Positions 1 through 64,000 of a DNA stretch of 64,000 nucleotides are shown here, in pieces. Origin of the DNA: Chloroflexota bacterium (GTDB lineage: Bacteria > Chloroflexota > Anaerolineae > Anaerolineales > Villigracilaceae); assembly GCA_016213105.1 (NCBI GenBank), contig JACRBN010000001.1, forward strand, positions 186,001 to 250,000. Reading direction: 5' to 3'. How positions within the stretch are numbered: the first letter of the stretch is position 1; every line of letters begins with the position of its first letter. Both the position numbers and the translations under genes were made by a program. A model generated the notes under the pieces. It did no database searches, was not told the origin of the DNA, and was given only the letters and a program-made list of their open reading frames with translations.

Positions 1-1637
1 CCTTCATCCACAACGAGGCAAGTGGAGATGTCGAGACCTTGGGCGGCGGGATGTACAGCCGCGGCGAGAGCGTCCCCACGCTGACCGATGTCACCTTCAA
101 CGGAAATTCGGCAGATTACGGCGGCGGGATGTATAACCAAAACAGCCACCCCTCCCTCACGCAAGTCGATTTCAACGGGAATAAAGCACTCTTTGAAGGC
201 GGCGGGATGTACAATGCCAATCTGAGCAACCCGGTCTTGATGAACGTCACCTTCGTGGAAAACTCGGCTGACAATTACGGGGGTGGCATGAGCAACTACA
301 ACGACAGCAGCCCGTCCCTGACCAACGTCTCCTTCACCGACAATACCGCTGTCAACGCAGGCGGGGGAATGTACAACAATGACGGACATCCAACCATCTC
401 ATCGGTTGGCTTCATCGGCAACTCGGCCGCGGGCGGCGGCGGTTTGTACAACTATTCCAGCCACCCGGTGCTGACCGACGTAACATTAACCACCAATACA
501 GCCACCTACGGGGGCGGGATGAACAACCGTGACAGCAACCCGACCCTGACCAACGTCACCTTCAACGGCAACACAGCCGTGGATTACGGCGGCGGGATGT
601 ACAACACGCTGGGCAGCGCTCCCACGCTGGTCAACGTCACATTCAGCGGTAACACGGCCACCAATGGCGGCGGCGGAGGCATGTACAACACTTCCAGCAG
701 CCCGACTCTGACCAACGTCACCTTCAGCGGCAATTCGGCGCAGGGCGGCGGCGGAATCTATAACTGGAGCAGCAACTCCATCATTCGTAACACGATCCTG
801 TGGGGCAATACCGCTCCCAATGGCCCGCAGATCTACAACAACTCCAGTTCTCCCACAGTCAGCGACAGCGTGATCCAAAATGGGTATACAAGCGGCACGA
901 ATATCATCACTGCTGACCCCCTGCTCGGCGCACTTGGCAACAATGGCGGCCACACCCAGACCATTCCACTCCTGACTGGCTCATCGGCATTTGATGCGGG
1001 CAATGACTCTGTCTGCCCCGATACCGATCAACGCGGCGTCGAGCGTCCACAACATATCCGTTGCGACATTGGCTCATATGAATACAATGGGGCGGTTTTT
1101 ACAGATGTGTCGTTCACCCATTGGGCCAATACCTTCATCGAACGCCTGTACCTGCAAGGCATCACGGGCGGCTGCGGCGGCGGCAACTACTGTCCCAACA
1201 ACACCGTCACCCGCGCCCAGATGGCCGTTTTCCTGCTGGTCGCCGAACATGGTACGGGCTACACTCCGCCCGACGCAACTGGCATCTTCAATGACGTTCC
1301 CGCTAGCAATGGTTTTGCCAGGTGGATCGAACAACTGGCCGCCGAAGGCATCACGGGCGGCTGTGGCGGCGGTAACTATTGCCCCAATACTCCCGTCACC
1401 CGCGAGCAGATGGCTGTCTTCCTGCTGGTCGCCGAGCATGGGACAGGCTACACGCCACCCGCTGCGACTGGCGTCTTTGCGGATGTGCCCGCTGCCTACC
1501 CCTTTGCCCCCTGGATCGAGCAACTGGCTGCCGAAGGCATCACCGGCGGCTGCGGCGGCGGCGACTTCTGCCCCAAGACCGTCGTCAACCGCGCGCAGAT
1601 GGCGGTGTTCCTGGTCACGGCTTTCAATTTGCCATAG
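1..1637 (+). CDS. Pmp-like repeat surface protein with C-terminal SLH triplet (5' end outside window)
   Basis: The reading frame is open to the left edge, so the signal peptide and start lie outside the window. The visible 545 residues begin with about ten glycine-rich repeats of roughly 25 residues built around NVTF-x-GN-[ST]A and GGGMYN, the pattern of Chlamydia-type polymorphic membrane protein repeats, which fold as a beta-helix. Next comes a segment of the choice-of-anchor Q type (ILWGNT, then GNNGGHTQT and a DQRG-x-ER stretch). Three SLH-like modules close the protein, each carrying ITGGCGGGNYCPN followed by VTRAQMAVFLL or a close variant. The role is probably non-catalytic cell-surface adhesion or S-layer-associated display, anchored by the SLH triplet. 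It is the first of three neighbouring SLH genes. Family assignment is firm; the ligand is unknown. Confidence 0.88.
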   Translation, partial: FIHNEASGDVETLGGGMYSRGESVPTLTDVTFNGNSADYGGGMYNQNSHPSLTQVDFNGNKALFEGGGMYNANLSNPVLMNVTFVENSADNYGGGMSNYNDSSPSLTNVSFTDNTAVNAGGGMYNNDGHPTISSVGFIGNSAAGGGGLYNYSSHPVLTDVTLTTNTATYGGGMNNRDSNPTLTNVTFNGNTAVDYGGGMYNTLGSAPTLVNVTFSGNTATNGGGGGMYNTSSSPTLTNVTFSGNSAQGGGGIYNWSSNSIIRNTILWGNTAPNGPQIYNNSSSPTVSDSVIQNGYTSGTNIITADPLLGALGNNGGHTQTIPLLTGSSAFDAGNDSVCPDTDQRGVERPQHIRCDIGSYEYNGAVFTDVSFTHWANTFIERLYLQGITGGCGGGNYCPNNTVTRAQMAVFLLVAEHGTGYTPPDATGIFNDVPASNGFARWIEQLAAEGITGGCGGGNYCPNTPVTREQMAVFLLVAEHGTGYTPPAATGVFADVPAAYPFAPWIEQLAAEGITGGCGGGDFCPKTVVNRAQMAVFLVTAFNLP

Positions 1638-1651
1638 CGCCTCCCTACGTC

Positions 1652-1702
1652 AAACATGACACATCCCGAAATTAATCTTTCGAGGATGTGTCATGTTTTT
1701 AA
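1652..1702 (+). terminator. Rho-independent terminator of the first SLH gene
   Basis: The arms AACATGACACATCC (1653-1666) and GGATGTGTCATGTT (1684-1697) form a perfect 14-bp stem with a 17-nt loop, followed by a T run. A second copy of the right arm (GTGTGTCATGTTT) occurs at about 1797-1809, so the left arm could pair with either. Confidence 0.75.
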
Positions 1703-1709
1703 GGCATTT

Positions 1710-1781
1710 GGACGCTGATTCACGCTGAAAAACGCGGATTTTTCTTTGCCTCATCAGCGAAATCAGCGTTTTTCTGCGTCC
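1710..1781. repeat. Imperfect palindromic GGACGC repeat in a 275-nt intergenic gap
   Basis: The block opens with GGACGCTGATT and closes with CTGCGTCC, and holds shuffled copies of CGCTGA, AAAAACGC and ATCAGCG on both strands. It resembles degenerate dispersed repeats rather than a gene. The gap 1638-1912 otherwise contains the terminator, a second copy of its right arm and an AT-rich stretch (about 1850-1870) that may hold the next gene's promoter; no small ORF with a ribosome-binding site was seen. Confidence 0.5.
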
Positions 1782-1912
1782 AGATTAAATTTGGGGTGTG
1801 TCATGTTTGTTTTTATTCTGTAAAGTGACAGGGACGATTCGAGGACGATGGTTCGATAAAATAAAGTCAACGATGAAGCGCACATGCCGCTTTCCAGAAA
1901 GACGAGGTTCAA

Positions 1913-4126
1913 ATGGTTACCAGCACCCCCAGAAGTTCCAGGCCGAAATTGCCCCCTCTTTTTCATCTCGCAGCCGTCCTGACCCTGCTGGCGCTGACCT
2001 TCGCATGCGTCCGCCCGGCCCAGGTCGAGTCGCTGCCGGTCATGCCGACCCTGCCGGGACAGCAGGACGAGGAGACGCCGTCACAAGGCCCCATCACATC
2101 CGACCTGTACGATACGGGCAACCCCGGCCTGCGCGAGGTGTGGGTGGATCCCGTCCACGGCAACGACGGCAACGACGGGAGCACTCCCGCCGCCGCCCTG
2201 CGCACACTAACCGCCGCCTGGGAGGGCATTCCCTTGGGCGTGACCCTGACCCAGGGCGTGCGCATCAACCTCCAGCCCGGGACGTATACCGAGGATATGA
2301 TTCCGCTATATTGGTCATCGCGCCGCGGCACGTTCAGCGCCCCGATCTGGATTCGGGGAAACGCATCTTCGCGCGCGCAGGTCATCCTCCAGGCCAGCCT
2401 GAACATCTACGACACCGACTATCTCTACCTGGAAAACCTGAGCGTCATCTTCGGCGGCGATGTGTTCCACTGCGAGCTATGCGACCACACCCTGCTGCGC
2501 AACTTGGTTCTCGATGGCGGCGCGCGGCAGGCCCAGGAGGTGGTCAAGGTCAACCAGTCGCAATATTTCTACATCGAAAACAGCGACATTCACGGAGCCT
2601 GGAACGTGAGCGTCGACCTGGTGGCTGTGCAGCATGGACACATGCTCGGCAACCGCATCCACGACGCAGGCGACTGGTGCTCCTATTTCAAGGGCGGCTC
2701 GGCCTACTTCCGCGTGGAGTCGAACACGTTCTACGATTGCGACAATGGCGGATTCTCGGCCGGGCAGGCCACAGGTTTCCAGTTCATGACCGCGCCCTGG
2801 ATCCAGTACGAAGCCTACGATATCAAAGTGGTCAACAACATCATCCACGACACCGACGGTGCCGGGCTGGGAGTCAACGGCGGCTACAACATCCTGCTGG
2901 CCTACAACACCCTGTACCGCGTGGGCAGCCAGTCGCACGTGCTGGAGGTGGTGTACGGGGGCCGCATCTGCTCGGGGGCGCCCGGCGACCCGGGCCGCGA
3001 GTTGTGCCAGCAATACCTGAACCAGGGCGGCTGGGGCACCACCGAGGTGGACAACGGCGTGAACTCCATCCACATCCCCGACCGCGGGGTGTACATCTAC
3101 AACAATATCGTCTACAACCCGACCGGCTATCAAAGCCAGTGGATGCATTTTGCCATCTACGATGCGCGCTCCAATCCCGCCTTTAGCAACGTCCCCACCG
3201 CCGCCACGGATACCAATCTACGCATCCGCGGCAACGTGATCTGGAACGGGAGCGCCTCCATGCCGCTGGGCGTGGAAGACAACGCCGACGCCTGCATCGC
3301 CAGCGACGTCACCTGCAACGAGGCGCAACTGCTCGCCGACAATGCCATCAACACCGTCCAACCCGCCTTCGTGAACGCCGCTGGCGGCGATTTCCACCCC
3401 GACGGGGACTGGGGCAACTCAGTGACGCTCTACGACATCCCCGATTACGTCTGGGAGATCGGCAGCGTCCCTAGCGGCACCATCAGCAACACCGTCCCGA
3501 CCGATTTCGAGGGCATCTCCCGCTCGACGGATAATGCGCCTGGAGCCTACAGCAATGCATCCAACCTGCCGCACATCTTCCAGGATGTGCCTGCCACCCA
3601 TTGGGCCTGGCAATACATCGAGCGCCTGTACAACCACGGCGTGACTGGCGGCTGCCACACCGATCCGCTCAGGTACTGCCCGTCGGCCAGCGTCACCCGC
3701 GCGCAGATGGCCGTCTTCCTGCTCAAAGGTCGGCACGGCATGGACTATACCCCGCCCAACGCCACGGGCGGGGTCTTCCTCGACATCCCCGCCACCCATT
3801 GGGCCGCCGCCTGGGTCGAGCAACTATCCACTGAGAATATCACGGGCGGTTGTGGGAATGGCAACTATTGCCCCGATACGACCATCTCCCGCGACCAGAT
3901 GGCGGTGCTCCTCTTACGCGCAAAACACGGCAACGCCTTCACCCCCCTGCCCGCCACTGGCATCTTCGCCGATGTCCCCATCGAATACTGGGCCGCAGAC
4001 TGGATCGAGCAGCTCGCCGCCGAAGGAATCACCGGCGGCTGCGGCGGGGGCAACTACTGCCCCAACCTGGTCGTCCGCCGCGACCAGATGGCCGTCTTCC
4101 TGGTGGTTGCCTTCGGCCTGCCGTAA
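1913..4126 (+). CDS. Exported right-handed beta-helix protein with SLH triplet
   Basis: A 737-residue protein. The N-terminus has a basic stretch, a hydrophobic segment (about residues 16-31) and Cys32 in a weak lipobox context (LTFAC), so it is exported and possibly a lipoprotein. Residues about 75-500 look like a parallel right-handed beta-helix of the DUF1565/pectate-lyase-like kind: it opens with WVDPVHGNDGNDG and has recurring N-x-I-x-D/G turns. Residues about 545-737 form three SLH modules with TGGC...YCP...QMAVFLL, closely related to those of both neighbouring genes. The start is supported by GACGAGG seven bases upstream. Such folds often bind or cleave polysaccharide, but no catalytic residues were identified, so the substrate is open. 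Confidence 0.85.
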   Translation: MVTSTPRSSRPKLPPLFHLAAVLTLLALTFACVRPAQVESLPVMPTLPGQQDEETPSQGPITSDLYDTGNPGLREVWVDPVHGNDGNDGSTPAAALRTLTAAWEGIPLGVTLTQGVRINLQPGTYTEDMIPLYWSSRRGTFSAPIWIRGNASSRAQVILQASLNIYDTDYLYLENLSVIFGGDVFHCELCDHTLLRNLVLDGGARQAQEVVKVNQSQYFYIENSDIHGAWNVSVDLVAVQHGHMLGNRIHDAGDWCSYFKGGSAYFRVESNTFYDCDNGGFSAGQATGFQFMTAPWIQYEAYDIKVVNNIIHDTDGAGLGVNGGYNILLAYNTLYRVGSQSHVLEVVYGGRICSGAPGDPGRELCQQYLNQGGWGTTEVDNGVNSIHIPDRGVYIYNNIVYNPTGYQSQWMHFAIYDARSNPAFSNVPTAATDTNLRIRGNVIWNGSASMPLGVEDNADACIASDVTCNEAQLLADNAINTVQPAFVNAAGGDFHPDGDWGNSVTLYDIPDYVWEIGSVPSGTISNTVPTDFEGISRSTDNAPGAYSNASNLPHIFQDVPATHWAWQYIERLYNHGVTGGCHTDPLRYCPSASVTRAQMAVFLLKGRHGMDYTPPNATGGVFLDIPATHWAAAWVEQLSTENITGGCGNGNYCPDTTISRDQMAVLLLRAKHGNAFTPLPATGIFADVPIEYWAADWIEQLAAEGITGGCGGGNYCPNLVVRRDQMAVFLVVAFGLP

Positions 4127-4191
4127 CCTGCCACCTCTCGAAACAGCTTCCTCATGGGGAGGCCGCTATTTTTCTTAATGATTTACAATCT

Positions 4192-4251
4192 TGTAAGCGT
4201 ACAAAAGTGCGATGTTCAATCTCTGTGTTCTATGTTATTCATTGAACATCG
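4192..4251 (+). promoter_or_regulatory. Two inverted repeats in the leader of the metalloprotease gene
   Basis: TTGTA-AGCG-TACAA (4192-4205) is followed by an 11-bp stem, CGATGTTCAAT (4210-4220) with ATTGAACATCG (4241-4251), separated by 20 nt. They end 14 bases before the ribosome-binding site TGGAGG. The spacing would suit either a dimeric operator or an mRNA hairpin. No T run follows, so this is not a terminator. Function is inferred. Confidence 0.45.
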
Positions 4252-4273
4252 TTCAACCCCCAAATGGAGGCAT

Positions 4274-6256
4274 ATGAGAACCAAAACCCTGCTCCACGGC
4301 CTGTTCACAGTTGTGTTCATCGCCGCATTGTCCATTGGCAGCCTGCAGCCGGTGGCGGCCCAGGCTGGGCAGCCACAGTCCATCACAGGCTGGCTGTCGA
4401 TCCTGCGGGGCGACGGACCGCAAGGTTCGCTCCCCCAGACCATTTACCACCTGACCCAAGAGGACGGGACCTCGACCCGCCTGCTTCTGGATGAAGACCT
4501 GCTCGCCGCCCAGGCGGGCCTGCTGGCCCTGGACCGTCAGCATGTCACCGTTCAAGGAGAAGCAACCCGCCTGACGGTCGACGGGACCGAAGCCGGCTTC
4601 CAGGTGGCTTCCATCGCTTTGGCTGCGGATGAGGCGTCCAGCGGCAGTCCCGCGGTGGTTAGCGGCGCCAAGCCCTTCATTTCGATCCTGTGTAAATTTG
4701 CCGATTATGCCCAGGAGCCGAAAACCCTGTCCTACTTCCAGGGCATGTACGGCTCAACCTACCCCGGCCTGAACCATTACTGGCGGGAGGTCTCGTACAA
4801 TAACATCAACATCAACGGCAGCAATGCGGTCGGCTGGTACATACTGCCCCAGCCGCGCTCCTACTATGTCTATGGCGGCCAGCTCGACTTCGACCGCGCC
4901 GCCGACGATTGCACCGGCATGGCCGACCCGCACGTCAATTTTGCGGGTTTCACCGGCGTCAACCTGATGTTCAATTATGACCTGGACGGCTACGCCTGGG
5001 GCGGCGGTCATTACATGACGCTGGACGGCATCTCCAAGGTTTGGCCGATGACCTGGGAACCGCCGTGGGGCTACGAATCCATCGGCGTCATCTCGCACGA
5101 AATGGGACACGCCTTCGGGCTGCCGCATTCCTCGGGCAATTACGGCGAGACTTACGACAATCGCTGGGACGTGATGAGCGACCTGTGGAGCGATTGCGGC
5201 CGCTCCACGCACGCCACCTACGGCTGCCTGGGTCAGCACACCATCATCTATCACAAGGACCTGCTCGGCTGGGTGCCCGCTTCCCTGAAGTACACCTTGA
5301 ATTACGCCGCCGTCCCCGCGCCCGGTGACGCGCAGGCCGGGGTCAGCCCGGGCGCCTACATCATGGCCAAACTGCCCATCACGGGCAGCAGCACATACTA
5401 CACGGTGGAGGCGCGCTTCCGCCCCGGGTATGACGTGAAACTGCCCAACCCGGGCATCATCATTCACCAGGTCGTCCCATCCCGCTATGACAGCCCCGCG
5501 CACGTCATCGATATCGACAACAACGGCGACACGGGCGATGCGGGCGCCATCTGGAGCGTGGGCGAAACCTTCAACGACGCAACCAACCACATCAGCGTGC
5601 AGGTGCTTGCGCTGACATCCAACGGCTACTCGGTTAAGATTCAAAACGGGTCGGCGTCGGCCACCATTGAGATCGACAGCAACGCGCAGATCCTCACCTT
5701 TGGGGATGTGCCCCTGGGCTACTGGGCCTCCGGATGGATCGAGAAACTCTACAACAACGGGGTGACGGGCGGCTGTTCGTCCAACCCGTTGATGTTCTGC
5801 CCCACGAAGGGCATCAACCGCGCCGAAATGGCTGTCTTCCTGCTGCGCTCCAAGTACGGCTCCAGCTATTCGCCGCCGGCAGTGGGAGGCAGCACCGGCT
5901 TCAACGATGTGCCCACCACCCATTGGGCCGCCGCCTGGATCAAACAACTGGCCGCCGAAAATATCACAGGCGGATGCGGCAACGGCAACTACTGTCCCGC
6001 CACCATCGTGGACCGCGCCTCGATGGCCGTGATCCTGCTGCGCGCCGAACACGGCCCGGGGTACCTCCCGCCGGCTGTGGGAGCCAGCACCGGCTTCACC
6101 GACGTGCCCACCACGCATTGGGCCGCCGCCTGGATCAAGCAACTGGTGGCCGAAGGCATTGCCAGCGGCTGCACCGCCAGCACCTATTGTCCAGCATCCG
6201 TCGTCAACCGCGCTCAGATGTCCGTCTTCCTGGTGGAGACCTTCAATCTGCCATAG
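4274..6256 (+). CDS. Secreted M6-like zinc metalloprotease with SLH triplet
   Basis: A 660-residue protein starting at an ATG preceded by TGGAGG; a longer in-frame start at 4154 lacks a ribosome-binding site and would bury the signal peptide. Residues 1 to about 30 are a Sec signal ending in VAAQA. The catalytic domain (about 140-400) carries HEMGHAFGLPH at residues 275-285, the HExxHxxGxxH zinc site, then a downstream DVMSD turn as in M6 immune-inhibitor-A-like proteases. Three SLH modules occupy about 475-660 and match those of the two upstream genes. It should act outside the cell, fixed to the wall. Substrates are unknown. A bidirectional terminator follows directly. Confidence 0.88.
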   Translation: MRTKTLLHGLFTVVFIAALSIGSLQPVAAQAGQPQSITGWLSILRGDGPQGSLPQTIYHLTQEDGTSTRLLLDEDLLAAQAGLLALDRQHVTVQGEATRLTVDGTEAGFQVASIALAADEASSGSPAVVSGAKPFISILCKFADYAQEPKTLSYFQGMYGSTYPGLNHYWREVSYNNININGSNAVGWYILPQPRSYYVYGGQLDFDRAADDCTGMADPHVNFAGFTGVNLMFNYDLDGYAWGGGHYMTLDGISKVWPMTWEPPWGYESIGVISHEMGHAFGLPHSSGNYGETYDNRWDVMSDLWSDCGRSTHATYGCLGQHTIIYHKDLLGWVPASLKYTLNYAAVPAPGDAQAGVSPGAYIMAKLPITGSSTYYTVEARFRPGYDVKLPNPGIIIHQVVPSRYDSPAHVIDIDNNGDTGDAGAIWSVGETFNDATNHISVQVLALTSNGYSVKIQNGSASATIEIDSNAQILTFGDVPLGYWASGWIEKLYNNGVTGGCSSNPLMFCPTKGINRAEMAVFLLRSKYGSSYSPPAVGGSTGFNDVPTTHWAAAWIKQLAAENITGGCGNGNYCPATIVDRASMAVILLRAEHGPGYLPPAVGASTGFTDVPTTHWAAAWIKQLVAEGIASGCTASTYCPASVVNRAQMSVFLVETFNLP

Positions 6257-6271
6257 CTCCCGTCACGACAA

Positions 6272-6300
6272 AAAACGCTCCCGGTTTCCGGGAGCGTTTT
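6272..6300. terminator. Bidirectional terminator between convergent genes
   Basis: AAAACGCTCCCGG and CCGGGAGCGTTTT form a perfect 13-bp stem around TTT, with A and T tracts on both sides. It lies between the protease (plus strand) and the aminotransferase (minus strand), so it can end transcripts from both. Confidence 0.9.
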
Positions 6301-6313
6301 CGATTCTGGCGTT

Positions 6314-7435
6314 CTATTTGGAAGAGTCGATAAATTGCCTGATGACGCCGACCACATATGCCGCATCCTCCAGGCTCAGGTGCGGTCCCATTGGCAGGCT
6401 GAGTTCGCAGGCAGCCAGATGCTCCGCCAGCGGGAAGCTTCCCTGCGGAATTTGCATATCGGCATAGGCCCCCGACAGGTGCGGCGGAATCGGATAATGG
6501 ATCAGGGTGTCCACGCCCTGGCCGCTCAAGTATTTCTGAAGCTCATCTCGCCTGGGATGCAAAACAGGGAAGATATGCCAGATGGGCGAGCACCATTCAG
6601 GCGCGAAGGGCAGGGTCAGGTCGGGCAGGCCCGCGAGATGCTCCAGGTAATAGGCGGCAATCTTCGCGCGGCGCTGATTCCACTCCTCCAGGTGCGGGAG
6701 TTTGGCGCGCAGGAAGGCCGCCTGCAGCTCATCCAGCCGCGAGTTGTAGCCCTTGAACTCGTTGTAATACTTGACCTGTGAGCCATAATTACGCAACATG
6801 CGGATTTTTTCCGCCAGGCCATCGTCATCGGTCAGGACGGCGCCCGCATCGCCCAGCGCGCCCAGGTTCTTGCCGGGATAGAAGCTCACACCGGCAGCAT
6901 GTCCGAGCGCGCCCGTCTGGCGGCCCTTGTAGCGGGTGCCTTGTGCCTGGGCCGCATCCTCGATCACCTTAAGGTTGTGACGCCCAGCCAATTCCATGAG
7001 CGGGTCAATGTCGGCAGGCTGGCCGTAGAGGTGAACGGGCAGGATGGCCCTCGTCTGCGGGGTGATGGCCGCCTCGACGCGCAGCGGGTTAAGGTTATAG
7101 GTGTGGGGATCTGGTTCAACGGGAACAGGCCTGGCTCCGGCATAGGAAACGGCCAGCCAGGTGGCGATATAGGTGTTGGAGGGCACGATGACTTCATCGC
7201 CCCCGCCAATCCCATAGCCGCGCAGGATCAGGTGCAGGGCCTCCAATCCATTGCCAACCCCCAGGCAGTGACGCGCGCCGCAATAGGCGGCGTATTCCTG
7301 CTCGAAGGCTTTCACCTCCCCGCCCAGGATGTACCAGCCCGAGTCCATCACACGCTGGTAGGCGGCGTCGAGTTCCGCCTTGAGTTCCAAGTACGGGGAC
7401 TTCATGTCGAGAAAGGGCACCTTGCGTTGGGTCAT
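6314..7435 (-). CDS. DegT/DnrJ/EryC1-family sugar aminotransferase (FdtB-like)
   Basis: A 373-residue PLP enzyme of the DegT/DnrJ/EryC1/StrS family at normal length. The lysine expected to hold PLP is in [14 protein letters not shown]; the N-terminal [12 protein letters not shown] and the central [15 protein letters not shown] are family hallmarks. It overlaps by 4 nt the gene for an FdtA/FdtC-like fusion, which strongly suggests the FdtB step: transamination of dTDP-3-keto-6-deoxyhexose to the 3-amino sugar. It is the last gene of the glycan operon and ends at the shared terminator. The exact stereoisomer (Fuc3N or Qui3N) cannot be told from sequence reading alone. Confidence 0.9.
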
Positions 7436-8367
7436 TGTCCGAGTTCCTTCAGGAAAAGGTCATAATCGCGGATGTAATCCTCGGCCTTGTACACGTCAGA
7501 GGCCAGCACCAGCAGGACCGCATCGGCGGAATATTTGTATTCCGTGGCCCACACCATGGGCGGGATGTGGATGCCCAGGTTGGGCCGATCCAGCAGGACT
7601 TCGGCGCGGTTCTGGCCATCATCCACCACCACCGAACAACTGCCATTGATGCAAACCAAAAACTGGTGACAGGTGCGATGGGCGTGTTCCCCGCGCACTT
7701 CACGGCTGGGGACATCGAACACCAGAAAATACCGTTGGGGGACAAAAGGCAGACCCTGGCCCATCTCTGCAAAACTCAAACTGCCGCGCAGGTCCGCCAC
7801 GAGCGGCAGTTCATGCACGGCCACACCCTTCACCCCCAGGTCCATCCCACCGACCGGGGCCGGGCCCGCCGCAAAATGACGGGATGAGCGGTCCTGGTTC
7901 GAGCGCACATACCCGATGATGCGCGCCGGGTTTCCGACCACGATGGCATACGGCGGCACATCCTTGGTGACGACCGTGCCCGCTCCCACCATGGCACACT
8001 GGCCGATGTTCAGGCCCGGCAGGATGGTTGCATTGGCGCCGATGGAGGCTCCCGTTCGAATTACCGTGCGGGGGAACGCATCGGGATATTGTTTGCTGCG
8101 GGGAAAACGATCGTTGGTGAAAGTAGCGTTGGGGCCGACAAAGACATCATCCTCCAACGTGATCCCGTCCCATAACTGGACACCGCTCTTGATGGTGACG
8201 CGATTCCCAACGACAACATCGTTTTCGATGAAGGTGTAATCGCACAGATTGCAATCTTCGCCAATGACGGCGCCCGGCAGGATGTGCGCAAAAGCCCAGA
8301 TGCGGGTGTCCCTGCCAATGTTTTCCGTTTCGACCAAAGCATTGGAGTGTTTGAAGAAATTTTCCAT
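7432..8367 (-). CDS. Bifunctional sugar 3,4-ketoisomerase / N-acetyltransferase (FdtD/WxcM-like)
   Basis: A 311-residue two-domain protein. Residues 1 to about 185 are a left-handed beta-helix acetyltransferase with hexapeptide repeats (for example [13 protein letters not shown] and [17 protein letters not shown]). Residues about 190-311 are a cupin of the FdtA/WxcM type with GEHAH, the usual catalytic-histidine region. Together they would isomerise dTDP-4-keto-6-deoxyglucose and N-acetylate the amino sugar made by the FdtB-like neighbour. The start at 8367 follows AGGAAT and leaves a single base after the upstream stop; an in-frame start at 8421 would run into the glycosyltransferase gene. 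The fused order matches known bifunctional FdtD enzymes. Confidence 0.88.
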
Positions 8368-8368
8368 A

Positions 8369-9328
8369 CTATTCCTGTGGTGGTTCGGAGGAGATGCCAG
8401 AATGATCGTAAACCTGGTCAATTACAAAATTAGGACGACCGCGAACTTCATCCAGGGTGCGCCAAAGGTATTCACCCAAAACACCCAGCATGGTCATTTG
8501 CAATCCTGTTGTAAAGGTGATGATCAGCATGGTCGGCACCCAACCCTTTACTTCAATGCTAAAGAAGAACCAGTAAAGCAGAATGAATGCCCCGTACCCA
8601 AAGGAAATAAGCGCCACGATGAACCCAATCACCGAGAGGGTGCGGATCGGGAAGAAGGTAAATGCGACAAAAGTATCCACAAATAACTTCATCTTCTTCC
8701 TTAAAGTCCAACGTGATTTTCCCTTTGTGCGGGCGCGGCGCACATAGGGAATCATGATCGGCTTGAATCCCAGCCAGTAGATCAGGGTCATCAAATTGGT
8801 ATTCTTTTCACGAATGCGGTTGATCTCCGCGACGATCTGCCGGTCGATGAGGAAGAAATCGAATCCTCCATCCGGGTACCCTGGAACAGCATAATTCCGA
8901 ACCAGGGAATAGTAGGTATTGGAAAACATTTTTTGGAGAAATGGCTCCTCCCGATCCTGACGGATGGCGAAAACAGCCTTGGTCCCTTTTTCCCAATGGT
9001 CCAGCATCTCCAGGAAGAGTTCGGGGGGATCCTGCAAATCAGCGGAGATCATCCCGACACAGTCCCCCGTGGCGACGGTGAATCCCGCCTGGATGGCAGA
9101 CATTGACCCGAAATTACGAGTAAGCTTGACCACCTTGATCGTCTCGGGATACTTTGCCTGGAAATCGAGCAGGATTTCGAGCGAACGGTCGCCTGAACCA
9201 TCGTCCACGAACACCAGTTCGAGGCGGTATCCCGAAAATTCCCCTGCCAGGGCGAGGAGCTGCGGGACGGTATCAGGGAGGTTTTGTTCGTTATAGTAGA
9301 CGGGGACAACAATCGAGAATGACTTCAT
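8369..9328 (-). CDS. Polyprenyl-phosphate glycosyltransferase, GT2 (GtrB/DPM1-like)
   Basis: A 319-residue family 2 glycosyltransferase. The N-terminal domain has IVVPVYYNEQNL, then VDDGSGDRS and a DxD-type SADLQDPPE, which bind the nucleotide sugar and metal. Two C-terminal membrane spans (about residues 228-250 and 265-290) are typical of GtrB/ArnC-like enzymes that charge undecaprenyl phosphate. The gene upstream encodes a GtrII-like multispan transferase, so the pair probably forms a Gtr-type module in which this enzyme makes the lipid-linked sugar and the partner transfers it outside the membrane. The stop lies one base before the next start. Confidence 0.9.
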   Translation of the reverse strand: MKSFSIVVPVYYNEQNLPDTVPQLLALAGEFSGYRLELVFVDDGSGDRSLEILLDFQAKYPETIKVVKLTRNFGSMSAIQAGFTVATGDCVGMISADLQDPPELFLEMLDHWEKGTKAVFAIRQDREEPFLQKMFSNTYYSLVRNYAVPGYPDGGFDFFLIDRQIVAEINRIREKNTNLMTLIYWLGFKPIMIPYVRRARTKGKSRWTLRKKMKLFVDTFVAFTFFPIRTLSVIGFIVALISFGYGAFILLYWFFFSIEVKGWVPTMLIITFTTGLQMTMLGVLGEYLWRTLDEVRGRPNFVIDQVYDHSGISSEPPQE

Positions 9329-9590
9329 TTTACCAACCTGCGCACAACAAAAAGGAGAAGCCGCCAGGAAGTGTGTAAGGTCTGGTTGCTCTCTACGACA
9401 ACTGTGAAGCGATGGGGACTATTCATTCGACATGATTCCAAATCCAGGCGGGGCAATTGTAGCGCAAAAGCATGAAAATACGCCTTTCAGGCTCCCACAG
9501 TGGAACGAAATGGAATCCCAGCGGCAATACACCCTGGCCGCGATTGCATTTTTACGCGCAGGATTTGGCGCAGGCATGTGATTATTATGA
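9329..9590 (-). promoter_or_regulatory. 262-nt gap with a possible internal promoter
   Basis: This is the largest gap inside the glycan operon. Read on the minus strand it contains TACAAT (9456-9461), preceded by T-rich sequence and GCGC, but no convincing -35 hexamer. I saw no plausible small gene. It could give the last three genes (GtrB-like, FdtD-like, FdtB-like) their own transcript. Confidence 0.3.
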
Positions 9591-11231
9591 TCAGGGGCAA
9601 AATCCGCGGGACCGCAGCAAGTCCCTGTTCCCGTCGTCACCGCAGATGATGCGCTTTTGGGTTGCAGAGTAGTGTCCGAACTTGACCAGCACCACATCAT
9701 CGACCACCCTGACGCTCCCCCCGTCGGGCCATACGGGCATTGATTCGGCCAGGTCGACCAGTTGCGCCTGGCGGGCCAACGGCAGGGGCTCCAACCCCGA
9801 ATACCCCAGTGTTTGCAGGAACAACAGGATGCGATTTACGTTGCCCTCGGCGATCTCGAAATAGGACATGCCAAGGGTTTCCATTTCAGGGATGAGGTTG
9901 GTGGATGGCCTGTCATAGTATCCAACGATTTCCATGTAACGCAGATCCCGTCCCCCTGCCTGGGTCTGGGCCTCCTCGATCCTCCCGATCAGCGTGGTTG
10001 CCAGGGAACGATCAGCCTGCAGGGAGAGATGGGAGGCCGCCGACAGGTGATTCGCAGACATCACGAACTGAAACACGCAATATACTGTCAGGAGCGCCAC
10101 CAGCTTCCTGAAAATCCCGGGACTGTTGAGCATCCCCAGCATGACCACGCCTGAAATCACGACGGGCAGCGCAACCAGGGATCGATAAAGGATCAACCCC
10201 TGCGTGAGTAGCCCTATGCCAAACGGCAGGATCAACAAACCCAGCGACAATGCGATCAAAAACACCTTTCGCCCATACGAGATCGCAGTCGTGCGCAATA
10301 TATTTATGAACAGTCCTGCCAGTGAGACCACCATCAAAGCCCCAATTGCTCCATTTTCGAGCGAATACGCCTTTTCCCCGCCAAAGTACACCGGCATCAT
10401 GGTGGAAATGAATACCCTGTCTGTGACTTCGGAAAAGTGGGCGATCAGGTAGGAAATATTGAATTGATCCGCGATGTAGGTATAGTATGGGCTGGCGGGA
10501 AATGCAACGAGAATGGCAAATTGATGCAGAAGGTAATACACGATGACCGCCAGGACGTGGACACCGGCAATCATGATCAGGTTGACGGGTACGGCCTTCT
10601 TTGCGCGCAACTCCACTGACAGGATATAGACCAGGTAGGCGCCGACCAGGGCTGGAATAAACACCTGATAAATGGCGATGGCAAAAGTCGCTGGCACAAA
10701 GGCCAGCAGCCTGCGCATCCCGCTGGCCCTGTCGAATATATATACACTCAGGGCGATGCAAAAAAGGCCGATCCCCACTCCAAAGTTGATCGTGGAAAAC
10801 GAATAAATGTAGGCCATCAACGGAAAGGCCATGGCCACCGTACCCACAGCCAATTGTTCGAGGCGTGATTGGACTCTCCAGCTCCGCAGCAGCAGTAAAA
10901 TCGCCGCCAGGTGAAACAGCAGGGCCACGAACAGCGGCACGAACGGAATGATCGTGTACGGTATCAAATACCGTGTTAACAGATACATTCCCCAACGTCC
11001 CTGTCTGATCCAATCCAGGGTGGGAACGGAGTAGGTTGCGTGCGCCTCCTCATCGATGGTGATGTTGAAGTTGAAGAGTTCAAATCCGTAGGCGGCCAGG
11101 GCAACTGCGGCGAGCGCAAATATAAGAACGACATTCTCGCTCAGATAGGCCTGCAAATTCAAAAGAAATGCATCGACCGCAACGGTCAACGCATCCAGGG
11201 TTTTTTTATATTTTCGGACTTGCATGGTCAT
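9591..11231 (-). CDS. GtrII-type membrane glucosyltransferase
   Basis: About 546 residues with roughly eleven hydrophobic spans after a short basic N-terminus. The first periplasmic loop has NITIDEEAHATY followed by an aromatic, Arg-rich stretch (WIRQGRWGMYLLTRYL), the hallmark of the Glucos_trans_II (GtrII) family of serotype-converting transferases and their acidic catalytic loop. It should take a sugar from undecaprenyl phosphate and add it to a surface glycan. I chose the fourth codon of the longest frame because AAAGGA lies eight bases ahead; starts at 11240 and 11225 are also possible. It is followed, after 262 nt, by the GtrB-like gene. Confidence 0.85.
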   Translation of the reverse strand: MTMQVRKYKKTLDALTVAVDAFLLNLQAYLSENVVLIFALAAVALAAYGFELFNFNITIDEEAHATYSVPTLDWIRQGRWGMYLLTRYLIPYTIIPFVPLFVALLFHLAAILLLLRSWRVQSRLEQLAVGTVAMAFPLMAYIYSFSTINFGVGIGLFCIALSVYIFDRASGMRRLLAFVPATFAIAIYQVFIPALVGAYLVYILSVELRAKKAVPVNLIMIAGVHVLAVIVYYLLHQFAILVAFPASPYYTYIADQFNISYLIAHFSEVTDRVFISTMMPVYFGGEKAYSLENGAIGALMVVSLAGLFINILRTTAISYGRKVFLIALSLGLLILPFGIGLLTQGLILYRSLVALPVVISGVVMLGMLNSPGIFRKLVALLTVYCVFQFVMSANHLSAASHLSLQADRSLATTLIGRIEEAQTQAGGRDLRYMEIVGYYDRPSTNLIPEMETLGMSYFEIAEGNVNRILLFLQTLGYSGLEPLPLARQAQLVDLAESMPVWPDGGSVRVVDDVVLVKFGHYSATQKRIICGDDGNRDLLRSRGFCP

Positions 11232-11338
11232 TTCATCCATCCTTTATCGCATTCCTTGCGGATTGACGGCAGGAGACCGGGGAAATGGTATTTGTTGCGT
11301 TCGGTTCCCGCACTCTCAATCAGGCTTGCCCGTATTCC

Positions 11339-12409
11339 CTAAGGTTGCAGGCCAGAGGTATTCTTGCCGCGCAGCAATTTGGCCAGCAGGTTATTCAAGT
11401 AAACCATGTTCCGCTCGACGATCTCGATCACAATGACATCCGGCTCGATGGCGTCGACCCACGCAGCGGAGGCAAAGCCGTCATCCGAGATGGCGCCGCG
11501 GATGTAAACGACATCCTCAAAGCTGTATTGCAGGAACTCGTTGAGCGTGTCGCCAAAGGAATCATGATAAACGAGCAGCGTTCTTCCCTGCCCAAGTTTC
11601 GAGCTTGAAATCGATACGTTGGACGAGGGGGGAATCCTGTACAAGTAGGCGCTGGACGCAAAATTGGGTTGAATCATCACGGCAGGTTCCTGCAGGAAAT
11701 CGCCTCCCAAAAGCCTGGCGATATCCATGGTTTGGGGAGCCGTCTCGGTAAACTCGAAATCGGCAAGGGCCAGGGGCCGCAGGTCGGGATAATCCTGTGA
11801 GACGCGATTCATGATCTCGCGATATGCAATGTACGCGCCATAGGCATTCCAATGCGTATCGGTTTGATAGTAGATCTGGCGCTCGGTGCGACCTTGCATC
11901 AGCGCGGGACGCAGGTCGAGCAATATTGGCGCATCTGACTCATCGAACATGCCCTGGAGCACATCAAGGCGGGACTTTTCCTGCAACTTGACGATCTGGG
12001 TCGGGACTTTGTTCGGATAGATCGTCTCCTTGTTGGGCGCCACCACCACGATCAACGTGATCCCGCGAGCCTTCAATTCCTGGTTCAAGGCAACGAGCTG
12101 ACGATGAATCACCTTCACCCGCTCCTCGAGCAGGTTGGCATTTTGATAGCTGTCCAGGTTGCCGTCCGAGTTGAAATCCAGCCAGCCGTTCCTGCCGACC
12201 ACCACCTGGGGGAAAACGTGGTCCCCCATTCGATAGCGCAGTTGATTGAAGACGCCGATGAGGGTCTTCCTCTCATAAAAACTTACACCGAAAGCGCCAA
12301 AACCGTTCGCCAGGCTCTTCACCATGACAAATACGAATGCGCCCAGAATGACAAGAACGAAAACAAGCGAGTAACGCGCCCGTGGATGATTTTCCGTCGA
12401 CATGGTCAT
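11339..12409 (-). CDS. AlgX/AlgJ-like SGNH acetyltransferase-domain protein
   Basis: A 356-residue membrane-anchored protein: one N-terminal span (about residues 13-32) and an extracytoplasmic SGNH-like domain. The conserved segment YYQTDTHWNAYGA carries the Asp-x-His pair of the AlgJ/AlgX catalytic site, and YHDSFGDTL carries the nucleophilic serine. These proteins accept acetyl groups from an MBOAT partner and pass them to a polysaccharide. The MBOAT gene is immediately upstream (12-nt gap), so the pair is very likely an O-acetylation machine for the glycan made by this operon. The start at 12409 has AGAGG eight bases ahead. Confidence 0.87.
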   Translation of the reverse strand: MTMSTENHPRARYSLVFVLVILGAFVFVMVKSLANGFGAFGVSFYERKTLIGVFNQLRYRMGDHVFPQVVVGRNGWLDFNSDGNLDSYQNANLLEERVKVIHRQLVALNQELKARGITLIVVVAPNKETIYPNKVPTQIVKLQEKSRLDVLQGMFDESDAPILLDLRPALMQGRTERQIYYQTDTHWNAYGAYIAYREIMNRVSQDYPDLRPLALADFEFTETAPQTMDIARLLGGDFLQEPAVMIQPNFASSAYLYRIPPSSNVSISSSKLGQGRTLLVYHDSFGDTLNEFLQYSFEDVVYIRGAISDDGFASAAWVDAIEPDVIVIEIVERNMVYLNNLLAKLLRGKNTSGLQP

Positions 12410-12421
12410 CGAGACTGCCTC

Positions 12422-13867
12422 TTAAAATGTAGCGTAGATATTGGGCAGGAAACTCTGGCTGAGAGTCGCCGCCAGGCCCAGAACGAAGAAAGTCACGAGA
12501 AGCACATCCGCCGTGATCTGATAGGCCAGGTAGGACTGCGGATATTTCTTCTCGGCCGCGCTTCTCCACTGGGCAACCATCGATGAGATGGGCATCGAAA
12601 ACAGGATGCCGACCGCCAGGGCCAACAGAATGGATGTTTCGAGGAAAGGCAGGGGGGTCGTCGTGTAGAAGGGAAGCGGCCGCAGCCCGTTGACGTTTCC
12701 CGCCAGGCGGCGGAAGAAACCCCATGCAAAGCCCAGACTGCTGGCGCGGAAGAAGACCCACCCAGCCATGACCACCGTCAGGGTGTAGATGTGCCGCAGG
12801 GGACGCCAGGCGCGGCTCAGCCAGCGTCCAAATCCCAGGCTTTCGATGACCAGGAAAATGCCATACCACAACCCCCAGGCGATGAAAGTCGGCTTGACGC
12901 CGTGCCACAGACCCGTCAGCAAAAAGACGATCAGGATGTTGATCTGCTGTCCCATCCACTTGAAGCGCCGCCGCTCCAGGGGGAAAAAGACGTATTCGCG
13001 GAACCAGACCGAGAGCGTCATGTGCCAGCGGCGCCAGAATTCGCTGACGCTCTGGGAAATGTACGGGAAGTTGAAGTTTTCGGGGAGCTGGATGCCGATC
13101 ATCATGCCCAATCCGACGGCCATATCGGTATAGCCCGAAAAATCGAAGTAAATCTGAATGGTATAGGCCACCAGTCCCAGCCAGGCAAAGGCAGGCGCGA
13201 CGTTTGGCTGGCCCAGGTTGAACACGGAGTTGGCGATCAGGGCCGCCTGGTTGGCGACCAGGGCGCGTTTGATGAACCCGATAAAAACGCGGCGAATGCC
13301 GCCGGCGATGGTTTCGAAGGAGGGATCGAGTTCGTTGGATTGCTCCAAAAAGGGTTTGTAGCGCATCAACGGCCCGGAGACCAGCTTCGGGAAGAACAGC
13401 AGGTAGGCGGCGAAGCGCAGCAGGTTGCGCTCCGGCTGGATCGTCCCCTTCCACACGTCGGCCAGGTAGGAGATGGCCTGAAAGGTCACGTAGGACAGCC
13501 CCAGCGGGACGACCGGGCTGGCGAACAGCGAAGACCACTGGGTCGGAACTTTCAGCGCCAGTTGCAGGCTGGGACCGTAGGCCAGCATGACCTTGAAGTA
13601 CAGCAGGATGACAACGTTAACCCCGAGTCCCACCCACAGCCAGAAGGCGCGTTTTTGTTCCTTCGCGCGCGGCAGGAGCAACCCGAAGCCGTAACTGGCA
13701 AACAGAATGCCCCCCAGCCAGCGCACCGCGATGGAATTGCCCCAGGTCAGGAAGACCAGGCTCGCGATGACGATCAGCCAAAGTCTCAGATCCTTGCGCG
13801 CAAACAGGTAGATGACCGCAAAGACTGGCAGGAAGAGAAACAGAAACTGCAGGGAGGAAAGATCCAT
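12422..13867 (-). CDS. MBOAT-family O-acyltransferase (AlgI-like)
   Basis: A 481-residue polytopic membrane protein of the MBOAT family. The conserved block FWRRWHMTLSVWFREYVFFP and the active-site histidine motif LLTGLWHGVKPTFIAWGLWYG are both present and correctly ordered. AlgI-like members move acetyl groups from cytoplasmic donors across the membrane to an AlgX/AlgJ or DltD-like protein, here the next gene in the operon. Length and topology are normal for the family. The upstream WbsX-like gene ends 8 bases before the start. Confidence 0.93.
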   Translation of the reverse strand: MDLSSLQFLFLFLPVFAVIYLFARKDLRLWLIVIASLVFLTWGNSIAVRWLGGILFASYGFGLLLPRAKEQKRAFWLWVGLGVNVVILLYFKVMLAYGPSLQLALKVPTQWSSLFASPVVPLGLSYVTFQAISYLADVWKGTIQPERNLLRFAAYLLFFPKLVSGPLMRYKPFLEQSNELDPSFETIAGGIRRVFIGFIKRALVANQAALIANSVFNLGQPNVAPAFAWLGLVAYTIQIYFDFSGYTDMAVGLGMMIGIQLPENFNFPYISQSVSEFWRRWHMTLSVWFREYVFFPLERRRFKWMGQQINILIVFLLTGLWHGVKPTFIAWGLWYGIFLVIESLGFGRWLSRAWRPLRHIYTLTVVMAGWVFFRASSLGFAWGFFRRLAGNVNGLRPLPFYTTTPLPFLETSILLALAVGILFSMPISSMVAQWRSAAEKKYPQSYLAYQITADVLLVTFFVLGLAATLSQSFLPNIYATF

Positions 13868-13875
13868 ACCGACGA

Positions 13876-15225
13876 TCAGCCTTCCGAAACGGGAGGACGT
13901 ACCTCTTCCACGGCTTCACGGGTAGCGCGCAGGAAGGCATACCCATACTTGCGGTCAGGCTCCAGGTAGGCGCATTCGCCCCACTCGTTCCAGGCGTTGA
14001 TGAAGACGAAGGGACGGTCGAGTTCCTGGTTGGTGCGGGCTTCACGCAGCACGTCCATCAGCCATTCCTTGTACAGCTCAGGGCTGGCGCCGTGGTAGAT
14101 CATGGCTGTGTTGTTGCGGCGCGGCGTGTTGTCCCACATGGGCATGACCGCGCGGTAGAGCTTCTTCGCCTGGAAGTTGAAATATCTTTTGTTCCTGACC
14201 AGGTCGGCATAATCAAGGATCAGGCCACGGAAGTCGTCGCGCACGAACTGCATTTCGTTGGTGATGTGCTTGCAGTAACGGAAGACCGTGCCCGGGTGGA
14301 ATTCGCTCTGGGCGTCGAAGCCGAGGGCCAGCAGGTCGCCGTCGAAGGTGTTTTCCTTCACCGCGATGACGTAGGGATCGCCGAGTCCCTCCTGCTTGCA
14401 ATACGCGCGCCAGTAGGCCAGCACCCTGGGCGGGTCGGGGACGAAGGACGGGCGGTAGATGATCAATACGGGGCGGCCATCCACGCGGATATAGCGCTTG
14501 TCCTGCATGTAGGGTTTGACGCTCTCGATGAAAGCCTGGTAGCTTTCGACCGATTCGTTCTGGTACATGATGACTTCGCCGCTGGAACCGTCGAAGCGGC
14601 GCGTCCAGGATTCGTTGGCCCAGCACAGGCAGAAGGGATAATCGATCTGCGGGCTGTTCAGGAACAGGTCGAGCGGCCTGTCGAGCAGGCGGCGGCCGTC
14701 GAACCAGTAGAAGTAATAGGCGAAACCGTAGATGCCGTGACTCTTCGCCAGTTCGGCCTGACGGGCGATGTTTTCCGCCAGGCGCAGGTCGTATTGTCCC
14801 AGCTCACCGGCCAGGCGCGGCTGGTAGTGGCCGACATACTGCGGCACCGCGCGGGACACGTTATGCCATTCCGTGACGCCCTTGCCCCACCACTCGTCGT
14901 TTTCGGGCGTGGGATGGTATTGCGGCAGGTAATAGGCCAGGATCATCGGGTCATCGGGCTGGCGCTCGTAGGAGTCGGGCGCCAGGTCGACGAATTCATC
15001 CGAGACTTCGGGCACGGACAGGACCTGCTGAACGTATTGCTGGAGCCGCTCGGGGTGCAGGTGGCCGGGCGTCGGCGCGGAAACAGAAATGGGAGCAGGC
15101 GCAGGGGTGACGGGGGCCGCAGGCGGGAACAGTCGATGCCGTATGGCGGCCAGGCGCCGCTTGAGTCCCTCGGGGACGGGCATCCGCCAAAAGAACTGGA
15201 CCAGGCGCGAGTACAGTTCCCTCAT
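13876..15225 (-). CDS. WbsX-like glycan protein (GH99-like domain)
   Basis: A 449-residue protein whose residues about 88-435 match the WbsX / glycoside hydrolase 99-like family: AYYLPQYHPTPENDEWWG at the start of the domain, GFAYYFYWFDGRRLLDRPL, then CWANESWTRRFDG and the C-terminal FINAWNEWGECAYLEPD. The N-terminal 85 residues are Pro/Ala-rich and probably disordered. WbsX proteins are found in O-antigen and capsule clusters; their reaction has not been settled, and they could be endo-glycosidases or transferases. The gene overlaps the CsaB fusion gene by 4 nt (ATGA), so translation is coupled. Confidence 0.88.
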   Translation of the reverse strand: MRELYSRLVQFFWRMPVPEGLKRRLAAIRHRLFPPAAPVTPAPAPISVSAPTPGHLHPERLQQYVQQVLSVPEVSDEFVDLAPDSYERQPDDPMILAYYLPQYHPTPENDEWWGKGVTEWHNVSRAVPQYVGHYQPRLAGELGQYDLRLAENIARQAELAKSHGIYGFAYYFYWFDGRRLLDRPLDLFLNSPQIDYPFCLCWANESWTRRFDGSSGEVIMYQNESVESYQAFIESVKPYMQDKRYIRVDGRPVLIIYRPSFVPDPPRVLAYWRAYCKQEGLGDPYVIAVKENTFDGDLLALGFDAQSEFHPGTVFRYCKHITNEMQFVRDDFRGLILDYADLVRNKRYFNFQAKKLYRAVMPMWDNTPRRNNTAMIYHGASPELYKEWLMDVLREARTNQELDRPFVFINAWNEWGECAYLEPDRKYGYAFLRATREAVEEVRPPVSEG

Positions 15226-18071
15226 TTCTTCACCCCCGCCATTTTGAGCATTTCGACGGTCTTGGCCCGCCAGGAATTCTCGTTGGCTTCCCTATCCAAA
15301 GTTTTAAGGTAGTCGGGATCGTCCCGAAGCTCGACTGCGCGTTTGAGTTGCGCCATAAATTCCTCGTTGGTTTCTGCGATCAAACAGGATTTGTATTTTC
15401 GGCATTCGCGCAGGTCGGTGGAGACGATCGGTTTGCGCGCCGCCATGTATTCGAAGATCTTGACGGGGGAGACCGCCTCGGTCAACTCGGATTTCCTGAA
15501 CGGCAGGATGGCGATGTCGTAGTACACCGCATAGGTATTCAAATCGAAATAGGATTTGCTGCCCAGGAAATGAACGTGCGGGTGCTGCTTCAGGCCGCTC
15601 TTCGGCAGTTCGTCGTCGTGCTCGTGGCCGATCAGCACCAGCTCATAACTGCCTTCGTCGGCGATCATGCGCAGAAGCTCGTAGTCGGTCCATTTGGCCA
15701 GCGCGCCGTGATAGCCCACGATCACCCGCCCCGTCAGGGCGGGTTTGAGGTCATCGGGTGGAGTCCCCCTGGCGATGCGCCAGTGCTCCACATCCACGCC
15801 GTTGGTGCTCAGCAGGAAATTGCGCGAACGGTGCCGCCCGACTTCCTCGTAGAGCTGGTCGGCGGTGGTTACCACGATGACGCGCTCATCCTTGAGGATA
15901 GCTTCGTGACGGCGATGCACCAGTTCGGGGACGTTGCCCGTGATCTCGGGGCTGATCTTGTCGATGTACTCGTACACCACCTTGAAGCCGCGCCGCAGGA
16001 AATCCTGCACGTGCTCGGCGGTGGTCACCAGGTCGATGGACTGGATGCGCAGGATGACGGTCTGGTCGACGCGCTTTTCGAGCGCGGCCAGCACGCGGTT
16101 GGTGACCGTGTTGTCGGTGGCCTTGAAGACCAGCAGGTTCTTCTTCACTTCCTGGTAGACGAAGATGTCCTTGTCCACGGTGGGATGCCCGCCATAGATG
16201 GCCAGCCCGCCCATTTTGGCGACTTGGAGCGAGATGTGCTGGAAACGCTGGAACAGGAGCGTATTCCAGCCCATCGGCACATGGAAGATATCGACGAAGC
16301 CGCGGTGCTGCGCGATCCTGCGCTCCAGTTCGAGCAGGTCGCTTTCGTAGCGGTCCTTCTGCACGGTCTTCTTGACCGGGTACGAAAGGCGAATCCACAG
16401 AATGGACAGGCCGCGCAGGAAGGCTTTGAAGATGCCGTGCCTGCGGATGGCTTCGCGGATGCGCCCCAAAATTTCGCGCGGCTTGCGATACAGCCATTTG
16501 ATCGTTCGTTCGAGGAAGCCCCCGGGCGGGAGCAGGAGCAGGCGCAGTTTACGCAGCAGCAGCGCGACCTTGTACACGCGGCTGCTGGTGATCTCATCCT
16601 TCAACTGGCGTTCGTAGGCCACCCGCCAGTTCAGGTAATCGATGGCGTGCTGCTGCTCGGCGGCCTTCACTTCCATGCCGCGGATGGTTTCCTTTTTGTC
16701 CTCGACCTCCGCGACCAAAGCCCACTTCTCCGCGTTCAGAACCTCGACGTGGGCCTGCTTCTCTTCGACGCGCGCGATCAAGCCCGCGATCTGGAGATTC
16801 AGGTCGTCGACGTGGTGATCCCGTTCGGCCAGGCTTTGCACCTGCCGAATCGACAGATCCCGCAGCATCTCGATGGTTTGTGGCGTTTCCTTATGCGCGA
16901 TCCTGCCTTCCAGCAAATCCAGGGCCAGGAGGGTGTTTCCGCGCGCCGCCTCGCGCACTTGCGCGCCGCGTTCGAGCAGGCGCGCGCGGATGGATTCGCG
17001 CCCCCCCCAGACCGCCCCCAGCGTGGAGGCCAACTGGTCGACATCCATGCCCTGCAGGTCGAGCGCGTACGCGGACATGTCCAGCGAGCGCATGAAGTTG
17101 TGCACTTTGGGATCGTAGGCCAGCGCCAGGGCGGGGACGCCCGCGCTGGCGGCAAAGATCAGCGAGTGCAGGCGCATCCCGACCAGCGCGTGACAGCGCG
17201 AGATCAATCCAGCCGTCACCTCGGGTGTGTAGGTGGCGGGGATGGCGTGGACGCGTTCCTTTGCCTCCATCATCCCAGCCAGTTCGAGCGCCACGATGTG
17301 ATCGTTCTCCAACTCGTGTTCGCCGACCTGGAAGGGGATGAATACCACCTTGGCATTTTCCTGTGCGAGGAAGCGGTCGAGCGCCGAGGCCAGTTCCTGC
17401 TTCCAGGCCGTGGATTTTTCGCCCTCGGTCCAGTTGCGCAGGCAGACGCCCAGGACGGGCTGCTCGCCCAGGTCGACGCCCGCCGCCTCGAAGATGGCAT
17501 CCGTCCCCTCGGTGCGCGGAAGCAGGCCCAGGGCCGGGTCGGGTTTGACCGTCGCTTTTTGAATGGGAAGGCCCAAAGAGACCAGCAACGCCAGGGACTC
17601 GGGATCGCGCACGGTGGCCGCATCTGCCAGCTCGAAGGACAGGCGCGTCCAGCGCTTGCCATCCTCGCTCAACAGCGGACCGACGCCCACCGCGTAGATC
17701 ATGAACGGTTTTTGGTAGAGGTGGGCCAGCAGGGCGAAACTGCTGTAAAAGGAAATGCCCCAATGATGCTGGGTGAGCTGGGCGTTCGCGGGCATGCCCC
17801 AGTAATCCTGGAAGAGGCCGCCGCCACCGAGCAGGATCAGGTCGCAGTCGCGCGCCGCATCCAACAGGCCCTGCATGTCCTTCCAATGCACCGAACGCAC
17901 CCCATGCCCGCTTTCGGTGCGGCCGGGGTCGGAGGAAACTACGATAAATTCAAGGTCGCTGCGCTGTTCCCGAAAACCCGCCAGGATTGCGCTTAAGATC
18001 GCTTCGTCGCCGATGTTTTCAAAGCCGTAATATCCCGCAATCAGGATGGTTTTTGCCCGTTGTTCGTTCAC
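15222..18071 (-). CDS. CsaB polysaccharide pyruvyl transferase fused to a glycosyltransferase
   Basis: A 949-residue fusion from the GTG at 18071 (GAGG ten bases ahead; an in-frame ATG at 18134 has no ribosome-binding site). Residues about 7-390 are a CsaB-type pyruvyl transferase, opening with ILIAGYYGFENIGDEAIL and containing the glycine loop LILLGGGGLFQDYWG. A coiled-coil linker (about 405-525) follows. Residues about 590-949 look like a GT-B transferase: GYHGALAKWTDYELL, then YDIAILPF and VSPVKIFEYMAARKPIVSTD, where the glutamate of the EX7E-like region sits. CsaB ketal-pyruvylates secondary wall polymer, the ligand of SLH domains, and three SLH genes lie nearby. It leads the glycan operon. 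The fusion itself is the oddity: the two halves are usually separate. Confidence 0.85.
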   Translation of the reverse strand: MNEQRAKTILIAGYYGFENIGDEAILSAILAGFREQRSDLEFIVVSSDPGRTESGHGVRSVHWKDMQGLLDAARDCDLILLGGGGLFQDYWGMPANAQLTQHHWGISFYSSFALLAHLYQKPFMIYAVGVGPLLSEDGKRWTRLSFELADAATVRDPESLALLVSLGLPIQKATVKPDPALGLLPRTEGTDAIFEAAGVDLGEQPVLGVCLRNWTEGEKSTAWKQELASALDRFLAQENAKVVFIPFQVGEHELENDHIVALELAGMMEAKERVHAIPATYTPEVTAGLISRCHALVGMRLHSLIFAASAGVPALALAYDPKVHNFMRSLDMSAYALDLQGMDVDQLASTLGAVWGGRESIRARLLERGAQVREAARGNTLLALDLLEGRIAHKETPQTIEMLRDLSIRQVQSLAERDHHVDDLNLQIAGLIARVEEKQAHVEVLNAEKWALVAEVEDKKETIRGMEVKAAEQQHAIDYLNWRVAYERQLKDEITSSRVYKVALLLRKLRLLLLPPGGFLERTIKWLYRKPREILGRIREAIRRHGIFKAFLRGLSILWIRLSYPVKKTVQKDRYESDLLELERRIAQHRGFVDIFHVPMGWNTLLFQRFQHISLQVAKMGGLAIYGGHPTVDKDIFVYQEVKKNLLVFKATDNTVTNRVLAALEKRVDQTVILRIQSIDLVTTAEHVQDFLRRGFKVVYEYIDKISPEITGNVPELVHRRHEAILKDERVIVVTTADQLYEEVGRHRSRNFLLSTNGVDVEHWRIARGTPPDDLKPALTGRVIVGYHGALAKWTDYELLRMIADEGSYELVLIGHEHDDELPKSGLKQHPHVHFLGSKSYFDLNTYAVYYDIAILPFRKSELTEAVSPVKIFEYMAARKPIVSTDLRECRKYKSCLIAETNEEFMAQLKRAVELRDDPDYLKTLDREANENSWRAKTVEMLKMAGVKK

Positions 18072-18189
18072 TTGGTTGTGGCCTCTCGTGGAAATATGCC
18101 CGATAATATCATAGAAATCCGACGAAGGCTTCATTTATGCAAAGCCCAGACGCGCGGCATTTGCCGCCCCAGGCGGGACGGGGGATGGG

Positions 18190-18195
18190 TATAAT
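18190..18195 (+). promoter_or_regulatory. Candidate -10 box of the TIR-STAND gene
   Basis: TATAAT lies 46 bases before the chosen start in the 170-nt gap between divergent genes. No clear -35 hexamer is visible at 16-18 nt spacing, so it may be a weak or activator-dependent promoter. Confidence 0.4.
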
Positions 18196-18241
18196 CAGGC
18201 CGTACCCACGCAGCAGTCAACGCATGATTTTGAGGGAACCC

Positions 18242-21200
18242 ATGACCGACGGACATTGTTTCATCAGTTATTCAGCGGCAGACGGACTTGAATTTGCCAC
18301 CAGACTTGTGGACGAACTGCAAGGCAGGCATCCATTCATCAAAGTCTGGTTCGATAAACGCGAGATGGACGCGTCGATTGTGGATTGGGATGACCAGCTT
18401 GCCAATGCAATTAAGGCTTGTAAGTGTCTTGTATTTGTCATGACACCAGATAGTATAGCCAAGGGATCAACCTGCAAGGAAGAATGGACCTGGGCTTTGA
18501 AATACAAGAAGCCCGTCATTTGCCTACTAAAAGATAAAAAGGCGGAAGTTCCATTTCGGTTATTCAATCGTCAGTACATTGATATTTCCACCAATTTCGA
18601 TTTGGGGATTGCCCAATTAAGAAGTGCGATTAAACGTTTGGATGAACCCGAAGGAATACTCGAAGAACTTGACCGTCGTTTGTCGCAAGCGAAGAGGGAT
18701 TTACAACGCACCCCGCATGAGGAAGAAAAACCGCGTATTCAAGCAGAAATTGAAGATTTAAATAAGCAAATAGAGGCTCAACAGAAGTTCGTGGACAACC
18801 CGAAAGCCGCGCAGGAACAGACGCAGAAAAACATCGAAGCAGGCTTGGAACGCGAACGGCAACCCGAAAAACCAAGTTCCAAGTCCCAATCTACCAAGTT
18901 CATCAATCCCCCGCCTGGAATCGCGCCAACCTATTTCCAAGATCGCACCGTCGAAACGGAGCAGGTATTCAAGTTCCTGCAAGATGACTCGCAGCGGATG
19001 ATGACCATCGTCGGGCGCGGAGGGGTGGGTAAAACGGCGATGGTGTGCAGGCTGTTGAAAGGTCTGGAGGGAGGCGAACTTCCTGATGGGCTGGGCAACA
19101 TGAAGGTGGAGGGAATCGTCTATCTCAGCGAGAGCGGCAGTCACCGCGTCAATTTCGCCAATCTGTTTTATGACCTGTGCAAACTCCTGACCGCCGATGC
19201 CGCGAACGCGCTCGACGCCGTCTATAAAAATCCGCAGGCGAGCACGGCGTCAAAGATGAGTGCGCTGTTGGACAGGTTCACGACAGGGAAGGTGGTTCTG
19301 CTGTTGGATAACGTCGAACCGCTCATCAGCGTCGAGACCTTCGACATCTCCGACGCAGAACTGGATGAATGCATGCGCGCCTTGCTGCATGGAGCACACA
19401 GCGCGTTGAAGGTCATCCTGACCACGCGCGTCGCCCCGCGCGGACTGAACCTGTGCGAGCCTGGCAGGCAGCGCGTGTTGACTCTCGACAGCGGCTTGGA
19501 GCAGAAATACGCCGTCGAAATGCTGCGCGAAATGGACGTGGACGGGAAGTTGGGGCTGAAATCGGGGACGGATGGAGTGCTTGGGCGCGCCTGCGAGCGG
19601 ACGCTGGGGTTCCCGCGCGCGCTGGAAGCGCTGTTTGCGATTCTGGCTTCTGACCGATATACGACGCTCGATGAACTGCTTGTCATGCCCACGCCCGTCA
19701 ACGTGGTGGAGGCGTTGGTGGGCGAAGCCTTCAACCGTTTGGACACGAACGCGCAAAAGGTGATGCAGGCGCTGGCGGTCTATAACCGACCCGTCACCCC
19801 CGCCGCCGTGGATTACCTGCTTGCGCCGCACATCCCCGCGATTGACAGTGCGCCGATTTTGCAACGGCTGGCAAATATGGATTTTGCGCTCAAAGAGAAC
19901 GGACGGTTTTATTTACATCCTGTGGATCGGGAGTTTGCTTTTGGGTTGGTTACAGAGAACAGTGATTCGCAGCCCGCACAACTACTCTCTACTCATCTAA
20001 TCTCTAATCATCTCCCATTCACCCAACACGATCTAACCAGCCGCGCCGCAGATTATTTTAGACAAGCCCGCAAGCCGCGCGCTGAATGGAAAGAACTAAA
20101 CGATCTAAGTGCTAATTTATCCGAATTCGACTTGCGGTGCGACGCCAATGATTACAATACCGCCGCGACAGTATTGAAAGACATTGATTATGATTATTTG
20201 CTCCTGTGGGGACATGCACAATTACTTATTAATATGCACCAAAAAATAAAAGAATTAATTAACGACAAATCTCTGGTTATGTGGAACCTAAATGTTCTAG
20301 GGCTAACATACACCAGAATTGGAAAAGTAAAAGAAGCCATAAATTTTTATCAGCAAGGATTAAATATGGCACAAGAAGACAAAGATCGCAGATGGGAAAG
20401 TGTATTTCTTGGCAATATTGGGAGCGCCCATTATTCATTAAGCGACATAAAAAAGTCCATCTCGTTTTTTGAGCAAAGACTGGGTATTACTGAAAATTTT
20501 AGTGATCGACGCCTTCAGGCATTTGATCTCGAAAATCTCGGCAGTGCTTATGTTGCGCTTGGCGAGCCGCAAAAGGCTATAAAACTTCATGAGCAAGCAT
20601 TGTCCATTAATTACGAATTCAAAAACCGACGAGGAGAAGGAAATACGCTTGGCAACTTAGGAAACGCCTATTATTTTTTGGGCGAAATAAACAAAGCGAT
20701 TAAATGCCAGGAACAAGCCTTGGTTATTCGTAGAGAAATCCATGACAGGCGTGGAGAAGGAAATGCTCTAAGCAATTTAGGAAGCAGTTATGCTGTTCTT
20801 GGAAATATACAAAAATCTCTATCTCTTTGTGAACTAAGCTTGGAAATTGCTCGAGAAATTGGTGATAAGCGTGGTGAGGGAATGGCTTTAAATAACCTCG
20901 CGGATAAATATGCAAAAATGGGGAAGAAAATAGAATCGCTTGAGTGTTACGAAAAAGGGTTAGAATGCGCACAAGAAACAGGAAATAAATATGGCGAGTC
21001 TATTAGTGAAAATGGGATTGCTAATTTTTTAATAGAAGAAGGTAAGTGCCAGCAATCAATTCAGCACTCTCATAAGTCGAATCAACTTGGCGTAGCGATG
21101 AGTAATCCTAAAGTATGCAGTAAAAGTTTTATGTCTTTGGCACAGGTTTATCTTTTCCAAAATGATTTGGTCAATGCCTGCGCCACCATCGAAGCCGCGC

Positions 21201-21592
21201 TGCAATATGATGTGCCAGAAAACAATCACAATGCCAGCGCCCTGCACGGAATCATCGCCTTGCGGCAGGGGGATGAGGTCGCGGCACGGGGAGCCTTTGT
21301 CCGCGCGATCGGGCAGGCGGATGAGATTCTGTCCAAGACGGCGGAGTATTATGATGCGCTGGATGCGAAGGGAATCGCCCTTTCAGGGCTAGTGGTAAGT
21401 GGTAAGTGGGAAGTGGATAGTGAAAAGCAGAAGGCGCTGGATGAGGCGGTGGAGGTGTTTAGGAAGGCAAGGAAGATCGCGCCACATGCGGGGGTGGTCA
21501 AGTCCGTGCTGAGGTTGTTTGATGAGTTGGTCAAGTGTGATGAGGAGGGAATCTTGAAGGATGTGAGGATCGCGGTTGAAGGAAAAGAATGA
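18242..21592 (+). CDS. TIR-STAND ATPase-TPR protein (NLR-like, probable immune sensor)
   Basis: A 1116-residue protein; the start follows TGAGGG and gives MTDGHCFISYSAADG, so an upstream in-frame ATG at 18137 is less likely. Residues 1 to about 135 are a TIR domain; the helix with STCKEEWTWAL holds a glutamate in the place of the NADase catalytic residue. A charged coiled coil (about 140-200) joins it to a STAND/NB-ARC ATPase with Walker A GRGGVGKT (about 259-266) and Walker B VVLLLDNVEP (about 353). The C-terminus (about 670-1010) has at least seven TPRs of the N-x-x-GNLGxAYxxLGxxxKAI type. Known relatives sense infection and consume NAD. The TPR part is visibly richer in A+T than the ATPase part, a sign of mosaic origin. 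It is a single-gene unit. Confidence 0.88.
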   Translation: MTDGHCFISYSAADGLEFATRLVDELQGRHPFIKVWFDKREMDASIVDWDDQLANAIKACKCLVFVMTPDSIAKGSTCKEEWTWALKYKKPVICLLKDKKAEVPFRLFNRQYIDISTNFDLGIAQLRSAIKRLDEPEGILEELDRRLSQAKRDLQRTPHEEEKPRIQAEIEDLNKQIEAQQKFVDNPKAAQEQTQKNIEAGLERERQPEKPSSKSQSTKFINPPPGIAPTYFQDRTVETEQVFKFLQDDSQRMMTIVGRGGVGKTAMVCRLLKGLEGGELPDGLGNMKVEGIVYLSESGSHRVNFANLFYDLCKLLTADAANALDAVYKNPQASTASKMSALLDRFTTGKVVLLLDNVEPLISVETFDISDAELDECMRALLHGAHSALKVILTTRVAPRGLNLCEPGRQRVLTLDSGLEQKYAVEMLREMDVDGKLGLKSGTDGVLGRACERTLGFPRALEALFAILASDRYTTLDELLVMPTPVNVVEALVGEAFNRLDTNAQKVMQALAVYNRPVTPAAVDYLLAPHIPAIDSAPILQRLANMDFALKENGRFYLHPVDREFAFGLVTENSDSQPAQLLSTHLISNHLPFTQHDLTSRAADYFRQARKPRAEWKELNDLSANLSEFDLRCDANDYNTAATVLKDIDYDYLLLWGHAQLLINMHQKIKELINDKSLVMWNLNVLGLTYTRIGKVKEAINFYQQGLNMAQEDKDRRWESVFLGNIGSAHYSLSDIKKSISFFEQRLGITENFSDRRLQAFDLENLGSAYVALGEPQKAIKLHEQALSINYEFKNRRGEGNTLGNLGNAYYFLGEINKAIKCQEQALVIRREIHDRRGEGNALSNLGSSYAVLGNIQKSLSLCELSLEIAREIGDKRGEGMALNNLADKYAKMGKKIESLECYEKGLECAQETGNKYGESISENGIANFLIEEGKCQQSIQHSHKSNQLGVAMSNPKVCSKSFMSLAQVYLFQNDLVNACATIEAALQYDVPENNHNASALHGIIALRQGDEVAARGAFVRAIGQADEILSKTAEYYDALDAKGIALSGLVVSGKWEVDSEKQKALDEAVEVFRKARKIAPHAGVVKSVLRLFDELVKCDEEGILKDVRIAVEGKE
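21391..21424. repeat. Degenerate AAGTGG repeat inside the TIR-STAND gene
   Basis: Imperfect tandem copies of the hexamer-like word AGTGGTA/AGTGGGA encode LVVSGKWEVDSEK in frame. A similar low-complexity tract (TCTCTAATCATCTC words) is at about 19984-20020. Comparable word-repeat tracts occur in the FemAB gene, between the tRNA genes and in the T-box leader. Confidence 0.5.
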
Positions 21593-21599
21593 TGATTGT

Positions 21600-21627
21600 G
21601 TAGGGGCGCGACATGTCGCGCCCCTAC
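21600..21627. repeat. Perfect 28-nt GTAGGGGCG palindrome
   Basis: A perfect 14-bp inverted repeat beginning GTAGGGGCGCGACA, centred on ACATGT, in the 53-nt gap before sdaA. There is no T run, so termination would be weak. The same GTAGGGGCG head begins the hairpin at 29066, so the two belong to one dispersed family. Confidence 0.7.
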
Positions 21628-21645
21628 ATGTGTTATGGAGAATAA

Positions 21646-23235
21646 ATGTTACCCATCCAAAACGACGCACAGCCCACCTATCCCAGCATATTCAACGACG
21701 TGATCGGACCCGTCATGCGCGGGCCGTCCAGTTCGCATTGCGCCGCCGCTTTGCGCATCGGGCGCATCGCCAGGGATTTGATGGATGCCAAAATCGAAGA
21801 GGTGCTGATCGAATTCGACACCCACGGTTCGCTGGCCACCACCCATGAAAGTCAAGGCTCGGATATGGGCCTGTTCGGAGGTCTTCTGGGCTGGGAGACT
21901 GCCGATGAACGGCTGACACAATCCGCCCGGGCGATTCGGGAAGCGGGTATCCGAGTCCAGATCGAGATCAAGGATCTGGGAGCGCAGCATCCCAACACCT
22001 ATAAGTTAACCCTCAAAAATTCCGCGGAACAGCACACCCTGACCGCCATCTCCACCGGCGGCGGGATGATGGAGATCGTGGAGATCGACGGCATCGCAGT
22101 GTCCCTGGCGGGCGATTATTTTGAAACGCTGCTCTATCCCAACGCAGAGGATGAAGCCATTGCAAAATATCTGCGCGAAACCATCCAAGCCGACGAGATC
22201 CTGCTCCTGCGCGGCGCCGATACGCGCATCATCGAGATCAAGGCGCAGAGTTTTCTGGAGGGCGAAATCCTCTCCGCGCTTGGAACGCGATTCGATATCA
22301 AACACTGGAAGACCATCGAGCCGGTGCTGCCTGTGATGTCCCGCAAAAATACCAAAGTGCCGTTCATGACATGCGCTGAAATGCTGCAATACAACGCGGA
22401 TAAAAACCTTGCCTTGTGGGAGTTGGCAGTCCACTATGAAAGCGCCCGCGGCAACATATCTCACGAGCAGGTATTTCAAAAGATGTCCGAGATCGTGCGC
22501 CTGATGCAAAAATCCATTCTCGACGGAATTGCCGGAACAAAATACGCCGACCGCATCCTCGGTCATCAATCCGGCCTCTTCCAAACGCGTATGGCAAACC
22601 GTCAACTGCTCGATGGCGGGATGTTGAATCAGATGATCCTGTACGTGACTGCCATGATGGAGGTGAAAAGTTCCATGGGCGTGATCGTCGCTGCGCCCAC
22701 CGCTGGAGCATGCGCAGGCTTACCCGGTGCCTGTATCGGCGCGGCCACTTCGCTGGGATTATCCGTGGACGAGATGACGCGGGCCATGCTGTCCGCGGGA
22801 ATGATCGGTGTGTTCATCGCGGCTCACGCCACCTTCGCGGCGGAGGTCGGGGGATGCCAGGCTGAATGTGGCTCCGGCTCAGGCATGGCATCCGCGGCGC
22901 TGGTCACGTTGGCAAACGGCACGCTCAAACAATGCATGGATGCCGCATCCATGGCGCTGCAAAATGTCATGGGCATGGTCTGTGACCCGGTAGCCAACCG
23001 CGTCGAAGTGCCCTGCCTCGGGAAAAATGTCATGGCGGCCAGCAACGCCCTGGCCTGCGCCAACATGGCGCTGGCTGATTATGATGCCGTGGTCCCATTG
23101 GATGAAGTGATCGAAAGCATGGATCGCGTTGGCAAAAGCATCCCGCACGAGTTACGCTGCACCGCGCTTGGCGGACTTTCGATAACGAGAGCCTCAAAGG
23201 AAATCGAGGAAAGGTTGAAATTGCCAATCCGATAA
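21646..23235 (+). CDS. sdaA: L-serine ammonia-lyase, iron-sulfur type, single chain
   Basis: A 529-residue protein joining both parts of the [4Fe-4S] L-serine dehydratase. The N-terminal beta part has FNDVIGPVMRGPSSSHCAAA and HGSLATTHESQGSD. The alpha part (from about residue 240) has the glycine-rich APTAGACAGLPGAC and the cysteines expected to bind the cluster, in GGCQAECGSGSGM, MVCDPVANRVEVPC and LRCTALGG. It deaminates L-serine to pyruvate and ammonia in the cytoplasm. The start at 21646 follows GGAG at six bases. The fused beta-alpha order is that of SdaA/TdcG-type enzymes, but it carries an extra segment between the parts. A strong hairpin terminator follows. Confidence 0.92.
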   Translation: MLPIQNDAQPTYPSIFNDVIGPVMRGPSSSHCAAALRIGRIARDLMDAKIEEVLIEFDTHGSLATTHESQGSDMGLFGGLLGWETADERLTQSARAIREAGIRVQIEIKDLGAQHPNTYKLTLKNSAEQHTLTAISTGGGMMEIVEIDGIAVSLAGDYFETLLYPNAEDEAIAKYLRETIQADEILLLRGADTRIIEIKAQSFLEGEILSALGTRFDIKHWKTIEPVLPVMSRKNTKVPFMTCAEMLQYNADKNLALWELAVHYESARGNISHEQVFQKMSEIVRLMQKSILDGIAGTKYADRILGHQSGLFQTRMANRQLLDGGMLNQMILYVTAMMEVKSSMGVIVAAPTAGACAGLPGACIGAATSLGLSVDEMTRAMLSAGMIGVFIAAHATFAAEVGGCQAECGSGSGMASAALVTLANGTLKQCMDAASMALQNVMGMVCDPVANRVEVPCLGKNVMAASNALACANMALADYDAVVPLDEVIESMDRVGKSIPHELRCTALGGLSITRASKEIEERLKLPIR

Positions 23236-23243
23236 CCCATCCC

Positions 23244-23307
23244 GTTGGTTGAGCAACCAACCCGTCCTCCCAGACTTCGGAAGTTTCCAAAACTTCCGAA
23301 GTCTTTT
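23244..23307 (+). terminator. Double hairpin ending sdaA
   Basis: GTTGGTTG-AG-CAACCAAC (23244-23261) is followed by a 14-bp stem, GACTTCGGAAGTTT with AAACTTCCGAAGTC (23273-23303), and TTTT. The second hairpin ends in CTTTTGATTC, almost the same tail as the hairpin embedded in the desulfhydrase gene at 29551, so a dispersed element seems to have been recruited as terminator. Confidence 0.82.
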
Positions 23308-23318
23308 GATTCTATGTA

Positions 23319-23363
23319 TTGACAACCGATATATCGCGTGGTAATATATCGCTGTACGATATA
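23319..23363 (+). promoter_or_regulatory. PadR promoter with two operator palindromes
   Basis: TTGACA (23319-23324), a 17-bp spacer and TAATAT (23342-23347) form a near-consensus promoter. CGATATATCG (23327-23336) fills the spacer, and TATATCG-CTGTA-CGATATA (23345-23363) covers the -10 and start site. Their centres are about 22 bp apart, two helical turns. A PadR dimer bound there would block RNA polymerase, so autoregulation is the likely mode. Confidence 0.8.
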
Positions 23364-23388
23364 ACAGACACCGATACAAGAGAGCCTG

Positions 23389-23706
23389 ATGGATCAAAAA
23401 CTCGCGAAATACCTCCCTTTTACAGAGTCCACGGCCTACATTTTGCTGGCGCTGGCCGAGCCGCTGCACGGCTATGCCGTCATGCAGAAAGTGGACGAGA
23501 TGAGCCAGGGCACCGTCAAGGTGGGGCCTGGCACGCTCTACGGCGCCTTCACCACCCTCGAAACGGAGGGGCTGATCGTCAAGGTCGGGGAGGCCGACCG
23601 CCGCAAGACCTACGCGCTGACCGAAAAGGGTCGGGCGATTCTCAAGGAACACATCCGCCGCAGTGAACTGCTGGCGCAAAACGGACAGATGACCAGGAAC
23701 TGGTAA
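23389..23706 (+). CDS. PadR-family transcriptional regulator
   Basis: A 105-residue winged-helix protein of the short PadR type. AYILLALAEPLHGYAVMQKV is the family's first helix pair; GTVKVGPGTLYGAFTTLE holds the recognition helix, and KVGEADRRKTYALTEKG is the wing. It should repress its own promoter through the two palindromes just upstream. The next gene encodes a DUF2812 membrane protein, a common partner of PadR regulators, and both probably form one transcript. The inducer is unknown. Confidence 0.92.
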   Translation: MDQKLAKYLPFTESTAYILLALAEPLHGYAVMQKVDEMSQGTVKVGPGTLYGAFTTLETEGLIVKVGEADRRKTYALTEKGRAILKEHIRRSELLAQNGQMTRNW

Positions 23707-23712
23707 TCTTCG

Positions 23713-23757
23713 CGGAGCGCGGACTTCAGTCCGCCGCAGACTAAAGTCTGCACTCCG
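23713..23757. repeat. Three-way-junction palindromic element (intergenic copy)
   Basis: The outer stem CGGAG (23713-23717) pairs with CTCCG (23753-23757). Inside are two hairpins, GCGGACT-TC-AGTCCGC (23719-23734) and GCAGACT-AA-AGTCTGC (23736-23751). The 45-nt element fills the gap between padR and the DUF2812 gene without an obvious T run. It has the same design as the copy inside the acyl-CoA synthetase gene at 25783. Confidence 0.8.
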
Positions 23758-23784
23758 ATTCTTCTACGGCTTTTGGAGGAACAC

Positions 23785-24303
23785 ATGACCACACTCAAAT
23801 TATTTCGTTGGTTTTGGGCCTGGGACGACGAAAAAGAGGAAGCCTGGCTGCGCGGGATGGCGCAAAAGGGCTGGCACTTCAAGTCGGTTTCCCTGCCTGG
23901 CAACTACACCTTCGAGCAGGGCGAACCCGGGGACTTCGTCTACCGTCTCGACTACTTCACCGAGAAGAAGGACATCCTCAACTATCTGCAGATCTTCCAG
24001 GATGCAGGCTGGGAGTACATGGGCGAGATGAACGGATGGCAGTACTTCCGCAAGCATGCCGTTGCAGGCGAGGAACTGGACATTTACAGTGACAACGAGT
24101 CGAAGGCCAAAAAGTACCAGCGCATCCTGTTCATCCTGGTGGCGATCCTGCCGATCCTGATGATCAACGTCATCAACCTGAACAAGATGACCGACTCCTT
24201 CGCCCAGGCGCTGACCTTCTTCTTCTTTGTTTTCCTAATCTTCTACAGCTACGCCATCGTCAAGTTGGGGCTGCGCGTGACCGCCTTGAAGAGGAAACTC
24301 TGA
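23785..24303 (+). CDS. DUF2812 domain membrane protein
   Basis: A 172-residue protein starting at the ATG after GGAGG. Residues about 1-105 form the DUF2812 domain, recognised by WDDEKEEAWLRGMAQKGWHF and the YRLDYFTEKKDILNYLQIFQDAGWEY stretch. Two membrane spans follow (about residues 112-132 and 140-160) and then a basic tail. It is coupled to the PadR gene. DUF2812 proteins are often paired with PadR regulators, but their job is not known; a role in envelope stress or signalling is only a guess. Confidence 0.88.
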   Translation: MTTLKLFRWFWAWDDEKEEAWLRGMAQKGWHFKSVSLPGNYTFEQGEPGDFVYRLDYFTEKKDILNYLQIFQDAGWEYMGEMNGWQYFRKHAVAGEELDIYSDNESKAKKYQRILFILVAILPILMINVINLNKMTDSFAQALTFFFFVFLIFYSYAIVKLGLRVTALKRKL

Positions 24304-24308
24304 TCGTC

Positions 24309-24343
24309 AGGCCCTGAAGACCAAAATCTTCAGGGCCTTTTTT
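24309..24343 (+). terminator. Terminator of the padR-DUF2812 operon
   Basis: AGGCCCTGAAGA and TCTTCAGGGCCT form a 12-bp perfect stem around CCAAAA, followed by TTTTT. Confidence 0.92.
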
Positions 24344-24366
24344 ATTCCCTTTGCGGGCATCTGTGG

Positions 24367-24372
24367 TTTAAT
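24367..24372 (+). promoter_or_regulatory. -10 box placing the transcript start at the ATG (leaderless)
   Basis: TTTAAT ends six bases before the ATG at 24379 and is preceded by TGTGG. There is no ribosome-binding site between the previous terminator and the ATG, so the mRNA probably begins at the start codon. Confidence 0.55.
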
Positions 24373-24378
24373 CCCCGC

Positions 24379-26481
24379 ATGGATAATTCCCTGCTCCCCT
24401 TCTTCAAACCGCAAGGCGTCGTGGTTGTCGGCGCATCCACCTCGCCCGAAAAGCTTGGCTATGGCGTGGCGCGCAACCTCGTCCAGGGCGGATATGCGGG
24501 CGCGATCCACTTCGTCAGCCAAAAGGCGGGGACGCTGTTCGGGCGTCCACTGTACGTGGAGCTTGGGCAGGTGCCCGATCCCGTCGACCTGGCGATCCTG
24601 ATCGTCCCGCCGCAGGCCATGCCAGCGGCAATCGAAGCCTGCGGTCAGCGCGGCATCGGCACGGCCATCGTCATGTCCTCGGGCTTCCGCGAGGTGGGTG
24701 CAGAGGGCGCGGAATTGGAGGAACGCTGCAAAGAGATTGCGCGCGCGCGAGGCGTGCGGCTGCTCGGCCCCAACTGCATCGGCATCCTCGATACGCACCT
24801 GCCGCTCGACACCACCTTCCTCCAGCCGCCCATGCCCACACAGGGCGGTATTGGCTTTATCTCCCACTCGGGCGCATTTGCCGCCGCCATCATCGACTGG
24901 GCGCGCGCGCAGGGCTTTGGCTTTTCGCAGATCGTCAGCCTCGGCAACCAGACCGACGTGAACGAGACGGACGTTCTGCCCGTGCTGGCCGCCGATGAGC
25001 ACACCCGCGTCATCGTGCTGTATATGGAAAGCATCTCGGACGGCAGGCGCTTCTTGCAGGTTGCCAGTGAGGTCACGCGCCGCAAACCCGTCATCGCGCT
25101 CAAGGTCGGGCGCTTCGAGGCGGGACAAAAAGCCGCCGCCTCCCACACGGGCGCGCTGGCTGGCTCCGAGGCCGCCTTCGACGCCGCCTTCGCCAAAGCG
25201 GGCGTCCTGCGCGCCGAAACCGCCGAGCAGATGTTCGACTGGGCGCGGGCGCTGGAGAATTGTCCGCTGCCGCGCGCCTCCCTTCGACTGCGGGCTGCTG
25301 CGCACCCATCCGCTCAGGGAGGAATTGCGATCCTGACCAACGCGGGCGGCCCAGGCGTGATCGCCGCCGACGCGCTCGAAACGAACGGCCTGCGGCTGTC
25401 TCAACTGGCCGAGTCCACGCGGACGGCTTTGTCGGCCGCCCTGCCCCCCTCCGCCTCCGTGCACAACCCCGTGGATATGCTCGCCTCGGCCTCCCCGAGT
25501 CAATACGCCGCCTGCCTGAAAATTTTATTGCAGGATGAAAACGTGGACGGCGCCCTGGTCATCCTGCCGCCGCCGCCCATGTTCAAGACCGAGGAGGTCG
25601 CCGAAGCGCTGACTCCGCTGATCCACGCCTCGGACAAGCCCGTGGTGATCGCGTTGATGGGTTCGACGCTGGTCGAAGCCGCCGCGCAAGTCTTTCAACG
25701 CGCAGGCGTGCCCGCGTATCCCTTCCCTGAACGGGCCGCCTCCGCGCTGGGGGCGTTGGCAAAACGGGCGGAATACTTGAATGGAGTCCAACGTCTCCAG
25801 ACGTTGGAAGATACAACAAATTCCAAAGTCAGGAGACTTTGGACTCCAAGCGACCTTGATGAACTATTCGCCGCCTACGGAATTCCCAGCGCGCCCGTCA
25901 AACTGGCGCGCGACGCCGACGAAGCCGCCTCCATCGCAGAGGGGCTTGGCTTCCCCGTGGTGATGAAGATCGCCTCGCCCGATATTTTGCACAAATCCGA
26001 TGTGGGCGGGGTGACGCTGAATTTACAGGATGTACCACAGGTACAAGTTGCCTACGCGCAAATGGTGGAGCGCATCCAAACAGCCAGGCCCGAGGCGCGC
26101 ATCGAAGGCGTCCACTTGCAGAGACAAATCCCGCAGGGACAGGAGGTCATCGTCGGCATGGTGCGCGACCCGCAGTTTGGCCCGCTGATGATGGTCGGTT
26201 CGGGCGGCGTGGAAGTGGAGGGCCTCAGGGACGTGGCCTTCGCCCTGGCTCCGCTGAGTCAGGCCGAGGCGCGGGAGATGCTCCGCCAGACCTGGGCGGG
26301 GAGAAAACTCCAGGGCTTCCGCAACCTCCCCCCCGCCGACGAGGATGCCGTCATCGACGTGCTGGTCAAACTCTCCCTCCTGGCGCTGGACAACGAACAC
26401 ATCGAAGAGATCGAGATCAATCCGCTGCGGGTGCTTTCAAATGCAGCCATCGCTGTGGATGTGCGGGTAAAATTCAACTAA
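24379..26481 (+). CDS. ADP-forming acetyl/acyl-CoA synthetase, fused alpha-beta chain
   Basis: A 700-residue protein with a CoA-binding domain (about 1-130; VVVGASTSPEKLGYGVARNL), a succinyl-CoA-ligase-like domain (about 145-460; SHSGAFAAAIIDWA and SLGNQTDVNETDVL) and an ATP-grasp domain (about 480-700; FPVVMKIASPDILHKSDVGGV). It interconverts acyl-CoA, ADP and phosphate with acid, CoA and ATP, giving substrate-level ATP during fermentation, or acts as the related acyltransferase-free type. The linker between the second and third domains carries a 65-nt palindromic element in frame. The first domain of a plus-strand gene set; it has its own leaderless-type promoter. Confidence 0.9.
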   Translation: MDNSLLPFFKPQGVVVVGASTSPEKLGYGVARNLVQGGYAGAIHFVSQKAGTLFGRPLYVELGQVPDPVDLAILIVPPQAMPAAIEACGQRGIGTAIVMSSGFREVGAEGAELEERCKEIARARGVRLLGPNCIGILDTHLPLDTTFLQPPMPTQGGIGFISHSGAFAAAIIDWARAQGFGFSQIVSLGNQTDVNETDVLPVLAADEHTRVIVLYMESISDGRRFLQVASEVTRRKPVIALKVGRFEAGQKAAASHTGALAGSEAAFDAAFAKAGVLRAETAEQMFDWARALENCPLPRASLRLRAAAHPSAQGGIAILTNAGGPGVIAADALETNGLRLSQLAESTRTALSAALPPSASVHNPVDMLASASPSQYAACLKILLQDENVDGALVILPPPPMFKTEEVAEALTPLIHASDKPVVIALMGSTLVEAAAQVFQRAGVPAYPFPERAASALGALAKRAEYLNGVQRLQTLEDTTNSKVRRLWTPSDLDELFAAYGIPSAPVKLARDADEAASIAEGLGFPVVMKIASPDILHKSDVGGVTLNLQDVPQVQVAYAQMVERIQTARPEARIEGVHLQRQIPQGQEVIVGMVRDPQFGPLMMVGSGGVEVEGLRDVAFALAPLSQAEAREMLRQTWAGRKLQGFRNLPPADEDAVIDVLVKLSLLALDNEHIEEIEINPLRVLSNAAIAVDVRVKFN
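25783..25847. repeat. Three-way-junction palindromic element inserted in frame in the acyl-CoA synthetase gene
   Basis: The outer arms GGAGTCC (25783-25789) and GGACTCC (25841-25847) enclose CCAACGTCT-CC-AGACGTTGG (25788-25807) and TCCAAAGTC-AGGA-GACTTTGGA (25822-25843). It encodes about 22 residues (from GVQRLQTLED on) in the linker before the ATP-grasp domain. The frame is kept, so the protein should tolerate it. Confidence 0.82.
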
Positions 26482-26498
26482 ACTCTGGAGGTACCCTC

Positions 26499-26948
26499 AT
26501 GCGCCCTGATTGGGATTCTTATTTCCTGAAGATCGCCTATGCCGTCTCCGAACGCAGCACCTGTGACCGCGCCTTTGTCGGCTGCGTGCTGGTGCTGGAC
26601 AAACGTATCCTGACTACAGGCTTCAATGGCTCGCCCGCAGGACAGGATCACTGCGATGAGATCGGCCACCTGATGGTGGACGGCCACTGCGTGCGCACCA
26701 TCCATGCCGAGACGAACGCCATCATCCAGGCCGCGCTGCACGGCGTTTCGACCCGCGGCTCGACCTGCTACGTGACCCACCTGCCCTGCATCAACTGCAC
26801 CAAGGCCCTGATCAACGCGGGCATCACGCGTATCGTATACAGCAGCGCCTATCGCATCGACGAGAACGCGCTTAACTTCCTCAAGGCCGCGAACATCGAG
26901 ATCGTCCACAGGGAATATCAGCCCGACATTAATCTGGAGGAACCGTGA
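26499..26948 (+). CDS. dCMP deaminase / ComEB-type cytidine deaminase
   Basis: A 149-residue zinc deaminase. HAETNAI carries the zinc histidine and the catalytic glutamate, and HLPCINCTKALINAG carries the two zinc cysteines, with the spacing of deoxycytidylate deaminases. The N-terminus (MRPDWDSYFLKIAYAVSERS) and the TTGFNGSPAG stretch fit the ComEB/dCMP deaminase group, which makes dUMP for thymidylate synthesis. The ATG follows TGGAGG. The gene ends in a 4-nt overlap (GTGA) with the DUF1330 gene. Confidence 0.92.
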   Translation: MRPDWDSYFLKIAYAVSERSTCDRAFVGCVLVLDKRILTTGFNGSPAGQDHCDEIGHLMVDGHCVRTIHAETNAIIQAALHGVSTRGSTCYVTHLPCINCTKALINAGITRIVYSSAYRIDENALNFLKAANIEIVHREYQPDINLEEP

Positions 26949-27232
26949 CCGCGTACGTGATCGTCGACATCGAAGTGACCGATCCCGTCGGCTACGAGGA
27001 TTACAAAAATCTTGCCGCGCCGACCGTAGCCCTATACGGCGGGAAGTACATCGCGCGTGGCGGCAAGACCGAAACCCTCGAAGGCGGCTGGGTGCCGAAC
27101 CGTCTGGTGATTCTGCAATTCGAGAGCAGCGAGCGGGCCAAGGCCTGGCTCAACTCGCCCGAGTATGCAGGCGCGCGCGCCCTGCGCCACAAATACGCCA
27201 ACTCGAAGATGGTTGTGGTCGAAGGGGTTTGA
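26945..27232 (+). CDS. DUF1330 family protein
   Basis: A 95-residue protein with a ferredoxin-like dimeric alpha-beta barrel fold, recognised by AYVIVDIEVTDPVGYEDY and the downstream GGKYIARGGKTETLEG and RLVILQFESSERAKAWLNSPEY. It starts at a GTG that overlaps the stop of the deaminase gene, with TGGAGGAACC ahead. No catalytic function is established for the family, so none is claimed. Confidence 0.9.
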   Translation: MTAYVIVDIEVTDPVGYEDYKNLAAPTVALYGGKYIARGGKTETLEGGWVPNRLVILQFESSERAKAWLNSPEYAGARALRHKYANSKMVVVEGV

Positions 27233-27238
27233 TAGAAT
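27233..27238 (+). promoter_or_regulatory. Extended -10 box just before the MOSC gene (leaderless)
   Basis: TGA-TAGAAT ends seven bases before the ATG at 27246 and overlaps the stop of the preceding gene. No ribosome-binding site is present, so a leaderless secondary transcript is plausible. Confidence 0.5.
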
Positions 27239-27245
27239 AGACTTC

Positions 27246-28043
27246 ATGATCACTTTATCGAACCTTATTTACTACCCCATCAAAGCCTGCCGCGGATTCG
27301 AAGTCCCCGCCTGGAACGTGGAGCGCATGGGGCTCCAGCACGACCGCCGCATGATGCTGGTCACGCCCGAGGGCGAATTCCTGACCCAGCGCGAGTTCCC
27401 GAAATTAGCCCTGGTCACGCCGACCTTAATCGATGACGGCCTGACCCTTTCCGCGCCGAACTTCGATTCCCTGCGCATCAACGTTCAACGCTCGGGCGTC
27501 AGCATCCCCGTGGACATTTGGAAGAGCAAGGCCGTGCAGGCCGTCGACCAGGGCGAAGAAGCGGCCCAGTGGTTCTCGGACTGGCTCGGCTCCCCCGTGC
27601 GCCTCGTCCACATCGCGGACGGCTATCTGCGCAAGGTCAGCGCCGATCACGCCGTCAACGCCGACGACCACACGGGCTTCGCCGACGGCTATCCGATTTT
27701 AATCGCCTCTGAGGAGGGGCTGGCCGATCTCAATGCCCGCCTCGAAACGCCCGTGCCGATGAACCGCTTCCGCCCGAACCTGGTGGTCAAAGGCTGTGAG
27801 CCGTTTGCCGAGGACACCTGGCGGTGCATCCGCATCGGCGCGGTGGAGCTGGCTGTCGTCAAGCCGTGCGCGCGCTGCGTGGTCACCACCATCGACAAGG
27901 AAACGCTCGCCCAAAGCAAGGAGCCGCTCAAGACGCTGAACGCCTATCGCAGGCAGGTTAACGGGGCCATGTTCGGGCAGAACGTGATTCCCTTAAACGA
28001 GGGCAGGCTGACGGTCGGGATGAATGTGGAGATCCTGTCGTGA
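27246..28043 (+). CDS. MOSC domain protein
   Basis: A 265-residue protein. Residues about 1-110 are the MOSC N-terminal beta-barrel (LIYYPIKACRGFEV, GLQHDRRMMLV), and residues about 120-265 the MOSC domain with NRFRPNLVV and the conserved cysteine segment VKPCARCVVTTID. MOSC proteins bind molybdenum cofactor and move sulfur or reduce N-hydroxylated compounds as in mARC/YcbX. The start at 27246 sits behind a -10 box and lacks a ribosome-binding site; a longer frame back to 27165 would overlap the DUF1330 gene. The next gene begins by a 4-nt overlap. Confidence 0.9.
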   Translation: MITLSNLIYYPIKACRGFEVPAWNVERMGLQHDRRMMLVTPEGEFLTQREFPKLALVTPTLIDDGLTLSAPNFDSLRINVQRSGVSIPVDIWKSKAVQAVDQGEEAAQWFSDWLGSPVRLVHIADGYLRKVSADHAVNADDHTGFADGYPILIASEEGLADLNARLETPVPMNRFRPNLVVKGCEPFAEDTWRCIRIGAVELAVVKPCARCVVTTIDKETLAQSKEPLKTLNAYRRQVNGAMFGQNVIPLNEGRLTVGMNVEILS

Positions 28044-28306
28044 GCGAAGCTGCTTTCATAGATTCCCTCGGCTGGGTCGGCACGGTCATCTACCTGATCG
28101 CCTATTATCTCGTCTCCGCCAAAAAAGTGGAGAGCGACTCGCTCCGCTATCAAGGCATGAACATCATGGCAGGCGCGCTGCTGGTTATCAACACTTTTTA
28201 CTGGCGTTCCTTCCCCTCACTGGGATTGAACGTAGCCTGGATCGGAATCGGCGTGTACACGCTGGGCAGAAAATGGATGTTAAAACAAAATGTTGACAAG
28301 GCGTGA
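28040..28306 (+). CDS. CBU_0592-like small membrane protein
   Basis: An 88-residue protein with three predicted membrane spans (about 11-30, 40-58 and 63-80) and a basic C-terminus. The pattern WVGTVIYLIAYYLVS and YQGMNIMAGALLVINTFY matches the CBU_0592-like group of small bacterial membrane proteins, whose function is unknown. It starts at GTG overlapping the MOSC stop and overlaps the deacetylase start by 17 nt, so the three are translationally coupled. Confidence 0.8.
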   Translation: MSEAAFIDSLGWVGTVIYLIAYYLVSAKKVESDSLRYQGMNIMAGALLVINTFYWRSFPSLGLNVAWIGIGVYTLGRKWMLKQNVDKA

Positions 28307-29063
28307 TTTTCTGAAACTGACGGGCGCGGGGCTGCTGGCCGCCTCCGCCTCTGGACTGATGCCTGTCTCCGCGCAAGAGGCCGAGTCTGCACCGTTGATT
28401 TATCACGGCTCAAGCCGCCACCGTTACGTCAACCTGAGCTATGATGATTGTTATCTGGTCAAGAAATTGCAGGATCTCGAAAAATTGCTCGACCAGTACC
28501 CCGAGTTCAAGATCACCCTCTTCCCAGTGGGGCTGGCGCTGCTGAATAACGAGGGCAAGGATCCTGGCATCTGGAAACGTTTTTATGACAAGGGCCACGA
28601 GATCGGCTATCACTCCTGGGATCATACCAACTTCGGCGTGCTCTCCCCCGAGGCGGCGCTGGAAGATTACGCCAAATGGCTGGAGGCGTTGACCCAGGTG
28701 CTGGGCGCCACGCCCACCGTGCGCTTTGGCCGCCCAACCTACGGCTCGCTGGCCTACTCCTTCGATGTGGTCTGCCGTGAGAACGGCCTGGTCAACACTA
28801 TGTGGTCGACGGGTTGGGGCGGCGTGACCGCGGATGTGGTCAAGTACACCGTGCCCAAGGCGCGCAACGGCGACATCATCCTGCTGCACATCCGCACCGA
28901 CGACGTGAATACCAGCCTGGGCGCCTACCCGTGGATGCGCGAGAACGGCTGGCGCGCGGTGACGCTCTCCCAGTTATATGACGATCTATTGACCGAACAA
29001 CACGAATCAGCGGGGTGCGACGTGTACAACGGCCCGTCGTTGACGAGAACCTGCATCGAATGA
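28290..29063 (+). CDS. Exported polysaccharide deacetylase (NodB-like), Tat signal
   Basis: A 257-residue protein. The N-terminus TRRDFLKLTGAGLL followed by VSAQEAE is a twin-arginine signal. The NodB fold shows in LSYDDCY (metal-binding aspartate pair, with S-Y in place of T-F and C in place of G), in EIGYHSWDHTNF (two metal histidines) and in GDIILLHIR (C-terminal histidine). It should deacetylate a surface or wall glycan after folding in the cytoplasm. The altered first motif and the short length leave the exact substrate open. Confidence 0.85.
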   Translation: MLTRRDFLKLTGAGLLAASASGLMPVSAQEAESAPLIYHGSSRHRYVNLSYDDCYLVKKLQDLEKLLDQYPEFKITLFPVGLALLNNEGKDPGIWKRFYDKGHEIGYHSWDHTNFGVLSPEAALEDYAKWLEALTQVLGATPTVRFGRPTYGSLAYSFDVVCRENGLVNTMWSTGWGGVTADVVKYTVPKARNGDIILLHIRTDDVNTSLGAYPWMRENGWRAVTLSQLYDDLLTEQHESAGCDVYNGPSLTRTCIE

Positions 29064-29064
29064 C

Positions 29065-29096
29065 GTAGGGGCGGGGTCATCCCGCCTCACGTTTTT
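29065..29096. terminator. GTAGGGGCG-type hairpin with T run
   Basis: GGCGGG-GTCAT-CCCGCC (29070-29086), flanked by ACGT on both sides, is followed by seven T. It ends the plus-strand deacetylase operon and faces the desulfhydrase gene. Its GTAGGGGCG head is shared with the palindrome at 21600. Confidence 0.8.
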
Positions 29097-30092
29097 TTAC
29101 ATCAGCCCCGCCGCGTATTTCTCCGCGAACAGGGCAGGTTGTCCGCCTGTGTGCCAGAACAGCACGGTCTCGTCCCTCTTGAAGAATCCCTTACGAATTA
29201 AGTCGATCATGCCCGCCGCGGCGCGGCCGGTGTAAACGGGGTCAATCAGCAGCCCTTCGTATTTTGCAAACAACCTGACCGCTTCGCGTTCGGCATCGGT
29301 CAGCACGCCGTAGCCCGCCTGGCAATACGCGTCCGTGGCGAGGATGTCTTCACGTGAAAACTCGATGCGCTCCCCGAGTTTCTCCGAGGCATCCGAGGCC
29401 AGCTTCGACACGTGTGACTTGAGCCAGTCCTCGGATTCGTCAATGCTGATGCCCAGTACTTTGCCTTTGAATCCAAACACCCGCTGTCCCAGCACCAATC
29501 CCGCATGCGTGCCACCCGAGGAAGTGCCGAAGATGATCCAGTCGATACAGCCTTGCGAAGGTTCGGAACCTTCGCAAGGTTTTTGATTCATCAATTCCTG
29601 CATGGCAAAGGCATAGCCCAAAGCGCCCGTGGGACTCGATCCGCCGTAGGGCACGAGGTAGGGCTTCTTCCCCTCGGCAGTTGCCGCATCGAAGGTCTCC
29701 TGCAGGGTGCGGTCACGATCCTTGCGGTCGCTAACCGTGACGATGCGCGCACCGAAGAGCTGATCAAGCAGGAAATTGGCCGAAGGCTGGGACGGCGCAT
29801 CCCCCGTCAGCACCAGCACACACTCCAGGCCAAAACGCGCCGCCGCGGCCGCCGTCTGGCGGCAGTGATTGGACTGAATCGCGCCTGCGGAGATCAAGGT
29901 TTGCGCGCCCTGCTCCTGCGCCTCTGCCACGAGGAACTCCAACTTGCGGGTCTTGTTCCCGCCAAAGGCCAGCCCCGTCTGGTCGTCGCGCTTGACGAGA
30001 ATCAGCGGGCCATTGAGGAAGACCGATAGCCGCGGAAGCTCCTCAATGGGCGTGGGCAGATGGGCAAAATGGGTACGGGGAATGGGTTTCAT
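29097..30092 (-). CDS. D-cysteine desulfhydrase / ACC deaminase family PLP enzyme
   Basis: A 331-residue tryptophan-synthase-beta-fold enzyme. The PLP lysine is in FGGNKTRKLEFL, followed by SAGAIQSNHCRQTAAAAA and the C-terminal FWHTGGQPALF. Known members degrade D-cysteine to pyruvate, sulfide and ammonia, or deaminate 1-aminocyclopropane-1-carboxylate; the choice cannot be made by reading. The middle contains an in-frame hairpin element (encoding KPCEGSEPSQG) absent from what I expect of the family at this place. AAAGGAC lies ahead of the ATG. Confidence 0.88.
   Translation of the reverse strand: MKPIPRTHFAHLPTPIEELPRLSVFLNGPLILVKRDDQTGLAFGGNKTRKLEFLVAEAQEQGAQTLISAGAIQSNHCRQTAAAAARFGLECVLVLTGDAPSQPSANFLLDQLFGARIVTVSDRKDRDRTLQETFDAATAEGKKPYLVPYGGSSPTGALGYAFAMQELMNQKPCEGSEPSQGCIDWIIFGTSSGGTHAGLVLGQRVFGFKGKVLGISIDESEDWLKSHVSKLASDASEKLGERIEFSREDILATDAYCQAGYGVLTDAEREAVRLFAKYEGLLIDPVYTGRAAAGMIDLIRKGFFKRDETVLFWHTGGQPALFAEKYAAGLM
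29551..29579. repeat. Perfect 14-bp hairpin inserted in frame in the desulfhydrase gene
   Basis: CCTTGCGAAGGTTC and GAACCTTCGCAAGG flank a single G. TTTTTGATTC follows, as in the sdaA terminator at 23303. On the coding strand it gives codons for KPCEGSEPSQG. Confidence 0.8.
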
Positions 30093-30108
30093 GGAAAGTC
30101 CTTTTTTT

Positions 30109-30139
30109 GAACCGCGAAGCGACGAAGAACGCGAAGAGA
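30109..30139 (+). repeat. AACCGCGAAG repeat, left copy bounding the GxxExxY gene
   Basis: Begins TTGAACCGCGAAG and ends AACGCGAAG. It matches in inverted orientation the block at 30591-30620 at 24 of 30 positions by eye. Confidence 0.6.
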
Positions 30140-30147
30140 GAGTAGGT

Positions 30148-30564
30148 TTACGATTTACGGCTGGGATAGGGAGTTGGGCCTGTAAGATTATAAACTACAC
30201 GACGGATGCCGTATTTCATGAGTTTTACGTTCCAATTGAGCAGGTACCCCAAGTGAAGATTCCTGAGTTTCAGATATGTGATGATTTGCGCCTCATGAAT
30301 GGGGAGAATAGACTCTACGGCTTTATTCTCGACAATCACTAAATCGTCAATCAGCATATCAACCCGATAACCAGCATCAAGTGTCTGTCCATCATACACG
30401 ATGGGTAAAGTCACTTCTGTGAATACCCGCCTATTTCGTTTTCTCAACTCATGCGCCAGACAGAATTGATACCCCGACTCCAACAGTCCAGGCCCTAATG
30501 CCTGATGCACTTTGATCGCGCAGTCCACCACATCACTTCCAACTGCTTCCAAATCTTGAGACAT
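30148..30564 (-). CDS. GxxExxY protein, predicted PD-(D/E)xK nuclease-like
   Basis: A 138-residue protein. GPGLLESGY is the GxxExxY signature, and DMLIDDLVIVENKAVESI contains the D...ExK arrangement of PD-(D/E)xK enzymes. The rest of the fold (VTLPIVYDGQTLDAGYRVD) is well kept, so the gene looks intact. It begins after GGAGGAAGG; the longer frame to 30627 would enter the FemAB gene. The biochemical role of the family is not settled. The gene is richer in A+T than both neighbours and lies between inverted AACCGC repeats, signs of transfer. Confidence 0.88.
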   Translation of the reverse strand: MSQDLEAVGSDVVDCAIKVHQALGPGLLESGYQFCLAHELRKRNRRVFTEVTLPIVYDGQTLDAGYRVDMLIDDLVIVENKAVESILPIHEAQIITYLKLRNLHLGYLLNWNVKLMKYGIRRVVYNLTGPTPYPSRKS

Positions 30565-30590
30565 CCTTCCTCCTTCTTCTCCTAACAAAT

Positions 30591-30620
30591 CTTCGCGCCC
30601 TTCGCGTCTTTGCGGTTCAA
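30591..30620 (-). repeat. AACCGCAAAG repeat, right copy bounding the GxxExxY gene
   Basis: On the minus strand it begins TTGAACCGCAAAG and ends GGCGCGAAG. It overlaps the last codon of the FemAB gene by four bases and is the inverted partner of 30109-30139. Confidence 0.6.
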
Positions 30621-31777
30621 TTTGCAATGGTCTGCTTCGTTTTCTCCCTGCCCCGCGAACGCATCACATCCAGCAGACGCGGCATGACCTCGGCATACAG
30701 CTTGTACCACAGCGCGTTTGGCGCGTAATCCCATGCGCCCAGCGTCCGCACCACCTGTCCGCCCAGGCCTTCCTTGAAGCGGTACACGCCCCACATCGAG
30801 TCGCTCTCGTTGAAGATCTCGGGCGCGCCCCACAGATCGTAGACCGTGCAGCCCGCCGCTTTGGCGCGTTTCATCGCCTCCCATTGCAGCAGGTAGGTCG
30901 GCATCTTCTCGCGGTGCGCATCCCGCGACATTCCGTAGACGTAATACGCGCGGCCCGCAAACATGAATACGAAAATGGCGGCAACGGGGTCGCCGTCCAC
31001 TTCGGCGATCAAGGGAATGGCGATGGGTAATTGGTAATTGGGGATTTGGGATTGGATGTTTGCCATGAAGGTCTTCCAGACAGTCTGGTAATAGCCTTCA
31101 TCACGGATCAAAAAGCCGTCGCGCACGGATGTTTCCGCGTACATGCGATAGAGCATCCCCAAATCTTCTATTTTGCCTACGCGCAACGCAACGCCCTTCT
31201 TCTCCGCCAGGCGGATGTTGTAGCGCGTCTTCTGCTTCATGCGCGCCAACATCTCATCCTCGGTCGGATGCAGGTCGATCAGCACCGAGTTGCGGAACTG
31301 GATCTGGTCGGCCGAAAAGCCCCAGCCCCTGCCCTTCAACTCGGACATCACGGCCTGCCCACCGTTATGAATGGAGTCCCCGTCGCTGTTGGGGATGCCC
31401 GTGCCCAGCACTACGTCCGGGTCCAGTTTGAGGAAGATGGCGCCCTGCTTCTTCGCAAAGGCCTGCAAATCATCCAGCACCCGCCTGCGCAGGGACTCAT
31501 TCCCCCAATCCATGAGCGGGCCTTTCGGCGCGTAGAGGATGGATAATCTCGCTGCAAATCCGCGGCGGATGATGGATTTTTTTAAGATGAGGGCGGCGGC
31601 AACGCAGTTTTCGGCAACTGAGGACTGATCACTGATCACTGAAAACTTATCTTTCGTCCATACAGCGTACAGTGGAGTCCAGCCATACTTCGCCTTGACC
31701 TGTCCCCACTCATAGGTTTGGAGGAAATGCGGGTTGGGAAGTTGGGAGATGAGAACGTTCCAGGGAGAGGAGGTCAT
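30617..31777 (-). CDS. FemAB-family peptidoglycan bridge aminoacyltransferase
   Basis: A 386-residue protein of the FemAB/FemX fold (two GNAT-like domains). The opening FLQTYEWGQVKAKYGW, the central GWGFSADQIQFRNSVLIDL, MLARMKQKTRYNIRLAEKKGV and the C-terminal YYVYGMSRDAHREKMPTYLL and YDLWGAPE are all family marks. It should move an amino acid from tRNA to the lipid II stem peptide at the inner membrane face. Two degenerate word-repeat tracts are in frame (encoding SVISDQSSV and SQIPNYQLPIAIP). The ATG at 31777 has a TACAAT nine bases ahead and no ribosome-binding site. A longer frame to 31894 is less likely. Confidence 0.88.
   Translation of the reverse strand: MTSSPWNVLISQLPNPHFLQTYEWGQVKAKYGWTPLYAVWTKDKFSVISDQSSVAENCVAAALILKKSIIRRGFAARLSILYAPKGPLMDWGNESLRRRVLDDLQAFAKKQGAIFLKLDPDVVLGTGIPNSDGDSIHNGGQAVMSELKGRGWGFSADQIQFRNSVLIDLHPTEDEMLARMKQKTRYNIRLAEKKGVALRVGKIEDLGMLYRMYAETSVRDGFLIRDEGYYQTVWKTFMANIQSQIPNYQLPIAIPLIAEVDGDPVAAIFVFMFAGRAYYVYGMSRDAHREKMPTYLLQWEAMKRAKAAGCTVYDLWGAPEIFNESDSMWGVYRFKEGLGGQVVRTLGAWDYAPNALWYKLYAEVMPRLLDVMRSRGREKTKQTIAN
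31022..31060. repeat. Degenerate GGTAATTGG tract in the FemAB gene
   Basis: Imperfect copies of GGTAATTGG and GGGATTTGGGATTGG run in frame through the FemAB reading frame. Same style as the tracts at 31610 and 21391. Confidence 0.45.
31610..31648. repeat. Degenerate ACTGATC tract in the FemAB gene
   Basis: Tandem copies of GACTGATC/CACTGATC/CACTGAAA encode SVISDQSSVAE in frame near the N-terminus of the FemAB protein. Confidence 0.5.
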
Positions 31778-31786
31778 AGATGCTGA

Positions 31787-31792
31787 ATTGTA
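31787..31792 (-). promoter_or_regulatory. -10 box near the FemAB start
   Basis: TACAAT (minus strand) ends nine bases before the ATG at 31777; no ribosome-binding site intervenes. A leader of only two or three bases is implied. Confidence 0.45.
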
Positions 31793-31844
31793 GCTGAAGA
31801 ACAAAAAATACGCCGCCGATTTCCCCACATTGCGCGGCGGGAAT

Positions 31845-32258
31845 CTACGGCGCCCGCACAGGGATGACCTCGGGCAGGCGCTCCAACTGCTCACGGTCGA
31901 GCGTTACCAGTTCCGTGCCAAAGCGCAACGCCACCGCCGCGTAAACCGCGTCACTGCCGCGCAGGCGGCTGGTCGCGGCAATTTCGACGGCGAGGTGGGC
32001 GAGGATTTCATCGACATCCACGAAGGTGATGTTGGAAAATAACCTCAATTCCCTTACCAGGTTGAGTGCAAGATCGGTGTTGTTTTGCCTGCGGGCAATG
32101 GCCGCGGATATTTCCGGCAACACCAACACTGGCACGATAATGGGAATGCCTTTTCGTTTGGTGGCATTGATGAATTCCAGGCTTTCATCGCTGCCCGATT
32201 CAGTGGGACTAAATGCGTTGACAAAGACACTGGCATCGATCGTGATGGGAGAAGTCAT
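31845..32258 (-). CDS. PIN-domain toxin (VapC-like)
   Basis: A 137-residue PIN domain. ITIDASVFVNAF gives the first acidic residue, LPEISAAIARR the second (glutamate), and RGSDAVYAAVA the third (aspartate), as expected for a Mg-dependent RNase. It overlaps by 4 nt the antitoxin gene upstream. Its action is probably cleavage of tRNA or other RNA when the antitoxin is lost. Confidence 0.88.
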   Translation of the reverse strand: MTSPITIDASVFVNAFSPTESGSDESLEFINATKRKGIPIIVPVLVLPEISAAIARRQNNTDLALNLVRELRLFSNITFVDVDEILAHLAVEIAATSRLRGSDAVYAAVALRFGTELVTLDREQLERLPEVIPVRAP

Positions 32259-32533
32259 CGGCGCATCTCCGAAAGGATTTCCACGGCGCTCTTTTCGCTT
32301 TGCCAGCCCTTACCCAACTCCTCACGAATTTTCAGCAAGCGTTCCCACGCCTCATCATCGGATGATTTCTCGGGAACCTCCGCGTCCAGCGGAATGATGA
32401 GCGCCGCAGGCTTGCCGCGCTGGGTGATGACGTAGCGCGCGCGCTGTTCCTGCACTGCGCGGACCACTTCCGAGGCGCGCGCCTTCAACTCGCGGATGCC
32501 GATCTCTTCGGTCTTGGGGGGCTTCTTTTTCAT
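32255..32533 (-). CDS. Phd/YefM-type antitoxin
   Basis: A 92-residue protein with the Phd fold: IGIRELKARASEVVRAVQE then RYVITQRGKPAALIIPLD. The C-terminal, charged part (WERLLKIREELGKG) should wrap and block the PIN toxin. A near-perfect 26-nt palindrome spans its start codon and is the obvious operator for self-repression. Confidence 0.9.
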   Translation of the reverse strand: MKKKPPKTEEIGIRELKARASEVVRAVQEQRARYVITQRGKPAALIIPLDAEVPEKSSDDEAWERLLKIREELGKGWQSEKSAVEILSEMRR

Positions 32534-32556
32534 GTGGTCACCTGTGTGACTACATG
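32531..32556 (-). promoter_or_regulatory. Operator palindrome over the antitoxin start codon
   Basis: CATGT-GGTCAC-CTGT-GTGACT-ACATG has one mismatch in an 11-bp stem. The ATG of the antitoxin gene is the left end. TACAGT (minus strand, about 32561-32566) lies just upstream as a candidate -10, so bound Phd dimers would block initiation directly. Confidence 0.72.
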
Positions 32557-32606
32557 ATACTGTACCGTCGGGCCAGCGTCAAGCACATCTGTGGGGCGGA
32601 CAGGAA

Positions 32607-32768
32607 TCAAGATCCGCCCGTGGGCCATAACAACAGCAACACACAGGTTCCCACACAGCAGATGAGAAACAGCACCGACAGGCAGCCCATTCCCACCTTG
32701 AAGAACAGGTTGTTCGCAATTTTCCTCTGCCTGTATTCCGACACGAAAAAATTAAAGATATCCTGCAT
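32607..32768 (-). CDS. Small hypothetical membrane protein
   Basis: A 53-residue product from an ATG preceded by GGAGGAG at three bases. It has a charged, aromatic N-terminus (MQDIFNFFVSEYRQRK), one long hydrophobic span (about 27-48) with three cysteines, and a short tail. I do not recognise it. A strong ribosome-binding site supports it; lack of a known family argues for caution. It lies between the antitoxin promoter and the gyrA relic. Confidence 0.5.
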   Translation of the reverse strand: MQDIFNFFVSEYRQRKIANNLFFKVGMGCLSVLFLICCVGTCVLLLLWPTGGS

Positions 32769-32876
32769 GGTCTCCTCCATGGCCTGCCAACCAGTTCGAC
32801 TCTCTACATCGACGGAGCGGCAGTTGAACTGTCGCCCGAATCGAATCATAATCCCAACGCATTGGCGCGCCAGGCC

Positions 32877-33000
32877 TTATTTCTTTTTCGCTATTGTCCT
32901 CGCCTTTGCAGCAGGCTTCGCCGCAGGTTTCTTCTTCGGCCCTTCAGGCCTCTTCGAGACATATTTGTCCACCATCCAACCACAGATGATGGCGTCTTTT
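32877..33000 (-). pseudogene. Relic of the gyrA 3' end (duplicated C-terminal tail)
   Basis: Reading on the minus strand, the fragment encodes [19 protein letters not shown] and a Lys/Ala tail ending in KKK and a stop. The functional gyrA at 33548 ends with [19 protein letters not shown] and a similar tail. Over the best 65 nt the two copies are close to 90% identical by eye. Upstream of the shared part the relic diverges, and there is no start. The two copies flank the HicBA pair. Confidence 0.82.
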
Positions 33001-33081
33001 CAGAATTGGTCATGCAGTCGGAAAGAATCGAACATCCCACAATCTGGATCGATTGTGGGATGCCTTCACAAACAATTATCA

Positions 33082-33294
33082 TTACAAATCCTCAGGTTTC
33101 AGGCCAGTCACTTTTGAAACTCTTGCCAGCATTTTCGGGCCAATCTCTTCATTATCGTGAAATGCAAAGACTACATCCGGCCAACCTGTGCGTTCCAGGA
33201 TTTTGTGCGAGCCTGTTTGTCTTTTGACACGCCAGCCAATTTTCTCCAGCGCAGCCAGCAAGCGTTTGGCCCGGACGGCCTTCCAATCGCTCAT
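33082..33294 (-). CDS. hicA: HicA-family toxin
   Basis: A 70-residue double-stranded-RNA-binding-fold protein. LLAALEKIGWRVKRQTGSHKIL contains the G-S-H motif with the catalytic histidine of HicA mRNA interferases. It overlaps the HicB gene by 4 nt and is second in the pair. Full length for the family. Confidence 0.92.
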   Translation of the reverse strand: MSDWKAVRAKRLLAALEKIGWRVKRQTGSHKILERTGWPDVVFAFHDNEEIGPKMLARVSKVTGLKPEDL

Positions 33295-33494
33295 GCCGCA
33301 GCAAAGGAAAACATCAGGGCAGGAGCGCTTTCGCCGTGATCCAGGCGGTCTGCAATCACGCGCAAAGCCAGCGCCTGGGCGTGCGCGACAGCATCGTCGG
33401 GATCCTTGCCATAAGTCAACACGCCTGGCAACTCCCTGACTTCCGCCAGCCAGCGGCCATCCTCTTCCTGTTCGTATTCAACGGTAAATTTCAT
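33291..33494 (-). CDS. hicB: HicB-family antitoxin
   Basis: A 67-residue partial-RNase-H-fold protein with FTVEYEQEEDGRWLAEVRELPGV and YGKDPDDAVAHAQALALRVIADRL, the usual HicB N-terminal domain. It has no separate C-terminal DNA-binding domain, as in the short form of HicB. The order hicB-hicA is the inverse of the E. coli locus. The pair lies between gyrA and its duplicated tail. Confidence 0.9.
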   Translation of the reverse strand: MKFTVEYEQEEDGRWLAEVRELPGVLTYGKDPDDAVAHAQALALRVIADRLDHGESAPALMFSFAAA

Positions 33495-33547
33495 TCTGCC
33501 TGCCTTTCTCCAAATTCATTATACCGCTTGTAAATTGCGCTTGCGCG

Positions 33548-36088
33548 TCACTTCTTTTTTGCCGCAGGCTTGGCCTTCCCTGCCGCTTTCTTTGCTTCAG
33601 GCTTTTTCGCCGCCGCAGGTTTCTTTTTCGGCTCTTCAGGCCTCTTCGAGACGTACTTGTCCACCATCCAGCCGAGGGTGACAGAGGTCACGGCGTCGCC
33701 AGCCTTGATCTCGACCAGCGCGTCGCCGCGGGTGGCGGCGCGTTTGCGGAGTTGGGCCTCGTCCAGCCGCGCGGATTTGGCAGCGGCCTTGAGCAGGTGG
33801 ATCGTGGCGATCCAGTTGCCCTTGCCCATGACCATGCCCGCCAGCTTGACGCCGTGCGGCAGATCCCAGGCAATAACACCCTTGCCGTAGCGTCCCTGCG
33901 AGGGAAAGTCCTTGGCGTCCACGCGCTTGGCCTTGCCATCGGTGCCGATGAAGAATATCTCGCCCTGCGAAGGGATCACCTCCGCGCCGATGACTTCCTG
34001 GCCCACGTCCAGTTTGATGCCGTTGACGCCCGCCGCCACCAATCCCATCGGGCGGACTTCCTCCTCCTTGAAGCGGATGCCCATGCCCGAGGAGGTGCCG
34101 AGCAGAATATCCTTTTTGCCGTCGGTCAGCGCGACCCAGCCGAGCGCATCGCCATCGTTGACGCGCGCCAGGGCGAAGGTCTGCGCTGAGGCGCCAGGCA
34201 GTTCGCTGATGGCGCTCTTCTTGACCATGCCGCCGCGCGTGACGGTCAGCACGCAGGTCTCTTCGGGGAAGTCGCCGCGTTTGGCGGGCAGGGAGAAGAC
34301 CGCAGCCAGTTCGTCGCTCTCCCTGAGCGGGGAGACTTTGTAGTACGGCGCGCCATCTGTCAGCTTCTCGGCCTCGGGGATGCTGTGGACTCCGACCGCA
34401 GCGGCGGATCCGCTCGTCGAAACGAGGAACAACACATCGGTCGTGTTGACGCGCACCAGCCACTTCGGGGCCTCGGTGCCGCTCGGGCGCGGAGCCTTGT
34501 CGTCGTGGGAGCGGGCCATCATTCCATCCGCTGTGATGCCCACCCACACGGTCTGGTCGGGCATCAGGTCGGAAGCGGTCAACAGCTTGGCGGCCTTGCC
34601 CGCTTTGACGCTCACGATCTGTGTGCGGCGGCGGTCGCCATAGGCAGCCTTCACGCGCAGCAATTCCTCGGAGACGACGCCGCGCATCTTCTTCGGCGAT
34701 TTCAGCAGTTCGGTCAGTTGCTTGATGAGCGCGCTGATTTCCTTGTACTCGGTTTCGATCTTCTTGCGCTCGAGGGCGGCCAGGCGGCGCAATTGCATGT
34801 CGAGGATGGCTGTGGCCTGGAGGTCGCTCAGCTTGTAACGCTTCATCAACCGCGTGCGGGCGGTCTCCACGTCGGGCGCAGAGCGGATGAGTTCGATGAT
34901 CTCGTCCAGATTCTTGAGGGCGATCATGTAGCCTTCGAGGATGTGGGCGCGGGCCTTGGCTTTTTCCAGGTCGAACTCGGCGCGGCGCTTGACCACCGTC
35001 AGCCTGTGCTCGATGTAGACGCGCAGGGCCTGCTTGAGGGTCAGGGTGCGCGGCTCGCCGTCGACGAGGGCCAGCAGGTTGATGCTGAAAGTGGATTGCA
35101 TCGGCGTGCGCTTGTAGAGCGCGGCCAGCACCTTTTCAGGCTCGACGTTCTTGGTCAATTCGATGACGATGCGCATGCCCTGGCGGTCGGACTCGTCGCG
35201 CAGGTCGGACAGGCCTTCGATCTGGCCGTCACGCACCAGCTCGGCGATGCGTTCGATCAGGCTGGATTTGTTGACCTGGTACGGCAGCTCGGTGACGATG
35301 ATGCGGCTCTTGCCGCGTTCCATCTCCTCGATGTGCGCCTTGGCCTGGATGGTGACGCGACCGCGGCCCTTGCCGTAGGCTTCCTCGATGGCTTCCTCGC
35401 CCTTCTGCTCGACGATGATGCCGCCCGTCGGGAAGTCGGGGCCCTGGACGAATTCCATCAATTGCTCGACGTCAATGTCGTCGAGCTTTTCATATTTCTC
35501 CAGCATGTAGACCAGCGCATCCACGACCTCGCCCAGGTTGTGCGGCGGGATGGAGGTGGCCATGCCGACGGCGATACCCGTCGCGCCGTTGACCAGCAGA
35601 TTGGGGATGGCGGACGGCAGCACGGACGGCTCTTCGAGCGTGTCGTCGAAGTTGCCCGTGAAGTCGACGGTGTCCTTGTTGAGGTCGGCCAGGATCTCGA
35701 TGGCGGGCAGGGTCAGACGGGCCTCGGTGTAACGCATCGCAGCGGGCGGATCGCCATCCACGGAGCCGAAGTTGCCTTGACCATCCACCAGCAGGGTGCG
35801 CAGGGAGAAATCCTGCGCCATGCGCGCCATGGCTTCATAGACGGACGCGTCGCCGTGCGGGTGATATTTGCCGAGCACTTCACCGACGATACGGGCGGAT
35901 TTTCTGAACGGGCTGTCGGCGCGGATGCCCATGTCGTACATCGCATACAGGATGCGGCGCTGGACGGGTTTGAGTCCGTCGCGGGCGTCGGGCAGGGCGC
36001 GCGAGACGATCACCGACATGGCGTAATCGAGATACGACTGCTGCATCTCATGATCGATGTCTATTTTACGAATTGCATGGTTTGCCAT
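33548..36088 (-). CDS. gyrA: DNA gyrase subunit A (type IIA topoisomerase)
   Basis: 846 residues. The breakage-reunion domain has the catalytic tyrosine at 120 in [11 protein letters not shown], and [17 protein letters not shown] in which an alanine stands at the E. coli Ser83 place. The C-terminal pinwheel lacks a clear GyrA box where expected, but QGRYGKGV occurs near residue 735, in the last blade, as a degenerate box. A Lys/Ala-rich tail of about 30 residues ends the protein. gyrB is not in the window. ParC is the main alternative and cannot be excluded. A good promoter (36181-36209) and AAAGGA ahead of the ATG support the start. Confidence 0.9.
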
Positions 36089-36180
36089 AAAAATCCTTTA
36101 CCGCCACGAAAAACGGAGACCTCGAAAAATCAAAAGCTCTGTGGGCTGGCGGTGAAATATATGTTCTAAGTTTCGGGACA

Positions 36181-36209
36181 ATCTTACGGGGAAAAAAGCA
36201 GGGCGTCAA
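36181..36209 (-). promoter_or_regulatory. Promoter of gyrA
   Basis: On the minus strand TTGACG (36204-36209), a 17-bp spacer and TAAGAT (36181-36186). Transcription would start near 36174, giving a leader of about 85 nt. Confidence 0.75.
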
Positions 36210-36242
36210 GTGCGAAGATGGGGTCATCGGTCAAAGCGGAGA

Positions 36243-36271
36243 TTGTATTCGTTTGCCATTTTCGTTACAAT
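36243..36271 (+). promoter_or_regulatory. Promoter of the small membrane protein gene at 36400
   Basis: TTGTAT, a 17-bp spacer and TACAAT. The leader then runs about 120 nt through a dispersed repeat before the ATG. Confidence 0.6.
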
Positions 36272-36341
36272 TCTTCTGAAATCACACACTGCGCTGCGGG
36301 CCGCTGGATGCGGCGAGGCAATGGATCGGAGCCATCATTTG

Positions 36342-36382
36342 TCAGAAGATTGCTTCGGGGCTGCCCCCCCTCGCAACGACAC
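36342..36382. repeat. GATTGCTTCG...CTCGCAACGACA dispersed repeat, copy 1
   Basis: The two end blocks AGATTGCTTCG and CTCGCAACGACA flank a G/C-rich middle. The same end blocks recur at 46651-46706. It makes up much of the 310-nt gap between gyrA and the next gene. Confidence 0.7.
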
Positions 36383-36399
36383 ATCATTAGAGGTGAAAC

Positions 36400-36822
36400 A
36401 TGAAGTTCGAAACAACCAAAGGGGTTTGGGGGGCACGCCTGGTCACATGGACACTGGTAAGCGTGCTTTCGTGTGGCATCATCTTCACAGCTTCGTTCAT
36501 GCTCGGGCCAATGCTGTTCTCCAGCGGCGCCATCAGCCGACAGGTTGCGGTGGCGGTATTCTGCCCCGGCGCAATCTCGACCACCGAGCAGCAGGGCGCC
36601 TCCGTGCCGACCACGAGCAATCCATCAGGCGGATACGGTCACACCGTGGAGATCACCTGCACGATGAAGGACGGCAGCACGCAGATCATCCGCAACGAAC
36701 AGTTTGCGCTGGCCTCCATCGGCGGGATGTTCGGCGGCGGCGCACTGTGCGGGCTGGGACTGTCCCTGCCGCTGTTCCTGGTTCCGTTCTTTGTGTTCAG
36801 GAAAAGACCCGTCAGCACGTAA
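36400..36822 (+). CDS. Hypothetical two-span membrane protein
   Basis: 140 residues. A membrane span (about 14-38) is followed by an exposed segment of about 60 residues with two cysteines (AVFCPG and EITCTMKDGS), which may form a disulfide, and a second span (about 105-130) with a basic end. AGAGGTG lies six bases before the ATG. I recognise no family. It is transcribed towards the methyltransferase gene on the other strand. Confidence 0.75.
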   Translation: MKFETTKGVWGARLVTWTLVSVLSCGIIFTASFMLGPMLFSSGAISRQVAVAVFCPGAISTTEQQGASVPTTSNPSGGYGHTVEITCTMKDGSTQIIRNEQFALASIGGMFGGGALCGLGLSLPLFLVPFFVFRKRPVST

Positions 36823-36832
36823 TCCTTCGCGG

Positions 36833-37711
36833 TCACAGGCGCCAGATTAGCCAGCCTTTCGACAGCCACTTTTTGTGCAGATCGATCTTATATCCCCGCG
36901 CGGCAAGTCCCTCGGCGGCGGCGCTGAACCATTGCCGCAGGCCGTACACCTTTGCGCCGACGGCCTCCGCTGCGGCGCGTTTCCAGGCCTCGAAGAAATC
37001 GTGGATCGGTTCGCCTGCCACCACGTGATGGATGTAGTTTTTGGGCAGGATGGTCTGGAATTCCTCCACGTCGAAGCCGAGGCGAAAATTGGTGCTGAAG
37101 ACCAGCGCTTCGAAATCCCAGCCTTGGATTCCAGAAGCTTGCTTCTGGGAACTCGACGGCATCCCGCTGTGCGGCACATAGCCGTCGGACTCCAGAACCC
37201 GCCGTACCACATTGGCCGACCACAACTGACCGAAAGGCGTGGAGGTACCTTCGATCATCAGCCCGCCCGGCAGAACGCGCTGCGCGAGAATCTCGTAGGC
37301 GGGAGCAAAATCCTTTTCCTCGTACTGGCGAAACACATTGAAGGCGCGGATCAGGCGCACGTGCTCCCCAGTCCGCAGCGGCAGGTTAAATCCGCCCAGG
37401 CGGAAAAAGGTTTTGTCGTCGGCGAAGGGCAGCGCTGCCTCGACGCGTTCCTTGTCGATCTCCACGCCGAGAATCTTCAGGTTGGGATTCACTCTGCGAA
37501 AACGGGAGGCGCTTTCGAGCGTGGTGCGGGCATCGAACCCATAGCCTAGGTCCACGAACAGGGAATCGCGAAACAGGCCATCGGTCCGCGTGAGAAGCGA
37601 TGGTTCGTAAAGCAGGGCAAAGTTATCGACGCGGCGCAGTCGATTCGAAGCGGTCTTGCCACGGGTGGGAAGTCCCACTGGTTTTTTGTGGGAGGTAAGC
37701 GGGTGTGCCAT
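36833..37711 (-). CDS. Class I SAM-dependent methyltransferase
   Basis: A 292-residue protein. Motif I is LFVDLGYGFDART with the acidic end of strand 2 in ILGVEIDKERVEAA; the rest of the Rossmann domain follows, with a post-I aspartate not clearly assigned. The start at 37711 lies behind TATAAT, with no ribosome-binding site, and avoids overlap with rpoC. A short perfect hairpin is in frame in the second half (encoding SSSQKQASGIQG). The substrate is unknown. Confidence 0.8.
   Translation of the reverse strand: MAHPLTSHKKPVGLPTRGKTASNRLRRVDNFALLYEPSLLTRTDGLFRDSLFVDLGYGFDARTTLESASRFRRVNPNLKILGVEIDKERVEAALPFADDKTFFRLGGFNLPLRTGEHVRLIRAFNVFRQYEEKDFAPAYEILAQRVLPGGLMIEGTSTPFGQLWSANVVRRVLESDGYVPHSGMPSSSQKQASGIQGWDFEALVFSTNFRLGFDVEEFQTILPKNYIHHVVAGEPIHDFFEAWKRAAAEAVGAKVYGLRQWFSAAAEGLAARGYKIDLHKKWLSKGWLIWRL
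37129..37151. repeat. Hairpin inserted in frame in the methyltransferase gene
   Basis: CCAGAAGC-TT-GCTTCTGG forms an 8-bp stem extended by TTC/GAA with one bulged G. It lies in a poorly conserved stretch of the protein. Confidence 0.6.
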
Positions 37712-37718
37712 CGGTCGA

Positions 37719-37724
37719 ATTATA
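37719..37724 (-). promoter_or_regulatory. -10 box at the methyltransferase start (leaderless)
   Basis: TATAAT on the minus strand ends seven bases before the ATG at 37711. No ribosome-binding site or clear -35 hexamer. Confidence 0.5.
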
Positions 37725-37763
37725 CGAGCATTACGCCGCCACGGACGGCGGTTGGGGTTGCTT

Positions 37764-37796
37764 AAAAGAAGAGACGCCATTTCTGGCGTCTCTTTG
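37764..37796 (-). terminator. Terminator of rpoC
   Basis: AGAGACGCCA and TGGCGTCTCT form a 10-bp stem with a 4-nt loop; on the minus strand it is followed by TCTTTT. It sits 20-50 nt after the rpoC stop. Confidence 0.82.
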
Positions 37797-37814
37797 TTTC
37801 GATGGGAGTACAGG

Positions 37815-42062
<4,248 letters not shown>

Positions 42063-42147
42063 TGGTCCTCTCCTTCACACCAGAAATAGTGTTTACCGAG
42101 CCGTCTCCGCATGGCGTTGGCTGTGCGCATACAAGAGACAAACAAAC

Positions 42148-42181
42148 GCAAGCGCTTCGAGAGTTTTTCTCAAGCGCTTGC
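42148..42181 (-). promoter_or_regulatory. Hairpin in the rpoC leader
   Basis: On the minus strand GCAAGCGCTTGAG and CTCTCGAAGCGCTTGC pair around AAAAA, with one 3-nt bulge. It begins about 30 nt after the predicted transcript start and leaves about 85 nt to the GTG. It may be a regulator of rpoC expression, such as a binding site or a brake; no terminator T run follows. Confidence 0.55.
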
Positions 42182-42216
42182 TGCGTTAAGCTCGACTGTC
42201 ATTTTCCAACCCCTAG

Positions 42217-42244
42217 ATTATACGCCGAATTAGATGAAAGTCAA
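42217..42244 (-). promoter_or_regulatory. Promoter of rpoC
   Basis: On the minus strand TTGACT (42239-42244), 16-bp spacer and a perfect TATAAT (42217-42222). Transcription would start near 42210, 148 nt before the GTG. Confidence 0.82.
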
Positions 42245-42271
42245 GCGATTTCTTATTGATTTCCGCTCCCG

Positions 42272-42886
42272 TCACGGGCGCGGGGCGCGATTGCGATACA
42301 GGCGCTCATTGGGCACCGCGCGCATCCTGTCGACATCCAGGCCCATGTCGAGGAAGTCGGCAATGGATTGGCAGAGCGCATCCGGCTCGGACAACATCCG
42401 ATTGTAGCCGACATACAGCACCGACAGGTTGGGCTGGCGCGCCAGCCAGTACTTGGCAGCCGTCACGTGCTTCTGGAACTGCTCCTGCATCTCTGCATCG
42501 CTGACCGCGGATCCCTCCCCGCGGTTGGCAAGCATCTTCTTTTGCGAGGCCAGCACTTCCGCGATGGCCCGTTCCATGAAGATGACCTTGTACTGGTGGC
42601 TCGGGGGCAGGTATTCCAGCAGGGCCGAGATGATCTTGACCACCTTCCCCTGCGCCCCACCCAGCCAGGCTGCCTGACCCTCGGGCAACTGCTTGACCAC
42701 CTCGAACTCGTAGTAGCCGTTCGGGTTGTCATCGTCGGCGCTGCGGATGGCGTCGGTGACGATCTCCAGGCCGCCCTGTTCGAGCATTTTCATCATCATC
42801 GAGGTGCCCGAACGCGGCAGGCCCGAGACGACCACAATCGGCTTGCGGAGCGGCGCAGCGGGACGCGAGAACAATTTCTTCAGCAT
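42272..42886 (-). CDS. Sulfotransferase-fold P-loop protein
   Basis: About 204 residues. VVSGLPRSGTSMMMKMLEQGG is the 5'-phosphosulfate-binding P-loop of the sulfotransferase family; the conserved 3'-phosphate region is less clear. It follows the phosphodiesterase gene with a 1-nt overlap (TGATG); a GTG one codon earlier gives a 4-nt overlap. Known family members move sulfate from PAPS; for such short bacterial forms the substrate is not known. The coupling with a sulfatase/phosphodiesterase-fold protein suggests related chemistry. Confidence 0.82.
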   Translation of the reverse strand: MLKKLFSRPAAPLRKPIVVVSGLPRSGTSMMMKMLEQGGLEIVTDAIRSADDDNPNGYYEFEVVKQLPEGQAAWLGGAQGKVVKIISALLEYLPPSHQYKVIFMERAIAEVLASQKKMLANRGEGSAVSDAEMQEQFQKHVTAAKYWLARQPNLSVLYVGYNRMLSEPDALCQSIADFLDMGLDVDRMRAVPNERLYRNRAPRP

Positions 42887-44709
42887 CACAGGTAGCCCAA
42901 TCCCTTCAAGCGTTCCTCCAGATCCTTTTGTCCCTGCGGACCCATTTGCGAAGGCGGCTTGATGTAGGACTGATCGAGGTGCTTGCCGAGCGCCAGGAAG
43001 GGCAAGTCGCGGAAGGACAGCCCGGGCATGTTGACCACGTCGCGGTTGGCGAAGAGCACGGCGGGAACGGCCTGCGAGTCGATGCAGTGGTCGGCGCCCC
43101 AGTGGTCGGTGTTGGCCTCCAGCGAGGTCGCGCCGATCTTGCCGAGCCCGGTCTCAGACGAGGCGCGGTACCTCGGAGCGTAGCCCAGCACCAGGTCCGG
43201 GCCGAGGCGGGCGTAGGGACCGGTAAAGGCCTCATGCTTCGGGATGACCCGCGTCATGACCGTCTCGCCGTTGGGGGTGCGCCAATCCAGCAGTTTGGTG
43301 CGGATTTCCTCCAGCAGGCTTTCGAGTTCGGCGGCCTGCACGATGCCCTGCCCCTCGCGGCCTGCCACATTCAGGTAGAGGCTGTTGAGACCAAGCGCAT
43401 ACGCGCGCGTCCTCGACCAATCCACCTTGCTCAGGTCGTTGCCGCTGGGATCGGCCAGAGTCATGTATCCATTCTGCACGAGCCAGTGATTGACGTGAAC
43501 CTTGTGCTCGAAGGTTGTGAAGCCATGATCGGACATGACCATGTAACGATATTTTTGCAGACCCAGCCGGTCGATGCGGCCCTGCACGTCGCCCACGAAT
43601 CCGTCGAGTTTCAGGTACCAATCCTGGACGATGTCGGTACGGTCGCGCAGGAACATGTGCTGGACGCGGTCAAGGCAATCGAAGATGCCCGCCAGCACAC
43701 CTTCCTTGAAGTTATCGAGGCGGCGATAAAAGACTCGTTTGCGCGACTCGAAGATCGAATCGCACAGGCTCAGGAACTGTTCGTCGGTAATGCAGCCGTC
43801 TTCGAGCGCATTGGTATCCTGCGGCCAGCCCAACGTGAGGAACGGCCCGGCCCCATTCCAGGCATCCTTCACCAGCGAGGAGGGCGTGGCGTAATGCCAG
43901 GGCGAATGCAGCGGGTGGATTTGCAGCGGCAGAAAGTACAGGCTGACGCGACCCTTCACTTCGGTCAGGATGACCTGGGTGATGGCGTGGATGGTGGACA
44001 TGAACCCGGCCTGGAACTGGACCTCGAGGATCGGGCTCCACTGCCCCAGTTTCAGATCCAGCCTCTGCTTGCCGAGCGTCAAACGGACCGAGATCTCGTC
44101 GAGGACATCCACCGTCAACGGCTGGACGACCGGCTTGATCCCATCTTTTGTCTTGGTCTTCGGCCCTTCGAGTAAACCGTTAAATTTTCCGCGCCCGGCG
44201 GATTCCAGTTTGAGCACCTGGGTCTTTTTCTTTTCGGAAGGTTCGCTGGTCATCTGGATGCCAACGCCCAATTGCCCGCGGATATCGGGCGTACCCAGCC
44301 CGGGGATGGTGCCCACGGGATACTCGGGCCGCGCAGGGAAAAGCGCCGGCCACCACAGCGCCGTGGAGGGGAAGCCCATGTCGGCCGCTTCGTGGAACAG
44401 GGTCTTGGTGGTATACGGCGGAATGAACTGCTCCCCGACCGCACTCAGGCGCGTGGGCAGCAGCGAAACGTATGGGATATACGTGGCCGGGTCGCGATGA
44501 ACGAAATCGAAGATGCCGTGTGAGCCAGGGTCCACGCCGGTGGCAATGCTGGTCCACGACACCTCGGTTTGGGGCGGGGAACAAACTTCAAGGCGCGAGT
44601 AGCCCCCGGCATTGGCAAACTTCGCCAGGTTGGGCATCTGCCCCTGCTCGAGCAGTCTTTCGAATGTGCCCGGGGCGAACGAGTCGAACCCTACGATGAT
44701 CGTGCGCAT
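42886..44709 (-). CDS. Alkaline-phosphatase-superfamily phosphodiesterase/nucleotide pyrophosphatase
   Basis: A 607-residue protein. The N-terminus TIIVGFDSFAPGTFERLL and PPQTEVSWTSIATGVDPGSHGIFDF supply the metal aspartate and catalytic threonine/serine region; YRYMVMSDHGFTTFEHKVHVN and TDHWGADHCID supply the remaining metal ligands. This is the type I phosphodiesterase / nucleotide pyrophosphatase pattern. No signal peptide is evident, so it is probably cytoplasmic. Its ATG follows directly on the stop of the small membrane protein gene. The substrate is unknown. Confidence 0.9.
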   Translation of the reverse strand: MRTIIVGFDSFAPGTFERLLEQGQMPNLAKFANAGGYSRLEVCSPPQTEVSWTSIATGVDPGSHGIFDFVHRDPATYIPYVSLLPTRLSAVGEQFIPPYTTKTLFHEAADMGFPSTALWWPALFPARPEYPVGTIPGLGTPDIRGQLGVGIQMTSEPSEKKKTQVLKLESAGRGKFNGLLEGPKTKTKDGIKPVVQPLTVDVLDEISVRLTLGKQRLDLKLGQWSPILEVQFQAGFMSTIHAITQVILTEVKGRVSLYFLPLQIHPLHSPWHYATPSSLVKDAWNGAGPFLTLGWPQDTNALEDGCITDEQFLSLCDSIFESRKRVFYRRLDNFKEGVLAGIFDCLDRVQHMFLRDRTDIVQDWYLKLDGFVGDVQGRIDRLGLQKYRYMVMSDHGFTTFEHKVHVNHWLVQNGYMTLADPSGNDLSKVDWSRTRAYALGLNSLYLNVAGREGQGIVQAAELESLLEEIRTKLLDWRTPNGETVMTRVIPKHEAFTGPYARLGPDLVLGYAPRYRASSETGLGKIGATSLEANTDHWGADHCIDSQAVPAVLFANRDVVNMPGLSFRDLPFLALGKHLDQSYIKPPSQMGPQGQKDLEERLKGLGYL

Positions 44710-44871
44710 TTACTCGCTATCCTCATCCTTATCCTTGCGAAGGCGGCGGCGCAGGCTGGCAATGCCCTGGCGAATCTTCCCCGAGAAAATCATCAACACA
44801 CCGGAGACTGCAACGAAAGCGGCGGCCAGCACCTGAAAAAGCATGCCGCCTGTGTTCGGATCGATATACAT
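44710..44871 (-). CDS. 53-residue membrane protein preceding the phosphodiesterase gene
   Basis: The product begins MYIDPNTGGMLFQVLAAAF, has one span (about 9-31) and ends with a basic-then-acidic tail (RRRLRKDKDEDSE). GAGGT lies six bases before the ATG, and the stop abuts the ATG of the phosphodiesterase gene, so both the ORF and its coupling are well supported. It may anchor or regulate the phosphodiesterase at the membrane; that is an inference. Confidence 0.78.
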   Translation of the reverse strand: MYIDPNTGGMLFQVLAAAFVAVSGVLMIFSGKIRQGIASLRRRLRKDKDEDSE

Positions 44872-45010
44872 GACTACCTCACTTTTCTTTGGGCGGAACA
44901 GGCCTGTATTTTACAACACTTTGGAGTTTACCGTAAACCTTGAAAATCCCTTCCCCCAAGTTCTTGACATCCCTCCCTGCCTCAGGTAGAATGTCCTTCG
45001 CCTTGTTTAC

Positions 45011-45083
45011 GGGCCTGTAGCGCAGTTGGGAGCGCGCCTCAATCGCACTGAGGAGGCCAGGGGTTCGAATCCCCTCAGGTCCA
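45011..45083 (+). tRNA. tRNA-Ala (anticodon CGC)
   Basis: A full cloverleaf: acceptor GGGCCTG/CAGGTCC with the G3-U70 pair that defines alanine tRNA, D arm GCGC...GCGC, anticodon stem CCTCA/TGAGG with loop ATCGCAC, T arm AGGGG TTCGAAT CCCCT and discriminator A. CCA is not encoded beyond CCA-like CCAC. Confidence 0.96.
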
Positions 45084-45084
45084 C

Positions 45085-45163
45085 AGGACAGTGAGCAGTA
45101 ACCAGTGAGCAATATTCAGTCACTGTCCGCATAAACTGGTTACTGACCACTGAACAATGATTA
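45085..45163. repeat. Imperfect inverted repeat between the two tRNA genes
   Basis: CAGTGAGCAGTAACCAGT is matched in inverted orientation by ACTGGTTACTGACCACTG, with two mismatches, and the spacer has more CAGTG-like words. It belongs to the degenerate CAGTGA-word class seen in the FemAB gene. Confidence 0.6.
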
Positions 45164-45166
45164 CCC

Positions 45167-45239
45167 GGGCCCATAGCGCAGTTGGGAGCGCGTCTCAATG
45201 GCATTGAGAAGGTCGGGGGTTCGAATCCCCCTGGGTCCA
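45167..45239 (+). tRNA. tRNA-Ala (anticodon GGC)
   Basis: Acceptor GGGCCCA/TGGGTCC with G3-U70, D arm GCGC...GCGC, anticodon stem TCTCA/TGAGA with loop ATGGCAT, T arm GGGGG TTCGAAT CCCCC, discriminator A. Its body is nearly the same as the CGC gene 84 nt upstream, which suggests a tandem duplication with anticodon divergence. Confidence 0.96.
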
Positions 45240-45256
45240 CCTGCGAGAGCGATTAG

Positions 45257-45284
45257 TTGAAGCTAGTCGCTCTTGTGCTATAAT
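45257..45284 (+). promoter_or_regulatory. Promoter of the T-box transcript
   Basis: TTGAAG, 16-bp spacer and TATAAT with an extended TGC. The -35 lies in the loop of a 10-bp hairpin (45247-45272) that may also end the tRNA transcript. Confidence 0.65.
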
Positions 45285-45289
45285 CACGA

Positions 45290-45622
45290 AAATTCCAAAA
45301 GTCATGGCTGGAGTAGTAGGCCATCCCGTCAGCGAGAAGGGAGAGTGAGGTGGAAGCCCTTCACCAGTGTCCACGGGAACACATTTGGCCGAACTCGCCC
45401 GCCTCCTCGCACGAGGGACTTCATCGGTGAATTCAGTAGTCGATGACGGGGCCGCCCGTTATAGCAAAGAAAGAGCGTTGGTTGGTGGATAGTCGAATAG
45501 TTGGATGGTCAAACGGCCATGAGACTATAAGACCATGAGACTAACAGACGAATCCGGGTGGTACCGCGGAGCCTGTGTTAACATGCCTTCGTCCCAGAGT
45601 GGATGAAGGCATTTTTGTTTTT
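45290..45622 (+). promoter_or_regulatory. T-box riboswitch controlling ilvE
   Basis: The T-box sequence GGGTGGTACCGCGG is at 45556-45569. An intrinsic terminator follows: ATGCCTTCGTCC and GGATGAAGGCAT (45583-45612) then a T-rich tract. Upstream, GGAGTAGTA and GGAGAGTGAGGTGGAAG have the look of Stem I (5' side and AG-bulge/distal loop). The specifier is uncertain; CTC (Leu) at 45394-45396 in GAACTCGCC is the best candidate. Uncharged tRNA would stabilise the antiterminator and allow ilvE, and possibly leuS, to be read. The linker at about 45484-45545 holds degenerate GACTA/CCATGAGACTA repeats. Confidence 0.9.
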
Positions 45623-45633
45623 TGGAGCAGCGA

Positions 45634-46557
45634 ATGGCAATACCGAAAACGGAATGGATCTGGCACAACGGCCAGTTCGTGAAATGGGACCAGGCCAATG
45701 TCCACATCACGACCCATGCCCTGCATTACGGTTCGAGTGTGTTCGAAGGCTTGCGCGCCTACGAGACGAAAAACGGCCCCGCCATCCTGGGGCTGACCCC
45801 GCACGTGCAGCGCCTGTTCGACTCGTGCCGCATCCTGCGCATGGACCTGCCCTACTCCCAGGCGGAGGTCTCGGCCGCCATCGTCGAGACCGTGCGCCGC
45901 AACGGATTGAAATCCTGCTACATTCGTCCGCTGGCGTACAAAGGCTCGGGCACGATCACCCTGGACGCGCGCAGTTCCCCGACCGAGTTCGCCATCATGG
46001 CCTTCGACTTTGGCCGCCTGCTAGGCGCGGATGGCATTGAGAACGGCGTGGATGTGATGGTCAGCAGTTGGCGGCGCATGGCGCCCGATACGCACGCAGG
46101 CATGACCAAGGCCGGCGGGAACTACGTCAACTCGGGCTATGTGACGATGGAAGCCAACGACCTGGGCTACATGGAAGGCATCACGCTGGATATCAACGGC
46201 CATGTGGCCGAGGGCAGCGGCGAGAATATCTTTGTGGTCTACCGCGGCGCAATTTACACGCCGCCTGTGGGTGCTTCCATTTTATTGGGCGTCAATCGCG
46301 GCTTCGTCATCCGCCTGGCGCGGGAATTGGGCTATGAGGTGCGCGAGGAAACCTTCCCGCGCGAGATGCTCTACGTAGCAGACGAGCTTTTCTTCACCGG
46401 CACCGCCGTGGAGGTCACACCCATCCGCTCGGTGGACCGCATCAAGATCGGCGACGGTGGTCGCGGCCCGATCACGAAGCAGATCCAGGATCAGTTCTTT
46501 GGCATCATCCGCGGCGACCTGCCCGACAGGCATGGCTGGATGACGGTTGTGAAATAA
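45634..46557 (+). CDS. ilvE: Branched-chain amino acid aminotransferase
   Basis: A 307-residue class IV aminotransferase. The PLP lysine is in MTKAGGNYVNSGY, followed by GHVAEGSGENIFVVYRG; ALHYGSSVFEGLRAYET and the C-terminal FFTGTAVEVTPIRSVD complete the pattern. It makes leucine, isoleucine and valine from their oxo acids (or the reverse). The ATG follows TTGGAG. Control by the T-box just upstream fits this role. A 298-nt repeat-rich gap separates it from leuS. Confidence 0.95.
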   Translation: MAIPKTEWIWHNGQFVKWDQANVHITTHALHYGSSVFEGLRAYETKNGPAILGLTPHVQRLFDSCRILRMDLPYSQAEVSAAIVETVRRNGLKSCYIRPLAYKGSGTITLDARSSPTEFAIMAFDFGRLLGADGIENGVDVMVSSWRRMAPDTHAGMTKAGGNYVNSGYVTMEANDLGYMEGITLDINGHVAEGSGENIFVVYRGAIYTPPVGASILLGVNRGFVIRLARELGYEVREETFPREMLYVADELFFTGTAVEVTPIRSVDRIKIGDGGRGPITKQIQDQFFGIIRGDLPDRHGWMTVVK

Positions 46558-46580
46558 TCAATATAATCATTCCAAGGACG

Positions 46581-46625
46581 GTGGTTGAGTAGGATGAGCG
46601 TTCTTCTCATCCGTATCGGAACCAC
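46581..46625. repeat. Nested hairpin in the ilvE-leuS gap
   Basis: GTGGTT (46581-46586) and AACCAC (46620-46625) enclose GGATGAG-CGTTCTT-CTCATCC (46592-46612). No T run follows. It may be a dispersed GGTTGAG-type element or an mRNA processing site. Confidence 0.55.
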
Positions 46626-46648
46626 AAAGGAAGCAATTCGTTCGTAAC

Positions 46649-46706
46649 GAGAGATTGCTTCGTCGGGATTTCGGCGCTTCGCGCCTCAACCCTCCTCGCA
46701 ATGACA
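46649..46706. repeat. GATTGCTTCG...CTCGCAATGACA dispersed repeat, copy 2
   Basis: AGATTGCTTCG and CTCGCAATGACA flank a short palindromic core (GGCGCTTCGCGCC). Just upstream AAGCAAT (46631-46637) is an inverted match to ATTGCTT. The end blocks match copy 1 at 36342. Confidence 0.72.
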
Positions 46707-46728
46707 TGAATCTAACAAGGAGGCACGC

Positions 46729-46812
46729 ATGAAACCCAATACCCGCATCAACTTTATCTTCTGGAAACAGGGGCCTCTTCTCCCTTGCCTCCCGCTCTTC
46801 CATGCCGCCTGA
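46729..46812 (+). CDS. 27-residue leader peptide ORF upstream of leuS
   Basis: A 27-codon frame begins at an ATG with an ideal ribosome-binding site (AAGGAGG, five bases ahead) and ends 43 nt before leuS. Its product starts MKPNTRINFIFWKQG and ends PLLPCLPLFHAA, with four leucines in the last twelve residues. Translation of these codons could report on charged tRNA-Leu and control leuS, as classic leader peptides do, but no attenuator hairpin with a T run was found. It may instead be a translational coupling device or a chance ORF. Confidence 0.5.
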   Translation: MKPNTRINFIFWKQGPLLPCLPLFHAA

Positions 46813-46855
46813 ATCCAGGCCATCCACATCAGAAATCAGTCCCAACGAGGAACGA

Positions 46856-49333
46856 ATGGCAGACATTCACTACAACCCGAAAGAGATCGAAAGCAAGTGG
46901 CAAGCCAAATGGGAAGCGGATCAGCTGTATCGCTCGATGATTGACGAGAGCAGGCCCAAACATTACGCGCTGACCATGCTGCCCTATCCCAGCGGTGACC
47001 TGCACATCGGTCACTGGTATGCGATGACACCCTCCGATGCGCGCGCGCGTTATATGCGCATGAAGGGCTATAACGTGCTGTTCCCGATGGGCTTCGATGC
47101 CTTCGGCCTGCCTGCCGAAAACGCGGCCATCAAGAGCGGCATCCACCCGATGGTGCGCACGCGAGACAATATCGTGCGCATGCGCAAGCAGCTGCGCTCG
47201 ATGGGCGCCATGTTCGACTGGGAACGCGAAGCCGTCTCCTGCGAACCCGAATACTACAAGTGGACCGAGTGGTTCTTCATCCAACTGTACAAGATGGGCC
47301 TGGCCTATCGCAAGCTGTCACCCGTGGACTTTTGCCCGAACTGCAACACCACGCTGGCGCGCGAGCAGGTCTGGGGCGATGACCGTCACTGCGAACGCTG
47401 CGGCACACCGGTCATCAAGAAAGACCTGAACCAGTGGTTCTTCAAGGCCACCCAATACGCCGACGAACTGCTGAACTTCGACGGCCTGGACTGGCCGCAG
47501 ACGGTCAAGACCCTGCAAACCAATTGGATCGACCGCTCGGAGGGCTCCTCGGTCATCTTCAAAACCGAGATCGGCAACCACGATGTGGAAATCTTCACCA
47601 CCCGCCCCGACACACTGTGGGGCGCGACCTTCATGGTTTTCTCGCCCGAGCATCCGCTGGTGGACGAGATCACCACGCCCGAAAACAAGGCCGCCGTCGA
47701 GGAATACAAGGTCCAGGCCGCGCGCCAGTCCGACATCCAGCGCGGCGCAGTGGACAAGGAAAAGACGGGCGTGTTCACGGGCGGCTACGCCATCAACCCG
47801 GTCAACGGGGCGCGCATCCCGATCTGGATCGCGGACTACGTCCTGATGTCGTACGGCACGGGCGCGATCATGGCCGTCCCCGCCCACGACGAACGCGACT
47901 TCGCCTTCGCCCGCAAATATGGATTGAAGATCATCCCGGTCATCCAACCCGAAGGCCAGCCCGACCTGGACGGCGACACGATGCCCGAGGCCTGCATCGG
48001 CGCGGGCGTGATGGTCAACAGCGACCAGTTCAACGGGACCAAAGTCAACGAACAGAAGGGCCGCAAGAATCCCGGCATCAGCGCGGTCATCGACTGGCTG
48101 GAGAAGCAGGGCATCGGCAGGGAATCCGTCAACTATCGCTATCGCGACTGGCTGATCTCGCGCCAGCGTTATTGGGGCGCGCCCATCCCGATGGTGAATT
48201 GTGACATTCACGGCTGGAATCCCGTGCCCGATGACCAACTGCCCGTGACCCTGCCCGAGGACGTGGAGTGGCGCCCGACCGGTGAGTCGCCGCTGAAGCT
48301 GCACCCGACCTGGAAGAATACCACCTGCCCCGTCTGCGGCGGGCCTGCCACACGCGAGACCGACACGATGGACACGTTCATGTGCTCGTCGTGGTATCAC
48401 CTGCGCTACCTGTCGCCGAAGTACGACAAGGGTCCGTTTGATGAGGCCGAGTACAACTACTGGATGCCCGTCGACACGTACACGGGCGGCATCGAGCACG
48501 CCACCATGCACCTGCTGTACACGCGCTTCTTCCACAAGGCGCTGCGCGATGCGGGCATCACCGAAGGCGGCGAGCCAATGATCCAACTGCGCAACCAGGG
48601 CATGGTGCTGGGCGAGGACAACGAGAAGATGTCCAAGAGCCGCGGCAACGTGGTCGCGCCCGACGTGCTGGTGGACAAATACGGCGCTGACACCGTGCGC
48701 GCCTATCTGATGTTCTTCGCGCGCTGGGAAATGGGCGCACCCTGGGACTCGCAGGGCATCGAAGGGTCCGCCCGCTGGATCCGCCGCACCTGGACGCTGT
48801 TCACCGACCCCACAGATGGGAAACCTTTAGGGTCTTCGGAGACCCTAAAGGTCTTGAGGCGCAAGGTCCACCAGACCCTGCGCAAGGTAACGCGCAACTT
48901 CGAGACTTTCGAATTCAACACGATCATCTCCTCGCTGATGGAACTGATGAACGAGATGTACAAGGCGCGCGAAGCGGGCGCGGCCGGCAGCGACGCATGG
49001 AGGGAAGCCCAGCAAATCTACCTGAAGATGCTGGCCCCCGTCGCCCCGCACATCGCCGAGGAACTGTGGACGGTGCAGATGGGCAAGCCCTACTCGATCC
49101 ACCAGCAAGCCTGGCCAAAAGTGGACGAGGCCGCCGCAAAAGAGGACTCCATCGAGATTCCCGTCCAGGTCAACGGCAAGCTGCGCGACAAGGTCGTCGT
49201 CCCCGCCGAAGCCAGCGAGGACGAGATCAAATCCGCGGCGCTGGCCAGCGAGCACGTCCAGAAGTATCTGGATGGCAGGGAGCCGCGCAAGGTGATCGTG
49301 GCCAACAGGAAACTGGTCAATATCGTGATGTAA
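46856..49333 (+). CDS. leuS: Leucyl-tRNA synthetase
   Basis: 825 residues. LHIGHWYAM is the HIGH motif and EDNEKMSKSRGN the KMSKS motif; the CP1 editing domain includes FTTRPDTLWGATFMVFSPEHP and the DxxD-like region of DERDFAFARKYGLK. A zinc-like cluster CPNC...CERCG is present near residue 160. The start follows CGAGGAACG. Residues about 656-665 are encoded by a perfect hairpin (48823-48852) just before the anticodon-binding domain. It acts in the cytoplasm and joins leucine to tRNA-Leu. Confidence 0.97.
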   Translation: MADIHYNPKEIESKWQAKWEADQLYRSMIDESRPKHYALTMLPYPSGDLHIGHWYAMTPSDARARYMRMKGYNVLFPMGFDAFGLPAENAAIKSGIHPMVRTRDNIVRMRKQLRSMGAMFDWEREAVSCEPEYYKWTEWFFIQLYKMGLAYRKLSPVDFCPNCNTTLAREQVWGDDRHCERCGTPVIKKDLNQWFFKATQYADELLNFDGLDWPQTVKTLQTNWIDRSEGSSVIFKTEIGNHDVEIFTTRPDTLWGATFMVFSPEHPLVDEITTPENKAAVEEYKVQAARQSDIQRGAVDKEKTGVFTGGYAINPVNGARIPIWIADYVLMSYGTGAIMAVPAHDERDFAFARKYGLKIIPVIQPEGQPDLDGDTMPEACIGAGVMVNSDQFNGTKVNEQKGRKNPGISAVIDWLEKQGIGRESVNYRYRDWLISRQRYWGAPIPMVNCDIHGWNPVPDDQLPVTLPEDVEWRPTGESPLKLHPTWKNTTCPVCGGPATRETDTMDTFMCSSWYHLRYLSPKYDKGPFDEAEYNYWMPVDTYTGGIEHATMHLLYTRFFHKALRDAGITEGGEPMIQLRNQGMVLGEDNEKMSKSRGNVVAPDVLVDKYGADTVRAYLMFFARWEMGAPWDSQGIEGSARWIRRTWTLFTDPTDGKPLGSSETLKVLRRKVHQTLRKVTRNFETFEFNTIISSLMELMNEMYKAREAGAAGSDAWREAQQIYLKMLAPVAPHIAEELWTVQMGKPYSIHQQAWPKVDEAAAKEDSIEIPVQVNGKLRDKVVVPAEASEDEIKSAALASEHVQKYLDGREPRKVIVANRKLVNIVM
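48823..48852. repeat. Perfect 13-bp hairpin inserted in frame in leuS
   Basis: ACCTTTAGGGTCT-TCGG-AGACCCTAAAGGT. It encodes KPLGSSETLKV at the border between the catalytic and anticodon-binding parts and has no stop in this frame. Confidence 0.82.
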
Positions 49334-49352
49334 CGCAGAAAGTGGCAGGCAG

Positions 49353-49392
49353 AAAGGCCCCGAGGGTATTGCACCCCTCGGGGCCTTTTTTA
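49353..49392 (+). terminator. Terminator of leuS
   Basis: AAGGCCCCGAGGG and CCCTCGGGGCCTT pair around TATTGCAC-like sequence and are followed by TTTTT. Confidence 0.92.
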
Positions 49393-49400
49393 TTAGCCTT

Positions 49401-49442
49401 GCTCCAGGCGGCGTCCCCGCCGCCGAGGACTGCGGCGGGAGC
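49401..49442. repeat. Three-way-junction palindromic element (downstream of leuS)
   Basis: The outer arms GCTCC (49401-49405) and GGAGC (49438-49442) enclose GGCGGCG-TCC-CCGCCGCC-like and GCCG-AGGACTG-CGGC hairpins, which share some bases. It has the same overall design as the elements at 23713 and 25783 but another base composition. Confidence 0.55.
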
Positions 49443-49513
49443 ACTTATGCAAGAGATCTATTGGCAACCCATTGCGCCCGACGGGTTTTTAACTTTGTGG
49501 AAATGATTTCCCA

Positions 49514-49584
49514 TATACCGCACTCGGTTGAAAATTGCATTTTTTGGTGGATGGAAAGCGCAATTTTCAACCGCGGGTATTATA
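49514..49584. repeat. Covarying AATTGC hairpin element, copy 1
   Basis: The core stem CGGTTGAAAATTGC (49525-49538) pairs with GCAATTTTCAACCG (49560-49573), flanked by outer ATACC and GGTAT. TATAAT follows at about 49583, 80 nt before the acyl-CoA ligase gene. The other copies are at 57211 and 58772. Confidence 0.85.
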
Positions 49585-49661
49585 TAATCGTATCAGCACA
49601 GGGCATCGATCCTTGACGCCCGCCAGCCCATCCCAAAAGCATTTTCCCAAAGGAGAAAGCC

Positions 49662-51287
<1,626 letters not shown>

Positions 51288-51301
51288 GAACAGACACGCA
51301 G

Positions 51302-51326
51302 GGGCAGGTGGAAACCTGCCCTTTTT
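51302..51326 (+). terminator. Terminator of the acyl-CoA ligase gene
   Basis: GGGCAGGT-GGAA-ACCTGCCC followed by TTTTT. The rest of the 191-nt gap to 51479 holds AT-rich sequence (about 51405-51425) suitable for a promoter but no convincing hexamer pair. Confidence 0.92.
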
Positions 51327-51478
51327 CTTTTCACGCACCGCGCCACGCGGGCGGAGCATTGCCGCAGGGCTGCACCTACCTGACAGTAGAAAATCAGAAT
51401 CAATTGTGTCAAAATATATACAGACTGCGTTTTCTGCGTCCATCCTTCTTCGATCACAAATCAACAGGATGACAAGCC

Positions 51479-54400
51479 ATGCGACCCACCAAAAAGACGC
51501 CCGATACCCAAGGTAAGCCGGAAAACCTGGCCCACCCCCATTTTTTCGAGAAAATGGACCGGGTCAACCGCGCCATGCAGGGAAAAACTGATCTCGAGCA
51601 GGTAATGAAGGATGTGCTCGATGCCCTGCTCACGGTCTTTGACTGCGATCGCGCCTGGCTGGTTTACCCCTGCGACCCCGCCTACCCAACCTGGCAGGTG
51701 TCCATGGAGCGCACCCGCCCGGAATATCCCAGCGTCCTCCCCATTGGCGTAGAACTGCCACTTGACCCGGTTGGGGCTCAAGTTTATAGCATCTTGAGGG
51801 AGCATGATGTCCCGGTTCAGTTTGGCCCGGGCGGTGAACATCCTGTGCCTCACGAGATGGCTGAGGGATTCAATGTCCGGTCTTTTATTGCCATGGCGTT
51901 ATATCCCAAGATCGGGAAACCCTGGTCGTTTGGGTTACATCAATGTTCACATGCGCGTATCTGGAACCGGGAGGAGGAGCGGCTGTTCCAGGAAATTGGC
52001 AGGCGGCTGTCCGATATTCTGACCAGCCTGCTGGCCTATCGAAATCTTCAGGAAAGCAAACAAGAGATCAAACAGCTTGTCGACCTCTCTCCCGTGGCGA
52101 TGGTGGTATCTTCAGGTCCCAATGAAAGCGTCGAATGGATGAACGACAAGTTCACCCAATTGTTCGGCTATACCATCGAGGACATGTCGGATGTGGAACA
52201 TTGGTGGCCGCTGGCCTATCCGAATGAAAAATACCGGGAGAAACTCAAGGCTGAATGGCATGTCAGAGTCAGACGAGCCATCGAAAACAGAGGGCAGATC
52301 GAGCCAATGGAGGCGACTGTCAGCTGCAAGGATGGGTCCCTGCGCCATATCGAGTTTCGGTTATCCTCGATCGGGAAAAAACATATCATCACATTCACCG
52401 ACTTGACCGAGCGCAAGCAAATGGAAGAGGCATTAAAGGCCTCCGAAGCAGAACTGCGCACCTTAATAAACGCAATGACGGATATTATTTTTGTAGGGAA
52501 CTCAGAAGGGCGTTTCCTGAAAATCGTTGATACAAGTCCATCGCTTTTATATAAACCATCGAAAGAATTATTAGGAAAAACGCTGCATGAAGTTTTCCCT
52601 AAAGATCAGGCCGACTCCTTTCTCAACCATCTTAGAGAGGCCCTCGCCACCCAAAAATCAATCAATTTCGAATACAGCCTACCCATCGGGGACAAGAAAA
52701 TGTGGTTTTATGCCACCGTTTCTCCAATGTCAGGCGAACAGACATTGATGGTTGCCAGAGATATTACTGACCGCAAACAAGCCGAGGATGCACTAAAGGA
52801 ACGGGAACTCCATTCGCAGTCCCTGCTTCGACTCTCCAAAAAGCTGGAATATGCACAATCTTACATGCAGGCCCTGGAGGCGGCGCAGGATGAGGTGAGG
52901 GTCATCATCGGATACCAGAATTTATGGGTGTACTTGTTTTCGGAAGATAGAAGCCAGGCCCACGCCCTGGTGGCCGGCGGGATGATCGCAGGCGCAGTAA
53001 TGTCCGAAGATGGGACGGCAACGCTTACCATAAAAGGCGACCGGATGCTCGAGGAGATTGCCGAGGCACGGGATATTATTGTGGTCGAGGATGCGTGGAC
53101 GGACGAGCGAACGAACAAGGAAATCGTAACAAAATTGGGGAATCGCACCATTGTCAATGTCCCGATCTTTTTATTCGATAAACATCTTGGCTCGGTAGGT
53201 ATGGGTACGTTTGGAGACGAAGGGGTGCGGATTCCCACCAAGGCGGAACAGGAATATCTCAGATCGATGGCAAGTCATCTGGCCGTAACACTCGACCGCA
53301 TCCACCTGTTCGACGAACGCAAACGGGCCGAGGAAGCGCTGCTGGAAAGCGAGGAAAAATATCGACTACTGCATGAGAATGCTGGCGTGGGAATCGGCTA
53401 TTACAAACCCAGTGGGGAGATCATTTCCTACAATCAAATGGCAGCCAGCCACATGAAGAGGAAACCCGAAGACTTCAATGGGAAATCAATTTACGAAGTC
53501 TTTTCAAAGCAGGAAGCCGATTTTTACATGGACAGAATCAGGCATACCTTGATGGCTGAATCGCCACTTGAGTACGAGGATCATCTGAATCTGCCGGTGG
53601 GCGAGAAATGGTTTCTCAGTACTTTTGTAAAGATATGTGACTCGCAGGGAAACATAATCGGCGTACAAATTATCAGCCAGGACATTACAGAACGCAAACG
53701 CGCCGAAATCGAGGTGCAGGCACTTGCAAAATTCCCAAGCGAGAACCCAAGCCCAGTGTTGAGAATCGACGACAAAGGCGTTTTGCTATACGCAAACCGA
53801 GCCAGTGCAGAGCTATTGCGATATTGGGATCGCTCCATAGGAGAGACACTGCCAGAACCCTGGCAGAAGATAATCCTTGAAACATCGAAACTGGGCTTAC
53901 CCAGAGAAGAAGAAATGACTTGCGATGGGCGCGTTTTTGCCTTGATAATTTCCCCCATCGTTGAGGGACATTATGTAAATCTTTATGGGCGCGATATTAC
54001 CGAGCGCAAACGAAACGAAGCAATAAATGCATCGCGATTGCACTTGGTGGAATTCTCGCTGACACACACGTTGGATGAGCTACTCGAGGAAACACTTAAT
54101 GAAACCGAGAAACTTACTGGCAGCCTGATCGGTTTCTATCACTTTGTCGAAGATGATCAAAAGTCCCTGACGCTTCAAAATTGGTCGACAAGAACGAAAG
54201 CCGAGTTCTGCAAAGCGGAGGGAAAGGGCTTGCACTACTCCATAGATGAGGCCGGGGTGTGGGTGGATTGTGTATTCCAACGCAAGGCAGTCATCCATAA
54301 CGATTACGCCGCGCTTCCCCATCGAAAAGGTCTGCCTGAAGGCCACGCCGCAGTGTTTCGCGAACTGGTCGTACCTGTATTTCGTGGACAGAAGGTGTCA

Positions 54401-57013
54401 GCCATTCTGGGTGTTGGTAACAAACCTGACAATTACACCGACAAGGATGTGGAAGCCGTTTCTCTTATTGCCGATCTGGCGTGGGAAATTGCAGAGCGCA
54501 AGCGGGCAGAAGAGGCGGAGCGCCGTCTGAATCGTGAACTGCGCGCTGTCAGCAACTGCAACCAGACCCTGATGCGGGCTGTGGACGAGAAGGCGCTGCT
54601 CAATGACATCTGTCGGATCGTTTATGAAGAGGCCGGTTACAAAATGGTCTGGGTGGGATACGCCGAACACGATGATTTTAAGACAATCCGCCCTGTTGCC
54701 TGGGCCGGGCAGGATGACGGGTATATCGTCAGTGCAAGACTCTCCTGGGCAGATGATATAGAGGCTGGGAGCGGCCCTGCCGGAACAGCAATACGAAATG
54801 ACGAAATCATTTACGTTCAGGATTTTTCGACCGACCCACGAATAGCGCCATGGCGGGATCGTCTTCTGCAACGCGGTTACCATTCTGGCATTGCATTGCC
54901 CCTCAAGGGTGAGAACAATAATGTGTTCGGTGTCCTCCTGATCTATTCCGCGGAGATCAATGCCATTACCCCGGGCGAAATCCGACTTTTGGAGGAACTC
55001 GCCGGTGACCTGGCATTCGGCATCACCACTCTGCGTACCCGCGCCGAGCGCAGGCAGGCAGAGGAGGAACTGCGCGAAAGCGAGGAGCGCTTCCGCTCAT
55101 TCGTGGAACAGGCGAACGACATCGTTTATACGATTTCGCCGGACGGCATCATTACCTACGCCTCTCCCAACTGGAAGGAAGTATTGGGACACGAGATCGA
55201 CGAAGTGGAAGGCAGGTCTTTCGAGGTCTTTATTCATCCCGACGATTTCGCCGCGTGCCGTACGATTTTGAATCAGACCCTTGCAAGCGGGGAAAAACTT
55301 TCGGGCATCGAATATCGAGTACAACATAAGGATGGCAATTGGAAATGGCACACGTCGAACGCATCAGTGATCCGCAATATCGACGGAAAAGTGATCTCCT
55401 TCCTGGGCATAGCGCGCGACATCACCGAGCACAAACAACACGAACGCGAACGGGAGGTCATCATAGCTGTCAGCACTGCCCTGCGCCAGGCCACCACACG
55501 GACCGGGATCCTAAGCGCGATCCTGGAACAATTGCTCAGTCTGTTCGATGCAGATGGCGCCACCCTGGCGCTGCCCAACCTGCAAACAGGCGGATTCACC
55601 GAGGAGATGGGACGCGGGGTTGTGGGTGAACGCATGATCGGGCTGGACATCCCGCCCGGCAAAGGGATCAGCAACTGGGTCATTCAGAACAGGAAACCAT
55701 ACCTGAGTAACCACGCAGACCAGGACGATCTCTTCTACCGCCCCGACCTGCTGGGTGATTCACATTGCATCGCCTCCGTACCGCTCATTACACAGAATCA
55801 GGCCATTGGCGCATTATGGATCGTGCGTCAGGTCGAGATCACGGATCAGGATCTGCGCCTCTTGAATGCCATCTCCGACATTGCCGCCAATGCTATTCAT
55901 CGCGTCATGCTCAATGAGCAGACTGAACAGCAGCTGCGTCACTTGACCGCCCTGCACCAGATCGATGTAGCCATCAGTACCAACTTCGACCTGAACGTCA
56001 CGCTCAATGTCATATTGGGCAACGTAAGAGATGAACTCGAAGTGGACGCCGTCAGCATCCTGATGCTGAATCCTGTGACCCACACGCTCAACTATTCTGC
56101 AGGACTTGGTTTCAGGACTCGCAGAATCGAACAATCGCACGTCAAACTTGGGAAGGGATGCGCGGGGCGCGCAGCCCAGGAATATCGCACGGTTGCCTGC
56201 ACGGACCTGAGCGAATCCGGCGGCGATTTCAGCCGCTTCGCGCTGGCGGCAGACGAGAACTTCAAGCAGCATTACGCCACTCCTTTGGTCATTAAAGGAC
56301 AGGTCAAGGGTGTATTGGAAACCTTTCACCGCAAAGTCTTCGAACCTGACGCGGAATGGATCAGCTATTTCGAGACGCTTGCCACCCAGGCCGCCATTGC
56401 CATCGAGAGCGCCTCCCTAATGGAGAACCTGATACATTCCAATGCGGAATTGATGCTGGCCTACGACGCCACCATCGAGGGCTGGTCGCGCGCCCTGGAC
56501 TTGCGGGACCGGGAGACGGAAGGCCACACGCAGCGCGTGGCGGATATGGCGCTGAAACTCGCCGAAAGGATGGGCATGAGCGACGCCGAAAAACAGAACC
56601 TGTGGCGCGGCGCCCTGCTGCACGACATCGGAAAAATGGGCGTCCCAGATTCGATTCTGCTCAAGCCCGGTCTGCTCACGGAGGACGAGTGGAAGATCAT
56701 GCGGCAGCACCCGGTATATGCCTATAACATGCTGGCGCCCATTTCCTACCTGAGACAAGCCCTGGACATCTCCTACTGCCATCACGAAAAATGGGACGGA
56801 GGTGGTTACCCGCGCGGACTGAAGGGTGAGGAAATACCGTTGGCCGCGCGCGTATTCGCTGTGGCCGATGTATTCGACGCGCTCACCTCCGACCGTCCCT
56901 ACCGCAAGGCATGGCCGCTCGAAGAGGTCTATCAGTATATCGAGAGTCAATCGGAAAAACAGTTCGACCCACAGGTGGTGAGGATCTTCCTGGAAGACAG
57001 GCCTTTGAAGTAG
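51479..57013 (+). CDS. Multi-PAS/GAF sensor with HD-GYP c-di-GMP phosphodiesterase output
   Basis: 1844 residues with no membrane span. My domain order: GAF (about 26-194), PAS (197-318), PAS (327-439), GAF (462-620), PAS (628-743), PAS (750-847), GAF (863-1010), GAF (1031-1187), PAS (1205-1323), GAF (1324-1479), GAF (1484-1647) and HD-GYP (1663-1840). The output domain is complete: HTQRVADMA, LLHDIGKMGVPD, and HHEKWDGGGYPRGLKG with the GYP triad. PAS ends show the usual DITERK linkers. It should hydrolyse c-di-GMP in answer to several small-molecule or light/redox inputs. Ten or eleven sensing modules is exceptional. AGGAT lies ahead of the ATG. Confidence 0.92.
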   Translation: MRPTKKTPDTQGKPENLAHPHFFEKMDRVNRAMQGKTDLEQVMKDVLDALLTVFDCDRAWLVYPCDPAYPTWQVSMERTRPEYPSVLPIGVELPLDPVGAQVYSILREHDVPVQFGPGGEHPVPHEMAEGFNVRSFIAMALYPKIGKPWSFGLHQCSHARIWNREEERLFQEIGRRLSDILTSLLAYRNLQESKQEIKQLVDLSPVAMVVSSGPNESVEWMNDKFTQLFGYTIEDMSDVEHWWPLAYPNEKYREKLKAEWHVRVRRAIENRGQIEPMEATVSCKDGSLRHIEFRLSSIGKKHIITFTDLTERKQMEEALKASEAELRTLINAMTDIIFVGNSEGRFLKIVDTSPSLLYKPSKELLGKTLHEVFPKDQADSFLNHLREALATQKSINFEYSLPIGDKKMWFYATVSPMSGEQTLMVARDITDRKQAEDALKERELHSQSLLRLSKKLEYAQSYMQALEAAQDEVRVIIGYQNLWVYLFSEDRSQAHALVAGGMIAGAVMSEDGTATLTIKGDRMLEEIAEARDIIVVEDAWTDERTNKEIVTKLGNRTIVNVPIFLFDKHLGSVGMGTFGDEGVRIPTKAEQEYLRSMASHLAVTLDRIHLFDERKRAEEALLESEEKYRLLHENAGVGIGYYKPSGEIISYNQMAASHMKRKPEDFNGKSIYEVFSKQEADFYMDRIRHTLMAESPLEYEDHLNLPVGEKWFLSTFVKICDSQGNIIGVQIISQDITERKRAEIEVQALAKFPSENPSPVLRIDDKGVLLYANRASAELLRYWDRSIGETLPEPWQKIILETSKLGLPREEEMTCDGRVFALIISPIVEGHYVNLYGRDITERKRNEAINASRLHLVEFSLTHTLDELLEETLNETEKLTGSLIGFYHFVEDDQKSLTLQNWSTRTKAEFCKAEGKGLHYSIDEAGVWVDCVFQRKAVIHNDYAALPHRKGLPEGHAAVFRELVVPVFRGQKVSAILGVGNKPDNYTDKDVEAVSLIADLAWEIAERKRAEEAERRLNRELRAVSNCNQTLMRAVDEKALLNDICRIVYEEAGYKMVWVGYAEHDDFKTIRPVAWAGQDDGYIVSARLSWADDIEAGSGPAGTAIRNDEIIYVQDFSTDPRIAPWRDRLLQRGYHSGIALPLKGENNNVFGVLLIYSAEINAITPGEIRLLEELAGDLAFGITTLRTRAERRQAEEELRESEERFRSFVEQANDIVYTISPDGIITYASPNWKEVLGHEIDEVEGRSFEVFIHPDDFAACRTILNQTLASGEKLSGIEYRVQHKDGNWKWHTSNASVIRNIDGKVISFLGIARDITEHKQHEREREVIIAVSTALRQATTRTGILSAILEQLLSLFDADGATLALPNLQTGGFTEEMGRGVVGERMIGLDIPPGKGISNWVIQNRKPYLSNHADQDDLFYRPDLLGDSHCIASVPLITQNQAIGALWIVRQVEITDQDLRLLNAISDIAANAIHRVMLNEQTEQQLRHLTALHQIDVAISTNFDLNVTLNVILGNVRDELEVDAVSILMLNPVTHTLNYSAGLGFRTRRIEQSHVKLGKGCAGRAAQEYRTVACTDLSESGGDFSRFALAADENFKQHYATPLVIKGQVKGVLETFHRKVFEPDAEWISYFETLATQAAIAIESASLMENLIHSNAELMLAYDATIEGWSRALDLRDRETEGHTQRVADMALKLAERMGMSDAEKQNLWRGALLHDIGKMGVPDSILLKPGLLTEDEWKIMRQHPVYAYNMLAPISYLRQALDISYCHHEKWDGGGYPRGLKGEEIPLAARVFAVADVFDALTSDRPYRKAWPLEEVYQYIESQSEKQFDPQVVRIFLEDRPLK

Positions 57014-57210
57014 CCGTAGTGGTGGGCGGCTCACAGGGGCTCCTGGAAACACAATACCTTCCACCGGCGCGTTGAAACAGGCCCGTGGTCGCTGTATATT
57101 AGACGTTATAACACTTTGTTTCCGACCCGAATATATGGTGGTTAAAACGGCGGATTTTGCATCAAATATCGCCAAATATGGGCATGAAATTTAAAGTGTG
57201 ATAAGGTCTA

Positions 57211-57277
57211 ATACCCACGGTCACAAATTGCGCATTCCCCGCCCTAAAAAAGCGCAATTTGTGACCGCGCTGGGTAT
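57211..57277. repeat. Covarying AATTGC hairpin element, copy 2
   Basis: CGGTCACAAATTGCGC (57218-57233) pairs with GCGCAATTTGTGACCG (57252-57267); outer ATACCCA and TGGGTAT extend the structure. It lies in the 320-nt gap between convergent genes, which otherwise holds the terminator of the zinc-ribbon gene and AT-rich sequence at 57090-57210 in which I see no gene. Confidence 0.85.
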
Positions 57278-57285
57278 AACGTGAA

Positions 57286-57329
57286 TGAAAAAAATCCCCT
57301 GAGGGGCATCACGTCCACTCAGGGGATTT
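57286..57329 (-). terminator. Terminator of the zinc-ribbon gene
   Basis: AAATCCCCTGAG (57292-57303) pairs with CTCAGGGGATTT (57318-57329); on the minus strand it ends in seven T. Confidence 0.88.
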
Positions 57330-57333
57330 ATGG

Positions 57334-57720
57334 TTACTCTTTCTTCATCGGCAAATTCACGCCGCAGAACGGACAGTCCGCGGATTGCGGTCCCGTCCAC
57401 CTGACCTCATTTCCGCGGATGGGGCCGCCACAACTGGGACAGGTGGTGGGCAGGCGTTCGAGTCGATGTTCGGGCGGCGCGGCAGCGGGACCCGCCGCAG
57501 GGACGGTGGGGGCGGGGGACGCAGTCCTCTCGACCGCGTCGGGCGCGTACTGTCGGATCAGCGCCTCGGCCACGCCGCTGACGGCCACCAGCACCAGGAT
57601 GCCAGGCCACCACCAACCCTGCCAGAACAGGATAGCCAGTCCGATCAACCAGATCGCACCGTGAATGGAGCGCCAGGGCCCCGTCAACTCAGGTTTGTCT
57701 TCGTGTTTATCCTTGCTCAT
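57334..57720 (-). CDS. Small membrane protein with C-terminal zinc ribbon
   Basis: 128 residues. A charged N-terminus (MSKDKHEDKPELTG) precedes two short hydrophobic spans (about 20-36 and 38-55). A Pro/Ala-rich linker leads to a zinc ribbon: CPSCGG...CPFCG, four cysteines. GGAG lies seven bases before the ATG. A longer overlapping frame on the same strand covers the next gene and is not credible. Function is unknown; such ribbons in membrane proteins often mediate protein contact. Confidence 0.8.
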   Translation of the reverse strand: MSKDKHEDKPELTGPWRSIHGAIWLIGLAILFWQGWWWPGILVLVAVSGVAEALIRQYAPDAVERTASPAPTVPAAGPAAAPPEHRLERLPTTCPSCGGPIRGNEVRWTGPQSADCPFCGVNLPMKKE

Positions 57721-57740
57721 GCGACACTCCAAAATGTGAA

Positions 57741-57757
57741 CAGACTTCGGAAGTCTG
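57741..57757. repeat. CAGACTTC-G-GAAGTCTG hairpin between two minus-strand genes
   Basis: A perfect 8-bp hairpin in the 44-nt gap after the aldo/keto reductase gene. It is close to the stem of the sdaA terminator (GACTTCGGAAGT). Confidence 0.65.
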
Positions 57758-57764
57758 GGGACTG

Positions 57765-58736
57765 CTACCAGGCAAACGCCTCGGGCGCTTCGCCGCCGGG
57801 ACCCGGCCAGATCTCGTCGATCTTCTTCATGGCGTCCTTGTTGAGTTTGATCTTGAACGCGCGCACGGAGCCCGTCAATTGCTCCATCGTGCGCGGACCG
57901 ATGATGGGCGCCGTCACGACGGGATTCGCCAACAGCCAGGCCAGGGCCACGTCCGCGGGCTGCTCGCCCAGGTCGCGGCAGAACTGCTCCCAGGCCTTGA
58001 GGCTGGAACGCTTCTCCTCGACCTTCTTCTTCATATCGTCCGAGGCGCGGCGGCCTTCCTTGATCTTTTGCAGCACACCGCCCAGCAGCCCGCCTGAAAG
58101 CGGACTCCACGGGATGAGGCCCAGACCGTAATCCTTGCAGGCAGGGATGACTTCCATCTCGATCATGCGGTCGTTCAGGCTGTACAGGCTCTGTTCGCAG
58201 ACCAGCCCCATGAAGTGACGGGCTTTGGCAGCTTCCTGTGCCTTGGCGATGTGCCAGCCCGCAAAGTTCGACGAGCCGACGTACAACACCTTGCCCTGCT
58301 GCACGAGCACTTCCATCGCCTGCCAGATCTCCTCCCACGGGGCCAGACGGTCGACGTGATGCATCTGGTACAGGTCGATGTGGTCGGTCTGCAGGCGCTT
58401 GAGGGAAGCCTCGCAGGCCTCGCGGATGTGCAGCGCCGAGAGGCGCGACTGGTTGGGCCACTCGCCCATGCGCCCGTAGACCTTGGTGGCGATGACCGTC
58501 TTCTCGCGCCGTCCGCCGCCCTGGGCAAACCAGCGCCCGACGATGTTCTCCGTGATGCCCTCGCCCAGCTTCCAGCCGTAGACGTTGGCCGAGTCGAAGA
58601 AATTGATGCCCATTTCGAGGGCCTGGTCCATGATGGCAAAGGAATCCTCCTCGCTCGTCAACGGACCGAAGTTCATGGTGCCCAAACACAGGCGGGATAC
58701 TTTGAGGCCGGTACGGCCAAGTTGTGTGAATTCCAT
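57765..58736 (-). CDS. Aldo/keto reductase
   Basis: A 323-residue TIM-barrel oxidoreductase. FFDSANVYG supplies the catalytic aspartate and tyrosine, TVIATKVYGRMG the lysine, and HIDLYQMHHVD the histidine of the AKR tetrad. SNFAGWHIAKAQEAA and the C-terminal PIIGPRTMEQL, which binds NADP, follow. It belongs to the Tas/YajO/PdxI-like group. AAGGAG lies seven bases ahead of the ATG. The physiological substrate is not evident. Confidence 0.94.
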   Translation of the reverse strand: MEFTQLGRTGLKVSRLCLGTMNFGPLTSEEDSFAIMDQALEMGINFFDSANVYGWKLGEGITENIVGRWFAQGGGRREKTVIATKVYGRMGEWPNQSRLSALHIREACEASLKRLQTDHIDLYQMHHVDRLAPWEEIWQAMEVLVQQGKVLYVGSSNFAGWHIAKAQEAAKARHFMGLVCEQSLYSLNDRMIEMEVIPACKDYGLGLIPWSPLSGGLLGGVLQKIKEGRRASDDMKKKVEEKRSSLKAWEQFCRDLGEQPADVALAWLLANPVVTAPIIGPRTMEQLTGSVRAFKIKLNKDAMKKIDEIWPGPGGEAPEAFAW

Positions 58737-58771
58737 GGGATGCTCCTTGAGATGACTTCCTACAAAAGAAT

Positions 58772-58845
58772 TATACTCAGCGCGGTCGCAAATTGCACTT
58801 TTTTAGAGAGAGGAAAGCGCAATTTATGACCGTGGAGATGGTGTA
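58772..58845. repeat. Covarying AATTGC hairpin element, copy 3
   Basis: GGTCGCAAATTGC (58783-58795) pairs with GCAATTTATGACC-type sequence (58819-58831), with TATAC and GTATC outside. A loop of T and GAGAGAGGAAA separates the arms. It sits 130-200 nt upstream of the large unknown gene. Confidence 0.8.
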
Positions 58846-58972
58846 TCCCCGAAGCCCAAATTTGAGCTTCGCCGGGCGCGCGAAGATTCGGCATCCCCGT
58901 TGGATTTTTTCAAAAATACCGTACAATATGTACCAGCAATATCCGCATCGCATTTTTAACCTGGAGTCGAAG

Positions 58973-61747
58973 ATGGCCGCAAACCTTTTTTTTCAATGGC
59001 AAAATGACGTGCTGCGCAAGACCATCTATCCCATGCGGGAGGTCAAACTGCGCGACTTCCTCGTTTACTTCAACGAGATCGACTTGTGGAAACAATACAA
59101 GGACATCACTCCCGCCGCCATCCAGGGCGAGGTCAGAACCTATAACGACGCCCAGGCCGCCGCCCTGGTCGCCGCCTACAAAACCTACACCGACCTGCGC
59201 GCCTATTTCCTGAAAGCCGACGCGCGCGCCGAGTACGCCCAATTCAATCCCATCGACCAGTCCGAGCTGGACCGCATCAACGAGTTCCACGGCGGTTTCA
59301 TCACCTACCTGCCCAAATACACCGACGTGCGCTCCGAGGAAAACTTCGTCCTCAACCAGATCCCCACGTGGAAGGAACACTGCCGCATCGTGCGCCTGCA
59401 ATTTGGGCAGAAGACCCGCCGCCTGGAGAATATGGACCCCGCCCACCCCAAATACCCCATCGAAACGAAGGAACTCGAACAACTCAAGAATGTCACCGTC
59501 CCGATGGCCGAGGCGGAGTTGGACCGCGTCGAGGATTTCGCCGCCGCCATCGAACGCATCAAGCCCCGCAGGCTGGAGTACGACAAATCGCAGAAGACTT
59601 CACAGACCCGCAAGGCGGAGATCAACCGCCGCCTGCCCGAACTTGAAACACAGATCAAGCCGCTGGAGACGAAACAGCAGGACCTCTCCGCCACCCTGAC
59701 GCGACTCAAGACCCCACCCGCGCTGGATCCCGTCAAAGCGTATTTCTCCAGCCCCGACGTTTCCGCCCAGTTGCGCGGCCTGGCCCCCCAGGTCGACCCG
59801 GCCCGCATCGCCAAAGTCAACACCCTGCACAAGGCGCTGATGGACGAGTTCAACTACGTCGCCGATCCCAACGTCAAACTGGCCACCATCAAGAACCACA
59901 GCTACAACTGGCAGCAGGAAGTCAGGACGCTCGAAAAGGAAGCCGCGACCCTCGAAACGAATCTCAAGAACATGCCCGTCGACTGGAAGGAACGTCCGGC
60001 GCGCCAGGCGCGCCTCGACCACATTCGCAACGTCGAGTTGAAGGTCACGGCCAGTGAATTGGGGAAAATCAACGATTTTTACGCCGCCTTCGAGGCCACG
60101 CTCAAACCCCAGGCTGATCGCGAGCGCGAGATCCAGGCCAAACAAACGGAGCTGGCCAAGGTCCAGCAGGAACTGACGGGCTACAGGAAGGAACAGACCG
60201 ACCTGCAAGCCGAACTTAAGTCCATGGACGCGGCCGCCAGCGGGTCGCAGGAAAAATTCATGACCACCTACATCCCGGCGCGCGAGGTCACACCCCGCGA
60301 CATCGCGCTGTGGAAAGGCGAAGCCTACAAAGCCTCTCTCATGGGTAAGGATCAGGCCGCCCTGCTGGAAGAGATCGCCAAACGCTTCTGGAAGGAACCC
60401 GAGCGTTACCCGCTCTGGCTGCAATACATGGTCGTGCATTTCTCGGGTATGCGCTACGCCAGCGCGCACGGCTCCTGGGCCGACCCCAAGGATCTGCTCA
60501 TCCGTCTGGGCGCGCCCAAAATCGAAGCCGAGATCAAGGCGCTGGACGACGCCGCCGTGGAGCAGCGCTGCAAGCAGAAGATCGATCAATACGAAGGCAC
60601 GGCCACGCCCAAGCCCAAGCTGGCGACCACCACCGACCCCGAGTGGAAGCAGCGCATCGGCTGGAACCTGCCCAACGTCAAGGCGGCTGGGCCCAAGACC
60701 CGCCGCATCGGGTTGACGGAGTTGTCCAAGGACGAGGCCGCCTACGAGATCCGCAGCAAGCCCACTCAGGAGGTGCTGGACACGCTGCTCTCGATGAAGA
60801 GCCAGTTCCCCGCCTGGGCCTGGAAGGAGATCATCAAGCTCACGCCGCTGCGCGTCACCGAAGTGACCGACCCGACCTGGGAGAAGCTCACCGCGCAGGA
60901 GGAAACGGAACGCTACCTGCCCCAGCACAACCAGATCCGCGCCATCATCGACGAGTGGAAGAACTTCGACGCCACCGCCTGGCGCGAGGAGCACGGACGC
61001 TCGCACGAGTTGATCGTCTCGCGCGCGGTCTGCAACGAAACCGCCGAACACTGCCAGCACATCCGCGGGCACCTGCCGCCCGGCGGCCTGACCCCCAAAC
61101 CGGGCTGGTACCGCAAGAACGAGGATGAGAACAAACTGCCAGGTGAGCCGCGCCCGTATTACACCTACGCCACTTCCGAGAAGGATTACAAGGTGGGCGC
61201 CAGCATCCTGTGGCTGCGCTTCGTCAACAACGAACCGAACCCGTGGCAGATCGCCAAGGCCGTCAGCACCAAAAGCGGGGTCGGGCTGATGCCGTCCAAC
61301 CTGGGGAGCGCCGCCAAACCCTCGGCCAGGGATGACAAGGGCACCGGCTGGGTTTATCACAGCGGGGAAACCGTCACGCGCAGCCGCACCACCATCACCG
61401 CCGACAAACAGCGTGTCAATGAACAACAATGGCTGCGCTGGATCCACGAGGCCACCGTGGCCGAGGTCGGCGAGACAGCCGAGGGCAAGGTCATCCTGAC
61501 CTATGAGACCGCCCTGCCCGACGATGACCGCGGCAGCTCATCCATCGGCATCTTCAAGAAGCCGCTCGACTGGTTCCTCACTGACGGCAACGAGGACGAT
61601 TATAACCGCTCCTTTGTGGGCTACGTGCCCGAGGGCCAGGCGCCCGCGCAGGACCTGGCGCGCATGTTGGATTGGAGCAAGATCCTGCGCCGCCCGATCC
61701 AGCCTGCCGAGGTGGCGGCGTACAAGAAGAAATATCCGTTTGCGTAA
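58973..61747 (+). CDS. Large unrecognised cytoplasmic protein, 924 residues
   Basis: I recognise no family. The start follows CTGGAG at six bases. There is no signal peptide or membrane span. Two predicted coiled coils (about residues 180-250 and 345-425) link an N-terminal part to a C-terminal part rich in W, R and Y. A motif of the form (S/A)ELxxINxFxxAF recurs at least four times in the first half: SELDRINEFHGGF, AELDRVEDFAAAI, ARIAKVNTLHKAL and SELGKINDFYAAF. The C-terminal half has MRYASAHGSWADP and PLRVTEVTDPTWEKL, faintly like recombinase box I, and CNETAEHCQHIRGH. Codon use matches its neighbours. It has its own terminator, so it is a single-gene unit. Confidence 0.85.
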   Translation: MAANLFFQWQNDVLRKTIYPMREVKLRDFLVYFNEIDLWKQYKDITPAAIQGEVRTYNDAQAAALVAAYKTYTDLRAYFLKADARAEYAQFNPIDQSELDRINEFHGGFITYLPKYTDVRSEENFVLNQIPTWKEHCRIVRLQFGQKTRRLENMDPAHPKYPIETKELEQLKNVTVPMAEAELDRVEDFAAAIERIKPRRLEYDKSQKTSQTRKAEINRRLPELETQIKPLETKQQDLSATLTRLKTPPALDPVKAYFSSPDVSAQLRGLAPQVDPARIAKVNTLHKALMDEFNYVADPNVKLATIKNHSYNWQQEVRTLEKEAATLETNLKNMPVDWKERPARQARLDHIRNVELKVTASELGKINDFYAAFEATLKPQADREREIQAKQTELAKVQQELTGYRKEQTDLQAELKSMDAAASGSQEKFMTTYIPAREVTPRDIALWKGEAYKASLMGKDQAALLEEIAKRFWKEPERYPLWLQYMVVHFSGMRYASAHGSWADPKDLLIRLGAPKIEAEIKALDDAAVEQRCKQKIDQYEGTATPKPKLATTTDPEWKQRIGWNLPNVKAAGPKTRRIGLTELSKDEAAYEIRSKPTQEVLDTLLSMKSQFPAWAWKEIIKLTPLRVTEVTDPTWEKLTAQEETERYLPQHNQIRAIIDEWKNFDATAWREEHGRSHELIVSRAVCNETAEHCQHIRGHLPPGGLTPKPGWYRKNEDENKLPGEPRPYYTYATSEKDYKVGASILWLRFVNNEPNPWQIAKAVSTKSGVGLMPSNLGSAAKPSARDDKGTGWVYHSGETVTRSRTTITADKQRVNEQQWLRWIHEATVAEVGETAEGKVILTYETALPDDDRGSSSIGIFKKPLDWFLTDGNEDDYNRSFVGYVPEGQAPAQDLARMLDWSKILRRPIQPAEVAAYKKKYPFA

Positions 61748-61749
61748 CG

Positions 61750-61781
61750 GTTGGGCGGGATAATATCCCGCCCAACTTTTT
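61750..61781 (+). terminator. Terminator of the 924-residue protein gene
   Basis: GTTGGGCGGGATA-A-TATCCCGCCCAAC is a perfect 13-bp stem followed by TTTTT. Confidence 0.92.
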
Positions 61782-61811
61782 CCTGCAACTTTTTCCCAGC
61801 CCCACCTGTAT

Positions 61812-61817
61812 TACACT
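61812..61817 (+). promoter_or_regulatory. -10 box of the sigma-factor operon (leaderless)
   Basis: TACACT ends six bases before the ATG at 61824; the overlapping TGTATTAC gives an extended form. No ribosome-binding site. Confidence 0.5.
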
Positions 61818-61823
61818 TCAAGC

Positions 61824-62369
61824 ATGGAAGCGTCCCCTGACCGCGATCTGATCCTGCGCGCCCGTCGCGGCGAAGCCGAGGCGTTTGGCGAACTCGTCCG
61901 CGCCCATCAGGCGGGCGTGTTCAACGTGTGTTACCGCATGATGGGCGAGCGCCGCGAGGCCGAGGACATGGCGCAGGAGGCCTTCATCCGCGCCTATCAG
62001 CGCATCGGCACCTTCGACGCCGAGCGCCCCTTCGGCCCGTGGATGCGGCGGGTGGCAGCCAACGTCTGCCTGAATCATCTCGCGGCGCACAAACCCGAGG
62101 CTGCCGAACTGGACGAGGAACGGGATGCCGATTCCGCGCCTTTGCCGGAGTCAGGCCGCGAGGCGCGGGAAGAGGCCGAGCAGGTGCGGGCCGCGCTGAA
62201 GGGCCTGCCCTCCCATTATCGCGCGGTGGTCGAACTGCGGCATTATCAGGAAATGTCGTATGAGGAGATCGCCGCCGAGTTGAAGATCCCCCTGAGCGAC
62301 GTGAAGAGTCACCTGTTTCGCGCCCGAAAAATCCTGGCGGAGACCTTAAGCCATGAACCATCTCACTGA
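61824..62369 (+). CDS. ECF sigma factor
   Basis: A 181-residue sigma-70 family protein with region 2 (AEAFGELVRAHQAGVFNVCYRMMGERREAEDMAQEAF is split here as AFGELVRAHQAGVFNVCYR and the acidic DMAQEAF) and region 4 (LPSHYRAVVELRHYQEMSYEE then EIAAELKIPLSDVKSHLF). Regions 1 and 3 are missing, as in ECF (group 4) factors. Its gene overlaps by 17 nt that of a zinc-containing anti-sigma factor. The promoter it recognises may be its own. Confidence 0.93.
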   Translation: MEASPDRDLILRARRGEAEAFGELVRAHQAGVFNVCYRMMGERREAEDMAQEAFIRAYQRIGTFDAERPFGPWMRRVAANVCLNHLAAHKPEAAELDEERDADSAPLPESGREAREEAEQVRAALKGLPSHYRAVVELRHYQEMSYEEIAAELKIPLSDVKSHLFRARKILAETLSHEPSH

Positions 62370-62916
62370 TGAAATCCTGAACGAATATCTCGACAATACC
62401 CTGCCGCCCGCCGCGCGCGCCGTAGCCGAATCCCACTTGCGCGCCTGCGCCGACTGTGAACTGCGCCTGGACGAGCTGGCGGACGTGTTCTCCGCGCTGT
62501 CTGCCCTGCCCGAGCTGGAGTTGGCGCGCGACCTCTCGGCGGACGTGGTGCGGGCGCTGACCCCGCAGCCGATGCCCCTGCCGCGCCTCCTCAAATGGAC
62601 GGCCGCCCTGCAGGCCGCCGCCGCGCTGGTGGCGTTGATCGCCTCCCTGCCGCTGCTGCAAACGCTGTTCGTGTTTGAAATTCCCGCCGTAAGCCTGCCG
62701 ACCGTGCCCGACCTGCTGGCGCGCCTCGACCAGATGGCGCTGGGCGTGCAGGAATTCTTCGCCCGGTTCCAATTCCAGGCCCCGCGCCTGACCCTTGAAT
62801 TCTCCAGCCTGTTCATCACCGTGGCCGTGTTCAGCGTGACGCTGCTGTGGCTGGTGGGCAACGGGCTGCTGCTGCGCCCCTCGAATCAAATTCGCTCGCA
62901 AGGAGACCTTCGATGA
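62353..62916 (+). CDS. Membrane anti-sigma factor with zinc-binding HC2 domain
   Basis: 187 residues. The cytoplasmic part has the anti-sigma zinc site SHLRACADCELRLDELA (H-x3-C-x2-C). A first hydrophobic region is at about 78-100 and a second at about 152-175, so it is membrane-bound. The 17-nt overlap with the sigma gene argues for matched production. It should hold the sigma factor inactive until an envelope or redox signal arrives. Confidence 0.9.
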   Translation: MNHLTDEILNEYLDNTLPPAARAVAESHLRACADCELRLDELADVFSALSALPELELARDLSADVVRALTPQPMPLPRLLKWTAALQAAAALVALIASLPLLQTLFVFEIPAVSLPTVPDLLARLDQMALGVQEFFARFQFQAPRLTLEFSSLFITVAVFSVTLLWLVGNGLLLRPSNQIRSQGDLR

Positions 62917-63404
62917 TTGAAGTACTCTGGTTTGTCGTTTTTGTCCTGCTCCTGACCATCGCGCTCGCAGGCTTTTTCCTCGTGGTGGAAGCCCTTTTCC
63001 CCATGCGCGTGGAGAAGACCAGGTCCGCCGCGCAACGCATGACGGGCCGCTCCTTCATGGTGGGCGCGGTGAACTTCCTGTTCTTCGGCGTGATCGCGCT
63101 GGTGCTATTCAGCATCGGCAACAGCGCCTCGGGCGTGGTCAAGGGCATCGTGCTGCTGCCCAGCCTGACCCTGACGGGCATCCTGCTCGTCGGGCTGGCC
63201 TTCGGGCTGGCGGGCATGGTGCAATTTCTGGGAGAGCGCCTCTTCCCCGAGCAGGCCGCCTGGAAACGCACGCTGTGGAGCACGTTCGCGCTCTGCCTCG
63301 GCAGTTCCGTGCCCGTGGCAGGCTGGTTCCTGCTGCTGCCCTACGTCGCGCTGACGGGCTTTGGCGGGTTTATTTTGAGTTTCTTCTCGAAGCCGCAGGG
63401 GTAG
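62913..63404 (+). CDS. Polytopic membrane protein in the sigma operon
   Basis: 163 residues with four hydrophobic spans (about 4-26, 47-70, 78-105 and 125-152) joined by short charged loops. The start at 62913 follows AAGGAG and overlaps the anti-sigma stop (ATGA). I do not recognise the family. Because it closes the sigma/anti-sigma operon, it may be the target or the sensor of the stress response. Confidence 0.85.
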   Translation: MIEVLWFVVFVLLLTIALAGFFLVVEALFPMRVEKTRSAAQRMTGRSFMVGAVNFLFFGVIALVLFSIGNSASGVVKGIVLLPSLTLTGILLVGLAFGLAGMVQFLGERLFPEQAAWKRTLWSTFALCLGSSVPVAGWFLLLPYVALTGFGGFILSFFSKPQG

Positions 63405-63439
63405 GCGTTGGCTGCTCTCCTGCAATAATGGGAAAGGGA

Positions 63440-63470
63440 CCAACCACAAAGGGCACAAAGTACACGAAGG
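63440..63470. repeat. AACCACAAAGGGCAC degenerate repeat
   Basis: AACCACAAAGGGCACAAAG and TACACGAAGG have the AACCxCAAAGxxxCxAAG pattern seen at both sides of the GxxExxY gene. The 159-nt gap contains this, a T-rich stretch and the terminator. Confidence 0.5.
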
Positions 63471-63527
63471 GGAAATATGTCTATTTTCTTGCCCGTTTTT
63501 CAAAGACGTAAAACGACTAGCAAACCA

Positions 63528-63558
63528 TCAAAAAAGACGCGCCAGGCGTCTTTTTTGA
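63528..63558. terminator. Bidirectional terminator between the sigma operon and HAD gene
   Basis: TCAAAAAAGACGC and GCGTCTTTTTTGA form a perfect 13-bp stem around GCCAG, with U runs available in both directions. Confidence 0.93.
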
Positions 63559-63563
63559 TCGGG

Positions 63564-64000
63564 TCATTTCCTGTTCAACAACACATCCGCGAGCAGCGGA
63601 GTTCGTTCCAGAATCAGATCCGCGCCGATGCGGCGCAGTTCGGGTTCCTCGCCGAAGCCGCACAGCACGCCGACCGTCTGCGCGCCCGCCGATTTGCCCG
63701 TGCGGATGTCCACGGTCGTGTCGCCGATCATCAGGCAGGCTTCGGGCGGCGTATCCATTTTTTTGGCGGCCAGCAGGAGCGGGTCCGGGTAGGGTTTGGT
63801 GTGTTCGGCGGAGAGACCGGTCACAATCGCGTCGAAATATTTCACCAGGTCGAAGCGCTCCAGAAAGGCCAGCGTCCCATGTTCGTCGCGCGCGCTGACC
63901 ACGGCCAGAGGATAGCGCCCCTTGAGCTGAGCCAGCATCCCGTCCACGCCGGGCACCAGCAGGAATTTCTTCGACTGCTGTTTGCGATGACGGGAGATCC
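63564..64000 (-). CDS. HAD-family phosphatase (5' end outside window)
   Basis: The frame is open to the right edge; 144 residues are seen. LAVVSARDEHGTLAFLERF contains the second HAD motif (serine), KPYPDPLLLAAKKM the third (lysine), and CLMIGDTTVDIRTGKSAGAQTVGVLCGFG the fourth (two aspartates). The first motif, with the nucleophilic aspartate, lies outside the window. The pattern is that of phosphoglycolate phosphatase/PGMB-like enzymes. A GTG at 63956 is not the true start because homologous sequence continues upstream. Confidence 0.9.
   Translation of the reverse strand, partial: ISRHRKQQSKKFLLVPGVDGMLAQLKGRYPLAVVSARDEHGTLAFLERFDLVKYFDAIVTGLSAEHTKPYPDPLLLAAKKMDTPPEACLMIGDTTVDIRTGKSAGAQTVGVLCGFGEEPELRRIGADLILERTPLLADVLLNRK

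What the first reader, a model, noticed from the sequence alone, without database searches (positions are those of the whole stretch)
15222..18071. CsaB pyruvyl transferase fused to a glycosyltransferase
Seen: CsaB domain, coiled coil and a GT-B-like domain in one chain. Established: CsaB pyruvylates wall polymer, and SLH domains bind pyruvylated sugar. Inference: one protein makes and caps the polymer that anchors the neighbouring SLH proteins; the coiled coil may set the reach.
Basis: partly seen in the sequence, partly recalled or inferred. Interest (0 to 1): 0.62.

Follow-up and report, generated by a model that had tools for sequence, protein, structure and literature searches.

The report
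Pyruvate-capping enzyme fused to sugar-polymer builder
A Chloroflexota bacterium carries one long protein that joins a pyruvate-adding enzyme, a coiled stalk and a sugar transferase, and it probably finishes the wall sugar chains onto which the cell's many surface proteins clip.

Summary
The fusion is real: one frame (window 15222-18134, minus; likely start 18071) encodes CsaB, a coil, a basic stretch and a GT-B domain, and two relatives carry it. CsaB passes TIGR03609 and keeps the PEP-site residues of P. alvei CsaB. It belongs to one clade of 23 mostly giant CsaB proteins (100/96). Their loci hold SLH-like genes in 15 of 23 (10 with Pfam support) and a Wzm/Wzt pair in 11 of 23, against 2 and 1 of 22 control loci. 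In four outside relatives the coil-GT-WbsX part follows Wzm/Wzt, with a methyltransferase in CsaB's place; one Paenibacillus cluster shares six further modules. I read this as a swapped cap enzyme: CsaB ends the chain, the coil may gauge length, the pyruvyl end is the SLH ligand. Not shown: activity, end-capping, length control. Against: no exporter beside the window operon, 5 of 6 tested exporters lack the cap-reading domain, and G619 lacks coil and SLH hits. New variant of a known kind.

The parts
15222..18134 (-). Fusion gene csaB-coil-GT, 970 aa from ATG 18134; likely true start 18071 (949 aa)
17004..18050 (-). CsaB pyruvyltransferase domain (residues 29-377); Y36, F38, R176, R233, R321, H323, K343 correspond to P. 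alvei CsaB Y14, F16, R148, R207, R306, H308, K328
   Evidence: TIGR03609 219.1 bits; residues; model
16584..16880 (-). Predicted coiled-coil helices (residues 419-517)
   Evidence: model helices 419-460 and 470-517; heptad run 77, 5 of 300 shuffles; 42 residues (6 heptads) shorter in the congener
16308..16580 (-). Basic helical stretch (residues 519-609): 23 K/R against 8 D/E; helix 540-566 amphipathic; follows a short S-rich Y/W-K/R motif also seen in L004-L007
15225..16307 (-). GT-B glycosyltransferase domain (residues 610-970)
   Evidence: PF13692; Z up to 26.1 to GT-B glycosyltransferases
13876..15225 (-). WbsX-type protein (PF14307); overlaps the fusion by 4 bases; same neighbour, or fused, in L003, L114 and L004-L007
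12422..13867 (-). MBOAT O-acyltransferase, DltB-like below that model's cut-off
   Evidence: 72% identical in L003
11339..12409 (-). AlgX-like SGNH protein, possible acyltransferase partner
   Evidence: 62% identical in L003
9591..11240 (-). GtrII-type integral-membrane glycosyltransferase
   Evidence: 24% identical to the gene in L006
8369..9328 (-). GT2, PgfS/ArnC-like below those models' cut-offs
   Evidence: 58% identical in L006
7432..8421 (-). Hexapeptide transferase fused to FdtA-like sugar ketoisomerase
   Evidence: separate genes in L006, 60% and 40% identical
6314..7435 (-). DegT sugar aminotransferase
   Evidence: 52% identical in L006
4154..6256 (+). SLH protein with M6-like peptidase region (below that model's cut-off); an arginine is kept in all three SLH repeats
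1913..4126 (+). SLH protein with beta-helix region; an arginine is kept in all three SLH repeats
3..1637 (+). Third SLH-like protein (start may be cut by the window edge)
   Evidence: 250 bits to the SLH query; repeats seen

Best explanation
The protein is a membrane-associated cytoplasmic polymer-assembly enzyme (inferred). Its C-terminal GT-B domain, with WbsX and other GTs, extends a lipid-linked wall polysaccharide near the membrane (inferred). Its N-terminal CsaB domain, held away by a coiled coil, transfers pyruvate from PEP to the outer (non-reducing) sugar once the chain is long enough to reach it, which ends elongation (inferred by analogy with coiled-coil terminators). The capped chain is exported, in many relatives probably by a neighbouring Wzm/Wzt ABC transporter, is decorated outside (GtrII plus GT2, MBOAT plus AlgX-like) and displayed; the pyruvylated end is the ligand of the SLH proteins encoded next door and throughout the genome (inferred). 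Shown here by sequence and model: the fusion, the domain folds, conserved PEP-site residues, one clade, and gene linkage with SLH-like proteins and Wzm/Wzt.
For: Anatomy. PEP-site and loop residues (R148, R207, R306, H308, K328 equivalents) are kept in 23 of 23 clade rows; R207 is also kept in 32 of 32 Bacillota CsaB rows, but in 10 of 30 stand-alone Chloroflexota rows (18 another residue, 2 gapped; the 30 include one duplicate and some fragments). Clade of 23, support 100/96. Linkage within the flank held (up to 10 kb a side): SLH-like 15 of 23 against 2 of 22; Wzm+Wzt 11 of 23 against 1 of 22; both 9 of 23 against 0 of 22. Domain swap: L004, L005, L006 and L007 have methyltransferase-coil-GT, with WbsX fused or adjacent, directly behind Wzm-Wzt; L006 shares GT 45%, WbsX 52%, GtrII 24%, GT2 58%, hexapeptide 60%, FdtA 40%, DegT 52%. 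G737 has CsaB plus coil alone, separate GT genes and Wzm/Wzt, with SLH genes beside them. Papers: terminators sit at the far end of a coiled coil (PMC11231755, Discussion part 1); WbbZ with PEP gave shorter products in vitro, read there as premature termination (PMC10629545, passages); the SLH domains of P. alvei SpaA bound pyruvyl-ManNAc but not an internal disaccharide by ITC (PMC6081394, passages).
Against: No Wzm/Wzt within 10 kb in the window genome or its congener; three Wzm/Wzt pairs lie elsewhere in the window genome, and which of them, if any, serves this polymer is unknown. Five of six clade-locus Wzts tested lack the cap-reading Wzt_C domain (the other clade Wzts were not tested). 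G619 has the fusion and WbsX but no heptad run, no exporter in the flank held and no SLH hit in the genome. Four of 21 clade proteins scanned show no GT domain in the same chain. P. [quoted passage not shown] alvei polymer is pyruvylated in every repeat although its SLH domains read the end; a co-crystal with the internal disaccharide was also obtained (PMC6081394). WbbZ caps chains without setting their length (PMC10629545). 15 of 16 control genomes searched have no SLH hit, so the neighbourhood contrast partly repeats genome co-occurrence.
Confidence: 0.5

Rival explanations
1. Repeat-unit pyruvylation by channelling: the GT domain adds the acceptor sugar to the lipid-linked precursor and the fused CsaB pyruvylates it at once, in every repeat, as in P. 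alvei; the coil only oligomerises or tethers the enzyme.
For: P. alvei CsaB acts on the lipid-linked disaccharide made by TagA (PMC6030368, passages); Bacillota have CsaB-WecG/TagA fusions (L186-L188) and GT4-CsaB fusions (L184, L185), which fit channelling.
Against: Clade members carry different GT types behind CsaB (GT4, GT2 or both), not one acceptor-making GT; CsaB sits where other coil proteins of the same GT family carry a methyltransferase; in G757 and G737 CsaB plus coil is separate from the GTs.
Confidence: 0.25
2. Pyruvylated capsule or exopolysaccharide unrelated to SLH anchoring; proximity of SLH genes is incidental in SLH-rich genomes.
For: G619 carries the fusion with no SLH hit; 14.6% of the window genome already lies within 11.5 kb of an SLH hit; the own genome's second PF04230 gene also lies near an SLH gene; 13 of 16 clade genomes had no SLH hit at the strict E<=1e-8, some of them with SLH-like genes beside the fusion.
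Against: 15 of 23 loci near SLH-like genes (10 of 23 with Pfam support) is above that background, if the background holds in the other genomes; genomes with SLH at E<=1e-3: 5 of 6 clade against 1 of 16 other; the second PF04230 protein differs at the CsaB acceptor-site residues; the window SLH repeats keep an arginine that I take, by the TRAE-type motif, to be the pyruvate-binding SLH-Arg43 of PMC6081394.
Confidence: 0.2
3. Assembly or annotation artefact joining two genes.
For: None found.
Against: Same fusion in two further genomes; one frame, no stop.
Confidence: 0.01

Closest known systems
CsaB ketal pyruvyltransferase (TIGR03609; P. alvei, B. anthracis)
   Same: Domain, PEP-site residues, SLH-rich genome
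   Different: P. alvei CsaB is a stand-alone protein of 396 aa (PMC10435577, passages); the fused clade is separate in the tree and mostly adds coil and GT modules
Coiled-coil chain terminators WbdD (E. coli O9a), WbbB (K. pneumoniae O12), ORF6 (K. pneumoniae O7)
   Same: Terminal-group enzyme at the far end of a coiled coil, GT modules at the other end in O12 and O7 (PMC11231755); link to ABC export in 11 of 23 clade loci
   Different: Cap enzyme is a pyruvyltransferase; 5 of 6 neighbouring Wzts tested lack Wzt_C; length control untested
WbbZ (K. pneumoniae O1b)
   Same: Pyruvate cap on a chain exported by an ABC transporter
   Different: Encoded as a separate protein, not needed for chain length, and in another pyruvyltransferase clade than CsaB (PMC10629545 passages; PMC11231755 passages)
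CsaB-WecG/TagA and GT4-CsaB fusions of Bacillota (L184-L188)
   Same: CsaB fused to a GT
   Different: Different GT family, or GT in front of CsaB; I saw no coil in the printed sequences but did not compute one
Paenibacillus sp. NAIST15-1 cluster (L006)
   Same: GT, WbsX, GtrII, GT2, hexapeptide, FdtA, DegT shared
   Different: Methyltransferase-bearing N-terminus instead of CsaB; Wzm/Wzt adjacent; no MBOAT or AlgX match in the stretch held

Membership tests
CsaB (TIGR03609) | Score over curated cut-off | tested here: met
   219.1 against 213.1 bits
CsaB (TIGR03609) | P. alvei PEP-site and loop residues R148, R207, H308, K328 | tested here: met
   R176, R233, H323, K343 (residue roles from PMC10435577, passages)
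CsaB (TIGR03609) | Ketal pyruvyl transfer to ManNAc on a lipid carrier | not testable with these tools
   needs enzyme assay
GT4-type GT-B glycosyltransferase | Pfam GT group 1 domain and GT-B fold | tested here: met
   Z 26.1, rmsd 3.9, 335 aligned to 7mi0
GT4-type GT-B glycosyltransferase | Donor sugar and linkage | not testable with these tools
   none
Coiled-coil chain terminator (WbdD/WbbB/O7 ORF6 type) | Cap enzyme at far end of an extended coiled coil, GT at the other | tested here: met
   anatomy by prediction only; that CsaB acts as the cap enzyme is inferred
Coiled-coil chain terminator (WbdD/WbbB/O7 ORF6 type) | Membrane-associated amphipathic helix after the coil | tested here: inconclusive
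   basic amphipathic helix 540-566, 9 of 500 shuffles as high; four other helices tested were not above shuffles
Coiled-coil chain terminator (WbdD/WbbB/O7 ORF6 type) | Encoded with an ABC exporter | tested here: inconclusive
   not adjacent in the window genome; 11 of 23 clade loci
Coiled-coil chain terminator (WbdD/WbbB/O7 ORF6 type) | Wzt carries a cap-binding C-terminal domain | tested here: inconclusive
   1 of 6 clade-locus Wzts tested has Wzt_C; in the window genome two Wzts have it (C17, C24), the C23 one does not, and the partner is unknown. Not filed as a member of that checkpoint system
Coiled-coil chain terminator (WbdD/WbbB/O7 ORF6 type) | Controls chain length | not testable with these tools
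   needs mutants
SLH / pyruvylated wall polymer anchoring | SLH proteins with the motif arginine in the same genome | tested here: met
   117 SLH matches, 150 of 196 candidates scored; motif in the window proteins
SLH / pyruvylated wall polymer anchoring | Pyruvylated polymer in the wall that SLH proteins bind | not testable with these tools
   needs wall chemistry and binding assays

The most novel reading that the evidence does not exclude
In this Chloroflexota order the SLH anchor is itself the chain-terminating cap: a coil-ruled pyruvyltransferase ends an ABC-exported wall polymer, so one enzyme sets both the length of the tether and its binding site, joining two systems known separately from Bacillota and Gram-negative O antigens.
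Probability: 0.38. Interest if true: 0.82.

Novelty: new variant of a known kind. Interest (0 to 1): 0.64.

Why it matters
A review says that in B. anthracis only the terminal repeat is pyruvylated and that the proposed pathway lacks evidence for the acceptor of CsaB (PMC6801904, passages; PMC6081394, notes some uncertainty about the extent). SLH domains of P. alvei appear specific for the terminal pyruvyl sugar (PMC6081394, passages). A coiled-coil terminator made with CsaB would give a mechanism for end-only pyruvylation and would predict tether length from coil length. It would also extend the ruler mechanism from O antigens to an SLH-anchored envelope.

Tried and rejected
Assembly join: rejected. 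WbdD membership of the L004 N-terminus: a phmmer search of PDB sequences gave only two weak hits, labelled ToxA protein and a cypemycin methyltransferase; an AlphaFold model of that end from 3 sequences was poor (mean pLDDT 41) and was not searched, so a kinase half rests only on a D-x4-N...D-x-E pattern that I read in the alignment (its meaning is recalled) and is not claimed. P0001 had no PDB sequence hit at E<=0.1. In the fold comparison the CsaB part aligned with UDP-GlcNAc 2-epimerases and GT-B enzymes at Z up to 25.1; no pyruvyltransferase structure is among the 50 entries shown, so the CsaB assignment rests on sequence. The C4 pyruvyltransferase as sole source of the SLH ligand: weakened by residues H, Q and N at the Y14, F16 and R207 sites, not excluded. 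PF04230 proteins joined to membrane proteins (L063, L064, L065, L067; flippase domain by Pfam in three of four): the three that entered the tree form another clade. Pseudomonadota: 0 of 249 genomes over the TIGR03609 cut-off, 39 of 249 with a weaker match. A coil in every member: rejected; of 18 linkers tested, in windows that I chose after, 14 had a heptad run matched by at most 15 of 300 shuffles, while G001 (44 of 300), G050 (199), G008 and G619 (300 each, no run) did not; 5 of 23 were not tested. Pfam-level SLH in every SLH-like neighbour: of eight proteins scanned, three passed the cut-off (G717, G529, G461), G535 lay just below, and those of G595, G504 (one of its two), G748 and G164 (one of its two) gave no SLH match. 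Of the papers listed, I opened only those cited.

Full report
Observation. The minus-strand frame ending at 15222 is open without interruption to an ATG at 18134 (970 aa). NCBIfam gives CsaB TIGR03609 at 219.1 bits (cut-off 213.1, residues 30-358) and a weak TuaH match over 718-964 (73.1 bits, cut-off 550); Pfam gives PF04230 (135.4 bits) and PF13692 (41.9 bits). An AlphaFold model from 24 aligned sequences has mean pLDDT 86 and pTM 0.51, so the domains are reliable but their mutual placement is not: CsaB 29-377, helices 379-408, 419-460, 470-517, 519-534, 540-566, 568-609, GT-B fold 610-970. VIA-align puts the C-terminal part on GT-B glycosyltransferases (7mi0, Z 26.1, rmsd 3.9, 335 aligned); the CsaB part aligns with UDP-GlcNAc 2-epimerases at Z up to 25.1, and no pyruvyltransferase structure is among the 50 entries shown.

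The fusion is not a join artefact. The congener genome G001 has a 908-aa protein 70% identical over 949 columns; its contig has the length and the gene of JACPVF010000005.1, a 'Chloroflexi bacterium' MAG by its title, which is my ground for the phylum. G619, another genus of the same family, has an 882-aa protein 49% identical over 940 columns. Each is followed by WbsX. Apart from the N-terminus the G000 and G001 proteins differ mainly by gaps in the coil that sum to 42 residues, six heptads; one in seven lengths would be a multiple of seven by chance.

Catalytic site. The residues that mutagenesis of P. alvei CsaB marked (PMC10435577, abstract and passages) map to Y36, F38, R176, R233, R321, H323 and K343. 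The R148, R207, R306, H308 and K328 equivalents are R, R, R, H, K in 23 of 23 fused-clade rows. Among 32 Bacillota rows R207 is kept in 32, and H308 and K328 in 25 with 7 gapped. Among 30 stand-alone Chloroflexota rows (one duplicate, some fragments) R207 is R in 10, another residue in 18, gapped in 2. The acceptor-site positions are looser in the clade: Y at Y14 in 17 of 23, F at F16 in 12 of 23. The genome's only other PF04230 hit (contig C4) has H, Q and N at the Y14, F16 and R207 sites and scores 150.3 bits, below the TIGR03609 cut-off.

Distribution. In the phylum sample 51 of 400 genomes match TIGR03609, 2 over the cut-off; in the order sample 107 of 400, 4 over the cut-off. Of the 22 places that score 156 bits or more (a line drawn after seeing the list; the next, 155.1, is a 395-aa frame), 19 lie in frames of 763 to 2270 aa; the others are 391 (G628), 490 (G757) and 495 aa (G737). 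Twenty-one of the 22, plus G026 and G157 (outside the order), form one clade of 23 in an IQ-TREE tree of 82 rows (100/96, 100% of 200 bootstrap trees), apart from Bacillota CsaBs (69/85), from CsaB-flippase fusions and from stand-alone Chloroflexota proteins; G628 lies outside on a long branch. Of 21 clade proteins scanned with Pfam, 17 show GT4, GT2 or both in the same chain (G564 only below a cut-off), and 4 (G157, G749, G757, G737) show none; G001 and G642 were not scanned. Of six long ones fetched I scanned five: three CsaB-WecG/TagA, two GT4-CsaB. In Pseudomonadota 0 of 249 pass.

Neighbourhoods. Within the flank held (up to 10 kb a side, often less because contigs end), SLH-like genes occur in 15 of 23 clade loci against 2 of 22 loci of other PF04230 proteins (Fisher 1.5e-4), a Wzm plus Wzt pair in 11 of 23 against 1 of 22 (1.7e-3), both in 9 of 23 against 0 of 22 (1.5e-3). 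With clade SLH counted only where I saw Pfam-level support, it is 10 of 23 against 2 of 22 (Fisher 0.017). Relatives are not independent: the 22 clade genomes fall into 16 genera, with SLH-like neighbours in 11 and exporters in 8. Of 16 control genomes searched, 15 have no SLH hit (G304 and G353 were not searched), so this contrast overlaps with genome co-occurrence: at E<=1e-3, 5 of 6 clade genomes against 1 of 16 others; at E<=1e-8, 8 of 22 against 1 of 36. alone, at that strict line, found 3 of 16 clade and 0 of 20 other genomes; some clade genomes without a hit there do have SLH-like genes beside the fusion. In the window genome 14.6% of the sequence lies within 11.5 kb of an SLH hit. In the congener the end of the operon is followed by four SLH genes on the other strand.

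Domain swap. The outside relatives of the coil-GT part that one search found are in Atlantibacter (L004), Undibacterium (L005) and two Paenibacillus (L006, L007); that search reaches close relatives only. In all four it lies directly behind Wzm-Wzt, is followed by or fused to WbsX, and has a methyltransferase-bearing N-terminus instead of CsaB. L006 shares GT, WbsX, GtrII, GT2, hexapeptide, FdtA and DegT modules with the window operon at 24-60% identity. So similar polymer machinery carries a different enzyme at the far end of the coil. After the coil the four and many clade members share a short S-rich W/Y-K/R motif, followed in the window protein by a basic stretch (23 K/R, 8 D/E) with one strongly amphipathic helix (9 of 500 shuffles as high; four other helices not remarkable).

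Mechanism. The passages I read state that coiled-coil terminators place the cap enzyme at the far end of the coil, that the coil is an established ruler of chain length in E. coli O9 and K. pneumoniae O12, and that in O3, O5 and O12 a domain on the transporter reads the cap (PMC11231755, passages and Discussion part 1). WbbZ shows that pyruvate can cap chains exported by an ABC transporter, though without setting their length (PMC10629545, passages). SLH domains of P. alvei SpaA bound pyruvyl-ManNAc and showed no binding to an internal disaccharide by ITC, although a co-crystal with it formed (PMC6081394, passages). Put together: CsaB is most likely the cap enzyme, the coil a candidate ruler, and the cap a candidate SLH ligand. 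Each of these steps is inference.

Against. The window operon and that of G001 have no exporter within 10 kb; the genome has Wzm/Wzt pairs on contigs C17, C23 and C24, the C23 Wzm being 52% identical to the Wzm beside the G008 fusion. Only 1 of 6 clade-locus Wzts tested has Wzt_C; in the window genome the C17 and C24 Wzts have it and the C23 one does not. The G619 protein has no heptad run and its genome no SLH hit. P. alvei CsaB acts on a lipid-linked disaccharide (PMC6030368, passages) and that polymer is pyruvylated in every repeat (PMC6081394), so every-repeat pyruvylation remains open here.

Novelty. Searches of the held library for CsaB with pyruvyl transferase, glycosyltransferase and fusion (0 papers), pyruvyltransferase with glycosyltransferase, bifunctional, coiled-coil and ABC transporter (2 papers, both read in passages), secondary cell wall with Wzm and SLH (0), CsaB with Chloroflex (16, of which the 10 listed look unrelated by title) and pyruvyl with coiled-coil, chain length, terminat and glycosyltransferase (4, two of them read in passages, two not opened) showed me no description of a CsaB-coil-GT protein. 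The library lacks most subscription journals. I rate it a new variant of a known kind.

Noticed in passing
window 18137-21592 (+): Divergent 1151-aa protein with TIR, AAA and TPR domains, directly upstream of the fusion; architecture resembles STAND-type signalling or defence proteins (recalled).
   Followed up: partly
window 1913-6256 and genome contig C28 from about 145.9 to 192.2 kb: A long run of SLH genes next to the operon; most repeats that I printed carry a paired-cysteine pattern (GC...CP), possibly a disulfide-bearing SLH subtype.
   Followed up: partly
L063, L064, L065, L067: Other Chloroflexota join a PF04230 domain to what looks like a membrane protein, a flippase domain by Pfam in three of the four.
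   Followed up: partly
L120, L121: One G586 contig carries two fused CsaB giants (1319 and 2267 aa), each behind its own Wzm/Wzt pair.
   Followed up: no
L112, L113, L116, L126: Proteins near the fused genes with peptidase (S8, M4) or LamG domains end in SLH-like triple repeats below the Pfam SLH cut-off.
   Followed up: partly
L111 14303-17839: The linker of the G717 fusion is interrupted by a run of N in the assembly, flanked by a repeated stretch.
   Followed up: no
G628 contig C11 1995-2957: A stand-alone 391-aa CsaB scoring 204 bits to TIGR03609 that falls outside the fused clade; its genome has no SLH hit.
   Followed up: no
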